The translations under genes and the position numbers were made by a program. The notes under the pieces are model-generated. The model ran no database searches. It saw only the letters and a list, made by a program, of their open reading frames with translations, and had not been told where the DNA came from. A DNA stretch of 64,000 nt from Thiobacillus sp. 63-78 (lineage in GTDB: Bacteria > Pseudomonadota > Gammaproteobacteria > Burkholderiales > Thiobacillaceae): the NCBI GenBank assembly GCA_001899765.1, contig MKWM01000029.1, positions 1 to 64,000 of the forward strand. The letters run 5' to 3'. Positions 1 to 64,000 of the stretch are shown piece after piece (positions within the stretch are counted from its first letter, which is position 1; the number at the start of each line of letters is the position of its first letter).

Positions 1-354
1 CGATCATGTCTCCATGATCCCGATTCACCCACCTTCAGGCTCAACTCACTTTGGATTTACGCCACCACCTTCAGGCTCATGTGTCATTGGACAAGGCTCT
101 GTCTTGCTTTAACACAGGCGCTCGCCTAATCTGAATTTCATGCGTTCAGTGATGTGTGCTGGCGCGGTTCCTGAAGGATTTCGAGACCTGCCCCGTGACG
201 CTGCGAATGGGGAGAATACGGAAACGGATAAGTGATTCTACTGATTGATTCCCCTGTCCGGCTCGGCTCTGATACCACCGTGCGGCCACTCTCTCAAAAT
301 CAATTCCAGGCCCGGTATGAGCAAGGATGCGCTTTTCAGGAGGCAACGTTGCAT
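1..354. other. Leading intergenic region with a 14-bp direct repeat
   Basis: No convincing gene is seen before the TusA-like gene. CACCTTCAGGCTCA occurs at 30-43 and again at 66-79, separated by CTTTGGATTTACGCCA-like sequence. Repeated motifs of this style occur near the ends of some IS21-type insertion sequences, but no transposase is in view, so this is only a hint that a mobile-element end lies at the window edge. A Shine-Dalgarno AGGAGG lies at 338-343 and serves the gene starting at 355. Confidence 0.35.
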
Positions 355-582
355 ATGGAGAAGAAAATCATCGACGCAAGGAATAGCTTCTGCCCGGGGC
401 CCCTCATGGAACTGATTGCGGGGATGAAGGCCGCCGCTGTGGGCGATGAACTGGAAGTGCTGTCCACTGAGAAGGGGTCGGCCAGCGACATTCCGGAATG
501 GATCAACAAGGTGGGGCACGAGGTCATCGAAACCAGGGAGGAAGGGGGGGTTTGGCACATATTCGTGCGCAAGCTCAAGTAA
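355..582 (+). CDS. TusA-family sulfurtransferase (sulfur carrier)
   Basis: A 75-residue protein carrying the TusA signature CPGPL at residues 13-17, where Cys13 would bear the persulfide. TusA proteins pass sulfane sulfur between partners; in sulfur oxidisers they feed cytoplasmic persulfide oxidation. The ATG at 355 is chosen because AGGAGG sits 11 nt upstream and the product then has the usual TusA length; an upstream in-frame extension to 232 has no family resemblance. An SQR-like flavoprotein and a DUF1641 protein follow in the same direction, so a sulfide/persulfide role fits better than tRNA thiolation. TusA, YeeD and other SirA-like members cannot be separated from sequence alone. Confidence 0.85.
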   Translation: MEKKIIDARNSFCPGPLMELIAGMKAAAVGDELEVLSTEKGSASDIPEWINKVGHEVIETREEGGVWHIFVRKLK

Positions 583-651
583 CGCAGGGGAAGGAACCGA
601 GCAAGCAGGGCGCCCGCGAGTAACCGGGTGTAATCCATACAGGAGAATATC

Positions 652-1788
652 TTGAAAATTCTGATCATAGGCGGTGGCACGGGTGGCACCATTCTTGCCA
701 ATAATCTATCCCGCAGGCTGAGCGGCGAGCTCAAGGCCGGCAAGGCCCGCATCGTCATGCTGTCGGCCTCCGATCGACATATGTACCAGCCTGGTCTGCT
801 CTATGTCGCGGTGGGGCGCATGACGCCCGACGAGCTTTATCGCGATCAGGCCAGCCTGCTTGAGCCGGGCATCGAATTCCACGTCGACCCGGTGACCGAA
901 TTCCATTTCGACAGGAATCAGGTCACCGCTGCAAGCGGCAAGAATTACGACTACGACATACTCGTCATCGCCACGGGTTCGCGCGCCCTGATGTCGAGCA
1001 TTCCGGGTCTGGCTGAAAATGCCGAGACGTTCTATACGGAAGAAACCGCCGTGAAGATGTTCAAGGCATTGCGCAGCTTCGAAGGGGGACGCGTTGTCGT
1101 GACGGTGGGGGTGCCTCACAAGTGCCCGATGGCGCCGCTGGAAATCACCTTCATGCTCAACGACTACTTCAAGGATCGCGGCATTCGTGACAAGGTCCAG
1201 CTGCACTACACCTATCCCATCGGGCGCGCGCACAGCCTGGAAAACGTGGCCAAGTGGGCGACGCCTGAATTCGGCAGATTGGGCATCACCTATGAAACGC
1301 TGTTCAACATGAAGGAAGTGGACGGCGCCAACAAGATTCTCAGGAGCGAAGAGGGCAGTGAAACAAAATATGATCTGCTCATCGCCATTCCCGCTCACAA
1401 AGGGATGGAAGTGGTGGAAAAAGCAGGCTTCCCGGGGGGATGGATACCCACCAATCGAGCCAGTTTGCACATGGAAGGCGAACACGGCAAGAACGTCCTC
1501 GTGTTGGGCGACACGACCAATTTGCCGATTTCCAAGGCCGGCTCCACCACGCACTTCCAGGCTGAGGTCATTGCGGAAAACCTGGCAGCAGTCATCAAGA
1601 TGGGCGTTCCCGTGCGCGACTACGACGGCAAAGTGTTCTGTTTCATCCAGGCGGGCAAAGAGCGTGCAACGTATGCCAGCTTCAATTACACGACGCCGCC
1701 CGATCCGCAGCCGCCAACCCGGGCGGTGCATTGGTTCAAGACCGCCTACAACAAGCTTTACTGGACTTCAGCCCGTGGTTTGCTTTAA
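652..1788 (+). CDS. Sulfide:quinone oxidoreductase-family FAD flavoprotein (two-cysteine type)
   Basis: A 378-residue flavoprotein with an N-terminal GGGTGG dinucleotide-binding fold (residues 7-12), an IATGSR motif near 107-111 and a C-terminal FAD motif at VLGDTTN (284-290). Cys158 (KCPMAP) and Cys330 (VFCFIQAG) fit the redox cysteine pair of SQRs that oxidises sulfide to sulfane sulfur and passes electrons through FAD to quinone. The third cysteine of type I SQR is absent. The start is TTG at 652 with AGGAGA at 641-646. It lies between the TusA-like gene and a DUF1641 gene, an arrangement seen around other SQR-like genes. The exact substrate (sulfide or protein-bound persulfide) is not decidable. 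Confidence 0.8.
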   Translation: MKILIIGGGTGGTILANNLSRRLSGELKAGKARIVMLSASDRHMYQPGLLYVAVGRMTPDELYRDQASLLEPGIEFHVDPVTEFHFDRNQVTAASGKNYDYDILVIATGSRALMSSIPGLAENAETFYTEETAVKMFKALRSFEGGRVVVTVGVPHKCPMAPLEITFMLNDYFKDRGIRDKVQLHYTYPIGRAHSLENVAKWATPEFGRLGITYETLFNMKEVDGANKILRSEEGSETKYDLLIAIPAHKGMEVVEKAGFPGGWIPTNRASLHMEGEHGKNVLVLGDTTNLPISKAGSTTHFQAEVIAENLAAVIKMGVPVRDYDGKVFCFIQAGKERATYASFNYTTPPDPQPPTRAVHWFKTAYNKLYWTSARGLL

Positions 1789-1800
1789 GGGGAGCGCATC

Positions 1801-2592
1801 ATGAACGCTCAACTCGACAGTAACCCGCCAACCGATGCGGAAGAAATGACGCGGCTGATCCAGGCAGCGCGGGATGCGATGACCGATGACCTGGTGACGC
1901 GCCTGGCGGCTACCGCGGGCGACGGCATGGACCTGCTCGATCGCGTCAATCGTTCCGGTGTGGCCAGTGCCTTGCCGCATCTTGCCACGATGGCCAATAA
2001 CGGCGACCTGGAACGTCTGGCGCAATTGGCGCGTGTCTACGGCTCGGCACAGGATGCGCTCACCGATGACATGGTGTCGCGCATGTCCGAGGCGGTCGGC
2101 GGCGGTCTGGATCTGCTCGACCAGATCAACCGTGCCGATCTTGCCAAAGCCATTCCCGTCATTGCCAGACTGGTGCACACAGGCGATCTGGATCGGCTTG
2201 CCGATATGGCCCGGCTGGTGGGCTCGGCGCAGGATGCAATGACCGATGACATGGTCAGCCGTCTGTCGGAAGCCATCGGCGGCGGCTTGTCCCTTCTCGA
2301 TCGATTGCAGCGCGGCAGTGGCGACCGCGTGATCAACATGCTGGAGCATCTCGACAAGGCCGGCACCCTGGACAAGCTGGTCGACAATCTGCCCGCGTTG
2401 GTAAACAAGATGGAAATGCTTGAGGGGCTGTTGAATTGTCTGGAGAAGTCCGCTCAGGAGGCCTCTTCCGGCCCGCCCGCCGCAGGCGGGCTGGGAGGTC
2501 TGTGGAGCCTGATGCGCGCAAAGGAAAACCAGGAAACCTTGCGTTTCCTGCTTACGCTGGCCCGCAACATGCAGCAACAGTGCGCGCGTTAA
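1801..2592 (+). CDS. DUF1641 protein with 60-residue internal repeats
   Basis: A 263-residue soluble helical protein. The motif DA(M/L)TDD starts at residues 25, 85 and 145, giving an exact 60-residue (180-bp) period; each repeat continues with a G-G-(M/L)-x-LLD stretch. The C-terminal third resembles DUF1641, a family of unknown function found beside SQR-like and formate-dehydrogenase-like flavoproteins. It starts 12 nt after the SQR-like gene, so the two are probably co-translated; a scaffold or membrane-docking role for the flavoprotein is inference. A palindrome follows directly. Confidence 0.7.
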   Translation: MNAQLDSNPPTDAEEMTRLIQAARDAMTDDLVTRLAATAGDGMDLLDRVNRSGVASALPHLATMANNGDLERLAQLARVYGSAQDALTDDMVSRMSEAVGGGLDLLDQINRADLAKAIPVIARLVHTGDLDRLADMARLVGSAQDAMTDDMVSRLSEAIGGGLSLLDRLQRGSGDRVINMLEHLDKAGTLDKLVDNLPALVNKMEMLEGLLNCLEKSAQEASSGPPAAGGLGGLWSLMRAKENQETLRFLLTLARNMQQQCAR

Positions 2593-2600
2593 GGAGGCCC

Positions 2601-2699
2601 TGAACAAGTCCTTCGACAAGCTCAGGACGAACGGCAAGTTGTTGATTCCGTTCGTGGTGAGCTTGTCGAACCATGAGCGGAATCAACTTGTTCATGACT
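2601..2699. repeat. REP/MITE-like imperfect palindrome downstream of the tusA-sqr-DUF1641 unit
   Basis: TTCGACAAGCTCA at 2612-2624 pairs with TGAGCTTGTCGAA at 2658-2670, and CGAACGG (2628-2634) pairs with CCGTTCG (2648-2654). An outer pair TGAACAAGT (2601-2609) / ACTTGTTCA (2686-2694) also exists. This TTCGACAAGCTCAGGACGAACGG-type hairpin is, from general knowledge, a very common intergenic palindrome in GC-rich proteobacteria. It may end transcription of the upstream unit. No T-run follows. Confidence 0.75.
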
Positions 2700-2800
2700 T
2701 CCTTAAATACCCGCGGATGGGGAGGCTGCGGGGGGATCGTTACCGTTCTGTAAAGAGAACCGCCGTGTGAGTGTGTCGAACCGCACGACCGGCCGCCGTG

Positions 2801-3160
2801 TCAGCGCTTCACCGATGCCCCCTTCGCCAGGTGGCGGATCAAGGCCGCGAGATCGGCTTCGGTCGCCTTGCGCGCCCTCGTTTCGAGGCCGTGATACAGA
2901 ACGATGATTTCCCTGCCCAGCGGGGTCAGGCTCGCACCACCGCCGTGCGCGCCGCCCTTGCTCGCCTCGACCAGTGGATTGGCGAAGCAGCGGTTCATGG
3001 TGTCGACCAGATGCCAGGCGCGTTTGTAGCTCATGCCCATGGCGCGTCCGGCAGCAGCGATGGAACCGGTGTCGCGTATGGCTTCGAGCAGTTGCACCTT
3101 GCCGGGGCCGAGCGCGATGTCGTCGCCGAGAATGAGGCGGAAGGCGAGGTACGGCGTCAT
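2801..3160 (-). CDS. ModE-like winged-helix regulator, DNA-binding domain only
   Basis: A 119-residue protein resembling the N-terminal LysR-type winged helix of ModE: GPGKVQLLEAI, GSIAAAGRAMGMSYKRAW (recognition helix) and the wing near LTPLGREII. No molybdate-binding (Mop/TOBE) domain is present, so it cannot sense molybdate in the classic way. Its ATG overlaps the metR stop by 4 bp (ATGA), implying translational coupling. One-domain ModE homologues are common in proteobacteria and their ligands are mostly unknown. Confidence 0.75.
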   Translation of the reverse strand: MTPYLAFRLILGDDIALGPGKVQLLEAIRDTGSIAAAGRAMGMSYKRAWHLVDTMNRCFANPLVEASKGGAHGGGASLTPLGREIIVLYHGLETRARKATEADLAALIRHLAKGASVKR

Positions 3161-4092
3161 GGTGCGCTGGTGGCCGGGCGGATGTCGGGCAGACGGGCAA
3201 AGCTGTCGCGCTTCACGGTTTCGATGAAGTCGGCGACATACGCGCGCGCGGCGTCGATCTCACGCACCGCGACGTGCAGTTCAGCCCACAGGCCGTGCCT
3301 GCCGATGCGGCGCGCGGTGACGTAGCCGCGTTCGAGATAGGGGGCGACCGCCCACGCCGGCAGTGCGGCCAGCCCGCGGCGGCTGGCGACGAGCTGCAGG
3401 ATCGCCACGGTCAATTGCGCTTCGCGCCGTAGCGGTTTGACTCCGGCGGGGGCGAGCACCCGCCGGATCAGGTCGAGCCGGTCTTCCGGCACCGGGTAGG
3501 TGATCAGGGTGTGGCCGGCAAAGTCGGCCGGGAGCAGCCATTTTTTCGTGGCGAGCGGATGGCCCGGCGGCAGCAGCGCCAGCATCTCGAAACCGAACAG
3601 CGGTGCATAGACGACGCCTGCGCGCGGCGCGGTGTCCGAGGTGATGACGAGATCGGCGCGCGCGTCCAGCAGCAGGCCCACCGGATCGGCCTGGAAACCG
3701 CCCAGCAGATCGAGTTCCACAGCGGGCCAGACGTCGCGGTAGCGGTCCATCGCAGGCATGAGCCAGTCGTAGCAGGTGTGGCACTCGACCGCGATCCGCA
3801 ACTCGCCGGCGTCGCCATCCTTCAGTTTGGCGAGATCGCGCAGCGCGGCATCCACCTGTGGCAGCGCGGTGTGCGCCAGCGCCAGCAGGCGGCGCCCGGC
3901 GGCCGTGAGCTGTGGCGGTCGCGCCGCACGCTCGACCAGCGGCAGCCCGAGCGTAGCTTCCAGTGCCTTCAGTTGATGCGACACCGCCGATTGAGTCAGA
4001 TGCAGGCGCTCGGCGGCGGCGGTCAGCCCGCCCGCTTCGGTGACCGCCTGCAGCAGCCGCAGGTGGCGTAGCTCGATATGAGTTATGTTCAT
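3157..4092 (-). CDS. metR: MetR, LysR-family activator of methionine biosynthesis
   Basis: LysR-type regulator of 311 residues from the chosen start. It has an N-terminal helix-turn-helix (AAERLHLTQSAVSHQLKALE) and the effector domain with the ECHTCYDWLMP segment characteristic of MetR, which senses homocysteine. It is divergent from metE, the classic MetR target. An upstream in-frame ATG at 4110 is possible, but it lies inside the MetR-like box at 4101-4113, so the ATG at 4092 is preferred; neither has a clear ribosome site. The stop overlaps the start of the ModE-like gene. Confidence 0.9.
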   Translation of the reverse strand: MNITHIELRHLRLLQAVTEAGGLTAAAERLHLTQSAVSHQLKALEATLGLPLVERAARPPQLTAAGRRLLALAHTALPQVDAALRDLAKLKDGDAGELRIAVECHTCYDWLMPAMDRYRDVWPAVELDLLGGFQADPVGLLLDARADLVITSDTAPRAGVVYAPLFGFEMLALLPPGHPLATKKWLLPADFAGHTLITYPVPEDRLDLIRRVLAPAGVKPLRREAQLTVAILQLVASRRGLAALPAWAVAPYLERGYVTARRIGRHGLWAELHVAVREIDAARAYVADFIETVKRDSFARLPDIRPATSAP

Positions 4093-4100
4093 GCAAGCAA

Positions 4101-4113
4101 TGAAAAACATTCG
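4101..4113. promoter_or_regulatory. MetR-like binding box between metR and metE
   Basis: TGAAAAACATTCG matches the published MetR consensus TGAA-N5-TTCA at all but the last base. It lies about 60 bp before the metE start and just before metR, suited to activating metE and autoregulating metR. Seen by eye only. Confidence 0.5.
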
Positions 4114-4173
4114 TTTGTTTCATGTTAGCCGCCGCGGCATGATGCTGTCCATCCTTTCTTCTGGAGCACGCAC

Positions 4174-6468
4174 ATGGCATTGGCACACGTATTGGGCGTT
4201 CCGCGCATCGGCCCGAATCGCGAACTGAAATTCGCGCTGGAAGCATTCTGGCGCGGCGAGATCGACGAAGCTGCGCTGCGTTCGACGGCCAGCGGCATTC
4301 GCCAGGCCAACTGGCGACGCCAGCATGCCGCCGGACTGGATTTCGTGACGGTGGGGGACTTCGCGTTCTACGACCAGATGCTCAATCACGTCGCGCTGCT
4401 GGGCTGTGCGCCGCAACGCTTCGGCTTCGGCGCACCGCTTGCGCTGCCGGAATATTTCCAGCTGGCGCGCGGCAATGGCGCCTGCCAGGCGATGGAAATG
4501 ACCAAGTGGTTCGACACCAATTACCATTATCTGGTGCCAGAATTCACGCCTGAGACGCAGTTCTCACTCGACCCGGGCTGGCTGTTCGAGGAACTGGCCG
4601 AGGCCCAAACCGCGGGGTTCGACGCCAAGCCGGTGCTGATCGGCCCGTTGACTTTCCTGTTTCTGGGAAAGGAGAAGCCGGGAAAGGAGAAAGCGGTGGG
4701 CTTCGACCGCCTCGACCTGCTCGAGCGTCTGCTGCCGGTCTACGCGCAGATCCTGGCGCGGCTCAACGCGCAGGGGATCGAATGGGTGCAGATCGACGAA
4801 CCGATTCTCGCGCTCGATCTGCCGCCCGAGTGGCGGTCGGCGTTCGAGCGTGCCTACCATCACCTGAATACGGCAGGGGCGAAGCTTTTGCTTGCCAGCT
4901 ATTTCGGCCCGCTGCGCGACAATCTGCTGGGGGCGCTGAAGCTGCCGGTGGCCGGCGTACACGTCGATGGCATCCGTGGCGGCGACGAGCTCGCCCAGGT
5001 GATCGACTGGCTGCCGGCCACCAGAATCCTGTCGCTCGGCGTGATCGACGGCCGCAATGTCTGGAAGACCGACCTCACTGCCGCGCTCGAACGCTTCGAG
5101 GGCCTGCATGCGCGGCTGGCCGACCGGCTATGGCTGGCCCCCTCGTGTTCCTTGCTGCATGTGCCGGTGAGCCTGGCGGGCGAAGCCGCGCTGGACGCGG
5201 AACCCGGAAACTGGCTGGCTTTCGCGGAAGAGAAAATCGCCGCGCTGGCCACGCTCAGGACCGCGTTCAACCAGGGCCGCCAGGCGGTGGCGGCGGAACT
5301 GTCCGCCAATGCGCGGGCGCTGGCGTCACGGCACGCCTCGTCGCGGGTGCATGACGCGGCGGTCGCGGCACGGCTGGCGGCGCTGACCCCCGTTCACGAT
5401 GGGCGCAACAGCCCGTTTCCGCTGCGCCAGGCGGCGCAGCGGAAACGCTTCAAGCTCCCTGATTTCCCGACCACGACCATCGGCTCCTTCCCGCAGACCC
5501 CGGAGATCCGCCGTGCCCGCGCCCGTTTCAAGGCGGACGCGCTCAGCGAGGCCGATTACACGGCTGCCATGCAGCGCGAGATCGGGTATGCCATCGCGAA
5601 GCAGGACGCGCTGGGGCTCGACGTGCTGGTCCACGGCGAAGCCGAGCGCAACGACATGGTCGAGTATTTCGGCGAGCAGCTGGCAGGCTTCGCGTTCTCG
5701 CACAACGGCTGGGTGCAGTCCTACGGCAGCCGCTGCGTCAAGCCGCCGATCCTCTACGGCGATGTGTCGCGCCCACGGCCGATGACGGTGGGCTGGGCGC
5801 GCTATGCGCAGTCGCTGACCGGCAAGCCGGTGAAAGGCATGCTGACCGGCCCGGTGACGATGCTGCAATGGTCGTTCGTGCGCGACGACCAGCCGCGCGC
5901 CGCCACCGCGCTGCAGATTGCGCTGGCCATCCGCGACGAGGTGGCCGATCTCGAAGCGGCCGGCATCGGCATCATCCAGATCGACGAACCGGCCTATCGC
6001 GAAGGCCTGCCATTGAGGAAGGCGGATTGGGCCGCGTATCTCGACTGGGCGAGCCGGGCGTTCCGTATCAGCGCGTCCGGGGTGGGCGACGCGACGCAAA
6101 TCCACACCCACATGTGCTATTCGGAATTCAACGACATCCTGCCCGCGATCGCGGCGATGGATGCCGACGTCATCACCATCGAGACCAGCCGTTCGGACAT
6201 GGAACTGCTGCGCGGTTTCGGCGAATTCAGTTATCCCAACGAGATCGGCCCCGGCGTGTACGACATTCACAGCCCGCGCATTCCCGATACGGCGGAGATG
6301 ACGCGCCTGCTGGAAAAAGCCGCCAGGGTGATCGCGCCCGACAGGCTCTGGGTCAACCCCGACTGCGGACTGAAAACGCGCGGCTGGACGGAAACCGAAA
6401 CGGCGCTCGCCCACATGGTGGCGGCGGCCCGCGCCATGCGGGAGTCGGCGCGGGCCGCCATCCGATAG
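4174..6468 (+). CDS. metE: Cobalamin-independent methionine synthase
   Basis: Full-length MetE (764 residues). It transfers a methyl group from 5-methyltetrahydropteroyltri-glutamate to homocysteine, making methionine. The C-terminal zinc site is intact: His646 and Cys648 (HTHMC), Glu670 (TIETS) and Cys731 (NPDC). The N-terminal pseudo-repeat begins with [14 protein letters not shown]. The start ATG has GGAG 7 nt upstream. It is controlled by the divergent metR and needs no vitamin B12. Confidence 0.97.
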
Positions 6469-6594
6469 CCGGCGCGAAAGCCAGCCGGCATACGGATTGG
6501 CCGCGGCGAACCGTGAAGCAGCCGCTGCCGTGGTGCAGGTCGATGCGCGATGCGCTGCCTGTCGTGTCGTGGACTCGTTTAGAATCCCTTCACC

Positions 6595-7992
6595 TTGAAC
6601 GCCATCCTGCATCGCTTCCTGTTGTGCGTATCGCTGGTGTTGTGGCCGTCGTGGGCGCGCGCGGCGCCGCTCGTCCTGCCTGAGCGTCCCGGCAGCTTCT
6701 GGTCGCAGCCGGACAGCCTGCCGGTCCCGGCCGCAACGCCCGTCGGCATCGTGCACTTTGCCAGCCTCGCCGCGCTGACCGAGCATGCACTGCGCGAGCG
6801 GGCGGAGACGCGTGCGGCCTGGCTCGGCATCCAGGCCGAGGCCGCGCGGCTGGATGCCGCCAGCGCGGCCAACTGGCCGACGCTCACGGGGCAATTGAGC
6901 TTCACCCGGAGCCGGGCGCTGTCCAGTTCGGGTTCGCAGGTGCCCACGCTTGACCGCTACGGCCCCAGCCTCGGCCTGTCCTATGTGCTGGTCGATTTCG
7001 GCGCGCGTGCCGCCAGCATCGATGCCCAGCGCTATCAGCTCATCGCCAGCCTGCTGACCAACAACCGCACCCTGCAGGATACCGTCGCCGAAGTGGAGGC
7101 CGCGTATTTTGCCCTGCTGGCGGCGCGTGCGCAGGTCACCGCCCAGACCGAGCAGGAAACCGCCCTGCGCGCCAGTCTGGATGCGGTTGACGCCAGGCTG
7201 CGGGGCGGGCTGGCGTCGCGCGCCGACCAGTTGCGTGCGCGGGCAGCGCTGGTCGAGGCCGAACTGGCGCGCCAGGCGGCGGAGCGCGACCGGGCCAAGG
7301 CGGACGCCGCGTTGAAACAGGCCGCGGGCATCGCCCAGACGCAAACGCTGGAGCTGGACTGGCAGGCCGTGCCGCCGGATCCCCTGGCAACCACCACCCT
7401 GCTGGCCGATCTGTTGCAGGAGGCCCAGCGCAATCGCCCCGACCTGCAAGCCCTGCAGGCGGCCGCGACCAGTGCGCGCTTCGAGGCCGAGCGTGCGCGC
7501 GCGGCCCGCTGGCCGAGTCTGTCGCTGACAGCCAACACCGGCCGCACGCTGTTTCTGGACAGCGAGCGCTCGCCGTCCACCACGTACAGCGTCGGCATGA
7601 ATGTGGCAATCCCGCTGTTCGACGGCGGGCGGCTGGCCGCCCAGGCGCGCGCCGCCGCGCGCGATGCCGAGCGTCTGCAGGCCGATGCCGAGGCGCAGCG
7701 CGGCCAGGTTGCGCTGGCGGTGGCGGATGCCTATTACGATGTGCGTCAGGCCCAGACCCAGCGCGAAGGCGTGGGGGCGCAGTTCGACAGCGCCAGCGAA
7801 TCGGCGCAGGCGGCCGAAGCACGTTACCGGACCGGCGTCGGCAGCCTGCTCGAATGGCTGACCGCCCAGGCCGATCTGGCGCGCGCGCGTCAGGCGCAGG
7901 CACAGGCCGACAGCGACTGGCTGGCGGCATTTTCCCGTTTGAACCACGCGCTGGGCCGCCTGCCAGCCGCCTCTCCTGCGAGCGTTCCATGA
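6595..7992 (+). CDS. TolC-family outer-membrane efflux channel
   Basis: A 465-residue protein with an N-terminal signal peptide (hydrophobic run, cleavage probably after WARA, residues 19-22) and two repeats of long helices typical of the outer-membrane efflux protein family, including AVADAYYDVRQAQ and YRTGVGSLLEWLTAQ. It starts with TTG at 6595 and its TGA overlaps the adaptor ATG. It is the outer-membrane part of a tripartite RND pump with the next two genes. Confidence 0.88.
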   Translation: MNAILHRFLLCVSLVLWPSWARAAPLVLPERPGSFWSQPDSLPVPAATPVGIVHFASLAALTEHALRERAETRAAWLGIQAEAARLDAASAANWPTLTGQLSFTRSRALSSSGSQVPTLDRYGPSLGLSYVLVDFGARAASIDAQRYQLIASLLTNNRTLQDTVAEVEAAYFALLAARAQVTAQTEQETALRASLDAVDARLRGGLASRADQLRARAALVEAELARQAAERDRAKADAALKQAAGIAQTQTLELDWQAVPPDPLATTTLLADLLQEAQRNRPDLQALQAAATSARFEAERARAARWPSLSLTANTGRTLFLDSERSPSTTYSVGMNVAIPLFDGGRLAAQARAAARDAERLQADAEAQRGQVALAVADAYYDVRQAQTQREGVGAQFDSASESAQAAEARYRTGVGSLLEWLTAQADLARARQAQAQADSDWLAAFSRLNHALGRLPAASPASVP

Positions 7993-9095
7993 AACTGCGC
8001 ATGCTGCTGATCATCGTCGCAATCGGCTTGGTCGCCGGAGTGGCTTACCGCATCCAGCCATCCGCGACAGGCGACAAGGGCGGCGCTCGCGCACTCAGTG
8101 TCAGGACGGTTCCGGTGGCGGTGCGCGACTTCCCACGGGTGATCGACCTGCCCGGTACGCTGGAGGCGGCGCAACAGGTCGCCATCGTCGCCCAGACCGG
8201 CGGCACGGTACTGCGCCAGCATGTGCAGGAAGGCGACGCCGTGCGGGCGGGGCAGGTCCTGTTCAGCCTGGATAGCCGCCCGGCGCAGGCACGCATCGCG
8301 CAAAGCCAGGCGACGCTGGCCGGCGCCCGCGCCGAAACGGCCGATGCCGCGCAGAAACTCGATCGCCTGAGCCCGCTGATGAAGTCGGGCTACATCAGCC
8401 GCCAGGAATTCGCCGACGCGCAACTGGCGCTGGAATCCGCACGCGCGCGCGCCGGCACCGCCCGCGCCGAACTGGAAGCCGCGCAACTGGACGTGGCGTA
8501 CGGGCAGATCCGCGCGCCGATCGACGGCCGCGTCGGGCGCATTGCCGTGCGTCCCGGCACGCTGGTGCAGGCGGGCGGGACGCCGCTCACGACGATCCTG
8601 GCGCCTGGCACGCTCGACGTGCGGGCCAGCGTGTCGCAGCAGGACTGGCCCGAACTGGCGGCTGCGCGCGCGCACGGCAAGGTGACAGCCCGGGTGTTCC
8701 GGGAGATGGACCATACTGTCCAGGCTCAGGGCGAGCTGGTGTTTGTCGATGCCCAGGTCGATGCCACCACCGGCGCGGTGCCGATCAAGGTGCGGCTGGC
8801 CGCTGCGCCGGCCACCTTGCTGTCGGGCCAGGGCGTGCGGATCCGCCTGCGGCTGGGGGTCGTGCCGAATGCCAGGGTGGTGCCGGAAGCCGCGTTGCAG
8901 CATGCGCAGAACGGCACGTATGTCTACGTGGTGCGCGGCGGCAAGGCCGTGGTGCAGACGGTGAACGTGACGCGCAGCCTCGACGGCGAAGAGGTGGTCG
9001 AAGGCGAACTGCATGCCGGCGAACCGGTGCTGATCGAGATTCCGCAACGCCTCAAGGCGGGCAGCCAGGTCAAGCTCGAAGGCACGCATCGATGA
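7989..9095 (+). CDS. RND efflux periplasmic adaptor (membrane fusion protein)
   Basis: A 368-residue adaptor from ATG 7989. It has an N-terminal membrane anchor (MLLIIVAIGLVAGVAY), a lipoyl half-motif (IVAQTGGTVLRQHVQEGDAVRAGQ), a coiled-coil hairpin rich in Ala/Glu (residues about 100-175), the second lipoyl half (IRAPIDGRVGRI) and a beta-barrel domain. It connects the inner-membrane permease to the TolC-like channel. ATGA overlaps on both sides show tight translational coupling. In-frame sequence upstream of 7989 lies inside the TolC gene and is not part of it. Confidence 0.92.
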   Translation: MKLRMLLIIVAIGLVAGVAYRIQPSATGDKGGARALSVRTVPVAVRDFPRVIDLPGTLEAAQQVAIVAQTGGTVLRQHVQEGDAVRAGQVLFSLDSRPAQARIAQSQATLAGARAETADAAQKLDRLSPLMKSGYISRQEFADAQLALESARARAGTARAELEAAQLDVAYGQIRAPIDGRVGRIAVRPGTLVQAGGTPLTTILAPGTLDVRASVSQQDWPELAAARAHGKVTARVFREMDHTVQAQGELVFVDAQVDATTGAVPIKVRLAAAPATLLSGQGVRIRLRLGVVPNARVVPEAALQHAQNGTYVYVVRGGKAVVQTVNVTRSLDGEEVVEGELHAGEPVLIEIPQRLKAGSQVKLEGTHR

Positions 9096-12000
9096 ATCTG
9101 TCGCGGCTCTTCATCGAGCGCCCGGTCGCCACGCTGATGCTGGTGCTGGCGATGGCGCTGTTCGGTGCGATCGCCTACAAGCAGCTGCCGGTGAACGACC
9201 TGCCGCAGGTGGATTTTCCGACCTTGCGCATCAGCGCCGCCCTGCCCGGCGCCAACCCCGAGACCATGGCCAACACCGTGGCGACGCCGCTGGAACGGCA
9301 GCTGGCGACGGTGGCGGGGATCGAGTCGATGAGCTCGCAATCGGGCCAGGGCTCGACCAGTATCACGCTGCAGTTCGAACTCGGGCGCGACATCGATGCC
9401 GCCGCGCAGGACGTGCAGACCGCCATCGCGCAGGCGGCGCGCAACCTGCCGCAGGGCATGGATCCGCCTCAATTGAGGAAAATCAATCCGGCCGATTCGC
9501 CCATCCTGTATCTGGCGCTGTCGGCCGACCGTCTGCCCCTGACCGAACTCGACGCCATCGCCGATTCGCGCGTGGCGCAAAAGCTGTCCGGGCTGTCCGG
9601 CGTGGCGCAGGTACTGGTGTTCGGTTCGCAGAAATACGCGCTGCGTCTCTACCTCGATCCCGCCAAGCTGCAGCAGCGCGGGCTGACGTTTGCCGATGTG
9701 GTCACGGCGGTGCAGGCCGCCAACGCCAACCTGCCGTCCGGCACGCTCGACGGCGCCAGCCGCGCCTATACGGTGAAGGCGCCGGTGGCGCTGGCCAACG
9801 CGGCGGATTTCGGCGACATCATCGTCGCCTATCACGACGGCACCGCGCTGCGGGTGAAAGACCTCGGCCGGGCCGAGGATGGCGTCGAGGACGACAAGCG
9901 CAAGACCTGGTACAACGGCACCCGCGCCATCGTGCTGGCGGTGCAGCGCCAGCCGGGGGCGAACACGGTCGCGGTTGCCGACCGCATCCGCGCGATGCTG
10001 CCGCAGATCGAGGCGGAGCTGCCCGACAGCGTTCGCCTGCAGGTGCATTTCGACCGCTCGCGCTTCGTCAAGGATTCGCTGCACGAGGTGAACTTCACGC
10101 TGCTGCTCGCGCTGGGCCTGGTGATCCTCGTCATCTTCGCCTTCCTGCACAATGTCCGCGCCACGCTGATCGCCGCGCTGGTGCTGCCCAGTTCGCTGCT
10201 GGGCACCTTCGCCTTCATGCATCTGCTCGGCTACAGCCTCAACAACCTCTCCCTGATGGCGATCACGCTGGCGATCGGTTTCGTCGTCGACGATGCGGTG
10301 GTGGTCATCGAGAACATCGCGCGCCACATGGAAATGGGCAAGCCGCGCATGCAGGCCGCGCTCGACGGCGCACAGGAGATCGGCTTCACCGTGCTGTCGA
10401 TGACGATCTCGCTCGCGGCCGTCTTCCTGCCTATTCTCTTCATGGGCGGCATGATCGGGCGGCTGTTCCAGGAATTCGCGGTCAGCATCGGCATCGCCGT
10501 GCTGCTCTCCGGCGTGGTGGCGCTGACGCTCACACCGATGCTGTGCGCGCGCGGGCTGGTCAACCAGCCGCCCGATAATCGTCTGTCGCGCCTGTTCGAT
10601 GCGGGTTTCAACCGCTTCCGCGATTTCTACGGCGATACCCTGCGCGCGTCGATGCGTCATCGGGGGAGCATGCTGCTGCTCTCGGCGGCCGTGCTGGCCG
10701 CGATGCTGTGGCTGGCCGGCCACGTCAAGCAGGGATTCATTCCACGTGTCGACTCCGGGATGATCTTCGCCAGCGTGCAGTATCCGGAAGGCATTCCGTT
10801 CGACGAGCTGAGCCAGCGCCAGCAGGCGCTGGCCGCCCTCGTGCAGAAGCACCCGGCGGTCGAAGGCCTGATGTCGAGCGCGGGGCAGGGCGGCGGTGGC
10901 GTGACCGGCGGCAACATCGGGCGCCTGGTGATCCGTCTGGCGCCGCGCAACACGCGCAAAAGCGCCGACGGGGTGATCGACGAGCTGCGTGCGGTTACGC
11001 GCAAGATCAGCGGCATCAACGTCACGTTCCAGAATCCCGCATCGATCAACGTCGGCGCCTTGTCCTCCAGCAGCGATTACCAGCTGACACTCATCTCGGG
11101 GGATTTCGAGGCATTGAAAGCGACGTCGGCCGAAGTCGAGAAGCGGCTGGAAGCGCTGCCGCAGATCGAGGACGTCGACAGCAATCTCGAACTGCGCAAT
11201 CCCGAGCTGCGCGTCACCCTCGATCCGCTGGAAGCCGCCCGGCTCGGCATCACGGCCCAGCAGGTCCAGCAAACGCTGTACGACGCGCTGGGCGGACGCC
11301 GTATCAGCGAAATCTACGGCACCAGCGACCAGTATGTGGTGAGTGTCAAGGCGCTGCCCGAGGCCCAGCTGGACCCGGCAGTCATCGGCCAGTTGCCCCT
11401 GAAAACGTCAACGGGCGGAATCACGCGGCTGGACGCCGTGGCGCGGGTCGAACCGGGCGTGGGTCCGATCGCGGTCTATCATTACGGCCAGCAGCCGGCG
11501 GTCACGCTGTCCTTCAATCTCGCGCCAGGCGCCTCGCTCGATGCCGCGCTGGCCGCGGCCTACGATGCCGCCAGCGAAGTCGTGCCGCCCGAGGTGGCGC
11601 TGGAATTCACCGGTGCGGCGCAGAAGTTCCAGGAATCGACAGTTCAATTGCCCTTACTGCTGCTGTTCACCGTCGTCATCATCTACATGGTGCTGGCGGT
11701 GCTGTACGAGCATCTCGGCCATCCGCTGACCATCCTCACCGCGCTGCCGCTGGCGGGATTCGGGGCCTTGCTGGTGCTGCTGCTGGCCAACGACGAACTC
11801 AACATCTTCAGCTTCGTCGGCATCATCCTGCTGGTGGGTCTGGTGAAGAAGAACGGCATCATGATGATCGATTTCGCCCTGGCCCGGCAGCGCGCGGGAA
11901 TGAGCGCCGAGGACGCCATCGTCGAGGCCTGCCTGGTGCGTCTGCGGCCGATCATGATGACCACCTTCGCCGCCATCTTCGCCACCCTGCCGATTGCCGT

Positions 12001-12163
12001 CGGCTTCGGCGCCGGCGGCGAGGCGCGCCGTCCGCTCGGCATCGCCGTGGTCGGCGGCCTGTTCTTCTCGCAGTTCCTCACGCTCTACATCACTCCCACC
12101 TTCTACGTCAGCATGGCGCGGGTGGAAGCGGGCTTGCGGCGCTGGCGCGCTCGTTTCGCCTGA
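9092..12163 (+). CDS. RND-family inner-membrane multidrug efflux permease
   Basis: A 1023-residue proton-driven pump of the HAE1/AcrB-MdtB class. Twelve membrane segments are expected, with two large periplasmic loops. The proton-relay motif is present as FVVDDAVVVIENI in TM4, and the SGLSGVAQV and LALSADRLPLTELD porter-domain segments are recognisable. Its start overlaps the adaptor stop. No regulator gene adjoins the operon, so the substrate cannot be predicted. Confidence 0.93.
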   Translation: MNLSRLFIERPVATLMLVLAMALFGAIAYKQLPVNDLPQVDFPTLRISAALPGANPETMANTVATPLERQLATVAGIESMSSQSGQGSTSITLQFELGRDIDAAAQDVQTAIAQAARNLPQGMDPPQLRKINPADSPILYLALSADRLPLTELDAIADSRVAQKLSGLSGVAQVLVFGSQKYALRLYLDPAKLQQRGLTFADVVTAVQAANANLPSGTLDGASRAYTVKAPVALANAADFGDIIVAYHDGTALRVKDLGRAEDGVEDDKRKTWYNGTRAIVLAVQRQPGANTVAVADRIRAMLPQIEAELPDSVRLQVHFDRSRFVKDSLHEVNFTLLLALGLVILVIFAFLHNVRATLIAALVLPSSLLGTFAFMHLLGYSLNNLSLMAITLAIGFVVDDAVVVIENIARHMEMGKPRMQAALDGAQEIGFTVLSMTISLAAVFLPILFMGGMIGRLFQEFAVSIGIAVLLSGVVALTLTPMLCARGLVNQPPDNRLSRLFDAGFNRFRDFYGDTLRASMRHRGSMLLLSAAVLAAMLWLAGHVKQGFIPRVDSGMIFASVQYPEGIPFDELSQRQQALAALVQKHPAVEGLMSSAGQGGGGVTGGNIGRLVIRLAPRNTRKSADGVIDELRAVTRKISGINVTFQNPASINVGALSSSSDYQLTLISGDFEALKATSAEVEKRLEALPQIEDVDSNLELRNPELRVTLDPLEAARLGITAQQVQQTLYDALGGRRISEIYGTSDQYVVSVKALPEAQLDPAVIGQLPLKTSTGGITRLDAVARVEPGVGPIAVYHYGQQPAVTLSFNLAPGASLDAALAAAYDAASEVVPPEVALEFTGAAQKFQESTVQLPLLLLFTVVIIYMVLAVLYEHLGHPLTILTALPLAGFGALLVLLLANDELNIFSFVGIILLVGLVKKNGIMMIDFALARQRAGMSAEDAIVEACLVRLRPIMMTTFAAIFATLPIAVGFGAGGEARRPLGIAVVGGLFFSQFLTLYITPTFYVSMARVEAGLRRWRARFA

Positions 12164-12277
12164 ATATGGGCTACCGGTTTATCGAATGTCCGGTGCGGCT
12201 GCGGGCTGGAGCGGCGCGTCCCGACGCGTGGCGCCCCCTTCCGGTAGGTTCTCCCTGCGCGGCCGTGCTTCGTCGGC

Positions 12278-13483
12278 TCAGGCTTTATGGGTGATTTTGT
12301 TGATGAAATATCTCTCGAACTCCCCTTTGGCGATGTGGACCCAGCGTCCCTGCTTGAGCCAGTTGATGTCGCGAAGGGGGACATGCGGCTCCGAAAGATA
12401 CGCGGCGCCATTCTTGCCCATGTCGGATAACCAATGCGCCCGTTGCGGGGTGTTGCTGGCAAGGGGCTTGCCGTGCATTTGAGCGAGAATGTTCGCGACG
12501 ACCGTATTGACCTCTTTCTGGATGGAATACACGGAGCTCGGCGTGCCGACCGCAAGAGGGGTTTGATCCACGATCTCGCGTGCAATGCAGATGCCCGCAG
12601 CGAAAATGTTTGGATGCGATGGGCTTCTGAGAAATTCATCCACTTCGATCAGGCCTTGCTGGTTGACCAGGGTCGACGCCGCCCGGACAGCCGGTATGCC
12701 CCGGAAAGCGGGCCAATACACCGCGAAGGAAAACGGTATCGTCTGTGGCTGTTTTTCACGGCCGGAAGCGTCGACTTCGGCAATGCTGACGGTGTTCGCT
12801 TCCACACTCAGGGTGCGCGCGTTGCTCAGGACCTTGATATTGCTGTTGGCGAGCGCGGCGGCAAATGCCTCCTGGCTCTTGTTCTTTGCGCCCAGGCCCA
12901 GATGACCGGGCCAGGGTTCCGGCGTGATCAGGGTGATGGGCACACGGTCGCGCAGATGACGGCGCTTGAGGTCGGCATCCGCCATGAAGGCGAACTCATA
13001 AACCGGGCCGAGGATGCTTGAACCTTGCATGGCTCCTACAACGAGGGGCCCCGGATTCTTGAGGAACGCCTCATAGGCGGCATGGGTGTTCTCGGCCTGC
13101 CCGATGTTGAGCACCGAATGGGCATGGCGGGCGATACCGGGCATTTCATCGAAATTGCCTTCTACCCCGGTTGCAATCAGCAGGTAGTCGTAGGACAGGG
13201 TCTCCCCGTTGTCGAGCAATACCTGATTCTTTTCTGGCTGCAGGGCTTGCACGCCACTGCCGATAAACCGGATCCCGCGCGCGTCAAGGCAGGGCGCCAG
13301 GGGAATGGATATATCCGGGCGTTTCCGCCAGCCCATTGCAACCCACGGATTCGACGGCACAAAGTGGAAATGGTCCTGGTCGGACACCACCGTGACGTCG
13401 TCCTTGGGGCCCAACTGGGATTTCAAGGCATATGCAGCAGGCATGCCGGCAATTCCGGCACCCAAAACGAGAATCTGAGCCAA
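12278..13483 (-). CDS. SQR paralogue lacking all three catalytic cysteines
   Basis: A 401-residue FAD protein colinear with the bona fide SQR at 50089 (shared HFHFVPSNPWVA-type and INWLKQGRWVHIAK-type segments). It keeps the FAD fold (LGAGIAGMPAA) and the C-terminal FAD contact. The three SQR redox cysteines are replaced: Leu125 (SVLN) for Cys127, Ile157 (GSSILG) for Cys159, and Trp351 (AHWLSD) for Cys353. It should therefore not oxidise sulfide by the known mechanism. The TTG start at 13483 is chosen because GAGGAG lies 6 nt upstream and the protein then begins AQILVLGAG; the 53-codon extension upstream has no similarity. Alternatives are another quinone-linked dehydrogenase or a binding/regulatory protein. 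Confidence 0.8.
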   Translation of the reverse strand: MAQILVLGAGIAGMPAAYALKSQLGPKDDVTVVSDQDHFHFVPSNPWVAMGWRKRPDISIPLAPCLDARGIRFIGSGVQALQPEKNQVLLDNGETLSYDYLLIATGVEGNFDEMPGIARHAHSVLNIGQAENTHAAYEAFLKNPGPLVVGAMQGSSILGPVYEFAFMADADLKRRHLRDRVPITLITPEPWPGHLGLGAKNKSQEAFAAALANSNIKVLSNARTLSVEANTVSIAEVDASGREKQPQTIPFSFAVYWPAFRGIPAVRAASTLVNQQGLIEVDEFLRSPSHPNIFAAGICIAREIVDQTPLAVGTPSSVYSIQKEVNTVVANILAQMHGKPLASNTPQRAHWLSDMGKNGAAYLSEPHVPLRDINWLKQGRWVHIAKGEFERYFINKITHKA

Positions 13484-13920
13484 TTCAATCTCCTCTGCTT
13501 GGAATAATTTCAAAATAGACACTTGATCGCCAGATGCCATGGATAAAAATTGCGGTGCAGTGAAAGCTGTTCCGTCCCCGTGCCAGTGCATGAATGTCAC
13601 GCGCGCGTCATGGTGGGTCCTGCAATTGTCGCCATGCGGCAAGACGCCGTATCGCCCCCGTCAATCGCCAGAACATGACGCCATCGACCAGACGCCACTA
13701 TAAAACGGGATTTGAATGCTTGCAGCAGTGACTTGTCATGTTCCGACTAACCGGGATAAGCGTTGGATGGATCATGCGGCCTGGGTGAGCACCTGAAACC
13801 GATCCTCGGGATCGGCGTTTTCACGCAAAACCGGCCTGCGCCGAGCCTCGGCCTGACGGCGAAGGGCCCCGGCCTGACGGCGAAGGGCCTTCCGCCTTGC
13901 GACGCCGCACCCCGTGCCGC
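13484..13920. other. Intergenic region without a recognised gene
   Basis: About 440 bp between the cysteine-less SQR gene and the DUF3617 gene. It contains a direct duplication of GGCCTGACGGCGAAGGGCC around 13850-13890 and a short hairpin CCGATCC-TCG-GGATCGG at 13799-13815. On the minus strand the hairpin lies about 105 bp beyond the DUF3617 stop and could weakly end its transcript. No ORF with a credible start and family was found. Confidence 0.5.
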
Positions 13921-14355
13921 TTATTTTCCGCAGTCTCCGAGTCGTTTTGCGCTCATCTTCTGGCTGAATTCGCCCATGCCTTCCATCGCGGGGACGAAGT
14001 GCCCGTTCGTCTGCATGTCGTAGCCGCTTGCATGGCTGCTTCCGCTGGCGCGTCCGACCATGCTGCCGTGTCCCTGCATGACGCAGGAAAAGTCATAGCT
14101 GATCGAATTGCCGCTTTGTTTGAAGTGGCTGATTGTGCAGTCCTTGTTGTCCCTGCCGCGGGCATAGGCGCTGCCGTCAGCGATGTCCTGTGGCGTGATG
14201 CACCGCCGGAAGGAGGAGGCGGGCATCTGCATCGGCATGCCCTTCATCACCATTTGCGCGGTAATTTCGTACAGGCCGGGCTGCATGACAGGCGCCGCGG
14301 CGGCAGCGGGCAGGGACGACAGGGCAAGCAGGGCGGCGGGCAGCAGAATGCGCAT
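13921..14355 (-). CDS. DUF3617 family secreted protein
   Basis: A 144-residue protein with a signal peptide (MRILLPAALLALSSLPAAAAA) and the DUF3617 pattern: QPGLYEIT near the mature N-terminus, then paired cysteines at RRCITPQ, KDCTIS, DFSCVMQ and GDCGK. Predicted periplasmic; function unknown. The ATG at 14355 has GAGGA upstream and starts exactly at the signal peptide. Transcribed divergently from the rubrerythrin gene. Confidence 0.75.
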   Translation of the reverse strand: MRILLPAALLALSSLPAAAAAPVMQPGLYEITAQMVMKGMPMQMPASSFRRCITPQDIADGSAYARGRDNKDCTISHFKQSGNSISYDFSCVMQGHGSMVGRASGSSHASGYDMQTNGHFVPAMEGMGEFSQKMSAKRLGDCGK

Positions 14356-14419
14356 GATGGATTCCTCAAGAGTGGGTGAATGCGGCAGTGTTGCATAGCC
14401 TGGATTTCGGCTCCATCGA

Positions 14420-14432
14420 TTGATGATGTCAA
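14420..14432. promoter_or_regulatory. Palindrome in the AT-rich DUF3617/rubrerythrin intergenic region
   Basis: TTGATGATGTCAA is a TTGA-N5-TCAA palindrome. It resembles an FNR/CRP-type site with a spacer one base short. The whole 14356-14532 region is clearly more AT-rich than its surroundings and repeats ATTGAT-like words (about 14466-14502), so it probably holds both divergent promoters. The regulator is unknown. Confidence 0.3.
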
Positions 14433-14532
14433 TTGAATGTATCCATACTATCTGTTGGATCAAATCATTGATGATCTCTAACATTCGAACTGTATTGATT
14501 GATATAGAACATTAACCAGACAGGAGCCGACC

Positions 14533-15006
14533 ATGCAGAACAGCCAGTCCCCCACCATCCAGAACCTCGAAGCCGCCTTTGCCGGCGAGTCGATGGCCCA
14601 TATCAAGTACATGTGGTTCGCGCGCCAGTGCCGCAAGGCGGGCGACGAAGCTACCGCCAGGGTGTTCGAGGACACCGCGGCGCAGGAGATGCTGCACGCC
14701 TTCGGCCATGCCGAACTGTTGTTTGCCGACGAGTCGATGACGCCCGAGAAGTGCCTGCAGTACGCGATCGAGGGTGAAACCTACGAGTATGCCGAGATGT
14801 ATCCGAAGTTCCGCCACGAGGCGATGCAGGAAGGCCATGACGCCGTGGTCGCCGAGATGGACGAGCAGATTGCCGAATCGAAGGAACACGCCGAGATGTT
14901 CAAGGGCGTGCTGGAAAAAGCGGCCAGGCGCTTCGCTGCGCTGGCGAAGGTGGAAGAGAAGCACGCCAGACACTATCAGGCGCAGAAAGACGCGATCACG
15001 GCCTGA
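14533..15006 (+). CDS. Rubrerythrin (ferritin-like diiron domain only)
   Basis: A 157-residue four-helix diiron protein with the ExxH-type ligand segments FAGESMAHIKY, FEDTAAQEMLHAFGHAE, EGETYEY and AKVEEKHARHY. The C-terminal rubredoxin domain of classical rubrerythrin is missing, but a free rubredoxin gene follows within 50 bp, so the two probably act together. Role: NAD(P)H-dependent peroxide reduction, with electrons supplied by the rubredoxin and rubredoxin reductase next door. A CAGGAG ribosome site precedes the ATG. Confidence 0.9.
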   Translation: MQNSQSPTIQNLEAAFAGESMAHIKYMWFARQCRKAGDEATARVFEDTAAQEMLHAFGHAELLFADESMTPEKCLQYAIEGETYEYAEMYPKFRHEAMQEGHDAVVAEMDEQIAESKEHAEMFKGVLEKAARRFAALAKVEEKHARHYQAQKDAITA

Positions 15007-15053
15007 GTTCAGGCGGCTATTGAGAGTTCATTGACTATTTGAAAGGACATGCC

Positions 15054-15227
15054 ATGAAGACCTGGGAATGTATTGTTTGCGGTTACGTTTACGACGAAAC
15101 GAAGGGCGACCCGGAGCACGGCATCGCGCCGGGAACCCGCTGGGAGGACGTGCCGGAAGGCTGGGAATGCCCGGATTGCGGCGTGGCCAAGGCGGATTTC
15201 GAGATGGTTGAGATCGCGGCCGCCTGA
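15054..15227 (+). CDS. Rubredoxin
   Basis: A 57-residue rubredoxin with the two iron-binding knuckles CIVCGYVYD (Cys6, Cys9) and CPDCGVAK, which ligate one iron through four cysteines. The ATG at 15054 has AAAGGA at 15042-15047. It carries single electrons from the downstream reductase to the upstream rubrerythrin or another acceptor. Confidence 0.96.
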
Positions 15228-15290
15228 GCGCCATTGAACGTACGCGGGGCCGCGCTGATGCGGCCTCCCTTATCCCGTCAGGAGTTTTTT

Positions 15291-16427
15291 ATGCATCCTA
15301 TCGTCATCGTCGGCTCGGGTCTCGCCGGCTACACACTGCTGAAGGAGATCCGCAAGCGCGACGCGCATACGCCGGTCACGCTCGTCACCGCGGATGACGG
15401 CACTTTTTATTCCAAGCCCAACCTGTCGAACGCGCTTGCGGCGGGCAGGCCGGCCGCCGCGCTGGCGGGCGCCAGCGCGGCGAACATGGCGGCCGACCAG
15501 CAGGCAACGGTGCTCGCGCATACCCGTGTGAGCGCGATCGACACGCAGAACCGGCGCGTGCAAACCGATGGCGGCGCGCTCGATTACGGCAAGCTGGTGC
15601 TCGCGCTGGGAGCCGACCCGATTCCGCACGGCTTGTCCGGCGACGGCGCGCCCGCCGTGTTGACGGTGAACGATCTGGCTGGTTACGCCGTCTTCCGCGA
15701 GGCCATCGAAGGCAAAAAGCGCGTCACGGTGCTCGGCGGCGGGCTGATCGGCTGCGAGTTCGCCAACGATCTGGCGCACGCCGGCCTGACGGTCGACGTG
15801 GTGCACCTGGGCGAATGGCCGCTGGAACGGTTGCTGCCGCCCGAAGCCGGCCGGCGCCTGGCCGACAGTCTCGCGGCGCTGGGCGTGAGGTGGCATTTCG
15901 GGCGAACGGGTCGCAGCGTGGAACGGACCGCGGCGGGGTATCGGGTGACGCTGGACAATGGCGACACCCTGGTCGCGGAGGCGGTGCTTTCGGCGATCGG
16001 CCTGCGACCGCGCACTCAACTGGCGCAGGCGGCGGGGATCCCGGTCGGACGCGGCATCCAGACCGGCCGCCTGCTGGAGACCGGCGTGCCGGATGTGTAT
16101 GCGCTGGGCGACTGCGCCGAGGTGGACGGTCAGAACCTGCCCTATGTGCAGCCGCTGATGGTCCAGGCGCGAGCGCTTGCCGCGACGCTCACCGGCACGC
16201 CGACGCCGGTGGTGTATCCGGTCATGCCGGTGATGGTCAAAACGCCGGCGCACCCGGTTGCCGTGCTGTCGCCCCGGCCCGGCGTGCCGGGCGGCTGGCA
16301 AGTGGAATGCGGCGATGCCGGTATTTGCGCGCTGCACGTGGACGACGGCGGCCGTCTCCAGGGCTTCGTGCTGACTGGCAGCGAAACCGGCCGCCGCAAC
16401 GCGCTGGCCAGAGAACTGGTCGCCTGA
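15291..16427 (+). CDS. Rubredoxin-NAD(+) reductase-type FAD oxidoreductase
   Basis: A 378-residue flavoprotein with FAD motif VGSGLAGY (residues 7-14), NAD motif VLGGGLIGCEFA and C-terminal FAD motif VYALGDCAEVDG. Closest in architecture to AlkT/RubB-type rubredoxin reductases. Immediate linkage to rubredoxin and rubrerythrin supports that role: NADH to FAD to rubredoxin. AGGAG lies at 15280-15284 before ATG 15291. Confidence 0.88.
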   Translation: MHPIVIVGSGLAGYTLLKEIRKRDAHTPVTLVTADDGTFYSKPNLSNALAAGRPAAALAGASAANMAADQQATVLAHTRVSAIDTQNRRVQTDGGALDYGKLVLALGADPIPHGLSGDGAPAVLTVNDLAGYAVFREAIEGKKRVTVLGGGLIGCEFANDLAHAGLTVDVVHLGEWPLERLLPPEAGRRLADSLAALGVRWHFGRTGRSVERTAAGYRVTLDNGDTLVAEAVLSAIGLRPRTQLAQAAGIPVGRGIQTGRLLETGVPDVYALGDCAEVDGQNLPYVQPLMVQARALAATLTGTPTPVVYPVMPVMVKTPAHPVAVLSPRPGVPGGWQVECGDAGICALHVDDGGRLQGFVLTGSETGRRNALARELVA

Positions 16428-16441
16428 GAGCGAACAGCCGG

Positions 16442-16855
16442 CTATCCGGCTGCGGGCGCCAGCGGCGGCCGCAGCGCGGCGATCAGCGGGCAACGTACTG
16501 TGCCGCGCCGGGCTTCGCATTGTCCGACGAGCTGGACCAGGGCCGTTTCGATGCGCTGCAGGTCGGCCAGCCGCCTGCGCACGTCGTCGAGCCTGCGTGC
16601 GGCGATGGCGCGGGCTTCCGGGCAGTGCGCGCCGTCATCCCACTGCAATAGCTGGACAATCTCACCCAGCGTGAACCCGATGCGCTGCGCCGCCTTGATG
16701 AACTGCACGCGCGCCACGTCCGCCTCACCATAACGGCGGATGCCGCCTGACGGTTTCTCCGGCTGTGCCAGCAGGCCGCGGCGCTGGTAGAAGCGGATCG
16801 TCTCGACGCTGACGCCCGCCTGCTGCGCCAGTCTGGAAATGGTGAATGTCCGCAT
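16442..16855 (-). CDS. merR: MerR, mercury-type regulator
   Basis: A 137-residue MerR-family protein with a winged helix (ISRLAQQAGVSVETIRFYQRRGLL). Cys78, Cys113 and Cys122 have the same 35- and 9-residue spacing as the Hg(II)-binding Cys82, Cys117 and Cys126 of Tn501 MerR. The surrounding DDGAHC and CEARRGTVRCPLIA also match MerR. The ATG at 16855 abuts a mer-like operator. No merT, merP or merA is in the window; the only divergent neighbour is the GDCCVxC gene. Confidence 0.88.
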   Translation of the reverse strand: MRTFTISRLAQQAGVSVETIRFYQRRGLLAQPEKPSGGIRRYGEADVARVQFIKAAQRIGFTLGEIVQLLQWDDGAHCPEARAIAARRLDDVRRRLADLQRIETALVQLVGQCEARRGTVRCPLIAALRPPLAPAAG

Positions 16856-16856
16856 C

Positions 16857-16888
16857 TTGACTCCGTACAGAGGTACGGGCTTTATGCT
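16857..16888 (+). promoter_or_regulatory. mer-type operator/promoter
   Basis: A -35 TTGACT (16857-16862) and -10 TATGCT (16883-16888) are separated by 20 bp. The spacer holds a perfect dyad CCGTAC-AGAG-GTACGG (16863-16878). Over-long spacers with an internal dyad are diagnostic of MerR-activated promoters, and this one closely resembles the Tn501 mer operator. It drives the GDCCVxC gene to the right and would autoregulate merR to the left. Confidence 0.85.
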
Positions 16889-16895
16889 ACGCCAC

Positions 16896-17150
16896 ATGAA
16901 TACGACCGGAACGGATGAATGCGCGGACGGAAATCCGCTGGGTCGGGTGACGCTCGAATCCACCCTGACGTGCCCCGTCTGCGGCCACCTCAAGACCGAG
17001 ATCATGCCCGCCGACGCCTGCGTGTGGTTCTATGCGTGCGAGGCGTGCCATACGGTCTTGAGGCCGAAACCGGGCGACTGCTGCGTCTTCTGTTCATACG
17101 GTAGCGTGCCGTGTCCGCCCGTCCAGGCAGGAGCGGGCTGCCGGGGATGA
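16896..17150 (+). CDS. GDCCVxC-domain small cysteine-rich protein
   Basis: An 84-residue protein with CPVC, an EACH segment and the family motif GDCCVFC followed by SYGSVPCPPVQ. This small metal-associated family, some members of which are selenoproteins, is often linked to mercury-resistance genes; its exact reaction is unknown. The ATG at 16896 lies at or within a few bases of the expected transcription start, which would make the mRNA leaderless. A GTG at 16947 would give a shorter form beginning just before the conserved region. Confidence 0.78.
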   Translation: MNTTGTDECADGNPLGRVTLESTLTCPVCGHLKTEIMPADACVWFYACEACHTVLRPKPGDCCVFCSYGSVPCPPVQAGAGCRG

Positions 17151-17296
17151 GGCAGGCGGCCGTCAGCGGCACAGGCCGGACACGACCGGGAACTTGCGGG
17201 TGATCCGGACCGGCGCCGGTTTGCCGCCATTCGCCGGGGCCTACGACATCCGGGACATCGCCTAGCCAGCATCGGCGACATGCGTGAGAATGCCGC

Positions 17297-17656
17297 ATGG
17301 ACCTCTTCCGCACCTTTCACCTGCAATGTGCGCGGCGACTGCCCGCGCTGCCCGCCTCGCATCCCTGCTCGCGCCTGCACGGCCATTCGTTCAAGGTCGA
17401 ACTGACCGTCAGCGGCGACGTCGATCCCGTGCTGGGCTGGGTGCTCGACTTCGCCGACATCGAGGCGGCCTGGCGACCGATCCATGCCGCGCTCGATCAC
17501 CGCTGCCTCAACGACATCGCCGGCCTCGACAACCCGACCAGCGAAAATCTGGCCATGTGGCTGTGGCGGCAGCTCAAGCCCGCGTTGCCCGGCTTGTCGC
17601 GGATAAAGGTGATGGAAACGCACGATTCGGGCTGCCTCTACAGCGGGCCGGCCTGA
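17297..17656 (+). CDS. queD: 6-carboxy-5,6,7,8-tetrahydropterin synthase (QueD/PTPS family)
   Basis: A 119-residue member of the 6-pyruvoyl-tetrahydropterin synthase fold. Zinc-site histidines are in the LHGHSF segment, and the catalytic region (DFADIE, LDHRCLND, ETHDSGC) is present. The usual role is the second step of queuosine biosynthesis from dihydroneopterin triphosphate. The rest of the pathway is not adjacent. A separate pterin role cannot be excluded. Confidence 0.85.
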   Translation: MDLFRTFHLQCARRLPALPASHPCSRLHGHSFKVELTVSGDVDPVLGWVLDFADIEAAWRPIHAALDHRCLNDIAGLDNPTSENLAMWLWRQLKPALPGLSRIKVMETHDSGCLYSGPA

Positions 17657-17744
17657 GTGCCTGCGGGGAGGCGCGATGGCACGCGCGACCCCGGCGCGGG
17701 ATGCGGTGTCGTCGCGCGAAGCGGGCGGGTGGAAATATCGCTTG

Positions 17745-17772
17745 CAATATTCTAATAATCGTAAGAATATTG
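17745..17772. promoter_or_regulatory. Inverted repeat upstream of ArsR-rhodanese gene (probable operator)
   Basis: CAATATTCT (17745-17753) and AGAATATTG (17764-17772) form 9-bp perfect arms with a 10-bp spacer, ending 5 bp before the start codon at 17778. AT-rich palindromes of this kind are typical operators of ArsR-family repressors, so autoregulation is likely. No equivalent precedes the second ArsR-rhodanese gene. Confidence 0.65.
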
Positions 17773-17777
17773 GCTCC

Positions 17778-18440
17778 ATGAATAAACGCCAAACCAAGGA
17801 CCTGCTCTACGAACAGGTCGCCCGCATCGGCAAGGCCGTCTCCAGCCCCAAACGGCTGGAACTGCTGGAACTGCTGGCGCAGGGCGAGAAAACCGTCGAG
17901 GTGCTGGCCACCGAAGCCAGCCTCGACATCAAGCTGGCCAGCGCGCACCTCAAGGTGCTGAAAGCGGCCCGCCTGGTCGAGACGCAGCGCGATGGCCGCT
18001 TCATCGTCTATCGCCTGTCGGGCGAGGACGTCAGCGCGCTGTGGGTCAGCCTGCGCACCGTGGCGGAAGAGCATTTGATCGAGCTGAAAGTGGCCATGGA
18101 CAGGATTTTTTCCGGACCGGAAAAACTCGACACCGAAACGCGGCGCTCGCTGATGGAGAAGGCGCGGCGCGGCGACGTGGTGGTGATCGACGTGCGCCCG
18201 TCGGCCGAATTCGCCAACGGCCACCTGCCGTTTGCGCGTTCGATGCCGCTCGACGAGATCCGCCAGCGCATCAAGGAACTGCCCGCCGACAAGGACGTCG
18301 TCGCCTACTGCCGCGGGCCGTTCTGCATGATGTCCGCCGAGGCGGTGGCACTGCTGAAAGAACACGGCTACCGCGCGCAGAAGATCGCCGACGGCATCCC
18401 CGAATGGCAGGCGGCAGGTTTGCCGCTGGCCGAGCCCTGA
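17778..18440 (+). CDS. ArsR-type HTH fused to a rhodanese domain (copy 1)
   Basis: A 220-residue fusion: ArsR/SmtB winged helix at about 8-100 (ASLDIKLASAHLKVLKAARLV recognition region) and a C-terminal rhodanese domain at about 120-215 with active-site loop CRGPFC (Cys178, Cys183). There is no cysteine in the DNA-binding domain, so if it senses sulfur it must do so through persulfide on the rhodanese. It is followed by a persulfide dioxygenase and an MFS transporter, which it probably represses through the upstream palindrome. The ATG at 17778 matches the domain start; longer upstream readings cross the operator. Confidence 0.88.
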   Translation: MNKRQTKDLLYEQVARIGKAVSSPKRLELLELLAQGEKTVEVLATEASLDIKLASAHLKVLKAARLVETQRDGRFIVYRLSGEDVSALWVSLRTVAEEHLIELKVAMDRIFSGPEKLDTETRRSLMEKARRGDVVVIDVRPSAEFANGHLPFARSMPLDEIRQRIKELPADKDVVAYCRGPFCMMSAEAVALLKEHGYRAQKIADGIPEWQAAGLPLAEP

Positions 18441-18500
18441 CCACTCACCACTCACCACTCACCACTCACCACTCACCACTCACCACTCACCACTCACCAC
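18441..18500. repeat. Heptamer tandem repeat (CCACTCA, about 8.6 copies)
   Basis: Perfect 7-bp repeats begin directly after the stop of the ArsR-rhodanese gene and end 8 bp before the AAGGAG ribosome site of the persulfide dioxygenase gene. Read on the other strand the unit is GGTGAGT, the same heptamer as at 42913-42963. Copy number may vary between strains and alter operon spacing. Confidence 0.95.
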
Positions 18501-18520
18501 TTCCCATCAAGGAGACTTCC

Positions 18521-19252
18521 ATGTTTTTCCGTCAATTGCTGGCGAAAGACGCCACCCTGTCCTACTTCTTCGGCTGCGGCTCGTGCCACGTCGGCGTCGC
18601 GGTCGATCCGGTGCTCGGCGACGAGCAGTGGTTCATCGACGAAGCCGCGAAGCAGGACGTGAAGATCACCCACGTGATCGACACCCATGTCCACGCCGAC
18701 CATTTTTCCGGCGGCCGCAAGCTGGCCGAACTCGCCGGCGCGACCTACTGCCTGCACGAAGCCAACGCCGGGCGCGTGAACTATCCCTTCGATGCGCTCA
18801 AGGACGGCCAGCGCATCGAGATCGGCAACGTTTTCGTCGACGTGCTGCACACCCCCGGCCATACGCCGGATTCGATCTGTCTGGTCGTCACCGACAAGCG
18901 CCGCACCGAGACGCCGTGGTTCGTGCTCACCGGCGATACCCTGTTCGTCGGCAGCGCCGGTCGCCCCGACCTCGCCGGCCGCGAAACCGAAATGGCGGGG
19001 CAGCTCCACGACACCCTGCACCAGCGCCTGCTGACGCTGCCGGCCGAGGTCGAACTGTATCCCGGCCATACCTCCGGCAGCGTCTGCGGCGCCGGCATGT
19101 CGGGCAAGCCGATGTCGACCATCGGCTTCGAGAAGCGCTGGAATCCGATGCTGGCGATGAGCCGTGACGCGTTTGTCGCCGCGCTGACCGAAACCATCCC
19201 GCCGCGTCCGGCGGAAATGGACCGCATGGTCGATTTCAACCTCGGGAACTGA
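18521..19252 (+). CDS. Persulfide dioxygenase-like metallo-beta-lactamase-fold protein
   Basis: A 243-residue MBL-fold protein with metal motif THVHADH (His56, His58, Asp60, His61), TPGH (His114), TGD (Asp139) and YPGH. This is the ETHE1/Blh type with a mononuclear iron site that oxidises glutathione persulfide to sulfite. AAGGAG at 18509-18514 precedes ATG 18521. The ArsR-rhodanese neighbours support a sulfane-sulfur role. A glyoxalase II function is less likely given the context. Confidence 0.85.
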   Translation: MFFRQLLAKDATLSYFFGCGSCHVGVAVDPVLGDEQWFIDEAAKQDVKITHVIDTHVHADHFSGGRKLAELAGATYCLHEANAGRVNYPFDALKDGQRIEIGNVFVDVLHTPGHTPDSICLVVTDKRRTETPWFVLTGDTLFVGSAGRPDLAGRETEMAGQLHDTLHQRLLTLPAEVELYPGHTSGSVCGAGMSGKPMSTIGFEKRWNPMLAMSRDAFVAALTETIPPRPAEMDRMVDFNLGN

Positions 19253-19253
19253 G

Positions 19254-20567
19254 ATGTCCATGTCGATCACCCAGGAAGTGGCGGAATACCGCTACGGCAT
19301 CCGCGATAACTTCGCCCAGTTCTCGCACCAGCTGGTGCAGGTGTTCCTGGTCGGCCTCACCATCGGCATGTTCCGCACCGTGGTGCCGGCGCTCGCCGAA
19401 ACCGAGTTCGGCGTGGCCAAGGGCTCGTTCATGATGCTGATGGCCTTCGTCACCGCCTTCGGCTTCGTCAAGGGCACGCTCAATTTCGTGGCCGGCCGCC
19501 TGTCCGAGCGCATGGGGCGCAAGAAGGTGCTGTTCATCGGCTGGCTCGTCGCGCTGCCGATGCCCTTCATGATCCTCTACGCGCCGAACTGGAACTGGAT
19601 CGTCGCGGCGACAGTGCTGCTGGGCGTCAACCAGGGCCTCACCTGGTCGATGACGCAGACGTCCAAGCTGGATCTGACCACCTCCAGCCAGCGCGGTCTC
19701 ACCATCGGCCTCAACGAGTTCTCCGGCTACTTCGGCGTCGCGGTCGCCGGCATCGTCACCGGCTACATGGCCACTGTGTTCGGCGCGCGCGAAGGGCTGA
19801 TGCTGTTCGGCCTCAGCGTGATCATCCTGGCCGGACTGCTGACCCTGCTGTGGGTCAAGGACACCCTGCCGTGGGCGCAGGCCGAAGGCAAGAAACATGC
19901 GGCGGGACAGATGACCGGTCCGAAACCGCGCTATCCCGTCAACATCTCGGACAAACCCGGCACCTGGGAAGTCTTCACCCTGATGTCCTGGCGCGATGCG
20001 CGCATGGCGTCGATCAGCCAGGCCGGCCTGGTGGAGAAGTTCGTCGACGCGCTGGTGTGGGTGTTCTTCCCCGTCTACCTGCACCAGCGGGGGCTGTCGC
20101 TGCCCGGTATCGGCTGGGTGGTGGGGGTGTACGGCTTCGTCTGGGGCATGTCGCAGTTCTTCACCGGCCATCTGTCCGACCGCGTCGGCCGCAAGCAGCC
20201 GATCGTCTGGGGCATGTGGCTGTGCGGCGCCGGCGTCGCGCTGGTGCTGCTCGGCGAAGGCGAGCTGTGGTGGTCGTTTTCCGCCGCGGTGATGGGCCTC
20301 GGCATGGCGCTGCTGTACCCCACGCTGTCGGCGGCGGTGTCCGACATCGCCCATCCCAACTGGCGCGGCTCGGCGATCGGCATCTACCGCTTCTGGCGCG
20401 ACCTCGGCTACGGCATCGGCGCGCTGCTGCTGGGCGCGGTGGCGGCGCTGGCGGGCGGCATCGAGGCCGGGTTCTGGTTCACCGCCGGCGCCATGTTCAT
20501 TTCGGGCTTCATTGTCCTGATGGCGTGCGAGGAAACCCACCCACGTCTCAACCCGGCCAACGCCTGA
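19254..20567 (+). CDS. MFS transporter of the persulfide cluster
   Basis: A 437-residue 12-helix major facilitator. The loop 2-3 motif is GRLSERMGRKK and its C-half counterpart GHLSDRVGRKQ. It starts 1 nt after the persulfide dioxygenase stop, so the two are one translational unit. Substrate unknown; export or import of an organic or inorganic sulfur compound is an inference from context. A second ATG at 19260 is an alternative start. Confidence 0.85.
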   Translation: MSMSITQEVAEYRYGIRDNFAQFSHQLVQVFLVGLTIGMFRTVVPALAETEFGVAKGSFMMLMAFVTAFGFVKGTLNFVAGRLSERMGRKKVLFIGWLVALPMPFMILYAPNWNWIVAATVLLGVNQGLTWSMTQTSKLDLTTSSQRGLTIGLNEFSGYFGVAVAGIVTGYMATVFGAREGLMLFGLSVIILAGLLTLLWVKDTLPWAQAEGKKHAAGQMTGPKPRYPVNISDKPGTWEVFTLMSWRDARMASISQAGLVEKFVDALVWVFFPVYLHQRGLSLPGIGWVVGVYGFVWGMSQFFTGHLSDRVGRKQPIVWGMWLCGAGVALVLLGEGELWWSFSAAVMGLGMALLYPTLSAAVSDIAHPNWRGSAIGIYRFWRDLGYGIGALLLGAVAALAGGIEAGFWFTAGAMFISGFIVLMACEETHPRLNPANA

Positions 20568-20652
20568 GCCCGCGCACAAGGGTCCTTCATGGTCCGGGAC
20601 GATTCGCCGGGCGCGCGACTCCGGCCGGGCCGACTTACGGGATAATGCGTCC

Positions 20653-21324
20653 ATGAGTCCCAAGAAGAAACTGTTCGAGCAATTCGCCCGTGTCGCCAAA
20701 TCGCTGGCCAGTCCGAACCGGCTGGAACTGCTGGAATCGCTGGCACAGGGAGAAAAAAGCGTGGATGCCCTCGCGCAGGCAACGGGCATGTCGGTGGCCA
20801 ATACCTCGCATCACCTCCAGATCCTGCGGGATTCGGGCCTGGCCGAATCCCGCAGGGAAGGACTGCAGGTGATCTATCGCCTGTCGGACGATCAGATTCC
20901 GGCCCTGATGGGCGGCATCAGCCGCATCGCCGAGAAGCACCTTGCCGAAGTGGAACGTATCGTCCAGGAACATTTCGATCCGCGCGACTCGCTGACGCCC
21001 GTGGGGCGCAATGAGCTGATGGCCCGGGTCAGGGAAGGGGGGACCATGGTCATCGACGTGCGGCCCGCTGCGGAATACGAGGCAGGCCACATCCCGGGTG
21101 CGGTCAATATCCCGGTGGACGACCTCCCGCAACACCTGGAAGCCCTGCCGCATGGGCAGGAGATCGTTGCCTACTGCCGCGGCCCCTATTGCATGCTGGC
21201 CTTCGATGCCGTGGCGGCGCTGCGGGAGGCCGGCTATCAGGCGCGCCGTCTGGAAGACGGCTTCCCCGAGTGGAAGGCCGAAAGCCGGCCGGTCGAGCGC
21301 GGGGCGCCGGATTCGAAGACCTGA
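20653..21324 (+). CDS. ArsR-type HTH fused to a rhodanese domain (copy 2)
   Basis: A 223-residue paralogue of the protein at 17778 with the same architecture: winged helix (ATGMSVANTSHHLQILRDSGL) then rhodanese with CRGPYC (Cys175, Cys180). Again no cysteine lies in the DNA-binding part. It closes the dioxygenase/MFS cluster and has its own short upstream spacer with a -10-like GATAAT. Two differing paralogues around one operon suggest distinct set-points or targets. Confidence 0.87.
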   Translation: MSPKKKLFEQFARVAKSLASPNRLELLESLAQGEKSVDALAQATGMSVANTSHHLQILRDSGLAESRREGLQVIYRLSDDQIPALMGGISRIAEKHLAEVERIVQEHFDPRDSLTPVGRNELMARVREGGTMVIDVRPAAEYEAGHIPGAVNIPVDDLPQHLEALPHGQEIVAYCRGPYCMLAFDAVAALREAGYQARRLEDGFPEWKAESRPVERGAPDSKT

Positions 21325-21377
21325 CCGGGTCCGGTTGCGAGTGATGTCTTGATGAAGAGTGTCCTGGGAGGATAACA

Positions 21378-21698
21378 ATGGCTTTGCATGTCCGGGTGAT
21401 CTCACAGCATCCTCCCGGTGGGCGGTGCATCCTGTATGCCGGCTATGCCGAAGTCCTGCGTGTCCGCCTGGGCGCGCGGACGGAAATCGTCACCAGCGCC
21501 GAGCGCGATGCGCATGGCACGGGCTTTCCTTCCCTGCTGGTCAACGGAGATCCGGTCCAGCCGGCGGATGGGGCGATCCTGATGCCGGCGGATCTGTGCG
21601 CGGTGCTGGCAACGGTGGCCGGGCAGGATGAAGCAGGCCTGACCGGATTGGAGGACGCGCTGGACGTCCCGCTGCAACGCATGCTGGAAGGTACGTGA
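21378..21698 (+). CDS. Hypothetical small protein downstream of ArsR-rhodanese gene
   Basis: A 106-residue protein I cannot assign. It has a strong ribosome site (GGGAGG) and a compact alpha/beta-looking N-terminal 75 residues (HVRVISQHPPGG, then a GFPSLLVNGDPVQPADG segment). This recalls small thioredoxin-like or SelW-like folds but has no CxxC. It lies 50 bp after copy 2 of the ArsR-rhodanese gene and may share its operon. Confidence 0.6.
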   Translation: MALHVRVISQHPPGGRCILYAGYAEVLRVRLGARTEIVTSAERDAHGTGFPSLLVNGDPVQPADGAILMPADLCAVLATVAGQDEAGLTGLEDALDVPLQRMLEGT

Positions 21699-21771
21699 GA
21701 TCCGTGCGGCTGGGCGTCGTTTCTTTCCGCCCGGCCGACGTGCCGATCGGCGCCTGGACGTTGCGGACCAC

Positions 21772-22413
21772 ATGACTCCCGCCGACTACGATGCCTGGTA
21801 TGACACGCCGCGCGGGCGCTGGATCGGCGAGACGGAATACGCCCTGGCTTCGCGTCTGCTTGCGCCGCAGGCAGGCGACAGCCTGCTCGACGTCGGCTGC
21901 GGGACCGGCTGGTTTACGCGCCGGGCGGACGCCGACGAGCTTGTCGCGACCGGACTGGATTCCAGCGCCGCCGCGCTGGCTTATGCGCGCGCGCAGAGCG
22001 GCCCGACACTGAACTGGGCGGCAGGCGACGCGCGCGACCTGCCGTTCGTCGATGCCGGTTTCGATCACGTCCTGTCGATCGCCGCGTTGTGCTTTGTCGC
22101 CGACGAGCGCCAGGCGGTGACCGAGATCGTGCGGGTCGCGCGCCGCCGTTTTGCCATCGGCTGGCTCAATCGGCACAGCATGCTGTATCGGGAAAAGGGA
22201 CGGGACGGAGGCCGTGGCGCTTATCGTGGTGCGCACTGGCATACCGCGGAAGAAGTGCGCGCATTGTTCACCGGTCTGCCGGTCGCCCGTCTGGCATTGC
22301 GCTCGGCCATTTTCCTGCCTTCGGCCACGCGTTGGGCGCGCCGTCTGGAGCGGGTCATGCCTGCCGCACTGCCCTGGGGCGGGATGCTGTTCGTGACGGG
22401 CGGGAAGACTTGA
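21772..22413 (+). CDS. Class I SAM-dependent methyltransferase
   Basis: A 213-residue UbiE/Methyltransf_11-like enzyme with motif I LLDVGCGTGWFT (SAM binding), an acidic LDSS at the end of strand 2 and ARDLPFVDAGFDHVLS (motif II/post-I). Substrate not predictable. No clear ribosome site precedes the ATG. Confidence 0.8.
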   Translation: MTPADYDAWYDTPRGRWIGETEYALASRLLAPQAGDSLLDVGCGTGWFTRRADADELVATGLDSSAAALAYARAQSGPTLNWAAGDARDLPFVDAGFDHVLSIAALCFVADERQAVTEIVRVARRRFAIGWLNRHSMLYREKGRDGGRGAYRGAHWHTAEEVRALFTGLPVARLALRSAIFLPSATRWARRLERVMPAALPWGGMLFVTGGKT

Positions 22414-22479
22414 CGCCGGGCGCCCGGCTGGCGCAGAAACCCGGCCAGACGGGACTTGATCGTGGCGGTGAAACCCCGT

Positions 22480-23331
22480 TCAGCCGACCACCAGGATGTC
22501 GCTGGCGCTGTTGTGCAGCACGTGCCTGACCACGCTGCCCAGCCGGCCGCCGCGCTTGCCCATCACAATGAGGTCGAAATGAAGCTTCTCCGTCCACCGC
22601 CGTATCATGGCCGGCGGGTAGTCCAGTTCAACCACGCGCGAAATGCGCTCGTCCTGACGGTCGGCGATCAGTTTGCCGATTTCCCGAACGGCGCGGTCGT
22701 AGAATTCGGAACGGGAACGCTTGATGTGTTCATCGGACGCGCCGAGCTGGCGGAGACGTTCGTGGTTCGGCGCCTGAAGGGCATGCAACAGGCAGGTCGT
22801 CGCGTTCGGCGCCAGTTCGCCCGCCTTGCGAATCGTGGCGGCCGAACGCTCGGTCAGGTCCACTGCCACACCGATCTTGCCATACGGGGCGTCAGCTTTT
22901 TGCTTGGCGATCAAAACCGGCCGTGTTTCCCGGGCGAGGACATTCTCGGCTGTCGAGCCGACAAACAGCTCATCGGAAGAATGCTCGCCGTGGCTTCCGA
23001 GAACGATCAGATCGGCATCGCAGGCCGCCGCCGCTTCAATGATGCCGGTTTCGATTTCCGCGATCCTGACGCGGGGCTGAATCGTCATGGATTGCCTTGA
23101 TTTCACCCGGTCGGCAAAATCGTAAAGCTGCGAATAAAAGGAATTGGTGAGATTTTCTTCGATCGCCTGCCGGGAGTCGGGCAGGAAATCGCAGAGCGCA
23201 TCGACCGATGCCGGGGTGATGACATGAAGGACTTCGAGCGCCGCCTGATGTTCGGTCGCCAGCAGAACTGCCCGGTCGAGCGCAATGTTCGAGTACTGAG
23301 AGAAGTCCGTTGCCACCAAAATCTGTTTCAT
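22480..23331 (-). CDS. Universal stress protein, tandem UspA domains
   Basis: A 283-residue protein with two Usp domains. The first has LVATDFS at its N-terminus and the nucleotide-binding loop GSHGEHSSDELFVGSTAENV; the second ends with GKRGGRLGSVVRHVLHNSASDILVV. The ATG at 23331 coincides with the start of the first domain. It opens a stress-type cluster running to 29.9 kb but is divergent from rnk. Confidence 0.9.
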   Translation of the reverse strand: MKQILVATDFSQYSNIALDRAVLLATEHQAALEVLHVITPASVDALCDFLPDSRQAIEENLTNSFYSQLYDFADRVKSRQSMTIQPRVRIAEIETGIIEAAAACDADLIVLGSHGEHSSDELFVGSTAENVLARETRPVLIAKQKADAPYGKIGVAVDLTERSAATIRKAGELAPNATTCLLHALQAPNHERLRQLGASDEHIKRSRSEFYDRAVREIGKLIADRQDERISRVVELDYPPAMIRRWTEKLHFDLIVMGKRGGRLGSVVRHVLHNSASDILVVG

Positions 23332-23620
23332 GTCCCGAGTGACACCTCTCTTCATGTTGCAAACCGGCAAGATGGCTGAATGCGTCTGGCCAAGCGTACG
23401 GGGCGAGTATGGAATAATTGCGCGAGCCCGACAAGCCATCATGCCGCACTGGCCACGCCGCATGGGGTTTGGCGTTCGGGGGACGCTCATGCGCGCATGC
23501 ATGTCGAACGTTCCGCGGCGGTTCGTAAAAAAAGCGGCGTGGTAGCATCACGCTCATGCATTTCGGCCCCCGGGTGAAATAGGCGCCGGATGAAACGAAC
23601 CTGTCAAGAAAGGCCATCCG

Positions 23621-24031
23621 ATGGACAAACGACCAGGAATCATTTTGACGTCGCTGGATCTGGATCGTCTGGAAGCCATTCTGGATGCCCTGCCGGCGGA
23701 GACTTTTCCGGGGAAGACCGAATTGCGGGCAGAACTCGATCGTGCCGAAGTCGTCGAGCCCGAGGACGTGCCGCCCGATGTGGTGACCATGAACAGCAAG
23801 GTGCGTTTCGTGCTCGAATCGGGGGAAGAGTTTTGTCTGACGCTGGTATACCCGCAGGACATTGACGGCAGTGCCGACCGTATTTCGATCCTCGCACCCG
23901 TTGGCAGCGCGTTGCTGGGCTTGTCCGCGGGCGAACAGATCGAGTGGCCCAGGCCGGGAGGCGGCGTGATGAAGGTACGTCTCGTGGAGGTCATCTACCA
24001 ACCCGAGCGAGCCGGAGAATTCCGCCGCTAA
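23621..24031 (+). CDS. rnk: Regulator of nucleoside diphosphate kinase (Rnk-like)
   Basis: A 136-residue protein with a short N-terminal helical region and a C-terminal GreA/GreB-like FKBP-fold domain (FCLTLVYPQD, SILAPVGSALLGLSAGEQIEW). This is the Rnk architecture; Rnk binds RNA polymerase and affects nucleotide pools. It precedes the ABC transporter by 170 bp. Confidence 0.85.
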   Translation: MDKRPGIILTSLDLDRLEAILDALPAETFPGKTELRAELDRAEVVEPEDVPPDVVTMNSKVRFVLESGEEFCLTLVYPQDIDGSADRISILAPVGSALLGLSAGEQIEWPRPGGGVMKVRLVEVIYQPERAGEFRR

Positions 24032-24201
24032 CGCCTCTTTCCGGTACGCCGGCACGCCTGTTCAGGCAGCGTGAAACAGGCATTCGGCAACGTCTGGCCT
24101 GCTGCCGTGCCGCAGTCTGAATCGGCATCGGCGCAATATTTCCGGACGCACTGAAAGACACGGTTCTTGTCCATCGCATCTGGTATCAGGAACACCCTCG
24201 A

Positions 24202-25926
24202 ATGAAGCGACCAGGATTCAGCACGGTGCTGCCGCGGGTCACACGCCTCACGTTCGGCGATGTGATGGTTTTCGTCGCCCTCACTGGAATACTCTACGTC
24301 GGGACGCGGCTGGCGCTGCGGGCGCCGGCCGTCGTGGCCGGTCCCGAGATATCGCTCGATGCCACGGCGCTGCCGTGGTACGCCGCCTTGTCGCTGGCGC
24401 GCATGAGCGCGGCCTATGCGCTGTCGCTGGTCTTCAGTCTCGCCTACGGCTATTACGCCGCGCGCAACCGCCGTGCCGGGCAGGTCATGATTCCCCTGCT
24501 CGACGTGCTGCAGAGCGTGCCGATCCTTTCCTTCCTGCCGGTGGTTCTGCTGTCCCTGTCGGTCCTGCTTTCCAGCGCCGTGGCGGCGGAGCTGGCCGCG
24601 GTCGTGCTGATCTTCACTTCGCAGGCATGGAACCTGACCTTCTCGGTCTATCAGTCGACCCGCACCGTCCCGGGTGAACTGCGCGAGGCGGCGGCGGTGT
24701 TCCGTTTCGGCGCATGGTTCCGGCTCAAGTACGTCGAATTGCCATTTGCCGCAAACGGCCTGGTGTGGAACAGTGTCATGAGCTGGGCCGGCGGCTGGTT
24801 CTTTCTGATGGCGGCGGAAATGTTCACCGTCGGCAGCCGCGACTTCCGGCTGCCCGGACTCGGCAGTTATCTGTCGACCGCTGCGCAGGCCGGCGACCTG
24901 CACGCCCTGGGCCTCGGCGTGGCGACGATGATCGCGATCGTCGTCGCACTCGACCAGTTGTTGTGGCGGCCGCTCCTGGCCTGGGCGCAGCGTTTCAAGC
25001 TGGAGACCGTGGAGGGCGAGCACGAGCCCCAGTCGTGGTTTCACGACCAGTTGGCCCGTGCATGGCTGGTCGAGCGCTTCCTTGCCAAGTGGTGGGCACC
25101 CTTCATGGAACGCCTGGACCGGCGCTGGCAAATTCCGCACGCGCCGGTGGTGATCGACAACGGGAAAACCGGTGCCGCCTCCAGGGATTGGCGCGTTCGG
25201 CTCATCGTCGTCGCTGCCGGCATCGGACTCCTCTATCTGGCGCTGTCCGCCGGACGGCTATTGGCCACGCTGCCGCTGGCTGCGTGGCGGGATATCGCCA
25301 TAGGACTGGGCGCCACGCTGCTGCGCGTCACGGCAGCGCTACTCCTCGCGGCGGCGTGGACCATACCGGTGGGGGTGGCCATCGGTACCCGTCCACGCCT
25401 CGCCGCCGTGCTGCAGCCGGTGGCGCAGGTCGCGGCCTCGGTGCCGGCCACGGCGCTGTTTCCGATTCTGCTTCTGGCGCTGCTGCACCTGCCGGGCGGC
25501 CTCAATCTGGCGGCGGTGCTGCTCATGCTGCTCGGCAGCCAGTGGTACCTGCTGTTCAACGTCATTGCCGGCGCCAGCGCCATTCCCCGGGATCTGCGCG
25601 ACACCACGGCGCTGCTGCGCCTGTCCCCCGTCGAGCGCTGGCGCACCTTGCTGCTGCCCGCACTGTTTCCCTATGTGGTGACAGGCGCCATTACCGCCGT
25701 GGGCGGGGCCTGGAACGCCAGCGTGGTCGCCGAGTATGTGCAGTTCGGGGGGGAAACCCACGCCACCCTTGGCATTGGCGCAGTGATTTCCCATGCGACG
25801 GCGACCGGCGATTTTGCCCTGCTGCTGGCGGCGACGCTTGCCATGGTGGTCACCGTCGTGCTGCTCAACCGGCTGTTCTGGCAGCCCCTTTACCGGCTCG
25901 CCGAAGCGCGCTATCGCATGGAGTAG
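24202..25926 (+). CDS. Fused double-permease of an ABC transporter (NitT/TauT-like)
   Basis: A 574-residue membrane protein with two BPD_transp_1 permease domains in one chain. Each has an EAA-type loop for contacting the ATPase: ELREAAAVFRFGAWFR near 155-170 and DLRDTTALLRLSPVERW near 465-480. About 12 membrane helices. It pairs with the ATPase gene 5 bp downstream. No substrate-binding protein gene adjoins, so uptake substrate and even direction are open. Confidence 0.88.
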   Translation: MKRPGFSTVLPRVTRLTFGDVMVFVALTGILYVGTRLALRAPAVVAGPEISLDATALPWYAALSLARMSAAYALSLVFSLAYGYYAARNRRAGQVMIPLLDVLQSVPILSFLPVVLLSLSVLLSSAVAAELAAVVLIFTSQAWNLTFSVYQSTRTVPGELREAAAVFRFGAWFRLKYVELPFAANGLVWNSVMSWAGGWFFLMAAEMFTVGSRDFRLPGLGSYLSTAAQAGDLHALGLGVATMIAIVVALDQLLWRPLLAWAQRFKLETVEGEHEPQSWFHDQLARAWLVERFLAKWWAPFMERLDRRWQIPHAPVVIDNGKTGAASRDWRVRLIVVAAGIGLLYLALSAGRLLATLPLAAWRDIAIGLGATLLRVTAALLLAAAWTIPVGVAIGTRPRLAAVLQPVAQVAASVPATALFPILLLALLHLPGGLNLAAVLLMLLGSQWYLLFNVIAGASAIPRDLRDTTALLRLSPVERWRTLLLPALFPYVVTGAITAVGGAWNASVVAEYVQFGGETHATLGIGAVISHATATGDFALLLAATLAMVVTVVLLNRLFWQPLYRLAEARYRME

Positions 25927-25931
25927 TCACG

Positions 25932-27218
25932 ATGTCACTCGCCCCGGCAACCCCCCATGCGCCATTGCTCGAACTTGTCGGCGTCAGCAAGAGTTACGGC
26001 ACGTTCCACGCCTTGCGCGACGTGGCCCTGACGCTGGAAGCCGGCGAGCTGGTCTGTCTGGTCGGCCCTTCCGGCTGTGGAAAATCGACCCTGCTGCGTA
26101 TCATCGCCGGCCTCACGCCCGTAACCGCCGGCACGGTGCATTATCGCGGCGCGCCATTCACGGGGGTCAATCCGCACACCGCCATCGTTTTCCAGACCTT
26201 TGCCCTGTTTCCATGGTTGACGGTGATCGAGAACGTGGATGTGGCCCTCAAGGCCCGCGGGCTGGATCCCGCTACCCGGCAGGCGCACGCCACGCAGCTG
26301 GTGCGGCTGGTGGGGCTCGCCGGCTTCGAGGCCGCGTACCCGCGCGAGCTGTCCGGCGGCATGCGCCAGAAGGTGGGGTTTGCCCGCGCCTTGGCGGTCG
26401 AGCCGGAATTGCTGTGCCTGGACGAGCCGTTCTCCGCGCTCGACGTGCTGTCGGCGGAGGCGTTGCGTGGCGAACTGCTTGAACTCTGGCTCAACCGCAG
26501 CATGCCGACCCAGGCCATCCTGATGGTCACCCACAATATCGAGGAAGCCGTGGAACTTGCCGATCGGATCGTGATCATGGGCAACGATCCGGGCCGCATC
26601 GTCAGCGAGCTTCGGATCGATCTGCGTCACCCGCGCAACCGCAAGGACACGGCGTTCCAGGCATTGGTGGACCGGGTCTATGCAACGCTTACCGGCCGCG
26701 CGCTGAGCGAGGCGGATCGCATGGGAACGGCGGCCGGTGCGGCCGGCACGATCCGCCGCCTGCCCGTCATCCGGCTCGAGGCCATGGGCGGTCTGACCGA
26801 AACGGTGCTGGCCGATAACGGCCGCAGCGATCTCCCGCGTCTGGCGAAGGCGCTGGGGCATGAGCCCCGTGCGCTGCTGCCGCTGGTGGAGGCGTCGGAG
26901 TGGCTCGGGTTCGCGCGGGCCGAACAGGGCGATCTCGTATTGCTCGAGCTTGGAAAAACCTACGCCGGGGCGGGTATCCAGGTGCGCAAGGAACTGATCG
27001 CCGGCCGCATTCTGCGCCTCCCGCTGATACGCTGGATCTACGAAAAACTGCAGAACGACGACAATCAGCGTATCGACCGCAGCTTTTTTGTCGAGGCCTT
27101 GCGCAGCGAATTCGGTGGCGAGACGGATGACCAGATCGACACCGTCATCGACTGGGGACGCTACGCGGAACTGTTCGGGTACGACAAGGACAGCGATGAA
27201 CTGTATCTGGAATCCTGA
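25932..27218 (+). CDS. ABC transporter ATPase with C-terminal AAA-associated domain
   Basis: A 428-residue protein. The ATPase half (about 12-250) has Walker A GPSGCGKST (45-53), a Q-loop in IVFQTFALFPW, signature LSGGMRQK, Walker B LLCLDEPFSALD and a switch His in VTHN. The extra 170-residue C-terminus resembles the AAA-associated C-terminal domain found on some nitrate/sulfonate-type ATPases, with a possible sensing role. It forms one unit with the double permease upstream. Confidence 0.9.
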   Translation: MSLAPATPHAPLLELVGVSKSYGTFHALRDVALTLEAGELVCLVGPSGCGKSTLLRIIAGLTPVTAGTVHYRGAPFTGVNPHTAIVFQTFALFPWLTVIENVDVALKARGLDPATRQAHATQLVRLVGLAGFEAAYPRELSGGMRQKVGFARALAVEPELLCLDEPFSALDVLSAEALRGELLELWLNRSMPTQAILMVTHNIEEAVELADRIVIMGNDPGRIVSELRIDLRHPRNRKDTAFQALVDRVYATLTGRALSEADRMGTAAGAAGTIRRLPVIRLEAMGGLTETVLADNGRSDLPRLAKALGHEPRALLPLVEASEWLGFARAEQGDLVLLELGKTYAGAGIQVRKELIAGRILRLPLIRWIYEKLQNDDNQRIDRSFFVEALRSEFGGETDDQIDTVIDWGRYAELFGYDKDSDELYLES

Positions 27219-27296
27219 CGGCCGATTCCGGCGGCCGGCACCTGCCAGCCGGGCCTGTCATGTCCGCGATGCAATCCAGTCAGGAGGGTGGGCGCA

Positions 27297-28196
27297 ATGA
27301 ATCGGATCAGACATGTCCTCGCTGCCGTGGACCGGTTTCCGCAGAACGATCCCGTGCTGGCGCGCGCCGCAGAGATTGCCCGTGCACATCAGGCGCGACT
27401 CACCATTGTTCATGTCGTCGGCCGCTTCGCCGGGTTCGATCCTGCGCTTGCGGACCCGGGCATGATCCAGCATCAAATACGCCTCATCGCCCGCGAAAAC
27501 ATCGAGGCCGCCATGGCAAGGCAGGCAATCGACATGCCCGGAGTCGATATTCGCATTGAGTCGGGATCGCCGTCCCTGCGCCTCGTCGATCTGGCCCATG
27601 AAACCCGGGCCGATCTGGTCGTGATGATGGCGCATCAGGGAGAGTCGATCCTGGCGAAAATCATCGGCTCGACGACCGATCGGGTGATTCGCGCAGCCTG
27701 TGCGCCGGTGCTGGTGGTCAAGCGGCCGGTCATGCAAGCCTATGAACGCGTGGTGGTGGCCGTGGATCCATCCGATGAATCCGGCGCGATCGTGACCTTC
27801 GTGGCCGCGCTGTTTCCGCTGGCGCGGCTGCGTCTGGTCCATGCGGTACAGATTTCATCGCAGTTCGAGGAGGCGATGCGGCGTGCGGGCCACGGACAGG
27901 CAAGCCTGGCGGCTCATCGCGATGCCCTGGTCCGCCAGGCGAAGGCCTGCCTGCGCGACCTCTCGGAACAACTGGCGCATCGGCCGGCGCGCAGTTCGAC
28001 CTGGGTGGCCGTGGGCGATCCGGCGCAGCTTCTTGCCAGGACGACGCGGAATCCGCAGGTGGGTCTGATCGTGCTGGGTCCCGGCAGCCCGGACCTGATC
28101 CGGCGGGCGCTGCTCGGCAGCGTCACCCGCCGGGTGCTGCAAACCGCGGCCTGCGATGTGTTGATCTGTCCTGCCGCCGTCATTCATCGTGTTTGA
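27297..28196 (+). CDS. Universal stress protein, tandem UspA domains (second)
   Basis: A 299-residue protein with two Usp domains; the first has HVLAAVDRF and MMAHQGESILAKIIGSTTDRV, the second VVVAVDPSDE and LGPGSPDLIRRALLGSVTRRV. AGGAGG lies 9 nt before ATG 27297. Convergent with the HAD-ATPase gene. Confidence 0.9.
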   Translation: MNRIRHVLAAVDRFPQNDPVLARAAEIARAHQARLTIVHVVGRFAGFDPALADPGMIQHQIRLIARENIEAAMARQAIDMPGVDIRIESGSPSLRLVDLAHETRADLVVMMAHQGESILAKIIGSTTDRVIRAACAPVLVVKRPVMQAYERVVVAVDPSDESGAIVTFVAALFPLARLRLVHAVQISSQFEEAMRRAGHGQASLAAHRDALVRQAKACLRDLSEQLAHRPARSSTWVAVGDPAQLLARTTRNPQVGLIVLGPGSPDLIRRALLGSVTRRVLQTAACDVLICPAAVIHRV

Positions 28197-28232
28197 TGCG
28201 TGTGCGGAGCCGTTCAACGATGGCCGTCGCGA

Positions 28233-29948
28233 TCATTCCGGCAGCGTGTAACGGGTATGGATCAATTCTTCGATCATCTGCCGTGTCTGCCACGGCTCAA
28301 GATCGACGCGGCGCTCAAGGCGCTCCGTCTCGTCGGCAAGACTGTCGTCCTTGATCGTGTGGCGGAACCAGCGCGAGTAATCGCCGCGGCGCAGATGGTA
28401 CAGCCAGGTCGATTCGTCGATGCCCTGGGCGATCTGGCAGAACACGACAAGGTTCTGCGCCTTCAGGTTGTGGCGGTTGTCGGGGCCACGGAAATAGAAA
28501 CTGTGCCAGCGCAGATTTCCTTCTGCGTATTTGCGACGGTGACGAATCCGCTCGGCTCGCCCGGGGTAGGCCTGCATCGCGAACGGCGGCCCTTCCCCGC
28601 GGAACCATGCGACGATGCGATCCGCCCGGTAATCCAGATCCACGGGCCACGCGCATGCCTGCCCGGTCGCCTGGGTGAATGTCTCCAGGGTCTGTCGCGG
28701 CGAATGGCCGATCGCCAGCACGATGTCGACGGGGGCCAGGATGGCCCGGGCCACGTGGTCGGGGTGAACGGTGACCAGGATGGTTTCATGGAGTTGCTGC
28801 GGCAGGATGGCCGCTGCATGTCCCCAGGTGTCGGGCAGCATGTGGTGCGCCTCGTCCACGACCAGCCAGTGCGGCCGGCCGGTGCGGGCGCGCATGGCCT
28901 GCAGGCTGGGAAGGAGCTGCGCAAAGAAATCCGGCCGGGCATCCAGCGGGATGCCGAGCAGATTGACGCTCAGATTGATCTCGGGATCTTCGAGAATCGA
29001 CAGTACTTCGCTGACGTTCGGGGCGCGCCACGGGTTGCCCAGTGCCACGACGTCGCGCAGGGTGCCGTAATCACCCTCCGGATCGACGATGCAGATCTGG
29101 TAATCCTTCTCGATGAGCCGTTCGATGATGCCGGCGGCGAGCGTCGATTTGCCGCAGCCGGACGGGCCGGCAACGAGCAGGTTGTGGCCGTAGGGTGAAA
29201 GCTGCACGGCACTGCCGTCCGCGCGTTTCCCGAGCAGAATCGAGTGTTGGGGAAGCGAGCCCTGCAGCCGGCGCAGATCATTGCTGATCAGTTCGTCGAT
29301 CAGTTCGATCACGCCGTCCCCGCTCTCGGCGGCCGTCACGAAGGCGGCGATGCGTTTGATGGAGGGGGCCGCGTTGGCCACCGCCACGGCGCATTCGCAG
29401 CGTTCCAGAAAGGAATGATCGTTTTCCGCGTCGCCGATCCCTGCCACCTCGTGACGCGAAAGTCCCAGTTTCCGCAGCGCGTATCCGAGTCCCGTGCCCT
29501 TGTTGATGCCGGCCGGAAGCACCATCACCGCGCCGCGATTACCGATCACCTGGGCCTCGAGGCCGAGTTCCCAGATGACGTCCTGGACGGTTGCACGATG
29601 TGGCGCGTGGGTCGCCACCAGCACCTGTCCGATCTCGAGCGGTGCGACGCCGCGCGCCAGCAGGGTCTGCACCAGCAGTTTGGACGGTGGATTGGCGAGT
29701 CGCGTTTCCTCCCTGCTCGCGGGATCGTAAACGATTGCACCGTTCTCGGCGACGATGAGGTCGAACAGCTGCGCGCAGGAACAGACCGCAAGCAGATCGT
29801 CGAGCTGGCGGCCCGTGACCAGAATCGCCCGCCTGCCGGATACCCTCAGGCGTTCCAGCGCGTGTACCACCGGCTCCGACAGCCGGTCATCCGAAGACAG
29901 GGTGCCATCGTAGTCCGTCACCAGTGCGAGGTAACGCATATCGTTCAC
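28233..29948 (-). CDS. HAD-IIB phosphatase fused to a HerA/FtsK-like ATPase
   Basis: A 571-residue fusion. Residues 1-225 form a Cof/SPP-type HAD hydrolase: DYDGT (Asp12, Asp14), LVTGR, Lys150 and GDAEND (172-177). Residues about 235-480 form a P-loop ATPase: Walker A GPSGCGKST (261-269), IVDPEGDY (287-294) and Walker B WLVVDEAHH. All HAD and P-loop key residues are present, so both halves may be active. Substrate unknown (sugar or polyol phosphate is plausible for HAD-IIB). A very strong ribosome site, AAGGGGGTGA, precedes the ATG. Confidence 0.85.
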   Translation of the reverse strand: MNDMRYLALVTDYDGTLSSDDRLSEPVVHALERLRVSGRRAILVTGRQLDDLLAVCSCAQLFDLIVAENGAIVYDPASREETRLANPPSKLLVQTLLARGVAPLEIGQVLVATHAPHRATVQDVIWELGLEAQVIGNRGAVMVLPAGINKGTGLGYALRKLGLSRHEVAGIGDAENDHSFLERCECAVAVANAAPSIKRIAAFVTAAESGDGVIELIDELISNDLRRLQGSLPQHSILLGKRADGSAVQLSPYGHNLLVAGPSGCGKSTLAAGIIERLIEKDYQICIVDPEGDYGTLRDVVALGNPWRAPNVSEVLSILEDPEINLSVNLLGIPLDARPDFFAQLLPSLQAMRARTGRPHWLVVDEAHHMLPDTWGHAAAILPQQLHETILVTVHPDHVARAILAPVDIVLAIGHSPRQTLETFTQATGQACAWPVDLDYRADRIVAWFRGEGPPFAMQAYPGRAERIRHRRKYAEGNLRWHSFYFRGPDNRHNLKAQNLVVFCQIAQGIDESTWLYHLRRGDYSRWFRHTIKDDSLADETERLERRVDLEPWQTRQMIEELIHTRYTLPE

Positions 29949-30212
29949 CCCCTTTCATGGCTGCGCGCCCTGCGCGTCGGATCGCCACGTATTTCCGACG
30001 GCAGAGGTGAAAGGCAAGACCCGCCGCGGATGCTTTTCTTCTAGCGTGTCTTGACGTCTCCTGAATCATAGACCGGAATGTCCGTGAACCGGGGACCGTT
30101 CAGCCAGACTGGATGCATCCGGAGAGGATCCGCGGGCCGGGCCGGGCGCTGCCGCCGGCAGGGGCCAATGCGCTGTCCGCCGTGCAGCGGGCGCTCCTGC
30201 GGCAGGTCTGGA

Positions 30213-30467
30213 TCAGCGCCCCTCGGGCAGCACGATATTGACTTCCAGCACTTCGTAATTGCCCTGTTTTTCGAGTCCTACCTTGATGTCGTCGGGGTTG
30301 ACCGGGAAGTATTTTGAAATCACCGCGACCAGATCCTTTTGCAGGTCGGGCAGGAAATCCGGACCGGACAGGCTCGCGCGCTCGTGCGCGATGATGAGTT
30401 GCAGCCGTTCTTTGGCGACCGAGGCGGTGGCTTTCTTTTCGCCGAATATGAGGGAGAGCCAGGACAT
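30213..30467 (-). CDS. minE: Cell-division topological specificity factor MinE
   Basis: An 84-residue MinE with the MinD-activating N-terminal segment ([13 protein letters not shown]) and C-terminal dimerisation domain. Last gene of minCDE, starting 1 nt after minD. With MinCD it oscillates to place the division septum at mid-cell. Confidence 0.96.
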
Positions 30468-30468
30468 G

Positions 30469-31284
30469 TCACTTGCCTCCGAACAGACGTTTGATCAGGC
30501 CCGGCTTCTCGTATTCGACGAAACGCAGCGGGTGTGCTTCGCCGAGAAAACGACCGATCGTATCCTGGTAGGCGTCGGCGACCGGCGTGTCTTTCTGGTG
30601 GATCGCCGGGATGCCCTGGTTGGACGCCTGCAGCACCGCCTCGGATTCGGGAATCACGCCCAGCAGCGGAATCCGCAGCAGTTCCTGGATGTCGGTGTAG
30701 GTCAGCATCTCGCCGTCGTGCGCGCGCTTGGGCGAATAGCGCGTGACCAGCAGGTGTTCCTGCACCGGCTCGCGGCCTTCGATGGCACGCCGGCTCTTCG
30801 ACTGGATGATGCCGAGAATGCGGTCGGAGTCGCGCACCGACGAGACTTCCGGATTGGTGACGACGATCGCCACGTCGGCGAAGGTCAGCGCCACCACCGC
30901 GCCGTGCTCGATGCCGGCGGGCGAGTCGCAGACGACGTAGTCGAAGCCCTGGTGTGCGAGTTCCTGCAGCACCTTTTCCACGCCTTCCTCGGTCAGCGCG
31001 TCCTTGTCGCGCGTCTGCGAGGCGGGCAGCACGAACAGGTTGTCGGCGTGCTTGTCCTTGATCAGCGCCTGGTGCAGGTTGGCGTCGCCCTGGATGACGT
31101 TGACGAAGTCGTACACCACGCGGCGTTCGCAGCCCATGATGAGATCGAGGTTCCTCAGACCGACGTCGAAATCGATCACGGCCGTCTTGAAGCCGCGCAG
31201 GGCCAGGCCGCTGGCGATCGAGGCGCTGGTGGTGGTCTTGCCGACGCCGCCCTTGCCTGAGGTGACAGTGATGATGGTGGTCAC
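30469..31284 (-). CDS. minD: Septum-site determining ATPase MinD
   Basis: A 271-residue deviant-Walker P-loop ATPase with GKGGVGKTT near the N-terminus and the amphipathic membrane-targeting C-terminal helix ([11 protein letters not shown]). GTG start at 31284. Recruits MinC to the membrane and is released by MinE. Confidence 0.97.
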
Positions 31285-31307
31285 GGAGCTTCCTTTTTAC
31301 TGGGGGG

Positions 31308-32057
31308 TTAGAGAGGTTCGATGACGAGTTGGCTCGAATCGGCCAGGCGGATTTGCGCCGGTTTCTTCGCCACGGCGGCATCCGGTGCCGAGTCGAAGGT
31401 GCGGTACACCCCCGCGATCGACACCAGTTCGGCCTCGAGCTGCGTGGTGAAGATGCGCGCCGAGGTGTCGCCGCGCGCGCCGGCGAGGGCCCGGCCCTTG
31501 AGCGGGGCATACACATGGATGCTGCCGTCGGCGATCACTTCCGCGCCGGGATTGACCGCCGCCAGCACCACGATGTCGCCGCCCGCGGCGTACACGCGCT
31601 GGCCCGAGCGCAGCGGCTTGTCGATGATGCGGGTGGGCGCGGCGGCAGGTGCCGCAGGTTCCGGTACGGGCGCCGCTTCGGCTTGCGGCGCGGGTTCTTC
31701 GGTTGCGGCGACGGCAGGTCCCGGTGTGGCATCGTTCAGCACCAGTAGCCCGGCCTGCCGGGCGGCTGCCGCCAGTTCATTCGAAGCGTTCTGTACCGCG
31801 AACGGATTCAGCCCCCGGCTCCTCAGCTCATTCGCCAGCCAGGTCCAGTCGGGCGGAGCAGCGTCCGCCGCCAGCCGCCCGCACTCGAACACCGCCGCCT
31901 CGCCCCCGAAGAAATCCGGCGTCGCCGCGAACAGCGTGGAGATGTGAGTGTTCAGCGCGGCATGGTCGGCGCTGTTGAGGACGACCTGGATTCCGGCGAG
32001 CCGCGTGGTTTTCAGTTCCAGCGCGGGCGCGGGGCGGGGCTCACGTCGGCGCGGCAT
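31308..32057 (-). CDS. minC: Septum-site determining protein MinC
   Basis: A 249-residue MinC. The N-terminal FtsZ-inhibiting domain is at about 10-110; a Pro/Ala-rich linker lies at about 120-145; the C-terminal beta-helical domain (LRSGQRVYAAGGDIVVL, GAEVIADGSIHVYAPLKGRALAG) binds MinD. First gene of the operon. Confidence 0.96.
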   Translation of the reverse strand: MPRRREPRPAPALELKTTRLAGIQVVLNSADHAALNTHISTLFAATPDFFGGEAAVFECGRLAADAAPPDWTWLANELRSRGLNPFAVQNASNELAAAARQAGLLVLNDATPGPAVAATEEPAPQAEAAPVPEPAAPAAAPTRIIDKPLRSGQRVYAAGGDIVVLAAVNPGAEVIADGSIHVYAPLKGRALAGARGDTSARIFTTQLEAELVSIAGVYRTFDSAPDAAVAKKPAQIRLADSSQLVIEPL

Positions 32058-32171
32058 GGCGAGCGGGGCGGGGTGGATTCACAAAACGGACGGATAGAAA
32101 GCAACCCCGAGAGTCTAGCCGCACCTGCATGGCGGGGCAATACTGGCTGGCGGCTTGCCCCGTGCGCGGGC

Positions 32172-32969
32172 TCAGGCCGCCTCTTGCGGCCGCATCTGCC
32201 GGCTGTAGAGGAATTCCAGCACCCGGCTGCGCAGGCCGTGATAGTGCGGGTCGTGCGCCAGCGCCAGACGGTCGCGCGGGCGCGGCAGGTCGACGCTGAG
32301 GATTTCGCCGATGGTGGCGGCGGGGCCGTTGGTCATCATCACGATGCGGTCGGACAGCAATACCGCTTCGTCGACGTCGTGGGTCACCATGATGACGGTA
32401 CTTTTTGTCGCGGCGACGATCTTCATCAGTTCGTCCTGCAGGTGGGCGCGGGTCAACGCGTCGAGCGCGCCGAAAGGCTCGTCCATCAACAGCACTTTCG
32501 GCTCCATCGCCAGCGCGCGGGCGATGCCGACGCGCTGCTTCATGCCGCCCGAGATTTCGCCCGGCAGCCTGGCCGCGGCGTGGGCGAGGCCCACCAGATC
32601 GAGCGCGGCGCGGGTGCGCGCCTTCAACTGCGCTTTCGATTCGCGGCCGCCGAACACCTTTTCCACCGCGAGGTGGACGTTGTCGAATGTTGTGAGCCAG
32701 GGCAGCAGCGAGTGGTTCTGGAACACCACCGAGCGTTCCGGCCCCGGCCCCTTGATTTCCTTGTTGGCGAGCAGCAGCACGCCGTCGCTGGCGTCGAGCA
32801 GGCCCGCCACCAGGTTGAGCAGGGTCGATTTGCCGCAGCCGGAATGGCCGATCAGCGCGATGAACTCGCCCTGCTCGACGTTGAGATTGATGCCGGTCAG
32901 CGCGGTGAACTTGCCTTTCCTGGTGCTGAACACCATGCCGGCGTTTTCGATCTGGACGTAGGATGGCAT
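32172..32969 (-). CDS. nrtD: Nitrate-type ABC transporter ATP-binding protein
   Basis: A 265-residue ATPase with Walker A GHSGCGKST (41-49), signature ISGGMKQR, Walker B VLLMDEPFGALD and VTHDVDEA. Similarity is highest to NrtD/SsuB/TauB-type subunits; the NrtA and NrtB partners upstream point to nitrate/nitrite (or cyanate/bicarbonate) uptake. It is separated from nrtB by palindromic element A but retains its own AAGGAAAA ribosome site. Confidence 0.85.
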   Translation of the reverse strand: MPSYVQIENAGMVFSTRKGKFTALTGINLNVEQGEFIALIGHSGCGKSTLLNLVAGLLDASDGVLLLANKEIKGPGPERSVVFQNHSLLPWLTTFDNVHLAVEKVFGGRESKAQLKARTRAALDLVGLAHAAARLPGEISGGMKQRVGIARALAMEPKVLLMDEPFGALDALTRAHLQDELMKIVAATKSTVIMVTHDVDEAVLLSDRIVMMTNGPAATIGEILSVDLPRPRDRLALAHDPHYHGLRSRVLEFLYSRQMRPQEAA

Positions 32970-32983
32970 GTCTTTTCCTTTCT

Positions 32984-33124
32984 AGGGATCAGGATTCAGG
33001 GATCATGGGTCAGGGGTGGAGCGGTCTGCGGCCGCGATTTTTTGAGAAGGCGCGAAGCGACATTCCCTGGCCCCTGAATCCTGACCCCTGACCCCTGACC
33101 CCTGAATCCTGGCCCCTGGCCCCT
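32984..33124. repeat. Heptamer-arm palindromic element A (nrtB-nrtD spacer)
   Basis: A 141-bp element. The left arm (32984-33016) and right arm (33065-33124) are complementary and built from GGRNTCA heptamers (GGATTCA, GGGGTCA, GGGATCA). They flank a core, GGTCTGCGGCCGCG...GAAGGCGCGAAGC...ACATTCCCTG, shared with elements B and C. It begins 2 bp after the nrtB stop and ends 14 bp before the nrtD start. Transcribed, it would form a long, stable hairpin. Confidence 0.92.
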
Positions 33125-33126
33125 TA

Positions 33127-34041
33127 TCACTCATAACTAAACCGTTTCGCCACCAGCATCAGCCCCTGCTCCAGCAGCAGTCCGACGATGCCGACGATGA
33201 AGATGGCGATGATGATGTGGGCGACGTTGAGGTTGTTCCATTCGTCCCACACCCAGAAGCCGATGCCGACGCCGCCGGTGAGCATCTCGGCGGCGACGAT
33301 CACCAGCCAGGCGACGCCGATCGCCAGCCGCACGCCGGTCAGTACGTAGGGCAGCACCGCCGGGAACAGGATGCGGGTAAACACCTTGAACTCGGCCAGC
33401 TTGAGCACGCGCGCGACGTTCAGGTAGTCCTGTGGGATGCGCTGCACGCCGGCGGCGGTGTTCAGCACCATCGGCCAGATGCTGGAAATGAAAATCACCC
33501 AGATCGACGCCGGTTCGGCCTTCTGCAGCACCAGCAGGCCGATCGGCAGCCACGCCAGCGGCGACACCGGACGCAGGATGCCGATGATGGGCGCGAGCAT
33601 CTGGTTGAGGAAGGCGAAGCGGCCGATCAGGAAGCCGAGCGGAATGCCGACGGCGGCGGCGAGTCCGAAGCCGATGCCGACGCGATAGAGCGAATTGAGG
33701 ATGTTCCAGCCGATGCCCTGGTCGTTGGGGCCGCTGTCGTAGAACGGGTCGGAAAACAGCGTGACCGCCGCGCCCCAGGTTTCGGCCGGGCCGGGGATCT
33801 TGCCGCCGATGCTGGCGATGATCGCCCACAGCGCGACGAACAGTGCGATCCCCAGAACCGGCGGGATGGTGGCCTTGACGACGTTGGTCACGCCTTCGCG
33901 GAAGCGCTTGCCGCCCTCGGTTTCGAACAGCGGCGTGCGGCGCGTCGGCAGCGCGGGTTCGTTCGCGGCCGCGTGCGTTTCGGTTTCCGGCGCCGCCATG
34001 ACCTCGGATAGCCTTTGGCCGTTCAATGTGACTGCATTCAT
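33127..34041 (-). CDS. nrtB: Nitrate-type ABC transporter permease
   Basis: A 304-residue permease with a cytoplasmic N-terminus of about 60 residues, six membrane helices and an EAA-type loop (YLNVARVLKLAEFKVFTRILFP). Matches the NrtB/CmpB/SsuC group. Middle gene of nrtA-nrtB-nrtD. Confidence 0.88.
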   Translation of the reverse strand: MNAVTLNGQRLSEVMAAPETETHAAANEPALPTRRTPLFETEGGKRFREGVTNVVKATIPPVLGIALFVALWAIIASIGGKIPGPAETWGAAVTLFSDPFYDSGPNDQGIGWNILNSLYRVGIGFGLAAAVGIPLGFLIGRFAFLNQMLAPIIGILRPVSPLAWLPIGLLVLQKAEPASIWVIFISSIWPMVLNTAAGVQRIPQDYLNVARVLKLAEFKVFTRILFPAVLPYVLTGVRLAIGVAWLVIVAAEMLTGGVGIGFWVWDEWNNLNVAHIIIAIFIVGIVGLLLEQGLMLVAKRFSYE

Positions 34042-34086
34042 GTGCGTTCTCCTGGCGCCCCGGCGTGATCGGGGCGCGGTTCATAC

Positions 34087-35358
34087 TCAGGCCTTGATCC
34101 TGAAACTGTCGGCGTACTGGGCGGGCTTGCTGCCGTCCCACACCACGCCGTCGATCAGCTTCGACGCGCGCATGCCGGATTTCGGCAGCGGCGTCCCGGT
34201 CATCGCGGCGGCCTCTTTGTAGAGGTCGATGCGGTTGACTTTCCTGGCCACCGCCAGATAGTCGGGGTGCGTCTTCAGCAGACCCCAGCGCTTGTGCTGG
34301 GTGAGAAACCACATGCCGTCCGACAGGTAGGGGAAGCCGACCGAGCCGCCGTTGTAGAACTTCATGTAGTCGGGGTCGCTCCACTTCCTGCCGAGGCCGT
34401 TGTCGTACTCGCCGTGCATGCGACCGACGATCGAGTCGTAGTCGGTGTTGACGTAGGACTTGGCCGAAATGACCCTGGCGACCTCGGCGCGGTGCTTCAT
34501 GTCGTCGATGTATTTCGACGCATCGAGAATCGCGGCGATCATCGCCCGCGCCGTGTTGGGATATTTCTCGACGAATTCGGCGCGGGTGCCGAGCACCTTC
34601 TCCGGATGATTTTTCCAGATGGCCTGCGTGGTGACGGCGGTGAAGCCGATGTTGTCGCGGATCGCGCGCGCGTTCCACGGTTCGCCGACGCAGAAGCCGT
34701 CCATGTTGCCGACCCGCATGTTGGCGACCATCTGCGGCGGCGGCACCACGATGTTCTTGACGTCGCGGAAGGGGTCGATGCCGTGCGCCGCCAGCCAGTA
34801 GTACAGCCACATCGCGTGGGTGCCGGTGGGGAAGGTCTGGGCGAAGGTGTATTCGCGCGGCTCGGCCTTCACCAGCCTGGCGAGCGAGGCGCCGTCGCGC
34901 ACGCCCTTGGCCTTCAACTGATTCGACAGCGTGATCGCCTGGCCGTTGTGGTTCAGCGTGGCGAGCACCGCCATGTCCTGCTTCGGCCCGCCGATGCCGA
35001 GCTGCACGCCGTAGATCAGGCCGTACAGCACGTGTGCGGCGTCGAGTTCGCCGTTCACCAGCTTGTCGCGCACCGCGGCCCACGAGGCTTCCTTGCTGGG
35101 CGTGATGGTGAGGCCGTATTTCCTGTCGAAGCCCTTCACCGCGGCCATCACCACCGACGCGCAATCGGTCAGCGGGATGAAACCGACGCTGAGCCTGGGC
35201 TTCTCCGGCGCATCGGAACCCGCAGCCCAGGCGCCGCTGCGCACGCCAGGCGGCACCATCGCCATCAGCGCGGCGGCGGCCGACAGGGCGGTGGTCCTCT
35301 TGATGAAATCGCGCTTGCCCGGATCCTGGATGGGAGCCTTGTCCTGAGTGTCGCTCAC
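34087..35358 (-). CDS. nrtA: Nitrate-type ABC transporter substrate-binding protein
   Basis: A 423-residue NrtA/CmpA-family periplasmic protein. The N-terminus has a Tat-like signal with KR in place of RR (GKRDFIKR, residues 14-21) followed by an Ala-rich hydrophobic stretch. The mature region begins near KPRLSVGFIPLTDCA. The secretion signal argues for a transporter component, not the cytoplasmic nitrate sensor NasS of the same family. GTG start at 35358 with GGAG 8 nt upstream. Its leader holds a sigma-54 promoter and an attenuator. Confidence 0.87.
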   Translation of the reverse strand: MSDTQDKAPIQDPGKRDFIKRTTALSAAAALMAMVPPGVRSGAWAAGSDAPEKPRLSVGFIPLTDCASVVMAAVKGFDRKYGLTITPSKEASWAAVRDKLVNGELDAAHVLYGLIYGVQLGIGGPKQDMAVLATLNHNGQAITLSNQLKAKGVRDGASLARLVKAEPREYTFAQTFPTGTHAMWLYYWLAAHGIDPFRDVKNIVVPPPQMVANMRVGNMDGFCVGEPWNARAIRDNIGFTAVTTQAIWKNHPEKVLGTRAEFVEKYPNTARAMIAAILDASKYIDDMKHRAEVARVISAKSYVNTDYDSIVGRMHGEYDNGLGRKWSDPDYMKFYNGGSVGFPYLSDGMWFLTQHKRWGLLKTHPDYLAVARKVNRIDLYKEAAAMTGTPLPKSGMRASKLIDGVVWDGSKPAQYADSFRIKA

Positions 35359-35391
35359 GTTGCGTTCTCCAAATGCCCGGAGGGCATGAAT

Positions 35392-35425
35392 AAAAAAGGC
35401 GTCGCCTGCGAGGGCGGACGCCTTT
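35392..35425 (-). terminator. Intrinsic terminator in the nrtA leader (probable attenuator)
   Basis: On the minus strand AAAGGCGTC-C-GCC pairs with GGC-GACGCCTTT around a 6-nt loop CTCGCA and is followed by a run of six T. It lies between the sigma-54 promoter and the nrtA start, about 35 bp before the GTG. A terminator here blocks the operon unless read through, the layout expected for control by an ANTAR antiterminator such as the NasT-like protein encoded next door. Confidence 0.75.
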
Positions 35426-35493
35426 GTCCATTGCCGGATAAATCGAGGGTAGAACCGAAGGCCGCATCGTTGCGACGCTTCAGTTCACGTTTA

Positions 35494-35508
35494 GCAACCC
35501 CTGTGCCA
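35494..35508 (-). promoter_or_regulatory. Sigma-54 promoter of nrtABD
   Basis: On the minus strand TGGCAC (35508-35503), 5 bp, TTGC (35497-35494) matches the -24/-12 consensus exactly. Transcription would start near 35482, about 125 bp upstream of the nrtA start. Confidence 0.85.
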
Positions 35509-35583
35509 GTTGTGCAAAATCCTTGTGTGGATTGGGTTTACGAGTGATTGGGTAGAGCGGTCACACGCTTGCTGCGGGATGGC

Positions 35584-35600
35584 TGCACCCACGCGGTGCG
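35584..35600. promoter_or_regulatory. NtrC-type enhancer site
   Basis: TGCACC-CACGC-GGTGCG closely matches the NtrC box TGCACC-N5-GGTGCA and is centred about 110 bp upstream of the predicted sigma-54 start. A further TGGTGCACCA palindrome at 35612-35621 may be a second site. Together with the promoter this indicates nitrogen-limitation control. Confidence 0.72.
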
Positions 35601-35635
35601 CGTTGGCAGCGTGGTGCACCAATTGGAACGGACAA

Positions 35636-36202
35636 TCAGATCGCTGACTTCTGCAGGATCTGCCGCGCAACGTCCGCCAGCTTGATCCCGCGATCCATCG
35701 CCGCGCGCCGCATTTCGCGGTAGATCTCCGGCTCCGGCGCGCCGGTCTGCCTGATCAGCAGCGCCTTGGCCTGGTCGATCAATCTGCGCTCGGCCAGTTC
35801 GAGGCGTGCCTGTGCGAGCTGGCCGTGCAGCGCCTGGACGGCTTCGAAGCGCGACACCGCCACATCGAGAATGGGTCTGAGCCGCGAGGGGTCGAGCCCA
35901 TCGACCACATAGGAGGTCACCCCCGCCTGGGTTGCCGCGCGGATCGATTCCGCGCTGCCGTCGCCGGTGAACATCACGATCGGGCGCGGACAATCCTGGT
36001 TCGCCACGCAGAGGTGTGCCAGGGTATCGCGGTCGGGCGAGTCCTGCGCGATGACGACCACGTCCGGGCGCAGGGTCTGGAATTGCGCGTCGAGGCTGCG
36101 CGCCGAGTCGAGCGCCGCCGCGATCACGCAACCCGCCGTATCGAGCGCGGACATCAGCCGTGCCAGCCGCTCGGGCTGGTTTTCGATAATCAGTACACGC
36201 AT
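35636..36202 (-). CDS. nasT: NasT-like ANTAR-domain RNA-binding antiterminator
   Basis: A 188-residue protein with an N-terminal receiver-like domain (RVLIIENQPERL) and a C-terminal ANTAR three-helix domain (ERRLIDQAKALLIRQTGAPEPEIYREMRR). NasT binds paired RNA hairpins in nitrate-assimilation leaders and prevents termination. The position expected for the phospho-acceptor Asp reads Ala in DVVVIAQDSPDRD, so control by phosphorylation is doubtful; NasT proteins are instead sequestered by NasS, which is not in this window. The ATG at 36202 fits the domain start. Confidence 0.85.
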   Translation of the reverse strand: MRVLIIENQPERLARLMSALDTAGCVIAAALDSARSLDAQFQTLRPDVVVIAQDSPDRDTLAHLCVANQDCPRPIVMFTGDGSAESIRAATQAGVTSYVVDGLDPSRLRPILDVAVSRFEAVQALHGQLAQARLELAERRLIDQAKALLIRQTGAPEPEIYREMRRAAMDRGIKLADVARQILQKSAI

Positions 36203-36399
36203 GGTCTGGCGATCTGGAAGTTCAATCGGGATACAGCAGGAGACATGCCAGGCCTGAGAGCGGTGAATGATCAAAGGCTTGTGCTTTGCTGAGGCCGACG
36301 CCGGGCGGGGCGGGGTGAACGCTTGTGGTGCATGGCGCGGAGAAATGGAATCAAAACGGGGCACGCGCCCGCTCCAGCCGTAAGAAAAACGCAAGCGCG

Positions 36400-36864
36400 T
36401 CAGCGCGGCGCCGGCCGCGGCCGGTCGTGCGGCGGCCGGTCATGCGGCGGCCGGTCATGCGGCGGCCGGTCAGGATGGGGTTTCCGCGGTGGCCTCATGA
36501 CAGGTGGGTAATAGATCGGCTGGGGCACATAGACGGGTGTTTCGATCACGACGGGCGCCGGCGGGGCCTGCAGGGCGCGCAGCCGGGCCTCCTCGGCCTC
36601 CTTTTCTTCCTGCTTGCGGCGCCTGGCCTCCAGGTCCCCCGCCTGTTCTTGCGCGCGTCTCGCCCGTTCGCCTGCCTGCCGGGCTTCTTCAGCGCTGGGT
36701 TGCGGGGGCGCGTCGACTTTCAGTGCCCTGGCGCCCGCGGGTGGCGGGGCGGACGAGTAAGTCACATGCCCGGCGCTGTCCACCCATTTGTAGATCGGCG
36801 CGGCATGGGCTGCGTGCCAGACCACCCCGGCAAGCAGCAAGGCACATGCAGCGTGTGAAATCAA
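36400..36864 (-). CDS. DUF4124 protein with basic PPHDR-repeat tail
   Basis: A 154-residue secreted protein. It has a signal peptide (MISHAACALLLAGVVWHAAHA), a DUF4124 domain (IYKWVDSAGHVTYSSAPPP), a charged coiled-coil stretch (about 57-95) and a Pro/His/Arg/Asp-rich tail with RPPHD repeated three times. TTG start at 36864. Function unknown; envelope localisation is likely. Confidence 0.72.
   Translation of the reverse strand: MISHAACALLLAGVVWHAAHAAPIYKWVDSAGHVTYSSAPPPAGARALKVDAPPQPSAEEARQAGERARRAQEQAGDLEARRRKQEEKEAEEARLRALQAPPAPVVIETPVYVPQPIYYPPVMRPPRKPHPDRPPHDRPPHDRPPHDRPRPAPR
36423..36472. repeat. 15-bp in-frame tandem repeat within the DUF4124 gene
   Basis: Three copies of GGTCATGCGGCGGCC (first with one mismatch) plus a partial fourth encode the RPPHD repeats of the protein tail. 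The unit length keeps frame, so copy number can vary without breaking the gene. Confidence 0.9.
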
Positions 36865-36992
36865 CGTGGCCCCCTATCAGTCCGGTTCACGTGCGGGGCT
36901 ACCGGGGTCATGTTGCGTCGGCGGCAACGAAACGCGCTCCCCCCGCATTTCATGAAACCGGCGTCCGCTGCCGGATTCATGTTCGCGAAGGG

Positions 36993-37787
36993 TCATGAGC
37001 AGCGCATCTCCGGCGTCAGTTTCATCCACTTCATCAACCAGGCCTTCGCCCGCTCGCGCGCATGGCGCGTGGCAATCTTCTCTTCCGGCGTCTGGTCGGG
37101 GCGGAAATCGAACGCGCGCCGCGCCATCGGGTACTCCTGCCACTCCACCGGCACGCCGCGCTCCCACAGCGCATAGAACGCGCGGCCGCCGTTCATGCGG
37201 CGCAGTTCGTAATCGGCGTCGCCGATCAGATAGAGGATGGGGGTGGTGATCTGCATGATCTCCGGCGCCACGCGGAACAGCTGATCCGGTTCGGGCGCGT
37301 TGGGATTCTGCATGTGGCCGTAGTAGCTGACGATGGCGGCGATGTCCGCCCCCCGTTTGGCGGCCAGCCGAATCGCGTAATAGGGGCCGCGCGACAGGCC
37401 GACGATGCCGACCGGCTGCTTGCAGGCGTTGGGCAGCGACTTCAGGTAGTCGAGCCCGGCTTCGACGTCCATTTCGGTATCGGGATTGTGCGCCGACGGC
37501 CAGCGTTCGATGAAGCGGCCGCTCTGCCAGTCGGGCGCAACGACGAGGAAGCCCTGCCCGGCGAGTTCACGCACGTGGGCGCGTTCGTCGCCTTCGTAGC
37601 CGCGCTTGGCGTGGATGAACAGCAGCGGCGGGAACGGGCCTTTGCCGGCGGGGGTGGCGATCTCGACCGGCACCTCGGAGCCGTCGGCGGCCTGGAGGGT
37701 GGTCTTGCTCAGCTCGACGGCCTGGGCGAGGATCGGCGCCGCCAGCGCCGATGCTAAGATGGCGCCCGCGATGACGTGTTTTCTCAT
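36993..37787 (-). CDS. Secreted dienelactone-hydrolase-family protein, catalytic His not seen
   Basis: A 264-residue alpha/beta-hydrolase with a signal peptide (residues 1-23). The nucleophile elbow GLSRG gives Ser132, and Asp190 or Asp192 (IGDADYE) is the likely acid. Where dienelactone hydrolases have GHAF near the C-terminus this protein has RRAF (222-226), so the catalytic His appears replaced by Arg. It may be inactive, use another His, or bind rather than hydrolyse. Confidence 0.78.
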   Translation of the reverse strand: MRKHVIAGAILASALAAPILAQAVELSKTTLQAADGSEVPVEIATPAGKGPFPPLLFIHAKRGYEGDERAHVRELAGQGFLVVAPDWQSGRFIERWPSAHNPDTEMDVEAGLDYLKSLPNACKQPVGIVGLSRGPYYAIRLAAKRGADIAAIVSYYGHMQNPNAPEPDQLFRVAPEIMQITTPILYLIGDADYELRRMNGGRAFYALWERGVPVEWQEYPMARRAFDFRPDQTPEEKIATRHARERAKAWLMKWMKLTPEMRCS

Positions 37788-37871
37788 GGTCTGCTCCTGT
37801 CATTTTTCTGGCCGTCATTCTAGGCCAGCGATCCCGTTTTTCCGTACAGTCTTGACGTCTCCCGGACGGCG

Positions 37872-38600
37872 ATGCCACCCAGGGTATCGCAATCCGTGAG
37901 GGCATCGTTCGACGAACCGTCGATCCCGCCGCGGCTGCGATGGCCGCTTGCGGCCCTGTGGATTTCGCTGGGCCTGCATGCGGCAGTGATCGCGCTGGTG
38001 CAGGTGGCACCCCGTACGGGCGCCAGCGCGCAGGCGCCGGTGATCGAAGTGCGGCTGGTCGCGTCAGCGCCGAAGCCTGCCATCCATCCCCCGTCATCGC
38101 CGGCCGCGCCGGAGCCGGATATCGTCCCCGTGGCGCCATCCGCGCCGCGCCACGTCCCGGAGGCGCCGTCCCCGCCAGCCGTCACCCCGGCGGCCGCCGC
38201 CGCGCCGCCACGCGAGGGGCCGCTGCCTGCGGCACCGGCCACGGCAGAGACGGCCCCGGTGCCGGCCGCGGCCCTGGCCAGTTCGGTCGACCTGACCTAT
38301 TACAGCGCGCGCGATCTCGATGTGCAGCCGCACGCGCTGCGCACCATCCGGCCGGACTACCCGGCCGAGGCCGACCGCCAGCGCGTGTCCGGCACGCTGC
38401 GCCTGCAATTGAAGCTGGAAGCCGACGGGCGCGTCAGCGACATCGAGGTCGTGAGCGCGACGCCGCCCGACGTGTTCGAGGACTCCGCGATCAAGGCGTT
38501 TCGCGATGCGCGTTTCGCGCCGGCGCAGAAGGACGGCCGTGCGGTGCGCGCGCTGATATTGATCGAGGTGAAGTACGACTGGAGCGGCCAGCTCCGCTAG
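37872..38600 (+). CDS. TonB-family energy transducer
   Basis: A 242-residue protein with an N-terminal membrane anchor (LAALWISLGLHAAVIALVQV), a long Pro/Ala-rich periplasmic spacer (about 60-135) and a C-terminal TonB domain (IRPDYPAEADRQRVSGTLRLQ, FRDARFAPAQKDGRAV). It passes proton-motive energy to outer-membrane receptors. No exbBD or receptor gene is adjacent. Confidence 0.85.
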   Translation: MPPRVSQSVRASFDEPSIPPRLRWPLAALWISLGLHAAVIALVQVAPRTGASAQAPVIEVRLVASAPKPAIHPPSSPAAPEPDIVPVAPSAPRHVPEAPSPPAVTPAAAAAPPREGPLPAAPATAETAPVPAAALASSVDLTYYSARDLDVQPHALRTIRPDYPAEADRQRVSGTLRLQLKLEADGRVSDIEVVSATPPDVFEDSAIKAFRDARFAPAQKDGRAVRALILIEVKYDWSGQLR

Positions 38601-38619
38601 GGTTGCGCGCCCGCACCGC

Positions 38620-39021
38620 TCACGCATCGGAAGGCGGTGCCGCCAGTCCCTGCAGGATGGGACAGTCGGGGCGGTGGTCGCCATGGCAGGCCCGCACCAG
38701 CGTGACCAGCGTGGCGCGCATCTCGCTCAATGCGGCGATGCGGGCGTCGAGTTCCGCGATGTGAGCCTCGGCCAGATGCTTGACGTCGGCGCTGGCGCGC
38801 TCGGGATCGTCCCACAGCGACAGCAACTGCCGGATCTGCTCGAGCGAGAACCCGAGGTCGCGGGCGCGGCGGATGAAGCGCAGCAGATGCACGTCGCGTT
38901 CGTGATATTGCCGGTAGCCCGAGAGCGTGCGGTGGCTTTCGCGGAGCAGGCCGATACTTTCGTAATGCCGGATCATCTTGGCCGACACGCCGCTGGCGCG
39001 GGCGGCTTCACCGATGTTCAT
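38620..39021 (-). CDS. cueR: CueR, copper-responsive MerR-family activator
   Basis: A 133-residue MerR-family protein with helix-turn-helix [23 protein letters not shown] and the Cu(I)-binding loop Cys112-x7-Cys120 (CHGDHRPDC), identical in position to CueR. Its ATG overlaps the copA stop (ATGA), so regulator and pump form one operon. Confidence 0.92.
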
Positions 39022-41390
39022 GGGCGGGGCCGCCAGCGCTTGAGCGTCAGGGCATTCGTCACCACGCTGACGCTGGAGAACGCCATGGCCGCACCGGCGA
39101 TCACCGGGTTGAGGAAGCCGAGCGCCGCGAGCGGGATGCCGACCACGTTGTAGACGAAAGCCCAGAACAGGTTCTGCCGGATCTTGGCGTAGGTGCGCTG
39201 GGAAATGTCGATGGCGTCGGCTACCAGCGCCGGGTCGCCGCGCATCAGCGTGATGCCGGCGGTATGCATGGCGACGTCGCTGCCGGAGGACATGGCGATG
39301 CCGACATCGGCCGCGGCCAGCGCCGGGGCGTCGTTGATGCCGTCGCCCACCATGGCCACGGTCTGTCCGGTCGTCTTGAGTTGCTCGACGTGTGTGGCCT
39401 TGTCGGCCGGCAGCACTTCGGCCAGCACGCGGTCGATGCCCAGTTCGTCGCCGACGTGCCGGGCGGCGCCACGGTTGTCGCCGGAGAGCATGACGGTGGT
39501 GACGCCTTGTGCCTTGAGACGCGCCACGCCGGTGGCCGCACTGGGTTTGATGGCGTCGCCGAACGCCAGCAGGCCGAGGGCATGACGATCGCTGGCGCGC
39601 GCCAGCCAGGATACGCTGCGGCCTGCCGCCTCCAGTTTTCCGGCAGCGTCGTCAAGCGCGGAAATGTCGACGCCGTTCTCGTTCATCAGGCGACGGTTGC
39701 CCAGCCACCAGGTTTCGCCGGCCACTTCGCCGGCAATGCCGCGGCCCGGCAACGCCTGCTGCGCGCGTGCGGGCAAGGGGGAGACAGCGAGGGCAGCACT
39801 TTCCGCCATGACTGCGCGCGCCAGGGGATGCTCGCTGCCGGACTGCAGCCCGGCCGCAATCGCCAGCACTTCATCTTTTCCGTGGTCAGCGGTCGGCACG
39901 CAGGCCACGAGGTGCGGCGTGCCGTCGGTGAGGGTGCCGGTCTTGTCGAACACCACCGTGCTGATCTTGTGCGCCAGTTCTAGTGCCTCGGCGTCCTTGA
40001 TCAGAATGCCGTGGCGCGCGGCGACGCCGGTGCCCGCCATGATCGCGGTGGGGGTGGCGAGCCCCAGCGCGCACGGACAGGCGATCACCAGAACCGCCAC
40101 GGCGTTGAGGATGGCCTGCTCGGTCCCGCCGCCGACTGCCCACCACGCGATGAAGGTCAGCAGCGCAATGCCCATCACGACCGGGACGAACACCGCGCTG
40201 ACCTTGTCCACGAGCCGCTGGATGGGTGCCTTGGCCGCCTGCGCGTTCTCCACCAGCCGGATGATGCGCGCCAGCGTGGTTTCCGTCCCCACCGCCGTGG
40301 TGCGCGCCACCAGCACGCCCTGCGCGTTGATGGCGCCGCCGGTCACCGGGCTGCCTGGCTGCTTCTCGACCGGCAGCGATTCGCCGGTGAGCAGGGATTC
40401 GTCGACCTGACTGATCCCCTCGACCACCTCACCGTCAACCGGTATCCGCTCGCCGGGGCGGATGACCACCACGTCGCCCACCCGGATCGCGTCGATCGGC
40501 ATGTCACGGTCGACGCCGTCGAGACGTACGCGGGCCATCGTCGGGCGCAGGGCCTGCAGGGCGCGAATGGCCTCGGTGGTCTGGCGCTTGGCGCGTGCCT
40601 CCAGCCATTTCCCCAGCAGTACCAGACTGATGACCACGGCCGAGGCTTCGAAATACAGGTGCGTGGGATCGGCCTGGGTCAGCATCAGATACAGGCTCAG
40701 ACCATAGGCCGCGCTGGTGCCCACCGCCACCAGCAGATCCATGTTGCCGCTGCCGGCCATGAGCGCTTTCCAGCCGGCACGATAAAAACGCGCGCCGAGC
40801 CAGAACTGTACCGGCGTGGCGAGCACCAGCTGCACCCAGCCGGGCAGCATCCAGTGCACGCCGAACGGGCTGGCAAACATGGGAGCGACCAGTGGCAGCG
40901 ACAGCGCGACCGACAGCGCGACCGGCCACCAGCCGGGGAGTTCGCGCGTTGACGCGGCCGGTGCGGCGTCCGGAGTTTTTGGTAATTGCGCGCCATAGCC
41001 GGCACTTTCCACCGCAGTAATCAGCGCCGCCGCCGAGCCTCCCTGCACCCGCTTCACGGTCGCCTGCTCGGTCGCCAGATTGACGCTGGCCTCCAGCACG
41101 CCGGGGACCTTGTTCAAGGCTTTTTCGACCCGCGCCGAACAGCTCGCACAGGTCATGCCGCTGATATCGAGCGTGCAGGATTCGGTGGCGACACCGAACC
41201 CTGCCTTCTCGACCGCGCGCTCGATACTTGCCATGTCGGTATCGCCCGAAATCGTCGCGGTTTCGGTGGCCAGGTTGACGGTCGCGTCGGTGACGTCCGG
41301 CAGTTGCCTGAGGACCTTTTCCAGCCGCGTGGCGCAACTGGCGCAAGTCATGCCCTGTATGCCGACCGATACAGATAAGGGGGAAGTCAT
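39018..41390 (-). CDS. copA: Copper-exporting P1B-type ATPase
   Basis: A 790-residue P-type ATPase with two N-terminal heavy-metal-binding domains (GMTCASC at 13-19 and 78-84), the membrane CPC motif in [12 protein letters not shown], phosphorylation site [11 protein letters not shown] and hinge [12 protein letters not shown]. These are the CopA/Cu(I) signatures. The ATG at 41390 is chosen because AGGAG lies 7 nt upstream; a GTG two codons earlier is less likely. Controlled by the CueR-type promoter just upstream. Confidence 0.95.
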
Positions 41391-41423
41391 GTACACACTC
41401 CTGATGGATGCGGATTCCAGTGC

Positions 41424-41454
41424 ACCATAAACCTTGCCATCATGGCAAGGTCAA
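41424..41454 (-). promoter_or_regulatory. CueR-type promoter/operator of copA-cueR
   Basis: On the minus strand -35 TTGACC (41454-41449) and -10 TATGGT (41429-41424) are 19 bp apart and span the dyad ACCTTGCCA-TGA-TGGCAAGGT (41431-41451). Dyad and spacer are those of CueR-activated promoters. The expected transcription start is about 20 bp before the copA ATG. Confidence 0.9.
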
Positions 41455-41529
41455 GCCGGTCAGCGGTCTGTCAGCGCCATGGACGGGCGCACGATGGCCC
41501 TTCAGCGAGGGAAGGGTGAAATGTCCGGG

Positions 41530-42750
41530 TTAGCGTGGGAGGATTCCGGATAAGGTCCTGGGCAGCAGCACCCACATGCGGCCGCGTTGCTTCATGCGCC
41601 CGGCGAGTTCGCCCGCCGGATTGCCGAAGCCCCAGAAAAAATCCGCGCGCACGCCGCCCTTGATCGCGCCGCCACTGTCCTGTGCCATCACCAGCCGGTT
41701 CAGCGGCTGGGTCGAGTTGGGTTGGGTGGTGGACAGGAAAACGGGTGCCCCAAGGGGGATGAATCCCGGATCGACAGCGATCGAGCGGCCGCCGGTCAGG
41801 GGGACGCCAAGTGAGCCGAGCGGGCCGGGCAGGTCGTCGGGCAGCTCGCGGAAAAAGACGAAACTCGGGTTGCTGGCCAGCAGGTCGGGCAGCTTGTCCG
41901 GATGCTTCGCTCCCCAGTCCTTGATTCCCTGCATCGAAGCCTGTTCAAGCTTGAGTTCGCCGCGTTCGACCAGCAATTTCCCAATCGACAGGTAAGGGTA
42001 ACCGTTCTGATCCGCATAGCCGACCCGCATGTGCGAGCCGTCGGGGAGTTCGAGGCGTCCAGACCCCTGGATCTGCAGAAAGAACAGATCGACCGGGTCC
42101 TCGGCCCAGGCGATGGGCTTGCCCTTGAAACGGTCACTATTACCGTTGGCCGGTTGCTCGATGTCCTGGCGGGTGAAGTAGGGCACGATCTTGCTGCCCA
42201 GCAGCCGCCCCCGCAGGCGCAGACCTTTGAGTTCCGGATAGATGCTTGCCAGGTCTACCGCAATGAGGTCGTCGGGTGCGGCGTAGAGCGGGTAACGGGC
42301 ACGCTCGGTGCGCACGCGGTCGCCCTTCAGCAGGGGTTCGTAGTAGCCGGTGATCAGGCCGTCGGGCGTGCCATCTTCCTGGGTCGCCTGATAGGGCTGG
42401 AACCACTGCTCGAAAAAGGCGCGTGTCGTCTTGTCATCGGGCAGCGGCATGGCCATCGCCTTGCTGCACACCGCCTGCCAGCCGCTCTGCTTGACGAGTG
42501 TGGCGCAGCTGCGCAGAAAAGCTGTCCAGGCTTCGCTGAGCTGGCTGTCCCGCCCCAGATTGACCGATGACCAGCTTGCCGGCTTGAGCGTTGGATAGGT
42601 CACGGCCGGAGCGGGAAGGGGCGCCGCGGGCGGAGCGGGAAGCGGGGCGACGGGTGGCACCGGCGCCGGGACAGGGCGCGGCGCGGGGGGTTGTACCGCA
42701 CAGGCTGACAGCAACAGGACACACAGCCACGAACTTGCGCGCAAGCGCAT
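41530..42750 (-). CDS. mltA: Membrane-bound lytic murein transglycosylase A
   Basis: A 406-residue lipoprotein from the chosen start. Signal peptide with lipobox LLSAC, Pro/Ala-rich linker, MltA domain (GYYEPLLKGDRVRTERARYPLY) and C-terminal 3D domain (VAVDPGFIPLGAPV-like, then AQDSGGAIKG with the catalytic Asp). Cleaves peptidoglycan glycan strands to 1,6-anhydromuropeptides at the outer membrane. The ATG at 42750 is preferred because it sits directly before the signal peptide; earlier in-frame ATGs add a non-signal-like stretch. Confidence 0.9.
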   Translation of the reverse strand: MRLRASSWLCVLLLSACAVQPPAPRPVPAPVPPVAPLPAPPAAPLPAPAVTYPTLKPASWSSVNLGRDSQLSEAWTAFLRSCATLVKQSGWQAVCSKAMAMPLPDDKTTRAFFEQWFQPYQATQEDGTPDGLITGYYEPLLKGDRVRTERARYPLYAAPDDLIAVDLASIYPELKGLRLRGRLLGSKIVPYFTRQDIEQPANGNSDRFKGKPIAWAEDPVDLFFLQIQGSGRLELPDGSHMRVGYADQNGYPYLSIGKLLVERGELKLEQASMQGIKDWGAKHPDKLPDLLASNPSFVFFRELPDDLPGPLGSLGVPLTGGRSIAVDPGFIPLGAPVFLSTTQPNSTQPLNRLVMAQDSGGAIKGGVRADFFWGFGNPAGELAGRMKQRGRMWVLLPRTLSGILPR

Positions 42751-42814
42751 CGCGGGTGAAGATGGCCCGCGTGGACAACACGTAGCGGGCATATCAAGAG
42801 GAGAATCGCGTTCC

Positions 42815-42907
42815 ATGGAAAGTCAAGGACTGGGCTGGCTGGTGCTGGAAGCCGTCATTGCGGCAGGCTTGCTGGTGTTTATCGTATGGTGGACGATGAA
42901 AAAGTGA
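42815..42907 (+). CDS. 30-residue single-pass membrane microprotein
   Basis: MESQGLGWLV leads into one hydrophobic helix rich in Leu, Val, Ile and Ala that ends IVWWTMKK. AGGAG lies at 42799-42803, 11 nt before the ATG. It is divergent from mltA, and a heptamer repeat follows its stop directly. The topology (acidic N-terminus, lysine end) suggests the C-terminus in the cytoplasm. Function unknown. Confidence 0.6.
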   Translation: MESQGLGWLVLEAVIAAGLLVFIVWWTMKK

Positions 42908-42912
42908 GGATG

Positions 42913-42963
42913 GGTGAGTGGTGAGTGGTGAGTAGTGAGTAGTGAGTAGTGAGTGGTGAGTGG
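42913..42963. repeat. Heptamer tandem repeat (RGTGAGT, about 7.3 copies)
   Basis: Seven full copies of GGTGAGT/AGTGAGT run from just after the microprotein stop towards the 3' end of apaG. The heptamer is the reverse complement of the unit at 18441-18500, so the same repeat sits at two distant loci. Confidence 0.93.
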
Positions 42964-42997
42964 ATAAATTACGGCCGGCTTACCGTGACTACTCGCC

Positions 42998-43381
42998 CTA
43001 ATGCAGTACGCGCGGCATCGACAGGGTGAATCGGGGGATCTCGGCTTCGAACTTGTTGCCGTCATCGGCCACCATCTGATAGGTGCCATGCATGGTGCCT
43101 ACCGGCGTCGCCATCGCGGTGCCGCTGGTGTATTCGAAGCTTTCGCCCGGCCGCAGCAGCGGTTGTTCGCCCACTACGCCGAGTCCCTTCACTTCCTGGG
43201 TGACGTTCTCGGCGTCGGTGATGATCCAGTGGCGCGAGATCAACTGCGCCGCCACCGTGCCGCTGTTGGCGATGGTGATGGTGTAGGAGAACACATAGCG
43301 ATCGCTTGCGGGATCGCTCTGGTCAGCCAGATAGGCCGTGTTGACGGTAATGCTGATTTGATATTTCTTGCCTTCGGCCAC
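42998..43381 (-). CDS. apaG: ApaG/DUF525 family protein
   Basis: A 127-residue fibronectin-III-like fold protein with the ApaG hallmark segments AYLADQSDP, RYVFSYTITI, NSGTVAAQLISRHWIITDA and PGESFEYTSG. Physiological role unclear. The start is uncertain: GTG at 43381 places the product at the usual length, but no good ribosome site is visible; a longer in-frame reading to 43606 lacks similarity. Confidence 0.88.
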   Translation of the reverse strand: MAEGKKYQISITVNTAYLADQSDPASDRYVFSYTITIANSGTVAAQLISRHWIITDAENVTQEVKGLGVVGEQPLLRPGESFEYTSGTAMATPVGTMHGTYQMVADDGNKFEAEIPRFTLSMPRVLH

Positions 43382-43490
43382 GGGTTTGCTCGACAGATAT
43401 GGAATGCGTCGAGTGTAACGCAATGATGTGGCGGGCTGGTAAAATGACCGGGTTTCCCGAAAATCCGCAGAAATCCCAGGAGCCCTTCCC

Positions 43491-44174
43491 ATGACGTACC
43501 GCATCGCCCCGTCCATCCTGTCCGCCAACTTTGCCCGGCTTGGCGAGGAAGTCGACAACGTACTCGCCTCCGGCGCCGACATCGTCCACTTCGACGTGAT
43601 GGACAACCACTACGTCCCCAATCTCACCATCGGCCCGCTGGTGTGCGAAGCGCTGAGGAAGCACGGCGTCACCGCGCCGATCGACGTGCATCTGATGGTG
43701 AAACCGGTCGATCGCATCATTCCGGACTTTGCCAAGGCGGGCGCCACCTATATTACTTTTCATCCCGAAGCCTCCGAGCACATCGACCGGACGATTGGCT
43801 TGATCAAGGAAAACGGCTGCAAGGCCGGCCTGGTGTTCAACCCCGCCACCCCGCTCGACGTGCTGGAATACACGCTGGACAGGCTCGACATGGTGCTCCT
43901 GATGAGCGTCAACCCCGGCTTCGGCGGCCAGAAGTTCATCCCCTACGTGCTCGACAAGGCGCGCGCCGTGCGCAAGATGATCGACGACCGCGGCCTCAAC
44001 GTGAACATCGAGATCGACGGCGGCGTCGGTCCCGCCAACATCGCCGACGTCGCGCGCGCCGGGGTCGATACCTTCGTCGCCGGCTCCGCCGTGTTCGGTG
44101 CCGCCAAGGACAGCGACCCGCAGCGTTACAACAGCGTCATCGCCGCGATGCGCGCGGAACTGGCGAAGGTTTGA
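43491..44174 (+). CDS. rpe: Ribulose-phosphate 3-epimerase
   Basis: A 227-residue TIM barrel with [36 protein letters not shown] and NPGFGGQKF, the metal and catalytic motifs of Rpe. It interconverts ribulose-5-P and xylulose-5-P (pentose phosphate and Calvin cycles). First gene of the conserved rpe-gph-trpE order; AGGAG precedes the ATG. Confidence 0.97.
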
Positions 44175-44180
44175 CAACAT

Positions 44181-44295
44181 AGGGGTCAGGATTCAGGGGC
44201 CAGGATTCAGGGAATGTGCGGCCTGCGGCCGCGCTCATTCAAGAAACCGCGAAGCACAAAGCCTCCTGATCCCTGACCCCTGAATCCTGACCCCT
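44181..44295. repeat. Heptamer-arm palindromic element B (rpe-gph spacer)
   Basis: A 115-bp element. The left arm 44181-44212 and right arm 44263-44295 are complementary and made of GGRNTCA heptamers. The core contains CTGCGGCCGCG and CGCGAAGCACA, as in element A. It starts 6 bp after the rpe stop and ends 5 bp before the gph ATG, leaving no room for a normal ribosome site. Confidence 0.92.
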
Positions 44296-44300
44296 AAAAA

Positions 44301-44984
44301 ATGAAAAGCTTCCCTCTCCCCATCAAAGCCGTCGTCCTCGACCTCGATGGCACCCTGCTCGATACCGCACCCGACCTGGCCTACGCCGCGGCGTTGATGA
44401 TGGCTGACCTCGGCCGCGCCTGCCCGTCGCCGGAAACGGTCGCCAGTTACATCGGCAATGGCGTGTCGCGCCTGGTCAAGCGCGTGCTCACCGGCGACAT
44501 GGACGCCGAGCCCGATGCGGCGCTGTTCGAACAGGCCATCGCGTCGTATCAGAAGCACTATGGCGAACACGTGTCGCGGTACTCGCGCCCGTTTCCCGGC
44601 GTGGTCGAAGGCCTCGATGCCTTCAAGGCGATGGGCGTGCACATCGCCTGCATCACCAACAAGGCCGAAGCGTTCACCCATCCGCTGCTGAAGGACACCG
44701 GCCTGTTCGACTACTTCGAGCTGATCCTGTCCGGCGATACCCTGCCCAAGCGCAAGCCCGACCCGCTGCCGCTCTTGCACGCCTGCGAGGTGTTCAAGGT
44801 GCAGCCGGCCGAGCTGCTCCTGATCGGTGATTCGCTCAACGACACCCAGGCCGCACGCGCCGCCGGCTGCCCGGTGTTCTGCGTCCCCTACGGCTACAAC
44901 CGTGGCCGCCCGGTCGCCGAACTCGACCTCGATGCGGTGGTGCCGAGTCTCGCCGAGGCGGCGCAGATGGTGATGAAGGCTTGA
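44301..44984 (+). CDS. gph: Phosphoglycolate phosphatase
   Basis: A 227-residue HAD-family enzyme with motif I DLDGTLLDTAPD, motif II CITNK, Lys in KRKPDPLP and motif IV IGDSLNDTQAA. It hydrolyses 2-phosphoglycolate, made by DNA repair or Rubisco oxygenation. The start codon directly follows element B and has no Shine-Dalgarno. Confidence 0.94.
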   Translation: MKSFPLPIKAVVLDLDGTLLDTAPDLAYAAALMMADLGRACPSPETVASYIGNGVSRLVKRVLTGDMDAEPDAALFEQAIASYQKHYGEHVSRYSRPFPGVVEGLDAFKAMGVHIACITNKAEAFTHPLLKDTGLFDYFELILSGDTLPKRKPDPLPLLHACEVFKVQPAELLLIGDSLNDTQAARAAGCPVFCVPYGYNRGRPVAELDLDAVVPSLAEAAQMVMKA

Positions 44985-44990
44985 TGGCAA

Positions 44991-45099
44991 GGGGTCAGGA
45001 TTCAGGGATCAGGATTCAGGGGCGGTGTCGCCGATGGCGGCGCTCGTCTTGAAAAGGCGTGTAGCACATTCCCTGACCCCTGAATCCTGATCCCTGACC
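44991..45099. repeat. Heptamer-arm palindromic element C (gph-trpE spacer)
   Basis: A 109-bp element. Left arm 44991-45022 (GGGGTCA GGATTCA GGGATCA GGATTCA GGGG) and right arm 45071-45099 are near-perfect complements around a diverged core ending GTAGCACATTCCCTG. It starts 6 bp after gph and its last base is adjacent to the trpE ATG. Confidence 0.92.
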
Positions 45100-46596
45100 A
45101 TGACTGAACAAGACTTCTTCGACCTCGCCCGCCAGGGCTACAACCGTATTCCGCTGGTGCGCGAACTGCCCGGCGACCTGGAGACGCCGCTTTCCGTCTA
45201 CCTCAAGCTGGCCAACGCGCCCTACACCTATCTGCTCGAATCGGTGGTGGGCGGCGAGCGCTTCGGGCGCTACTCCTTCATCGGCTTGCCGGCACGCACC
45301 GTGATCCGCGTGCGCGCCCACCGGCTGACGGTGGAAACCGACGGTCAGGTGATCGAGGAGCACAGTCTGCCCGATCCACTGTCTTTCATCGGCGAATTCC
45401 AGGCGCGCTTCAAGGCTGCGCCGGTGGCGGGACTGCCGCGCTTCACCGGCGGGCTGGCCGGCTACTTCGGCTACGACACCATCCGCTATATCGAGAAGCG
45501 GCTCGCACCGGAATTCAATCAGAATCGGCCGCGCAAGGACGACGTGCTGCACACGCCGGACATCCTCTTGATGCTGACCGAAGAGCTGGCGGTGTTCGAC
45601 AATCTCGCCGGCAAGCTCTACCTCATCACCCATGCCGATCCGATGCAGCCGGATGCGTATGCGCTGGGCCATCTGCGCCTCGCCGAACTGACCGACAGGC
45701 TGAGCATGCCCGTGACGCTGCCGGACGAGCCTGCTTCCGATACGGTCGAACCGAGCTCGGAATTCGGCGAGGCCGAATTCAAGGCGGCGGTGCAGAAGGT
45801 GAGGGATTACATTGCCGCGGGCGACGTCATGCAGGTGGTGCTGTCCCAGCGCATGGCGCGACCGTTCGCCGCTTCTCCGCTGTCGTTGTACCGTGCACTG
45901 CGCAGCCTCAACCCCTCGCCCTACATGTTTTTCTACGATCTGGGCGGTTTTCATGTGGTGGGTTCGTCGCCGGAAATCCTGGTGCGCCTCGAGAGCGATC
46001 TTGTCACCCTGCGCCCCATCGCCGGCACCCGCCCGCGCGGGTTGACGCGCGAGGACGATCAGCGGCTGGCGGAGGAACTGCTGGCCGATCCCAAGGAATG
46101 CGCCGAGCATCTGCAACTGCTCGATCTCGGTCGCAACGACACCGGGCGCGTTGTCGTCACCGGCAGCGTCAGGGTGACGGAGCACATGCAGATCGAGCGC
46201 TATTCGCACGTCATGCACATCGTCTCCAACGTCGAAGGCCGGCTGAAACCCGGTTTGTCCGCGCTTGACGTGTTGCGCGCCAGCTTCCCCGCCGGCACCG
46301 TGTCGGGTGCGCCCAAGGTGCGGGCGATGGAAATCATCGACGAACTGGAACCCAGCAAGCGCGGCATCTACGCCGGCGCGGTCGGCTATCTGGGGTTCAG
46401 TGGCGACATGGATCTGGCGATCGCCATCCGCACCGCGGTGGTGAAGGACGGCATGCTCTATTCCCAGGCCGGGGCCGGCATCGTCGCCGATTCGGTGCCC
46501 GACAACGAGTGGCTGGAAACACTGAACAAGGCGCGTGCGGTCGTACGGGCGGCCGAGCTCGCGCAGGCGCGTTTTGGCCGGACAGCGGTCGAGTAG
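45100..46596 (+). CDS. trpE: Anthranilate synthase component I
   Basis: A 498-residue chorismate-using enzyme with the N-terminal Trp-binding LLES motif (YLLESV, residues 44-49) and the C-terminal catalytic segments [29 protein letters not shown] and [15 protein letters not shown]. Makes anthranilate with TrpG. trpG lies 4.9 kb downstream beyond four unrelated genes. No ribosome site precedes the ATG, which abuts element C. Confidence 0.96.
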
Positions 46597-46600
46597 CGCG

Positions 46601-47827
46601 CTACTTCGCGGGGGTCGCGGCAGGATGCATCGCGCCGCGTGCGGCCGCACCGCTGCGAAGGTCCGGCAGGAACACGGCCAATAGCCCGATCAGCGGCAGG
46701 AACGAACACAGCGCGTACACCGTTTCGATGCCCCAGCGGTCGGCCAGCGTACCCAGCACGGCGGCGCCGATGCCGGCCAGCCCGAACGCCAGTCCGAAGA
46801 ACAGCCCCGACACGGTGCCGACCTTGCCCGGCATCAGTTCCTGCGCGTAGACCACCATGGCCGGAAAGGCCGAGGCCAGCATGAAACCGATGATCAGCGT
46901 CAGCCCGGCCGACGCCGCCAGGCTCACGTAGGGCAGCGCCAGCGTGAACGGCGCCACGCCCAGGATCGACAGCCAGATCACCCGCTTGCGGCCGATGCGG
47001 TCGCCGATCGGCCCGCCCAGCAGCGTGCCCGCCGCCACCGCGAACAGGAAGTAGAACAGGTGGTACTGCGCTTCCTGCGTGCCGATGCCGTAGTGCTGCA
47101 TCAGATAGAAAATCAGGTAGCTGCTGATGCTGGCGAGGTAGAAAAACTTGGAGAACATCAGCGCCATCAGCACCGCCAGCGTGCGCCGCACGAGCTTGCG
47201 CGGCAGATTGTGGCCGGCGGCGGCCGCGGCCTTTTTCGGCCTGCGGTGCTGGTCGCGGTACCAGATGCCGACCCCCGCCAGCACGATCATCGCCAGCAAC
47301 GCGAAGAGCGAAAACACGGCCAGACTTTTCTGGCCGTGCGGCAGCACGACCCAGGCCGCGAGCAGCGGGCCGAAGGCCGCCCCCGCGTTGCCGCCGACCT
47401 GGAAGATCGACTGCGCCAGGCCGTGCCGTCCGCCCGAGGCCATGCGCGCCACCCGCGACGCTTCCGGGTGAAAGATCGACGAGCCGCTGCCGACCAGCGC
47501 GGCGGCCAGCAGCAGCAGTGGAAACGTGGTCGCCTGCGACAGCAGGAGCAGTCCCGCCAGGGTGAAGCCCATGCCCAGTGACAGCGAGAACGGCTTCGGG
47601 TGGCGGTCGGTATAGGCGCCCACCACCGGTTGCAGCAGCGAGGCGGTGAACTGGAAGGCCAATGTGATGAGCCCGATTTGCGCGAAATTGAGATGAAGTT
47701 CGCTTTTGAACAGCGGGTAGCTCGCGATCAGCAGCGACTGCATGGTGTCGTTGAGAAAATGCGAGAAGCTGATCGCGCCCAGCACCTTGAAGGCGGTGCG
47801 GTCGGCGGCGGAATGCGCAGTTGTCAT
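46601..47827 (-). CDS. MFS transporter, fosmidomycin-resistance (Fsr) type
   Basis: A 408-residue 12-helix MFS protein with ISFSHFLNDTMQSLLIASYPL at its start and GPIGDRIGRKRV in the second half, features of the Fsr group of efflux proteins. Convergent with trpE (4-bp gap). Start at the ATG 47827, where the family-like region begins. Substrate unknown. Confidence 0.82.
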   Translation of the reverse strand: MTTAHSAADRTAFKVLGAISFSHFLNDTMQSLLIASYPLFKSELHLNFAQIGLITLAFQFTASLLQPVVGAYTDRHPKPFSLSLGMGFTLAGLLLLSQATTFPLLLLAAALVGSGSSIFHPEASRVARMASGGRHGLAQSIFQVGGNAGAAFGPLLAAWVVLPHGQKSLAVFSLFALLAMIVLAGVGIWYRDQHRRPKKAAAAAGHNLPRKLVRRTLAVLMALMFSKFFYLASISSYLIFYLMQHYGIGTQEAQYHLFYFLFAVAAGTLLGGPIGDRIGRKRVIWLSILGVAPFTLALPYVSLAASAGLTLIIGFMLASAFPAMVVYAQELMPGKVGTVSGLFFGLAFGLAGIGAAVLGTLADRWGIETVYALCSFLPLIGLLAVFLPDLRSGAAARGAMHPAATPAK

Positions 47828-47981
47828 GGCAGGATGCCCGAAAGGGTGTGAGACGTTAATTCTAGAACCAGGATGAGGGGCCGTCCCGCTGAGCCTCAGC
47901 ATCGCTTTCACACATGGACCGGTACGTACGGCGGTCTGGGGCTGAATCAGGGTTGTATGGCCTGGAGCAACCAGCCAGCGG

Positions 47982-48572
47982 CTACTTCCGTTGAGCCACG
48001 CGGGCGACCTCGCGATGACGGAAGCAATCCGTCGTGTGGTCGTTCACCAGCCCCATCGCCTGCATGTGCGCGTACACGATGGTCGAGCCGACGAACCTGA
48101 AGCCGCGCTTTTTCAGGTCCTTGCTGATCGCGTCCGACAGCAGCGTGCTGGCCGGCACTTGGTGGATGTCCGTCCACGCGTTGGCGAGGGGGCGGGCGTC
48201 CACGAAATTCCAGAAGTAGGCGTCCAGCCCGCCCACCGTTTCGCGCAGCGCCAGCGTCGCGCGCGCGTTGGTGATCGTCGATTCGATCTTCAGCCGGTTG
48301 CGCACGATGCCCGCGTCGGCCATCAGCCGCGCGACATCCGCCGCGTCGTAGCGCGCAATGCGCTCGACGTCGAAATGGTCGAACGCACGCCGGTAGCCTT
48401 CACGTTTCTTCAGGATGGTGAGCCACGACAGCCCCGCCTGCGCGCCTTCCAGCGTCAGCAGTTCGAACAGCGCGCGCTCGTCATGCAGCGGCACGCCCCA
48501 TTCCTCGTCGTGGTAGGCGCGGTAGAGCGGGTCGGGACTGCACCAGGCGCAGCGGGTAAGGCATGCCTGCAT
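47982..48572 (-). CDS. tag: DNA-3-methyladenine glycosylase I
   Basis: A 196-residue Tag enzyme with the zinc-snap Cys in RCAWCSPDPLY, the HDEEWG segment, Glu/Trp residues of the alkylbase pocket (EGAQAGLSWLTILKKR) and the C-terminal His/Cys of HTTDCFRH. Removes 3-methyladenine from DNA. The ATG at 48572 gives the usual length; an earlier ATG would overlap fisR. Confidence 0.93.
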   Translation of the reverse strand: MQACLTRCAWCSPDPLYRAYHDEEWGVPLHDERALFELLTLEGAQAGLSWLTILKKREGYRRAFDHFDVERIARYDAADVARLMADAGIVRNRLKIESTITNARATLALRETVGGLDAYFWNFVDARPLANAWTDIHQVPASTLLSDAISKDLKKRGFRFVGSTIVYAHMQAMGLVNDHTTDCFRHREVARVAQRK

Positions 48573-48621
48573 GCTGGCCGCCGATGCGGCGGTCTGTGAA
48601 TTGCCGTGCGGGTTTGCGCGT

Positions 48622-49941
48622 TCAGCGGCCCAGGCCATGTTGTTTCAGCTTGCGGTACAGCGTGCGCTCGGTGACGCCCAGCGCGGCGGCGACGCGGGCG
48701 CGATGGCCCTGGTGCGCGTCGAGCAGGGATTGCAGGTGCGCGCGTTCCATGTCGCGCAGCGAGATCCGGGCGCCGAGGTGGTCGGGCGGCGCGGGCGACA
48801 TGCCTGCCGGCAGCCGCAGATCCGCCGCGCGGATGGTGCCGTCACGGCAGTTGAGGACGGCATGCTGCAGCAGGTTGCGCAGTTCGCGCACGTTGCCGGG
48901 GAAATCGTAGGCTTGCAATGCCGAGACGGCATCGGGCGCGAGCCGGCAGGTGCTTTGCCCGCCGGTCAGCCGTTTCAGCAGGAAAATCGCCAGGTCGGGG
49001 AGGTCGGCGGCGCGCTCGCGCAACGGCGGCAGGGTCACATCGATACCGGCCAGCCGGTAATACAGATCGAGCCGGTAGCGCCTGGCATCGACTTCGTCCA
49101 GCAGCTTGCGGTTGGTCGCCGATACCACGCGCACATTGGCGGTCAGCGTTCGTATCCCGCCGACACGGCGGAATTCGCCGGTTTCCAGCACGCGCAGCAG
49201 CTTGGCCTGCATCGCCAGCGGAATCTCGCCCACTTCGTCGAGGAACAGGGTGCCGTTGTCGGCGAGTTCGAACAGGCCTTTTTTCAGGCCGCTGCTGCCG
49301 GAAAACGCCCCGCGCTCGTGGCCGAATAATTCGCTCTCGAACAGGTTCTCCGGCACCGCCGCGCAATTGATGACAATGAATGCCATCCCGGCGCGATTCG
49401 AGCGCGCATGGATGAAACGTGCGGCGAGTTCCTTGCCGACGCCGCTCTCGCCGTACAGCAGGATCGATGCCTCGCTCTCGGCCACGCGAGCCAGCTTGTC
49501 GACGCAGGCCATGAAGGCGGGCGACTGTCCGATCATCTGCATGGCATCGCATTCGCTGCCTGCCTGGGCTTCCAGCGGGAACAACTGCTCGCCCAGATAG
49601 ATCTCGCCCGCCGCGCCGCGCAGGCGGTGCCCGCGTATGCGGGTGCGTTCGGGCTGATTGTCGGCGTGGTAATGGGTGTGCAGGACTTCGACCGCCTCGT
49701 CCCGGGTGAACAGTGCCTGGTGCGGACACTGTTCGCCATTTTCGTGGCAGGGTCGTTGCGAGTGGTGGGATACCGCGTGGCAGAGTTTGCCGACGATGGC
49801 CGCGGGGGTCATCCCGTAGGCATCGCAGTAACGCTGGTTGGCGGCGACGATACGGTAGCGGCGGTCGATGACCACGAACGGCTGCTCATGCGTATCGATC
49901 AGGCTCTGGAAGTCGATATCCATGGATGAGACACCTGTCAT
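48622..49941 (-). CDS. fisR: FisR-type sigma-54-dependent sulfide/polysulfide-responsive activator
   Basis: A 439-residue enhancer-binding protein. The N-terminal PAS-like sensor (1-110) carries Cys54, Cys65 and Cys72, whose 11- and 7-residue spacing equals the Cys53/64/71 described for Cupriavidus FisR. The AAA+ domain has Walker A GESGVGKE, a GAFSG loop (Ser for the usual Thr of GAFTG) and Walker B TLFLDEVGE. A Fis-type HTH (RVAAALGVTERTLYRKLKQHGL) ends the protein. ATG 49941 has GAGGA upstream; ATG 49923 is an alternative. Divergent from sqr, which has a sigma-54 promoter. Confidence 0.88.
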   Translation of the reverse strand: MTGVSSMDIDFQSLIDTHEQPFVVIDRRYRIVAANQRYCDAYGMTPAAIVGKLCHAVSHHSQRPCHENGEQCPHQALFTRDEAVEVLHTHYHADNQPERTRIRGHRLRGAAGEIYLGEQLFPLEAQAGSECDAMQMIGQSPAFMACVDKLARVAESEASILLYGESGVGKELAARFIHARSNRAGMAFIVINCAAVPENLFESELFGHERGAFSGSSGLKKGLFELADNGTLFLDEVGEIPLAMQAKLLRVLETGEFRRVGGIRTLTANVRVVSATNRKLLDEVDARRYRLDLYYRLAGIDVTLPPLRERAADLPDLAIFLLKRLTGGQSTCRLAPDAVSALQAYDFPGNVRELRNLLQHAVLNCRDGTIRAADLRLPAGMSPAPPDHLGARISLRDMERAHLQSLLDAHQGHRARVAAALGVTERTLYRKLKQHGLGR

Positions 49942-49956
49942 GACAATTCCTCAAAA

Positions 49957-49980
49957 TGACATGACGCACTGGCCATGTCA
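49957..49980. promoter_or_regulatory. Probable FisR upstream activating site
   Basis: TGACATG (49957-49963) and CATGTCA (49974-49980) form an inverted repeat with a 10-bp spacer centred about 83 bp before the predicted sqr transcription start. A related perfect palindrome TGTCATGACA lies at 49936-49945 over the fisR start codon and could mediate autoregulation. Confidence 0.6.
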
Positions 49981-50025
49981 AATCCGTTTGCCCCGGCAAG
50001 CCGCATGCGGGAGGCTTTTTTATGG

Positions 50026-50041
50026 AGGCATGCATATTGCT
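50026..50041 (+). promoter_or_regulatory. Sigma-54 promoter of sqr
   Basis: AGGCATG-N4-TTGCT matches the -24/-12 consensus (TGGCACG-N4-TTGCW) with GG and GC exactly 10 bp apart. Expected start near 50052, 37 bp before the sqr ATG. Sits between the FisR-like activator and its likely target. Confidence 0.8.
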
Positions 50042-50088
50042 TTATAGGGATTGCAACATCCACTCAACATCAACCAAAGAGACGGAAC

Positions 50089-51357
50089 ATGGCACATATC
50101 GTTATTCTGGGAGCGGGCGTGGGCGGCATGACCATGGCCTATGAAATGCGTGAAACGGCACGTGCGGAAGACAGGATCACGGTGATTTCGAATCTGCCGT
50201 ATTTCCAGTTCACCCCGTCCAACCCCTGGGTCGCGGTGAACTGGCGCAAGCGCGACGACGTCACGATTCCCGCCGCACCCTATCTGAACAAGAAAAATAT
50301 CGACTTCATCGCGGTCGGCGCGGCGCGCGTGCATCCCGAGAAGAATCAACTGGAACTCACCGACGGCCAGATCGTGGACTACGACTTCCTCGTCATCGCG
50401 ACCGGGCCCAAGCTGGCTTTCGACGAGGTGCCGGGACTGGGGCCGGAAGGCCATACCCAGTCGGTCTGCCAGGTCGAGCACGCCGTCACGGCAGGCCGCG
50501 CATGGGAAACGTTCGTGCAGGCACCGGGCCCCGTCGTGGTGGGGGCGGTGCAGGGCGCGTCGTGCTATGGCCCGGCTTACGAGTTCGCCATGATCATGGA
50601 CGCCGATCTGCGTAAACGGAAGATTCGCGATCGCGTACCCATGACCTATGTCACGGCCGAACCCTACATCGGGCATCTGGGACTGGGGGGCGTCGGCGAC
50701 TCCAAGGGCATGATGGAATCCGTGATGCGAGAGCGCCACATCAAGTGGATCTGCAATGCCAAGGTCACCAAGGTCGAAGCGGGAAAGATGTTCGTCGCCG
50801 AGCACAATGATCAAGGCGAAGTCATCAAGGAACACGAGCTTCCGTTCGCGTATTCCATGATGCTGCCGGCGTTCAAGGGGATCGATGCCGTGTTCGGCAT
50901 CGAGGGGCTCACCAATCCCCGCGGTTTCATCATCATCGATCCTTATCAGCGCAATCCCAAGTATCTGAATATCTACTCGGTCGGCGTGTGCGTGGCCATC
51001 CCGCCGGTCGAGCCTACGCCGGTGCCGGTCGGCGCGCCGAAAACCGGCTACATGATCGAATCCATGGTCACCGCCACGGCGCACAATATCCGCGCCGTGC
51101 TGGATGGCCGCGAACCCACCGAGAAAGCCACCTGGAATGCCATCTGCCTGGCGGACTTCGGCGATACCGGCGCGGCCTTCGTGGCGCTGCCGCAGATCCC
51201 GCCGCGCAACGTCAACTGGTTCAAGGAAGGGAAATGGGTGCACCTGGCCAAAATTGCGTTCGAGAAATACTTCATGCGCAAGATGAAGAAGGGCTCGACC
51301 GAGCCGCTGTACGAGAAATATGTGTTGGGCCTGATGGGGATCAAGAAGCTCAAGTAA
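50089..51357 (+). CDS. sqr: Sulfide:quinone oxidoreductase, type I
   Basis: A 422-residue membrane-associated flavoprotein with FAD motif LGAGVGGMT (7-15) and all three redox cysteines at Cys127 (SVCQVEH), Cys159 ([11 protein letters not shown]) and Cys353 ([12 protein letters not shown]), matching Cys128/160/356 of Acidithiobacillus SQR. It oxidises sulfide to (poly)sulfide and reduces quinone on the membrane surface; the amphipathic C-terminus ([21 protein letters not shown]) likely anchors it. Divergent from fisR, with its own sigma-54 promoter and terminator. Confidence 0.95.
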
Positions 51358-51380
51358 GGCTGCCCGCAAGGCTTGTCCCA

Positions 51381-51403
51381 AAGCGCCTTCGGGCGCTTTT
51401 TTT
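51381..51403 (+). terminator. Intrinsic terminator after sqr
   Basis: Stem AAGCGCC / GGCGCTT with TTCG loop (51381-51398) followed by a seven-T run. Ends the sqr transcript before the trpG promoter. Confidence 0.9.
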
Positions 51404-51404
51404 G

Positions 51405-51433
51405 TGGGTGCGGAGCAGGCTGCCGGCTATAAT
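51405..51433 (+). promoter_or_regulatory. Probable sigma-70 promoter of trpGDC
   Basis: A perfect -10 TATAAT at 51428-51433 follows the sqr terminator; the -35 (about 51405-51410) is poor. Needed because trpGDC are detached from trpE here. Confidence 0.5.
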
Positions 51434-51470
51434 TCGCGGCTCTTGGCGCCGCGCCGCCGAAGGACATCCC

Positions 51471-52040
51471 ATGCTTTTGATGATCGACAACTACGACAGC
51501 TTCACCTACAACCTCGTGCAGTATCTCGGCGAACTGGGCGAAGACGTCAGGGTGATCCGCAACGACGAAATCGACCTCGCCGGGATCGCCGACATGCGCC
51601 CCGACCACATCGTGGTGTCGCCCGGCCCCTGCACGCCCAACGAGGCAGGGGTGTCGGTCCCGCTGATCGGCGAATTCGCCGGGAAAATCCCCATCCTCGG
51701 CGTCTGCCTTGGCCACCAGAGCATCGGCCAGGCTTTTGGCGGCCGCATCGTGCGCGCGAAGGAACCGATGCACGGCAAGACCTCGCTGATTCATCATCTG
51801 GACGCGGGCGTATTCAAGGGATTGCCCGAGCCGTTCCGCGCCACGCGCTATCACTCCCTGGTCATCGAACGCGAGACGCTGCCGGATTGCCTCGACATCA
51901 CGGCCTGGACCGATGATGGCGAAATCATGGGTGTGCGTCACAAGACGCTGGCGATCGAGGGCGTCCAGTTCCATCCCGAGTCCATTCTCACCGAGCACGG
52001 GCACGCCCTGCTGGCGAATTTTCTGAAAGGCACCCGATGA
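51471..52040 (+). CDS. trpG: Anthranilate synthase component II (glutamine amidotransferase)
   Basis: A 189-residue class I amidotransferase with nucleophile Cys79 in GVCLGHQ and the His/Glu pair in GVQFHPES. Supplies ammonia to TrpE. AAGGA at 51460-51464 precedes ATG 51471. Its stop overlaps trpD. May also serve folate synthesis as PabA. Confidence 0.95.
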
Positions 52041-53068
52041 TCACGCCGCAGCAGGCGCTCACCCGGCTGGTCGAGCAGCGCGAAATCTTCCATGACGAGA
52101 TGCTGTCGCTGATGCGCCAGATCATGCGCGGCGAACTCACCCCGGTGCAGGTTTCCGGCATTCTCACGGGGCTCAGGGTGAAGAAGGAAACCGTGGGCGA
52201 GATCGCCGCGGCGGCCCAGGTGATGCGCGAATTCGCCGCCACGGTGCCGGCACGGAACGGCGCGCATCTGGTCGATACCTGCGGCACCGGCGGCGACGCC
52301 GCGCATACCTTCAACATTTCCACCGCCGCCGCGTTCGTCGCGGCGGCGGCCGGGGCGCGGGTCGCCAAGCACGGCGGGCGCTCGGTCTCTTCCACCAGCG
52401 GCAGCGCCGACGTACTGGAAGCGCTGGGCGTGAATCTCAACCTGACTCCCGGGCAGGTGGCCGAGAGCATCGACACGATCGGCATCGGGTTCATGTTCGC
52501 GCCCAACTTCCACGGCGCCATGAAACACGCCGCGCCGGTGCGGCGCGAGCTGGGCGTACGCACGCTGTTCAACATCCTCGGCCCGCTGACCAATCCGGCG
52601 GGCGCGCCGCACCAGTTGCTGGGCGTGTTCCACCCGGATCTGGTCGGCATTCTGGTACGTGTGCTGCAACGCCTCGGCAGCCGCCACGTCATGGTGGTGC
52701 ACGGTTCCGACGGCATGGACGAGATCACCTTGAGCGGCGAGACCCTGATCGGCGAACTGAAGGATGGCGAGGTCACCGAATATACGATCCGCCCGGCCGA
52801 GTTCGGGCTGGAGACCAGCGCCAGCGAGGTGCTGAAGGTATGGGATGCGGCACAGGCCCGGGACATGCTGCTCGGCGTGCTCGACGGACTGCCGGGACCG
52901 GCATGCGACATCGTGTTGCTTAATGCCGGCGCCACCCTCTACGTGGCCGATCGTGCCGCCACCCTGGGCGAGGGCATCGAACTGGCGCGCGAAGCCATCC
53001 GCAGTGGCGCCGCGCGCGAAAAGCTGCGGCAGCTGGTGGCCTTCTCCCATCGTGCAGTGGAGGGCTAG
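52037..53068 (+). CDS. trpD: Anthranilate phosphoribosyltransferase
   Basis: A 343-residue enzyme with the PRPP-binding [17 protein letters not shown] and [21 protein letters not shown] segments. Adds phosphoribose to anthranilate. ATGA overlap with trpG. Confidence 0.97.
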
Positions 53069-53073
53069 GCGCG

Positions 53074-53862
53074 ATGTCCGACATTCTCGACAAGATCCTC
53101 GCCACCAAGCGTGCCGAAATCGCTGCCGGACTTGCCGGCGTGCCGCTCGCCGAGATGCGGGCGCGTGCCGAGGCCGCCGCGCCACCGCGTGACTTCGTCG
53201 GCGCCCTGCGCACGAAGCTCGCGGCCGATCAGCCTGCGGTCATCGCCGAAATCAAGAAAGCCAGCCCGTCCAGGGGGGTGATCCGGCCCGATTTCAGACC
53301 CGCCGCGATCGCGGCCAGTTACGAGGCGGGTGGCGCCGCCTGCCTGTCGGTGCTGACCGACCGCGACTACTTCCAGGGCAGCGCCGCGTATCTGGAAGAG
53401 GCGCGGGCCGCGTGTACGCTGCCGGTGCTGCGCAAGGATTTCATCATCGATACGTATCAGGTCTACGAAGCGCGGGCGATGGGGGCGGACTGCATCCTGC
53501 TGATCGCCGCCGCGCTGGACCTGCCGGCGATGCAGGCGCTGGAAATGCTGGCAACCGAACTGGGGATGGCAGTGCTGGTGGAGTCGCACAACGCCGCGGA
53601 ACTCGACGCCGCGCTGCAATTGAAAACGCCGCTGCAGGGCATCAACAATCGCAATCTGCGCAGCTTCGAGGTCAGCCTCGACACCACGCTGGCGCTGCTG
53701 CCCGGGATCGGCAGGGATCGCATCGTCATCACCGAATCGGGCATTCTCGCGCCGGCCGACGTCGCCACGATGCGCCGCCATCAGGTCAATGGCTTCCTGG
53801 TCGGCGAGGCCTTCATGCGCGCGGCCGATCCGGGCGCCGCGCTCGCCCGCCTCTTCGCCTGA
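53074..53862 (+). CDS. trpC: Indole-3-glycerol-phosphate synthase
   Basis: A 262-residue TIM barrel with [33 protein letters not shown] and ITESGI motifs. Converts CdRP to indole glycerol phosphate. Five bases after trpD; monofunctional (no TrpF part). Convergent with the HerA-like gene. Confidence 0.97.
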
Positions 53863-53873
53863 TCAGAAATCGC

Positions 53874-55364
53874 TCAGCGTTTATTGCCGAACAGGCTGCC
53901 GAGCACGCCGCGTATGAGGCTGCGGCCGACCTGGCTGCCGATGGAACGGGCGGCGGATTTCGCCATGGCTTCGGCCATCCCCTGGCGGCGACCGTTTCCG
54001 ATCAGGATCTCGCCCAGTACCCCGCCGAGCCCGCCTTCCGCTGCGGGTTGCGCGGCGGCCTTGGCCTGCTGCGCCGCCTGCGCAGAGTGTTCCGCGCGCG
54101 CTTTCAGCGTTTCGTAGGCGGACTCGCGGTCGACGGGTTTGTCGTAGGTGCCTGCCACCAGCGAGGTCTGGATCAGCTGCTTGCGCTGGGCATCGGTGAT
54201 CGGGCCGATCTGCCCTTGCGGCGGCACGATGAAGGCGCGTTCGACCACGCCGGGGCGGCCTTTCCCGTCGAGCAGCGACACCAGCGCCTCGCCCACGCCG
54301 AGTTCGGTGATGGCGGCGGCTTCGTCGAGCGCCGGGTTGTCGCGCATGGTCTCGGCCGCGGCCTTCACGGCCTTCTGGTCGCGCGGCGAGAAGGCGCGCA
54401 GCGCGTGCTGCACGCGGTTGCCGAGTTGCGACAGCACCTTGTCGGGCACGTCCGCCGGGTTCTGGGTGACGAAGTAGACGCCGACACCCTTGGAGCGGAT
54501 CAGCCGCACCACCTGCTCGATTTTTTCCACCAGCGCGTCGGGCGCGTCGTTGAACAGGAGGTGGGCTTCGTCGAAGAAGAACACCAGCTTGGGTTTGTCG
54601 AGGTCGCCGGCTTCGGGCAGATGTTCGAACAGTTCGGACAGCAGCCACAACAGCAAGGTGGCGTATAGCTTGGGGGACTGCATCAGTTTGTCGGCCGCCA
54701 GGATGTTGATGACGCCGCGTCCGCGATCGGTCTGGATCAGGTCGGCGATGTTCAGCATCGGCTCGCCGAAGATCTGCTCGCCGCCCTGCGATTCCAGCGC
54801 CAGCAGACCGCGCTGGATGGCGCCGATGGAGGCGGACGACACGTTGCCGTAGTCGGTGGTGAACTGCCTGGCGTTCTCGCCGACGTAGGCCAGCATCGCG
54901 CGCAGATCCTTCAGGTCGAGCAGCAAGAGACCGTTGTCGTCGGCCACCTTGAACACCAGGTTGAGCACTCCGCTTTGGGTGTCGTTGAGGTCCAGCATGC
55001 GCCCCAGCAGCAGTGGCCCCATGTCGGACACGGTGGCGCGCACCGGATGCCCGCTGGCTCCGAATGGATCCCACAGGGTCACCGGATAGCCCTGGTAGGT
55101 GAAGCCGTCGAGCTTGAGCGATGCGACCCGCTCGGCTACCCTGGCATTGCCGCCGCCGGGCTGTGAGATGCCCGACAGATCGCCCTTCACGTCGGACATG
55201 AAGCAGGGCACGCCGATGCGGGAGAAATGTTCGGCCAGCGTCTGCAGGGTGACGGTCTTGCCGGTACCGGTCGCGCCGGTGATGAGACCGTGGCGGTTGG
55301 CCATCTGCGGCAGCAGGACGAGGTCGGTGGTGGCGTTCCGGGCGACGAGCAGCGGTTCGGTCAT
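53874..55364 (-). CDS. HerA-like DUF853 ATPase
   Basis: A 496-residue P-loop ATPase with Walker A GATGTGKT (30-37), SDVKGDLSG, Walker [12 protein letters not shown] and ANTIpode-type TQNPADVPD sensor region, then an Ala-rich C-terminal tail ending [11 protein letters not shown]. Members of DUF853 resemble HerA/FtsK translocases; the cellular role is not established. The product is of family length, with no nuclease gene beside it. Confidence 0.87.
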
Positions 55365-55480
55365 GGCGTATCCTGCGGTGGCGATATGCGGATTCTATCG
55401 AGTTCGACGGCCACGTGCCCCGGGCAAGGAAGGGAAACCGGTGCTAGTGTGCAGGGTATTTCAGAAAAAGAGGAAAATTC

Positions 55481-56803
55481 GTGGCTATCACACAGCGGAT
55501 GCATGACATCGTCATCGTGGGCGGCGGCGCGGGCGGGCTGGAACTGGCCACCCGGCTGGGCGACAAGCTGGGCAGGAAGAAACGCGCGAACATCACGCTG
55601 ATCGATGCCTCGCCTTCGCATCTGTGGAAGCCGCTGTTGTACGAAGTCGCGGCGGGCAGCCTCGATTCCTACGCCGAACGGCTGGAATATCTGGCGCAGG
55701 GCCACTGGCACGGATTCACCTTCCGTCTCGGCCGCATGGACGGGCTCGACCGCGCGCGCCAGGAAGTCAGCGTCGCCCCCACGCTGGACGATGACGGCGT
55801 CGAGATCATCCCGCGGCGGACATTTCATTACGACACCCTGATCATCGCGGTCGGCTCGGTCGGCAATGACTTCGGCGTGCCGGGCGTGAAGGAGCACTGC
55901 ATCATGCTCGACACCCCCGAACAGGCGCGTAAATTCCATCGCCGCTACATCAACGCCTGCCTGCGTGCCAACACCCAGACCGAAGCGGTCGCACCCGGCC
56001 AACTCACCGTCGGCATCGTCGGCGCCGGCGCCACCGGCGTCGAACTCGCCGCCGAACTGCACGACACCACGCGCGAACTGTCGGCCTACGGCATGGATCA
56101 CATCGATCCCGACAAGAGTTTGAAGCTGCTCCTCGTCGAAGCTTCCGACCGTATCCTGTCGGGGCTGCCGCCGCGCCTGTCGAATGCGGCCGCCGCACGC
56201 CTGACCGAACTGGGAGTGGAAATGCACACCCGCGAGCGTATCGTCGAAGTGCGCGCCGACGGCATGCTGACCGCCGACGGAAAGTTCATTCCCGCCAGCA
56301 TGATGGTGTGGTCGGCCGGCATCAAGGCGCCGGATTTCCTGAAAGACATCGACGGCCTGGAAACCAGCCGCATCAACCAGCTGGTGGTACGTTCCACCCT
56401 GCAGACCACGCGCGACGACAACATCTTCGCCTTCGGCGACTGCGCGGCCTGCCCCATGCCGGGCGGCAAGGGCTTCGTCCCGCCGCGCGCGCAGGCCGCC
56501 CACCAGCAGGCGTCGCTGCTGGTGAAGTCGATCTGCCGGCGTTTCCACGGCAAGCCGCTGCCCGAGTATGTCTACCGCGACTACGGTTCGCTGATCGCGC
56601 TGGGCCGCTTCTCCACCGTCGGCAACCTGATGGGCGGACTCACCGGCGGCAGCATCATGATCGAAGGCGCGATCGCGCGTTTCGTCTATTGGTCCTTGCA
56701 CAGGATGCACCAGATCGCGCTGCACGGCTGGGTCAAGACTACGCTCACCACCTATGCCCATTTCATCAGCACGCCGACGCGGGCGCGCATCAAGCTGCAT
56801 TGA
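55481..56803 (+). CDS. ndh: Type II NADH:quinone oxidoreductase (NDH-2)
   Basis: A 440-residue flavoprotein with FAD motif VGGGAGGLELA (about 13-23), NAD motif GIVGAGATGVELAAEL, FAD contact IFAFGDCAACP, the conserved AQAAHQQA segment and a C-terminal region rich in hydrophobic and basic residues for membrane contact. Transfers electrons from NADH to quinone without proton pumping. GTG start at 55481. Confidence 0.9.
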   Translation: MAITQRMHDIVIVGGGAGGLELATRLGDKLGRKKRANITLIDASPSHLWKPLLYEVAAGSLDSYAERLEYLAQGHWHGFTFRLGRMDGLDRARQEVSVAPTLDDDGVEIIPRRTFHYDTLIIAVGSVGNDFGVPGVKEHCIMLDTPEQARKFHRRYINACLRANTQTEAVAPGQLTVGIVGAGATGVELAAELHDTTRELSAYGMDHIDPDKSLKLLLVEASDRILSGLPPRLSNAAAARLTELGVEMHTRERIVEVRADGMLTADGKFIPASMMVWSAGIKAPDFLKDIDGLETSRINQLVVRSTLQTTRDDNIFAFGDCAACPMPGGKGFVPPRAQAAHQQASLLVKSICRRFHGKPLPEYVYRDYGSLIALGRFSTVGNLMGGLTGGSIMIEGAIARFVYWSLHRMHQIALHGWVKTTLTTYAHFISTPTRARIKLH

Positions 56804-56988
56804 TTTGGCCACCGTTTTGCCTGGCCTGTGGAAGGGTCTGAACGTTGCAGCAGCGCGAATACTTCAACTGTAACGGTCGGTTCAGGGCGAACGGGACGGA
56901 AGTCAGTACGCTAAGCAGTCTTCAACGGCGTGAGGGCGCAGGCTGGATTGTTTCGCCACTGCGCGCCTCGCATGAACAGTGTGGGCGC

Positions 56989-57981
56989 TCAGCCGCTCCA
57001 TAACCACGCCGCGCCGCGTACCCCGCTGGAGTCGCCGTGCCTGGGTGGCACCAGTTTGGTGTCGATGCGGTCGGAAAAGACATAACGCGGCCACAGCCGC
57101 GGCACGCTGTCGTACAGGCGGGCGATGTTGGAGAGCCCGCCGCCGAGCACGATGACGTCGGGGTCGAGCAGGTTGATCACCCCGGCGAGCGCGCGCGCCA
57201 GGCGTTCTTCATAACGCGCGAGCGTGGCGCTGCACGGCCCGTAGCCGGCGTTTGCGAGCTGCGCGATTTCGTGCGCGGGCAGATCCTCGCCGCCGTAGCG
57301 CACGTGGTCGGCGGCGAAGCCGGGGCCGGACAGCCAGGTTTCGATGCAGCCCTTCTTGCCGCAGTAGCACGCGGGCGCGGCATCGAGCTCGCGCGGGTTC
57401 GGCCAGGGATGCAGGATGGCCTCGCCGGTGGCGGGATGCTGACCGGTGGAGGCGCGGTCGGACGGGGCTGCGGCGAACTGGAACCAGGGCAGCGGCGAAT
57501 GGCCCCACTCGCCGGCAATCGCGTTGACGCCATTCAGCACATGGCCGCGCACCACCACGCCGCCGCCGACGCCGGTGCCGAGGATCACGCCGAACACCGT
57601 ATCCGCACCGGCTGCCGCGCCGTCGGCAGCTTCTGACAGCGCCAGGCAGTTGGCGTCGTTGGCGAGCCGCACGTCTCGCTTCAGCGCGCGTTCAAGATCT
57701 TGCTGCAAGGGCTTGCCGTTGAGACAGGTCGAGTTGCAGTTCTTCATCAGTCCCGTGGCGGGCGAGCGCGCGCCGGGGGTGCCGACGCCGACGCTGCCGC
57801 GCTGCCCGAGTTCGGTTTCGGCTTGCTGGATCAGGGCGGCGACCGCCGCCACCGTGGCGAAGTAGTCGTGCTGCGGCGTCGGCACGCGGCGGCGCAGGAT
57901 TTCCCGTCCGCCGGCGTCGAGCGCGATCAGTTCGATTTTGGTGCCGCCGAGGTCGACGCCGAAACGTAGAAGGGGAGCCAC
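56989..57981 (-). CDS. ROK-family sugar kinase
   Basis: A 330-residue ROK kinase with ATP motif DLGGTKIE, catalytic region [17 protein letters not shown] and the ROK zinc site GHSPL...[15 protein letters not shown]. Likely fructokinase or glucokinase; the substrate cannot be fixed. GTG at 57981 is chosen: GGAG lies 9 nt upstream and the fold starts there. The 185 bp between its stop and ndh hold nothing I recognise. Confidence 0.87.
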
Positions 57982-58022
57982 GGTGTAAAATCTCCGGCTA
58001 TTCAAATTGCGTTGGAATCGAC

Positions 58023-58754
58023 ATGGCAGGACATTCGAAGTGGGCCAACATCCAGCACCGCAAGGGTCGCCAGGACGCCAAGCGCGGCAAGATCTTCACC
58101 AAGCTTATCAAGGAAATCACCGTGGCCGCCAAAATGGGCGGCGGCGATCCCGCGATGAACCCGCGCCTGCGCCTGGCGATCGACAAGGGCAAGGCCGAGT
58201 CCTTGCCGAAGGACAACATCGAGAATGCGATCAAGCGCGGTACCGGCCAGCTTGACGGCGTCAACTACGAGGAAGCGCGCTACGAGGGCTATGGCATCGG
58301 CGGCGTCGCGGTGATGGTCGATTGCCTCACCGACAACAAGACGCGCACCGTCGCCGACGTGCGCCACGCCTTCGTCAAGCACGGCGGCAACATGGGCACC
58401 GACGGCTGCGTCGCGTTCCAGTTCAAGCACTGCGGCCAGATCATCCTGGAGCCGGGCGCGAGCGAAGAAGCGGTGATGGACGCCGCGCTCGACGCCGGCG
58501 CCGACGACGTCATCCCCAACGAGGACGGCTCGATCGAGGTGCTGACCTCGCCCGACCCCAAGGCTTTCGAAGCGGTGAAGGAGGCGCTGGAAAAGGCCGG
58601 CTTCAAGCCGGCGGTGGCCGAGATCACCATGCGCCCGGAGGCCGAGACCGAGTTGGCCGGCGACGACGCGGTGAAGATGCAGAAGATCCTGGACGCGCTC
58701 GAAAGTCTCGACGACGTGCAGGAGGTCTACACCAACGCCGTGCTTCCTGAGTAA
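58023..58754 (+). CDS. yebC: YebC/PmpR-family protein
   Basis: A 243-residue protein beginning [22 protein letters not shown], the strict YebC signature. Described as a transcription regulator and, more recently, as helping ribosomes through proline stretches. Usually next to ruvC; here a toxin-antitoxin pair intervenes. Confidence 0.95.
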
Positions 58755-58787
58755 AATCACAAGGCAGATTCAGTGAAGGAGCCGCGC

Positions 58788-59012
58788 ATGGATTACCACA
58801 GCCGCATTACGTCCGAGCCTGGCAAGCGCGGTGGAAAGCCTAGCATCCGTGGACTTAGAATCACGGTCTACGACGTACTGGAAATGCTGGCGGCAGGGCA
58901 GTCCAACGAAGCGATCCTTGCTGATTTTCCCGAACTCGAAGCGGCCGACATTCGTGCCTGCCTTGCCTTTGCGGCAGACCGGGAGCGCCAGCTTGCATCG
59001 GTACACGGATGA
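58788..59012 (+). CDS. DUF433 antitoxin
   Basis: A 74-residue winged-helix protein typical of DUF433 (GGKPSIRGLRITVYDVLEMLAAG, then FPELEAADIRACLAFAA). AAGGAG at 58776-58781 sets the ATG at 58788. Paired by ATGA overlap with a DUF5615 gene, forming a VapBC-like module. Confidence 0.87.
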   Translation: MDYHSRITSEPGKRGGKPSIRGLRITVYDVLEMLAAGQSNEAILADFPELEAADIRACLAFAADRERQLASVHG

Positions 59013-59341
59013 AACTGTTGCTGGACGAAAATCTGTCCAGACGCCTTGTGCCTTTCTTGCAGGAAACCTGGCCGGGATCGAGCCAGGTTGCTTTGCTCGG
59101 ACTGGAACAGGCAACCGACCTTGCATTGTGGCAGTACGCAGGTCAGCATGATTACGTACTGGTGACCCGCGATGCGGATTTCTATGATTTGAGTCTTACC
59201 CGAGGCGCCCCACCCGTCGTGCTGTGGCTGCGCATCAATAACCCCGATAAATCCGAAATGCTGCGCGTATTGATTGACAAGCATGCCACCATCCACGAAG
59301 CGTTTGCAGCAGGCGCGACGTGTGTCGAGTTGTGGCCTTGA
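59009..59341 (+). CDS. DUF5615 PIN-like toxin
   Basis: A 110-residue PIN-like protein with N-terminal [20 protein letters not shown] and WLRINNP segments, which hold the acidic residues of DUF5615 nucleases. Probably an RNase neutralised by the DUF433 partner. Its TGA overlaps the TTG start of ruvC. Confidence 0.85.
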
Positions 59342-59856
59342 GCCGCATCCTCGGCATCGACCCCGGCCTGCGCCTCACCGGCTTCGGCGTCATCGAGCAG
59401 ACCGGCCAGAAGCTCGCCTACGTCGCCAGCGGCGTCATCAAGAGCGGTGAGGGCGAACTGCCGCAGCGGCTCGGTGTGCTGTTCGCGGGGTTGAACGAGG
59501 TGATCGCCACCTGGCAGCCCGATGCCTGCGCGGTCGAGATCGTCTTCGTCAACGTCAATCCGCAGTCCACGCTGCTGCTCGGGCAGGCGCGCGGTGCGGC
59601 GATCTGCGCGGCGGTGTCGCGCGAGCTGGTGGTGGCTGAATACACCGCGCTGCAGATCAAGCAGGCGGTGGTGGGCCATGGCAAGGCGGCCAAGGAGCAG
59701 GTGCAGGACATGGTCAAGCGTTTGCTGGCGCTGCCGGTCGCGCCGAAGGCCGACGCCGCCGATGCGCTCGCCTGCGCCATTGCCCACGCGCATGGCAGCC
59801 GGCTCGGGACGCAGTCCACTGCGGGCTATCGCGTCAAGGGTGGGCGCCTGGTATGA
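59338..59856 (+). CDS. ruvC: Holliday-junction endonuclease RuvC
   Basis: A 172-residue RuvC with the first catalytic Asp in [16 protein letters not shown], Glu in VEIVFVN and the C-terminal acidic pair in [15 protein letters not shown]. The TTG at 59338 fits the family start (GTG at 59320 is possible) and overlaps the toxin stop, so translation may depend on the toxin gene. Confidence 0.94.
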
Positions 59857-59869
59857 GGAAGGGGTACGC

Positions 59870-60448
59870 ATGATAGGCCGCATTACGGGCACCCTCGTTG
59901 CCAAACAGCCGCCGCAAGTCCTGGTGGATTGCAACGGCGTCGGTTACGAAATCGACGTGCCGATGAGCACCTTCTACAACCTGCCCGCGCTGGGCGAGAA
60001 AGTCAGCCTGCTGACCCATCTGGCGATCCGCGAGGATGCGCATCTGCTGTACGGCTTCGGCAGCGAGATCGAGCGCGCGGCGTTTCGCGAACTGCTGAAG
60101 GTTTCCGGCATCGGCGCCAAGACCGCGCTGTCGGTGCTGTCCGGGCTGTCGGTCAACGACCTGTCGGCGGCGATATCCGCACAGGAGATCGGCCGTATCG
60201 TCAAGGTGCCGGGCATCGGCAAGAAGACCGCCGAGCGCCTGCTGCTCGAATTGAAGGGCAAGCCGGTGTTCGCCGGCGCGGTCTCCGTGGTAGCGGGCGA
60301 GAGCAGGGTGTCGGATGACGTGCGTCAGGCCTTGCTGGCATTGGGGTACCACGACAAGGAAGCGGGGCTGGCGATACAGAAACTGCCCGCCGGTCTGCCC
60401 GTGTCCGAGGCAATTCGCCAGGCTTTGAAGCTGCTTTCCAAAGGGTAA
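59870..60448 (+). CDS. ruvA: Holliday-junction DNA-binding protein RuvA
   Basis: A 192-residue RuvA beginning MIGRITGTL, with two helix-hairpin-helix motifs ([33 protein letters not shown]) and a C-terminal RuvB-binding domain. Binds the four-way junction and loads RuvB. Confidence 0.97.
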
Positions 60449-60457
60449 GATGTCGGC

Positions 60458-61486
60458 ATGATCGAAACCGACCGTCTCATCGCCCCCGCCGCCGTCAGCC
60501 CGCAGGAAGAGCAGATCGAGCGCGCGCTGCGGCCGCGTACGCTGGCCGAATATGTCGGCCAGGCGAAGGCGCGCGAGCAGCTCGAAATCTTCATCCATGC
60601 GGCCAGAAAGCGCAGCGAGGCGCTCGACCACGTGCTGTTGTTCGGCCCGCCGGGGCTGGGCAAGACCACGCTGGCGCACATCATCGCGCGCGAGATGGGC
60701 GTCAATTTGCGCCAGACTTCGGGCCCGGTGCTCGAACGTGCGGGCGACCTGGCGGCGCTGCTGACCAATCTGGAGCCGCACGACGTGCTGTTCATCGACG
60801 AGATCCATCGCCTCTCCCCGGTGGTCGAGGAAGTGCTGTATCCCGCGCTGGAGGATTTCCAGATCGACATCATGATCGGCGAAGGCCCGGCGGCGCGCTC
60901 GGTCAAGCTCGACCTGCCGCCGTTCACCCTGATCGGCGCGACCACGCGTGCCGGCATGCTGACCAACCCGCTGCGCGACCGCTTCGGCATCGTCGCGCGG
61001 CTGGAATTTTACTCGGCGGCGGAATTGGGCTTCATCGTCCACCGCTCGGCGGGTCTCCTGCAGATGAACCTGGACGAGGCCGGCGCGCTGGAGATCGCCC
61101 GCCGCTCGCGCGGCACGCCGCGCATCGCTAACCGTCTGCTGCGCCGGGTGCGCGATTACGCCGACGTCAAGGCGGACGGGCAGGCCACGGGCGCGGTGGC
61201 CGATGCGGCGCTGGTGATGCTGGATGTCGATCGGGCCGGACTCGACGTGATGGACAGGAGGCTGCTGTCAGCCGTGGTTGAAAAATTCATGGGAGGCCCG
61301 GTCGGGCTGGACAATCTTTCCGCCGCCATTGGCGAAGAACGCGACACCATCGAGGATGTGCTCGAACCTTTCCTGATCCAGCAGGGCTATCTGCAGCGCA
61401 CGCCGCGCGGCCGTATTGCCACGCCGCTGGCGTATCGCCACCTCGGGCTGGCCGCGCCCGCCGAGCCGAACGCGGAACTGTTCTGA
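60458..61486 (+). CDS. ruvB: Holliday-junction branch-migration ATPase RuvB
   Basis: A 342-residue AAA+ motor with Walker [10 protein letters not shown], Walker [10 protein letters not shown], sensor 1 GATTRAG and the arginine finger region RDRFGI. Its TGA overlaps the ybgC ATG. Confidence 0.98.
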
Positions 61487-61887
61487 TGGCATTCGTCTGG
61501 CCGGTCCGTGTCTATTGGGAAGATACCGATGCCGGCGGTGTCGTGTATTACGCCAACTATCTCAGATTCATGGAACGCGCACGCAGCGAATGGCTGCGCG
61601 CATTCGGCTTCGAGCAGGATGTGCTGCGCGACGAAGCCGGCATCGTCTTCGTGGTGCGGCGGGTGGAGATCGATTACCTGGCGCCGGCCCGCTTCAACGA
61701 GCAGCTCGACGTATCGGTGGCGCTGCATGAAGCCCGAAGCGCCAGCCTCGGCGTACGGCAGGAACTTATGCGCGGTCCGACCCGTCTGGCAGAAGCCGTC
61801 GTGACGCTCGCCTGCGTCGACGCGGCACGTTTCAAACCCGTTAGAATCCCGGAGCCCCTCCAGCAGGCACTGGCCCGCGCAACGTGA
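61486..61887 (+). CDS. ybgC: Tol-Pal associated acyl-CoA thioesterase YbgC
   Basis: A 133-residue hot-dog thioesterase with YWEDTDAGGVVYYANYLRFMERAR, the 4HBT signature including the active-site Asp. Standard first gene of the tol-pal cluster. Confidence 0.95.
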   Translation: MAFVWPVRVYWEDTDAGGVVYYANYLRFMERARSEWLRAFGFEQDVLRDEAGIVFVVRRVEIDYLAPARFNEQLDVSVALHEARSASLGVRQELMRGPTRLAEAVVTLACVDAARFKPVRIPEPLQQALARAT

Positions 61888-61897
61888 ATCCAAAACT

Positions 61898-62593
61898 GTG
61901 AATCCTGAACTCGGTCAAGACCTTTCGCTGTTCCACCTCGTCCTCCATGCCTCGCTGCCGGTGCAGGTTGTCATGGCGCTGTTGCTGGGCGCCTCGATCA
62001 TGTCGTGGTGGTTCATCTTCATCAAGATGTTTTCCCTCAAGCGTGCCCTGCGCGTCACCGACCGTTTCGAGCGCGAATTCTGGGGCGGCGGCGACATGAA
62101 CGCCATCTATCAGCGCGTGGCCGGCGAACGCGAGGGCGCGGGCGAAATGGAGCGCATCTTCGAAGCGGGATTTCGCGAATTCATGAAGCTGCGGCACCAG
62201 GCCGGGCTGTCGCTCAATGTCATCATCGACGGTACCCGCCGCGCGATGCGCGCGACGTATCAGCGCGAGCTCGATGGTCTCGAATCGCACCTGTCCTTTC
62301 TGGCGACGGTCGGCTCGGTCTCGCCCTACGTCGGCCTGTTCGGCACGGTGTGGGGCATCATGATCGCCTTCATGGGGCTGTCGAGCGTGGCGCAGGCCAC
62401 GCTGGCGCAGGTTGCCCCGGGCATCGCCGAAGCGCTGATTGCCACCGCCATGGGCCTGTTCGCGGCCATTCCCGCCGTGGTCGGTTACAACCGCTACACC
62501 CACGACATCGACCGCCTGGCCAACCGCATGGAAAGTTTCATGGAAGAGTTTTCCAACATCCTGCAACGCCAGGTGACGGTCAAACCGGTATAA
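61898..62593 (+). CDS. tolQ: Tol-Pal system protein TolQ
   Basis: A 231-residue ExbB/TolQ-type membrane protein with three helices and the conserved LFGTVWGIMIAF segment in helix 2. GTG start at 61898. With TolR forms the proton-driven stator that energises TolA. Confidence 0.96.
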   Translation: MNPELGQDLSLFHLVLHASLPVQVVMALLLGASIMSWWFIFIKMFSLKRALRVTDRFEREFWGGGDMNAIYQRVAGEREGAGEMERIFEAGFREFMKLRHQAGLSLNVIIDGTRRAMRATYQRELDGLESHLSFLATVGSVSPYVGLFGTVWGIMIAFMGLSSVAQATLAQVAPGIAEALIATAMGLFAAIPAVVGYNRYTHDIDRLANRMESFMEEFSNILQRQVTVKPV

Positions 62594-62596
62594 GCC

Positions 62597-63007
62597 GTGG
62601 CACGGTCCCGCAAACAGATGGCCCAGATCAACGTCGTGCCGATGATCGACGTGATGTTGGTGCTGCTGGTGATCTTCATGGTGACCGCGCCTTTCATCAA
62701 CCCGGCCCAGGTCGAGCTGCCGAGTGTCGGCAAGACCTCGCAGGCGCCGCAGAAACCGCTCGAAATCATCATCCGGGAATCGGGTGAATATCTGTTGCGC
62801 AACCGCGCGGCGGGAGGCGGCGAGCGGGTCGTGGCGAAATCGGCGCTCGCTGACGAACTGGCCGGATTGCATCGCGAACAGCCCGACCAGCCGGTCGTCA
62901 TCGCGGCGGACAAGAACGTCCGCTACGAGGAAGTGATGCATACCATGACGCTCCTGCAGCAGGCCCGGATTACACGTATCGGCCTGCTTGCCCGCCCGGC
63001 GCCATGA
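62597..63007 (+). CDS. tolR: Tol-Pal system protein TolR
   Basis: A 136-residue ExbD/TolR protein: one membrane helix with the critical Asp in VVPMIDVMLVLLVIFMVT and a periplasmic domain. GTG start; ATGA overlap with tolA. Confidence 0.96.
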   Translation: MARSRKQMAQINVVPMIDVMLVLLVIFMVTAPFINPAQVELPSVGKTSQAPQKPLEIIIRESGEYLLRNRAAGGGERVVAKSALADELAGLHREQPDQPVVIAADKNVRYEEVMHTMTLLQQARITRIGLLARPAP

Positions 63008-63867
63008 ATTTCACGGCCGACGCGCCGCCCGCTTCCCGCCCGGTCCCCAATCTCCTTGCCGGGGCCCTGGCGCTGGGTGTGCACGTCCTGTTTGTCCTCT
63101 TGCTGGTGTTCGGGGTGTCATGGCAGACCCATCATCCCGCCGCCGTGCAGGTCGATCTGTGGCAAACCCTGCCGGAGACGCCCCCGTCCCCCGCCAAACC
63201 CCGCCCGCCGCAGCCCGTGAACGTTGCCAAACCCGAGAAAACCGCCAGGCCGGAGAAAGCTGCACCCGTTCACAAACCGGTGGAAAAGGAAGCGCCGCCG
63301 CCGAAGCCCCCCGACATCGCACTGGAAAAGAAAAAAGCCGAGGCCGAACAGCTGAAGAAATTGAAGGCCATCCAGGCCGACGAGGAAAAGGCCCGGGCCG
63401 CCGCCGCCAGGGCGAGCCATGAAAAACAGCTGGCGGAGCAGAAGCGGCAGGCACTGCTGCGCGAGATGGAAGCCGAAGACCTGAAGCAGCGTGTGGCGGC
63501 CGATGCGGCAGCGAACGAGGCGCGCCTTGCCCGCCTGACCGAAGCGCAGGCGGCGGCCAGCAGGCAGCAGGCCGAAGTGGCGAGCGTCGTCGGCCAATAC
63601 CGCGACCAGATCAGTGCCAAGGTGCGCGGGAACACCCGATTGCCCGATAACCTGAAGGGCAATCCGGAAGTCCGGTGTCTGGTGAAGCTGCTGCCTACCG
63701 GCGAAGTCCTGAGCGTGCGGGTGACGAAATCCAGCGGAAACCCGGCCTATGACGATGCGGTCGTACGTGCCATCGAAAAATCATCGCCGCTGCCGCTGCC
63801 AGGCGACCGCGCCGCGCGCGCGGCCTTCGTTCCGGAACTTTCCTTTGTCCATCGCCCCAAAGAGTGA
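63004..63867 (+). CDS. tolA: Tol-Pal system protein TolA
   Basis: A 287-residue TolA: N-terminal membrane helix (about 15-35), a Pro- then Lys/Glu/Ala-rich helical domain (about 60-195) and a C-terminal TonB-like domain (NLKGNPEVRCLVKLLPTGEVLSV). Spans the periplasm from TolQR to Pal/TolB. Confidence 0.94.
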   Translation: MNFTADAPPASRPVPNLLAGALALGVHVLFVLLLVFGVSWQTHHPAAVQVDLWQTLPETPPSPAKPRPPQPVNVAKPEKTARPEKAAPVHKPVEKEAPPPKPPDIALEKKKAEAEQLKKLKAIQADEEKARAAAARASHEKQLAEQKRQALLREMEAEDLKQRVAADAAANEARLARLTEAQAAASRQQAEVASVVGQYRDQISAKVRGNTRLPDNLKGNPEVRCLVKLLPTGEVLSVRVTKSSGNPAYDDAVVRAIEKSSPLPLPGDRAARAAFVPELSFVHRPKE

Positions 63868-63948
63868 GCCCGAAACGAGGCCGCGCCTCGCCGGACCCGC
63901 AGGCAGCCTATGCTAGACTGCCCCAACCAGAAAGCGTTTGTGAGCCCG

Positions 63949-64000
63949 ATGTCTGTATTCATGCTGCGTTCCGTTGTTCTGTTTCCCCTGCTGTGCCTGG
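63949..64000 (+). CDS. tolB: Tol-Pal system protein TolB, 5' fragment
   Basis: ATG at 63949 opens a reading frame MSVFMLRSVVLFPLLCL that looks like a signal peptide and runs off the window. Position directly after tolA identifies it as tolB. A second ATG at 63961 could be the real start. A TATGCTAGACT sequence near 63909 may be a local promoter. Confidence 0.75.
   Translation, partial: MSVFMLRSVVLFPLLCL

Follow-up and report, generated by a model that had tools for sequence, protein, structure and literature searches.

An SQR homologue devoid of its catalytic cysteines

What does a protein with the fold of SQR do once its three catalytic cysteines have gone? The question is raised by a gene in the window, the whole stretch of 64,000 nucleotides from Thiobacillus sp. 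63-78 that was analyzed here. Its coding sequence (positions 12278–13483, minus strand) was characterized by translation, pairwise alignment, a search of its own genome and a tree. It specifies 401 amino acids, ends with the stop codon at 12278–12280 and starts with a TTG at 13483, which the alignment places where the other family members start. Six bases ahead of the TTG lies AGGAG (13490–13494, minus strand; read from the sequence), a probable ribosome-binding site.

For comparison we used the intact canonical SQR encoded at 50089–51357 (plus strand; open reading frame and alignment), which carries Cys127, Cys159 and Cys353. It adjoins a divergent regulator gene (48622–49941, minus strand; reading frame and sequence), called fisR in an earlier, sequence-only reading of the window. 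The two SQR-fold proteins are 42% identical. That reading had placed three residues of the window protein exactly opposite the catalytic cysteines, and the pairwise alignment agrees: Leu125 (codon 13109–13111) faces Cys127, Ile157 (13013–13015) faces Cys159 and Trp351 (12431–12433, all on the minus strand) faces Cys353, corresponding to Cys128, Cys160 and Cys356 of the A. ferrooxidans enzyme. It had also held that the FAD motif and the C-terminal tail are kept, which the alignments bear out, as both the GxGxxG motif (GAGIAG) and the WVH.AK..FE.YF segment are present. The C-terminal segment WLKQGRWVHIAKGEFERYFINK (12296–12361, minus strand; alignments) is common with canonical SQR and is a putative membrane and quinone-side segment. 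No other cysteine occupies the redox site: only Cys65 and Cys299 are left, neither of them at a redox position.

A type II NADH:quinone oxidoreductase, or any such use of NADH, is expected to show a GxGxxG motif in the second domain. Residues 150–155 of the window protein, in that domain, read GAMQGS, and use of NADH was discarded.

The structural model of the window protein has a mean pLDDT of 84.4, and its top Foldseek matches are A. ferrooxidans SQR structures (TM 0.88). The model thus supports the SQR fold, but not the exact place of Trp351, which belongs to a segment (residues 346–377) with pLDDT below 50.

The gene lies between an RND-pump-like ORF on one side and a DUF3617 gene on the other. 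The claim that it stands alone holds for this copy, the regulator–sqr pair being about 35 kb away, but not for its family, which sits in nar clusters (see below). Upstream, the search for an FNR-type box gave a single palindromic site with three mismatches, and such a box was rejected. A plasmid source was considered and rejected: all 31 matching plasmid records are below 60% identity, and the best 10 of them (39.9–45.4%) are at the level of canonical SQR, judged by identity alone. Elsewhere in the window, positions 652–1788 (plus strand) encode a further SQR/flavocytochrome-c-like flavoprotein with cysteines (Pyr_redox_2, weak FCSD_central), followed at 1801–2592 (plus strand) by a protein whose match to DUF1641 is weak and falls slightly short of the cut-off.

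A second copy in the same genome, and spread of the family

Searching the window genome gave six matches at E ≤ 0.001, the window gene included. The best of the others (58% identity) lies on contig C15, locus L036, and also lacks all three cysteines (I/I/W); the intact SQR ranks third, with 42%. The C15 copy is full-length and nar-linked, in the order narK-narG-narH-narJ-narI-[Cys-less SQR]-DsrC/TusE-like-NnrS. Next to it is the only narG match of the genome; the window copy has no nar cluster around it.

In the taxonomic family, 89 of 117 genomes contain a match at E ≤ 1e-60. Leaving the window gene itself aside, identities to the window protein split into 52–65% and 40–45%. The 46 proteins sampled from the upper group (window gene included) are without exception devoid of the three cysteines, the 16 sampled from the lower group all carry them, and a Cys-less member is found in 43 of the 117 genomes. 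In larger samples, a full-length profile separates its matches into two classes, an upper one at E ≤ 1e-210 and a lower one at E ≥ 1e-156. The former occurs in 13 of 399 genomes of the order sample (three of them from the taxonomic family of the window), in 2 of 369 of the class sample and in 1 of 398 of the phylum sample, the latter being the window's own genome. Three further genomes of the phylum sample pass 1e-150 at canonical-SQR level, and one of these (L123) was seen to have the cysteines. A contig scan with the window protein alone found no relative; with alignment A2 it did, and the best 80 loci include named contigs of T. denitrificans RG (L195), T. thioparus DSM 505 (L187) and Sulfuriferula multivorans TTN (L196). 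All these searches were seeded with the window protein at strict thresholds, and remote Cys-less SQR types lie outside the sampled set. Two assemblies, G114 (L037, L048) and G088 (L041, L051), each contain a pair of nar-linked Cys-less copies located on separate contigs; both show 7–8% contamination, so mixed bins are possible.

The Cys-less proteins form one clade with a coordinated change of the active site

A tree was built from 159 rows, comprising 58 Cys-less proteins, 100 canonical SQRs and A. ferrooxidans 3KPK; duplicates and sequences below 380 aa, L079 for instance, were left out. It was obtained with a quick method, with SH-aLRT support, no bootstrap and a midpoint root. The 58 Cys-less rows are all on one side of a single branch (SH-aLRT 100), and the window copy falls within the part formed by its taxonomic family (support 99, 43 rows), where it has the longest terminal branch of all Cys-less rows (0.52). 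Rows had been sorted by the presence of any cysteine at the three sites, hence the zero count in the 58 is the sorting rule itself. The 100 canonical rows, in turn, all have cysteine at all three sites, and none of the 158 rows has one or two. Two clean states with zero intermediates over 158 rows led us to reject chance or misalignment as the cause of the absence of cysteines. The sequence-only reading had asked whether homologues with the same Leu/Ile/Trp triple form a clade. A clade is indeed formed, but the exact triple was rejected as its signature: sites 1 and 2 are variable, and only the tryptophan is fixed (58 of 58 rows).

In A. ferrooxidans numbering, used from here on except for Trp351, C128 is replaced by I, L, V, M or T and C160 by V, I, M or T in the 58 Cys-less rows, with C356 changed to W throughout. 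H132 is Q in 50 of 58 rows, including the window copy. T321 → S and G322 → V are found in all 58, W352 → Q in 51, V/I355 → K/R in 53 (His in the window copy) and K320 → D/E in 55 (Ser in the window copy). All 58 retain E166, H198, K391 and F394, and the 100 canonical rows show no variation at the three cysteines, H132, H198 and W352. With the FAD contact list given in PMC10512742, the window copy keeps S34 and K391 and has changed G12 (to A) and G322 (to V). PMC9666304 names Val354, Phe357 and Phe394 beside the quinone; residues 354 and 355 of the A. ferrooxidans chain used here are Ala and Val, and Leu occupies position 357 in all 100 canonical rows and in all but one of the 58 Cys-less rows. 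As judged from these alignments, the change at the site is coordinated, and it also affects the flavin and quinone side (G12, G322, V355): G12 → A, G322 → V and V/I355 → K/R may alter contact with flavin or quinone. One lineage (L155, L158–L162) has a cysteine two residues ahead of site 2 (GCAILGP), and none at the three sites.

According to PMC6335251, C160 and C356 serve electron transfer and the polysulfide bridge, C128 serves product release, and H132 and H198 are termed essential. Mutation of the triad cuts activity by 70–100%, as cited in PMC10512742. Given these roles and the residues lost, it is very unlikely that these proteins oxidize sulfide by the SQR mechanism, and the window protein very probably does something other than oxidize sulfide.

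The window copy is under purifying selection

Twelve chosen pairs of the Cys-less family gave pairwise dN/dS values of 0.03–0.21. For the window copy against L037, L038, L040 and L036 the values were 0.18–0.22 (dS 1.2–1.6). The remaining 57 Cys-less rows have 91 invariant columns, of which the window copy keeps 88; its TTG start, shown as L, accounts for one of the three departures. A neutral simulation, in which half of the observed difference was placed on L037, left 15 of 2000 copies free of stops; the window copy is open over 401 codons. As estimated from these comparisons, the window copy is under purifying selection, with dN/dS about 0.2, a pairwise value that averages both branches and would hide a very recent relaxation of this copy. 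The sequence-only reading had seen in the loss of the cysteines, with the fold intact, selection for a different role, and had named isolated degenerate copies with dN/dS near 1 as what would speak against it. The proteins instead form one clade with dN/dS well below 1 and invariant columns preserved; the copies are neither isolated nor evidently relaxed, and the proposal stands.

Relatives of the window gene follow narI

We examined 59 distinct Cys-less loci (L001, L036–L080, L155–L165, L184 and L198), in four of which (L075, L079, L080, L162) the contig ends at or within the gene. In 53 of the 55 readable loci, many of them in Thiobacillus, the Cys-less gene lies downstream of narI and in the same orientation, either immediately or after one or a few genes. 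Only the window copy and L164 depart from this, the latter with just 1.9 kb of upstream sequence available. The corresponding gene of T. denitrificans ATCC 25259 is probably Tbd_1407, to judge by the distance in locus tags from narH, which is Tbd_1404 in PMC3753534. The intervening gene is DsrC-like in L039 and parvulin-like in L155 (Pfam PPIC-type) and in L157 and L165 (by eye); the Thiobacillus loci have no parvulin-like gene there. As a control, 42 canonical SQR loci with flanks of 14 kb on average gave no match to narG, H, J, I, K or NnrS, and a DsrC/TusE match in two cases.

The narG genes of the taxonomic family fall into two score classes, at about 2180–2208 and 1872–1935 bits. Of 29 genomes with narG of the high class, 28 have a Cys-less copy; among the 31 whose only narG of full or nearly full length belongs to the lower class, two have one (Fisher p 2e-13, relatedness of the genomes confounding the counts). 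One genome at 2103 bits and those with partial narG only were left out of this comparison. In the two exceptional genomes (G053, G112), the Cys-less gene follows as well, although their narG shares 61–63% identity with the narG of the window genome.

The gene after the Cys-less SQR on contig C15 (about 6044–6397 of L036, minus strand) is DsrC/TusE-like, and other Thiobacillus nar clusters have such a gene in the same place. DsrC/TusE proteins are expected to have a penultimate cysteine. It is absent here: the proteins of the Thiobacillus nar clusters end in KQACKIAGM(K/R)RPRAWSTG or a close variant, with one cysteine kept. Thus two neighbors in the nar cluster look like sulfur-handling proteins without their key cysteines. 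The L036 copy has ten extra residues (about KDKDAKREAQ) which are absent from the other aligned Thiobacillus copies, and the matches in L038 and L039 are of a second kind (32–37% identity), with a C-terminal region devoid of any cysteine.

Relatives carry a C-terminal extension which the window protein lacks

In the other Cys-less loci, a further 108–125 aa or so follow the aligned core, with a break of the frame in L079. In the window protein, this extension of about 115 aa is missing after the C-terminal segment. We considered whether an extension might lie hidden or frameshifted downstream of the window gene and discarded this, since a profile of the extension found no match among open frames of at least 15 aa in the six frames of the window.

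Database searches with the extension gave scattered weak matches: at E ≤ 1, any given Pfam family was hit in at most 2 of 41 members, a RelB-like antitoxin of NCBIfam was hit in one of four members (E 0.024), and six PDB sequences matched in a profile search (E 0.2–2.4), none of them named ribbon-helix-helix. The AlphaFold2 monomer model (41 rows) has a mean pLDDT of 76.6, with well-predicted helices at 53–66, 70–87 and 91–108 and no strand. Foldseek returned 38 matches for it (best E 1.6), of which 20, going by name, we take to be ribbon-helix-helix or TCP chains. Comparison by hhalign with 30 RHH_1 sequences of related genomes gave a score of 24.0 and a probability of 40%, and none of 100 column shuffles was as high (highest 19.2). 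With 30 TacA sequences the score was 18.7 (probability 4.4%), narrowly above all 100 shuffles (highest 18.5). In the controls, windows of the SQR core scored no higher than 11.8 with RHH_1 and 16.0 with TacA, a DsrC-like alignment scored 18.0 with TacA, and TacA against RHH_1, the positive control, had a probability of 85%. When hhalign was run without context, the extension scored a probability of 3.0 against RHH_1 (30 shuffles up to 1.3) and 0.2 against TacA, for which 30 shuffles reach 2.4, above the real value. From sequence and model, it is possible that the extension is a ribbon-helix-helix domain. The would-be DNA-facing strand carries Glu or Asp with Arg or Pro, residues which would not favor binding of DNA.

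Possible roles of the family and of the window gene

We tentatively favor, at somewhat short of even confidence, the view that Thiobacillus and related bacteria possess a conserved family of SQR-fold flavoproteins, blind to sulfide and accessory to nitrate respiration, whose genes normally belong to the narGHJI cluster, and that the window gene is an orphan paralogue of these with a shortened C-terminus. This builds on what sequence comparison established above: clade membership, the loss of the three cysteines, the fixed tryptophan, purifying selection and the association of the family with nar genes. The protein would keep FAD at the membrane surface. Its sulfide/polysulfide pocket would be filled, C356 having become Trp, C160 Val or Ile, C128 an aliphatic residue and H132 mostly Gln, so that sulfide could not reduce the flavin; as pLDDT is below 50 in the Trp351 segment, this filling is drawn from the SQR literature and not from the model. 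In the full-length family, the state of the flavin might then be set by the quinone pool or by another partner, and the protein would act as an accessory or redox-sensing subunit of nitrate respiration, with the C-terminal domain serving dimerization or signaling. The window gene would encode a further version of the protein, from which this domain is absent. As it lacks both the nar neighborhood and the C-terminal domain, the role of the family may not carry over to it.

It is possible, if rather doubtful, that the protein is instead an active quinone reductase with a new donor: the Cys-less site would bind another reductant, for instance a protein-bound or small nitrogen or sulfur compound, and electrons would pass via FAD to quinone and NarGHI. 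The invariance of E166, H198, K391 and F394 and the retained membrane-side segment fit such an enzyme, as does the placement of the relatives beside a nitrate reductase that uses quinol, with a DsrC/TusE-like gene next in Thiobacillus. Against this, no donor can be named, GAMQGS stands in place of an NADH-type motif, and G322 → V and V/I355 → K/R change the flavin/quinone side. A quinone link of the window protein, which the sequence-only reading had suggested, is possible, but residues beside the flavin and quinone sites are also changed in the Cys-less family.

By analogy with PutA, one may also think of the full-length family as a redox switch, in which a sulfide-proof flavin would read the quinone pool and a ribbon-helix-helix domain would signal to the nar cluster, the window gene being a variant freed of the signaling domain; we consider this unlikely. 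A role in maturation or stability, the protein being a membrane flavoprotein scaffold that assembles or protects NarGHI, would agree with the regular place downstream of narI and with the peptidyl-prolyl isomerase-like (parvulin-type) gene between the two in other lineages. We hold it to be quite unlikely, because the gene is absent from 29 of the 31 same-family genomes with only the other narG type, so that Nar as such does not need the Cys-less protein, and the strong conservation of the flavin site would be unexpected of a mere scaffold. That the window copy is a decaying duplicate, drifting after loss of its C-terminal domain and neighborhood, is very unlikely: its long terminal branch, missing extension, orphan position and TTG start would suit decay, but the low dN/dS to its nearest relatives, a reading frame that few neutral simulations keep open and the retained invariant columns do not. 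Binding of sulfide or polysulfide without turnover, or regulation of canonical SQR, both raised by the sequence-only reading, have in their favor the SQR fold and a canonical SQR in the same genome and are nevertheless highly improbable, as the three sulfur-binding cysteines and His132 are gone and no second SQR flanks 45 Cys-less loci (E ≤ 1e-40).

Homology-based annotation would list these genes, which the favored reading takes to be sulfide-blind, among the sulfide oxidases. With a relative probably unable to oxidize sulfide in 43 of 117 genomes of the taxonomic family, estimates of sulfide-oxidation capacity in sulfur-driven denitrifiers are affected. The family also points to a component where sulfur oxidation meets nitrate respiration, in a genus with one species described as genetically tractable (PMC3753534). 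Among the titles and abstract openings listed in our literature search, which covered papers accessible without subscription, none concerned a Cys-less or nar-linked SQR.

Comparison with known systems

The closest characterized protein is the type I SQR of A. ferrooxidans (PDB 3KPK/3T31 series), which resembles the window protein in fold and over residues 2–397 (phmmer E about 1e-98) and shares with it the FAD motif, E166, H198, K391, F394 and the C-terminal membrane-side segment. Of what marks a type I SQR, the window protein thus has the fold with its FAD motif; it has neither the three cysteines nor the pair of His132 and His198, only the latter histidine being present. It differs further in having Trp at Cys356, Val at Gly322 and Gln at Trp352, and it belongs to a clade apart, whose other members add a C-terminal domain and a location in nar clusters. 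With these relatives the window copy shares the clade and the site-3 tryptophan, but neither the place downstream of narI nor the extension. Full-length relatives are regular members of the narGHJI clusters of Thiobacillus and Sulfuriferula, and the window copy is outside them.

The flavin domain of PutA differs from that of SQR-type proteins. The likeness to PutA is one of idea only, that of a membrane-surface flavoprotein with, in the full-length family, a possible ribbon-helix-helix-like domain; unlike in PutA, the family's domain is C-terminal and weakly assigned, and the window copy has no such domain. According to PMC5293562, PutA is a flavoenzyme that carries a ribbon-helix-helix domain and moves between DNA and membrane; it is the nearest working analogy for the full-length family, and not for the window copy.
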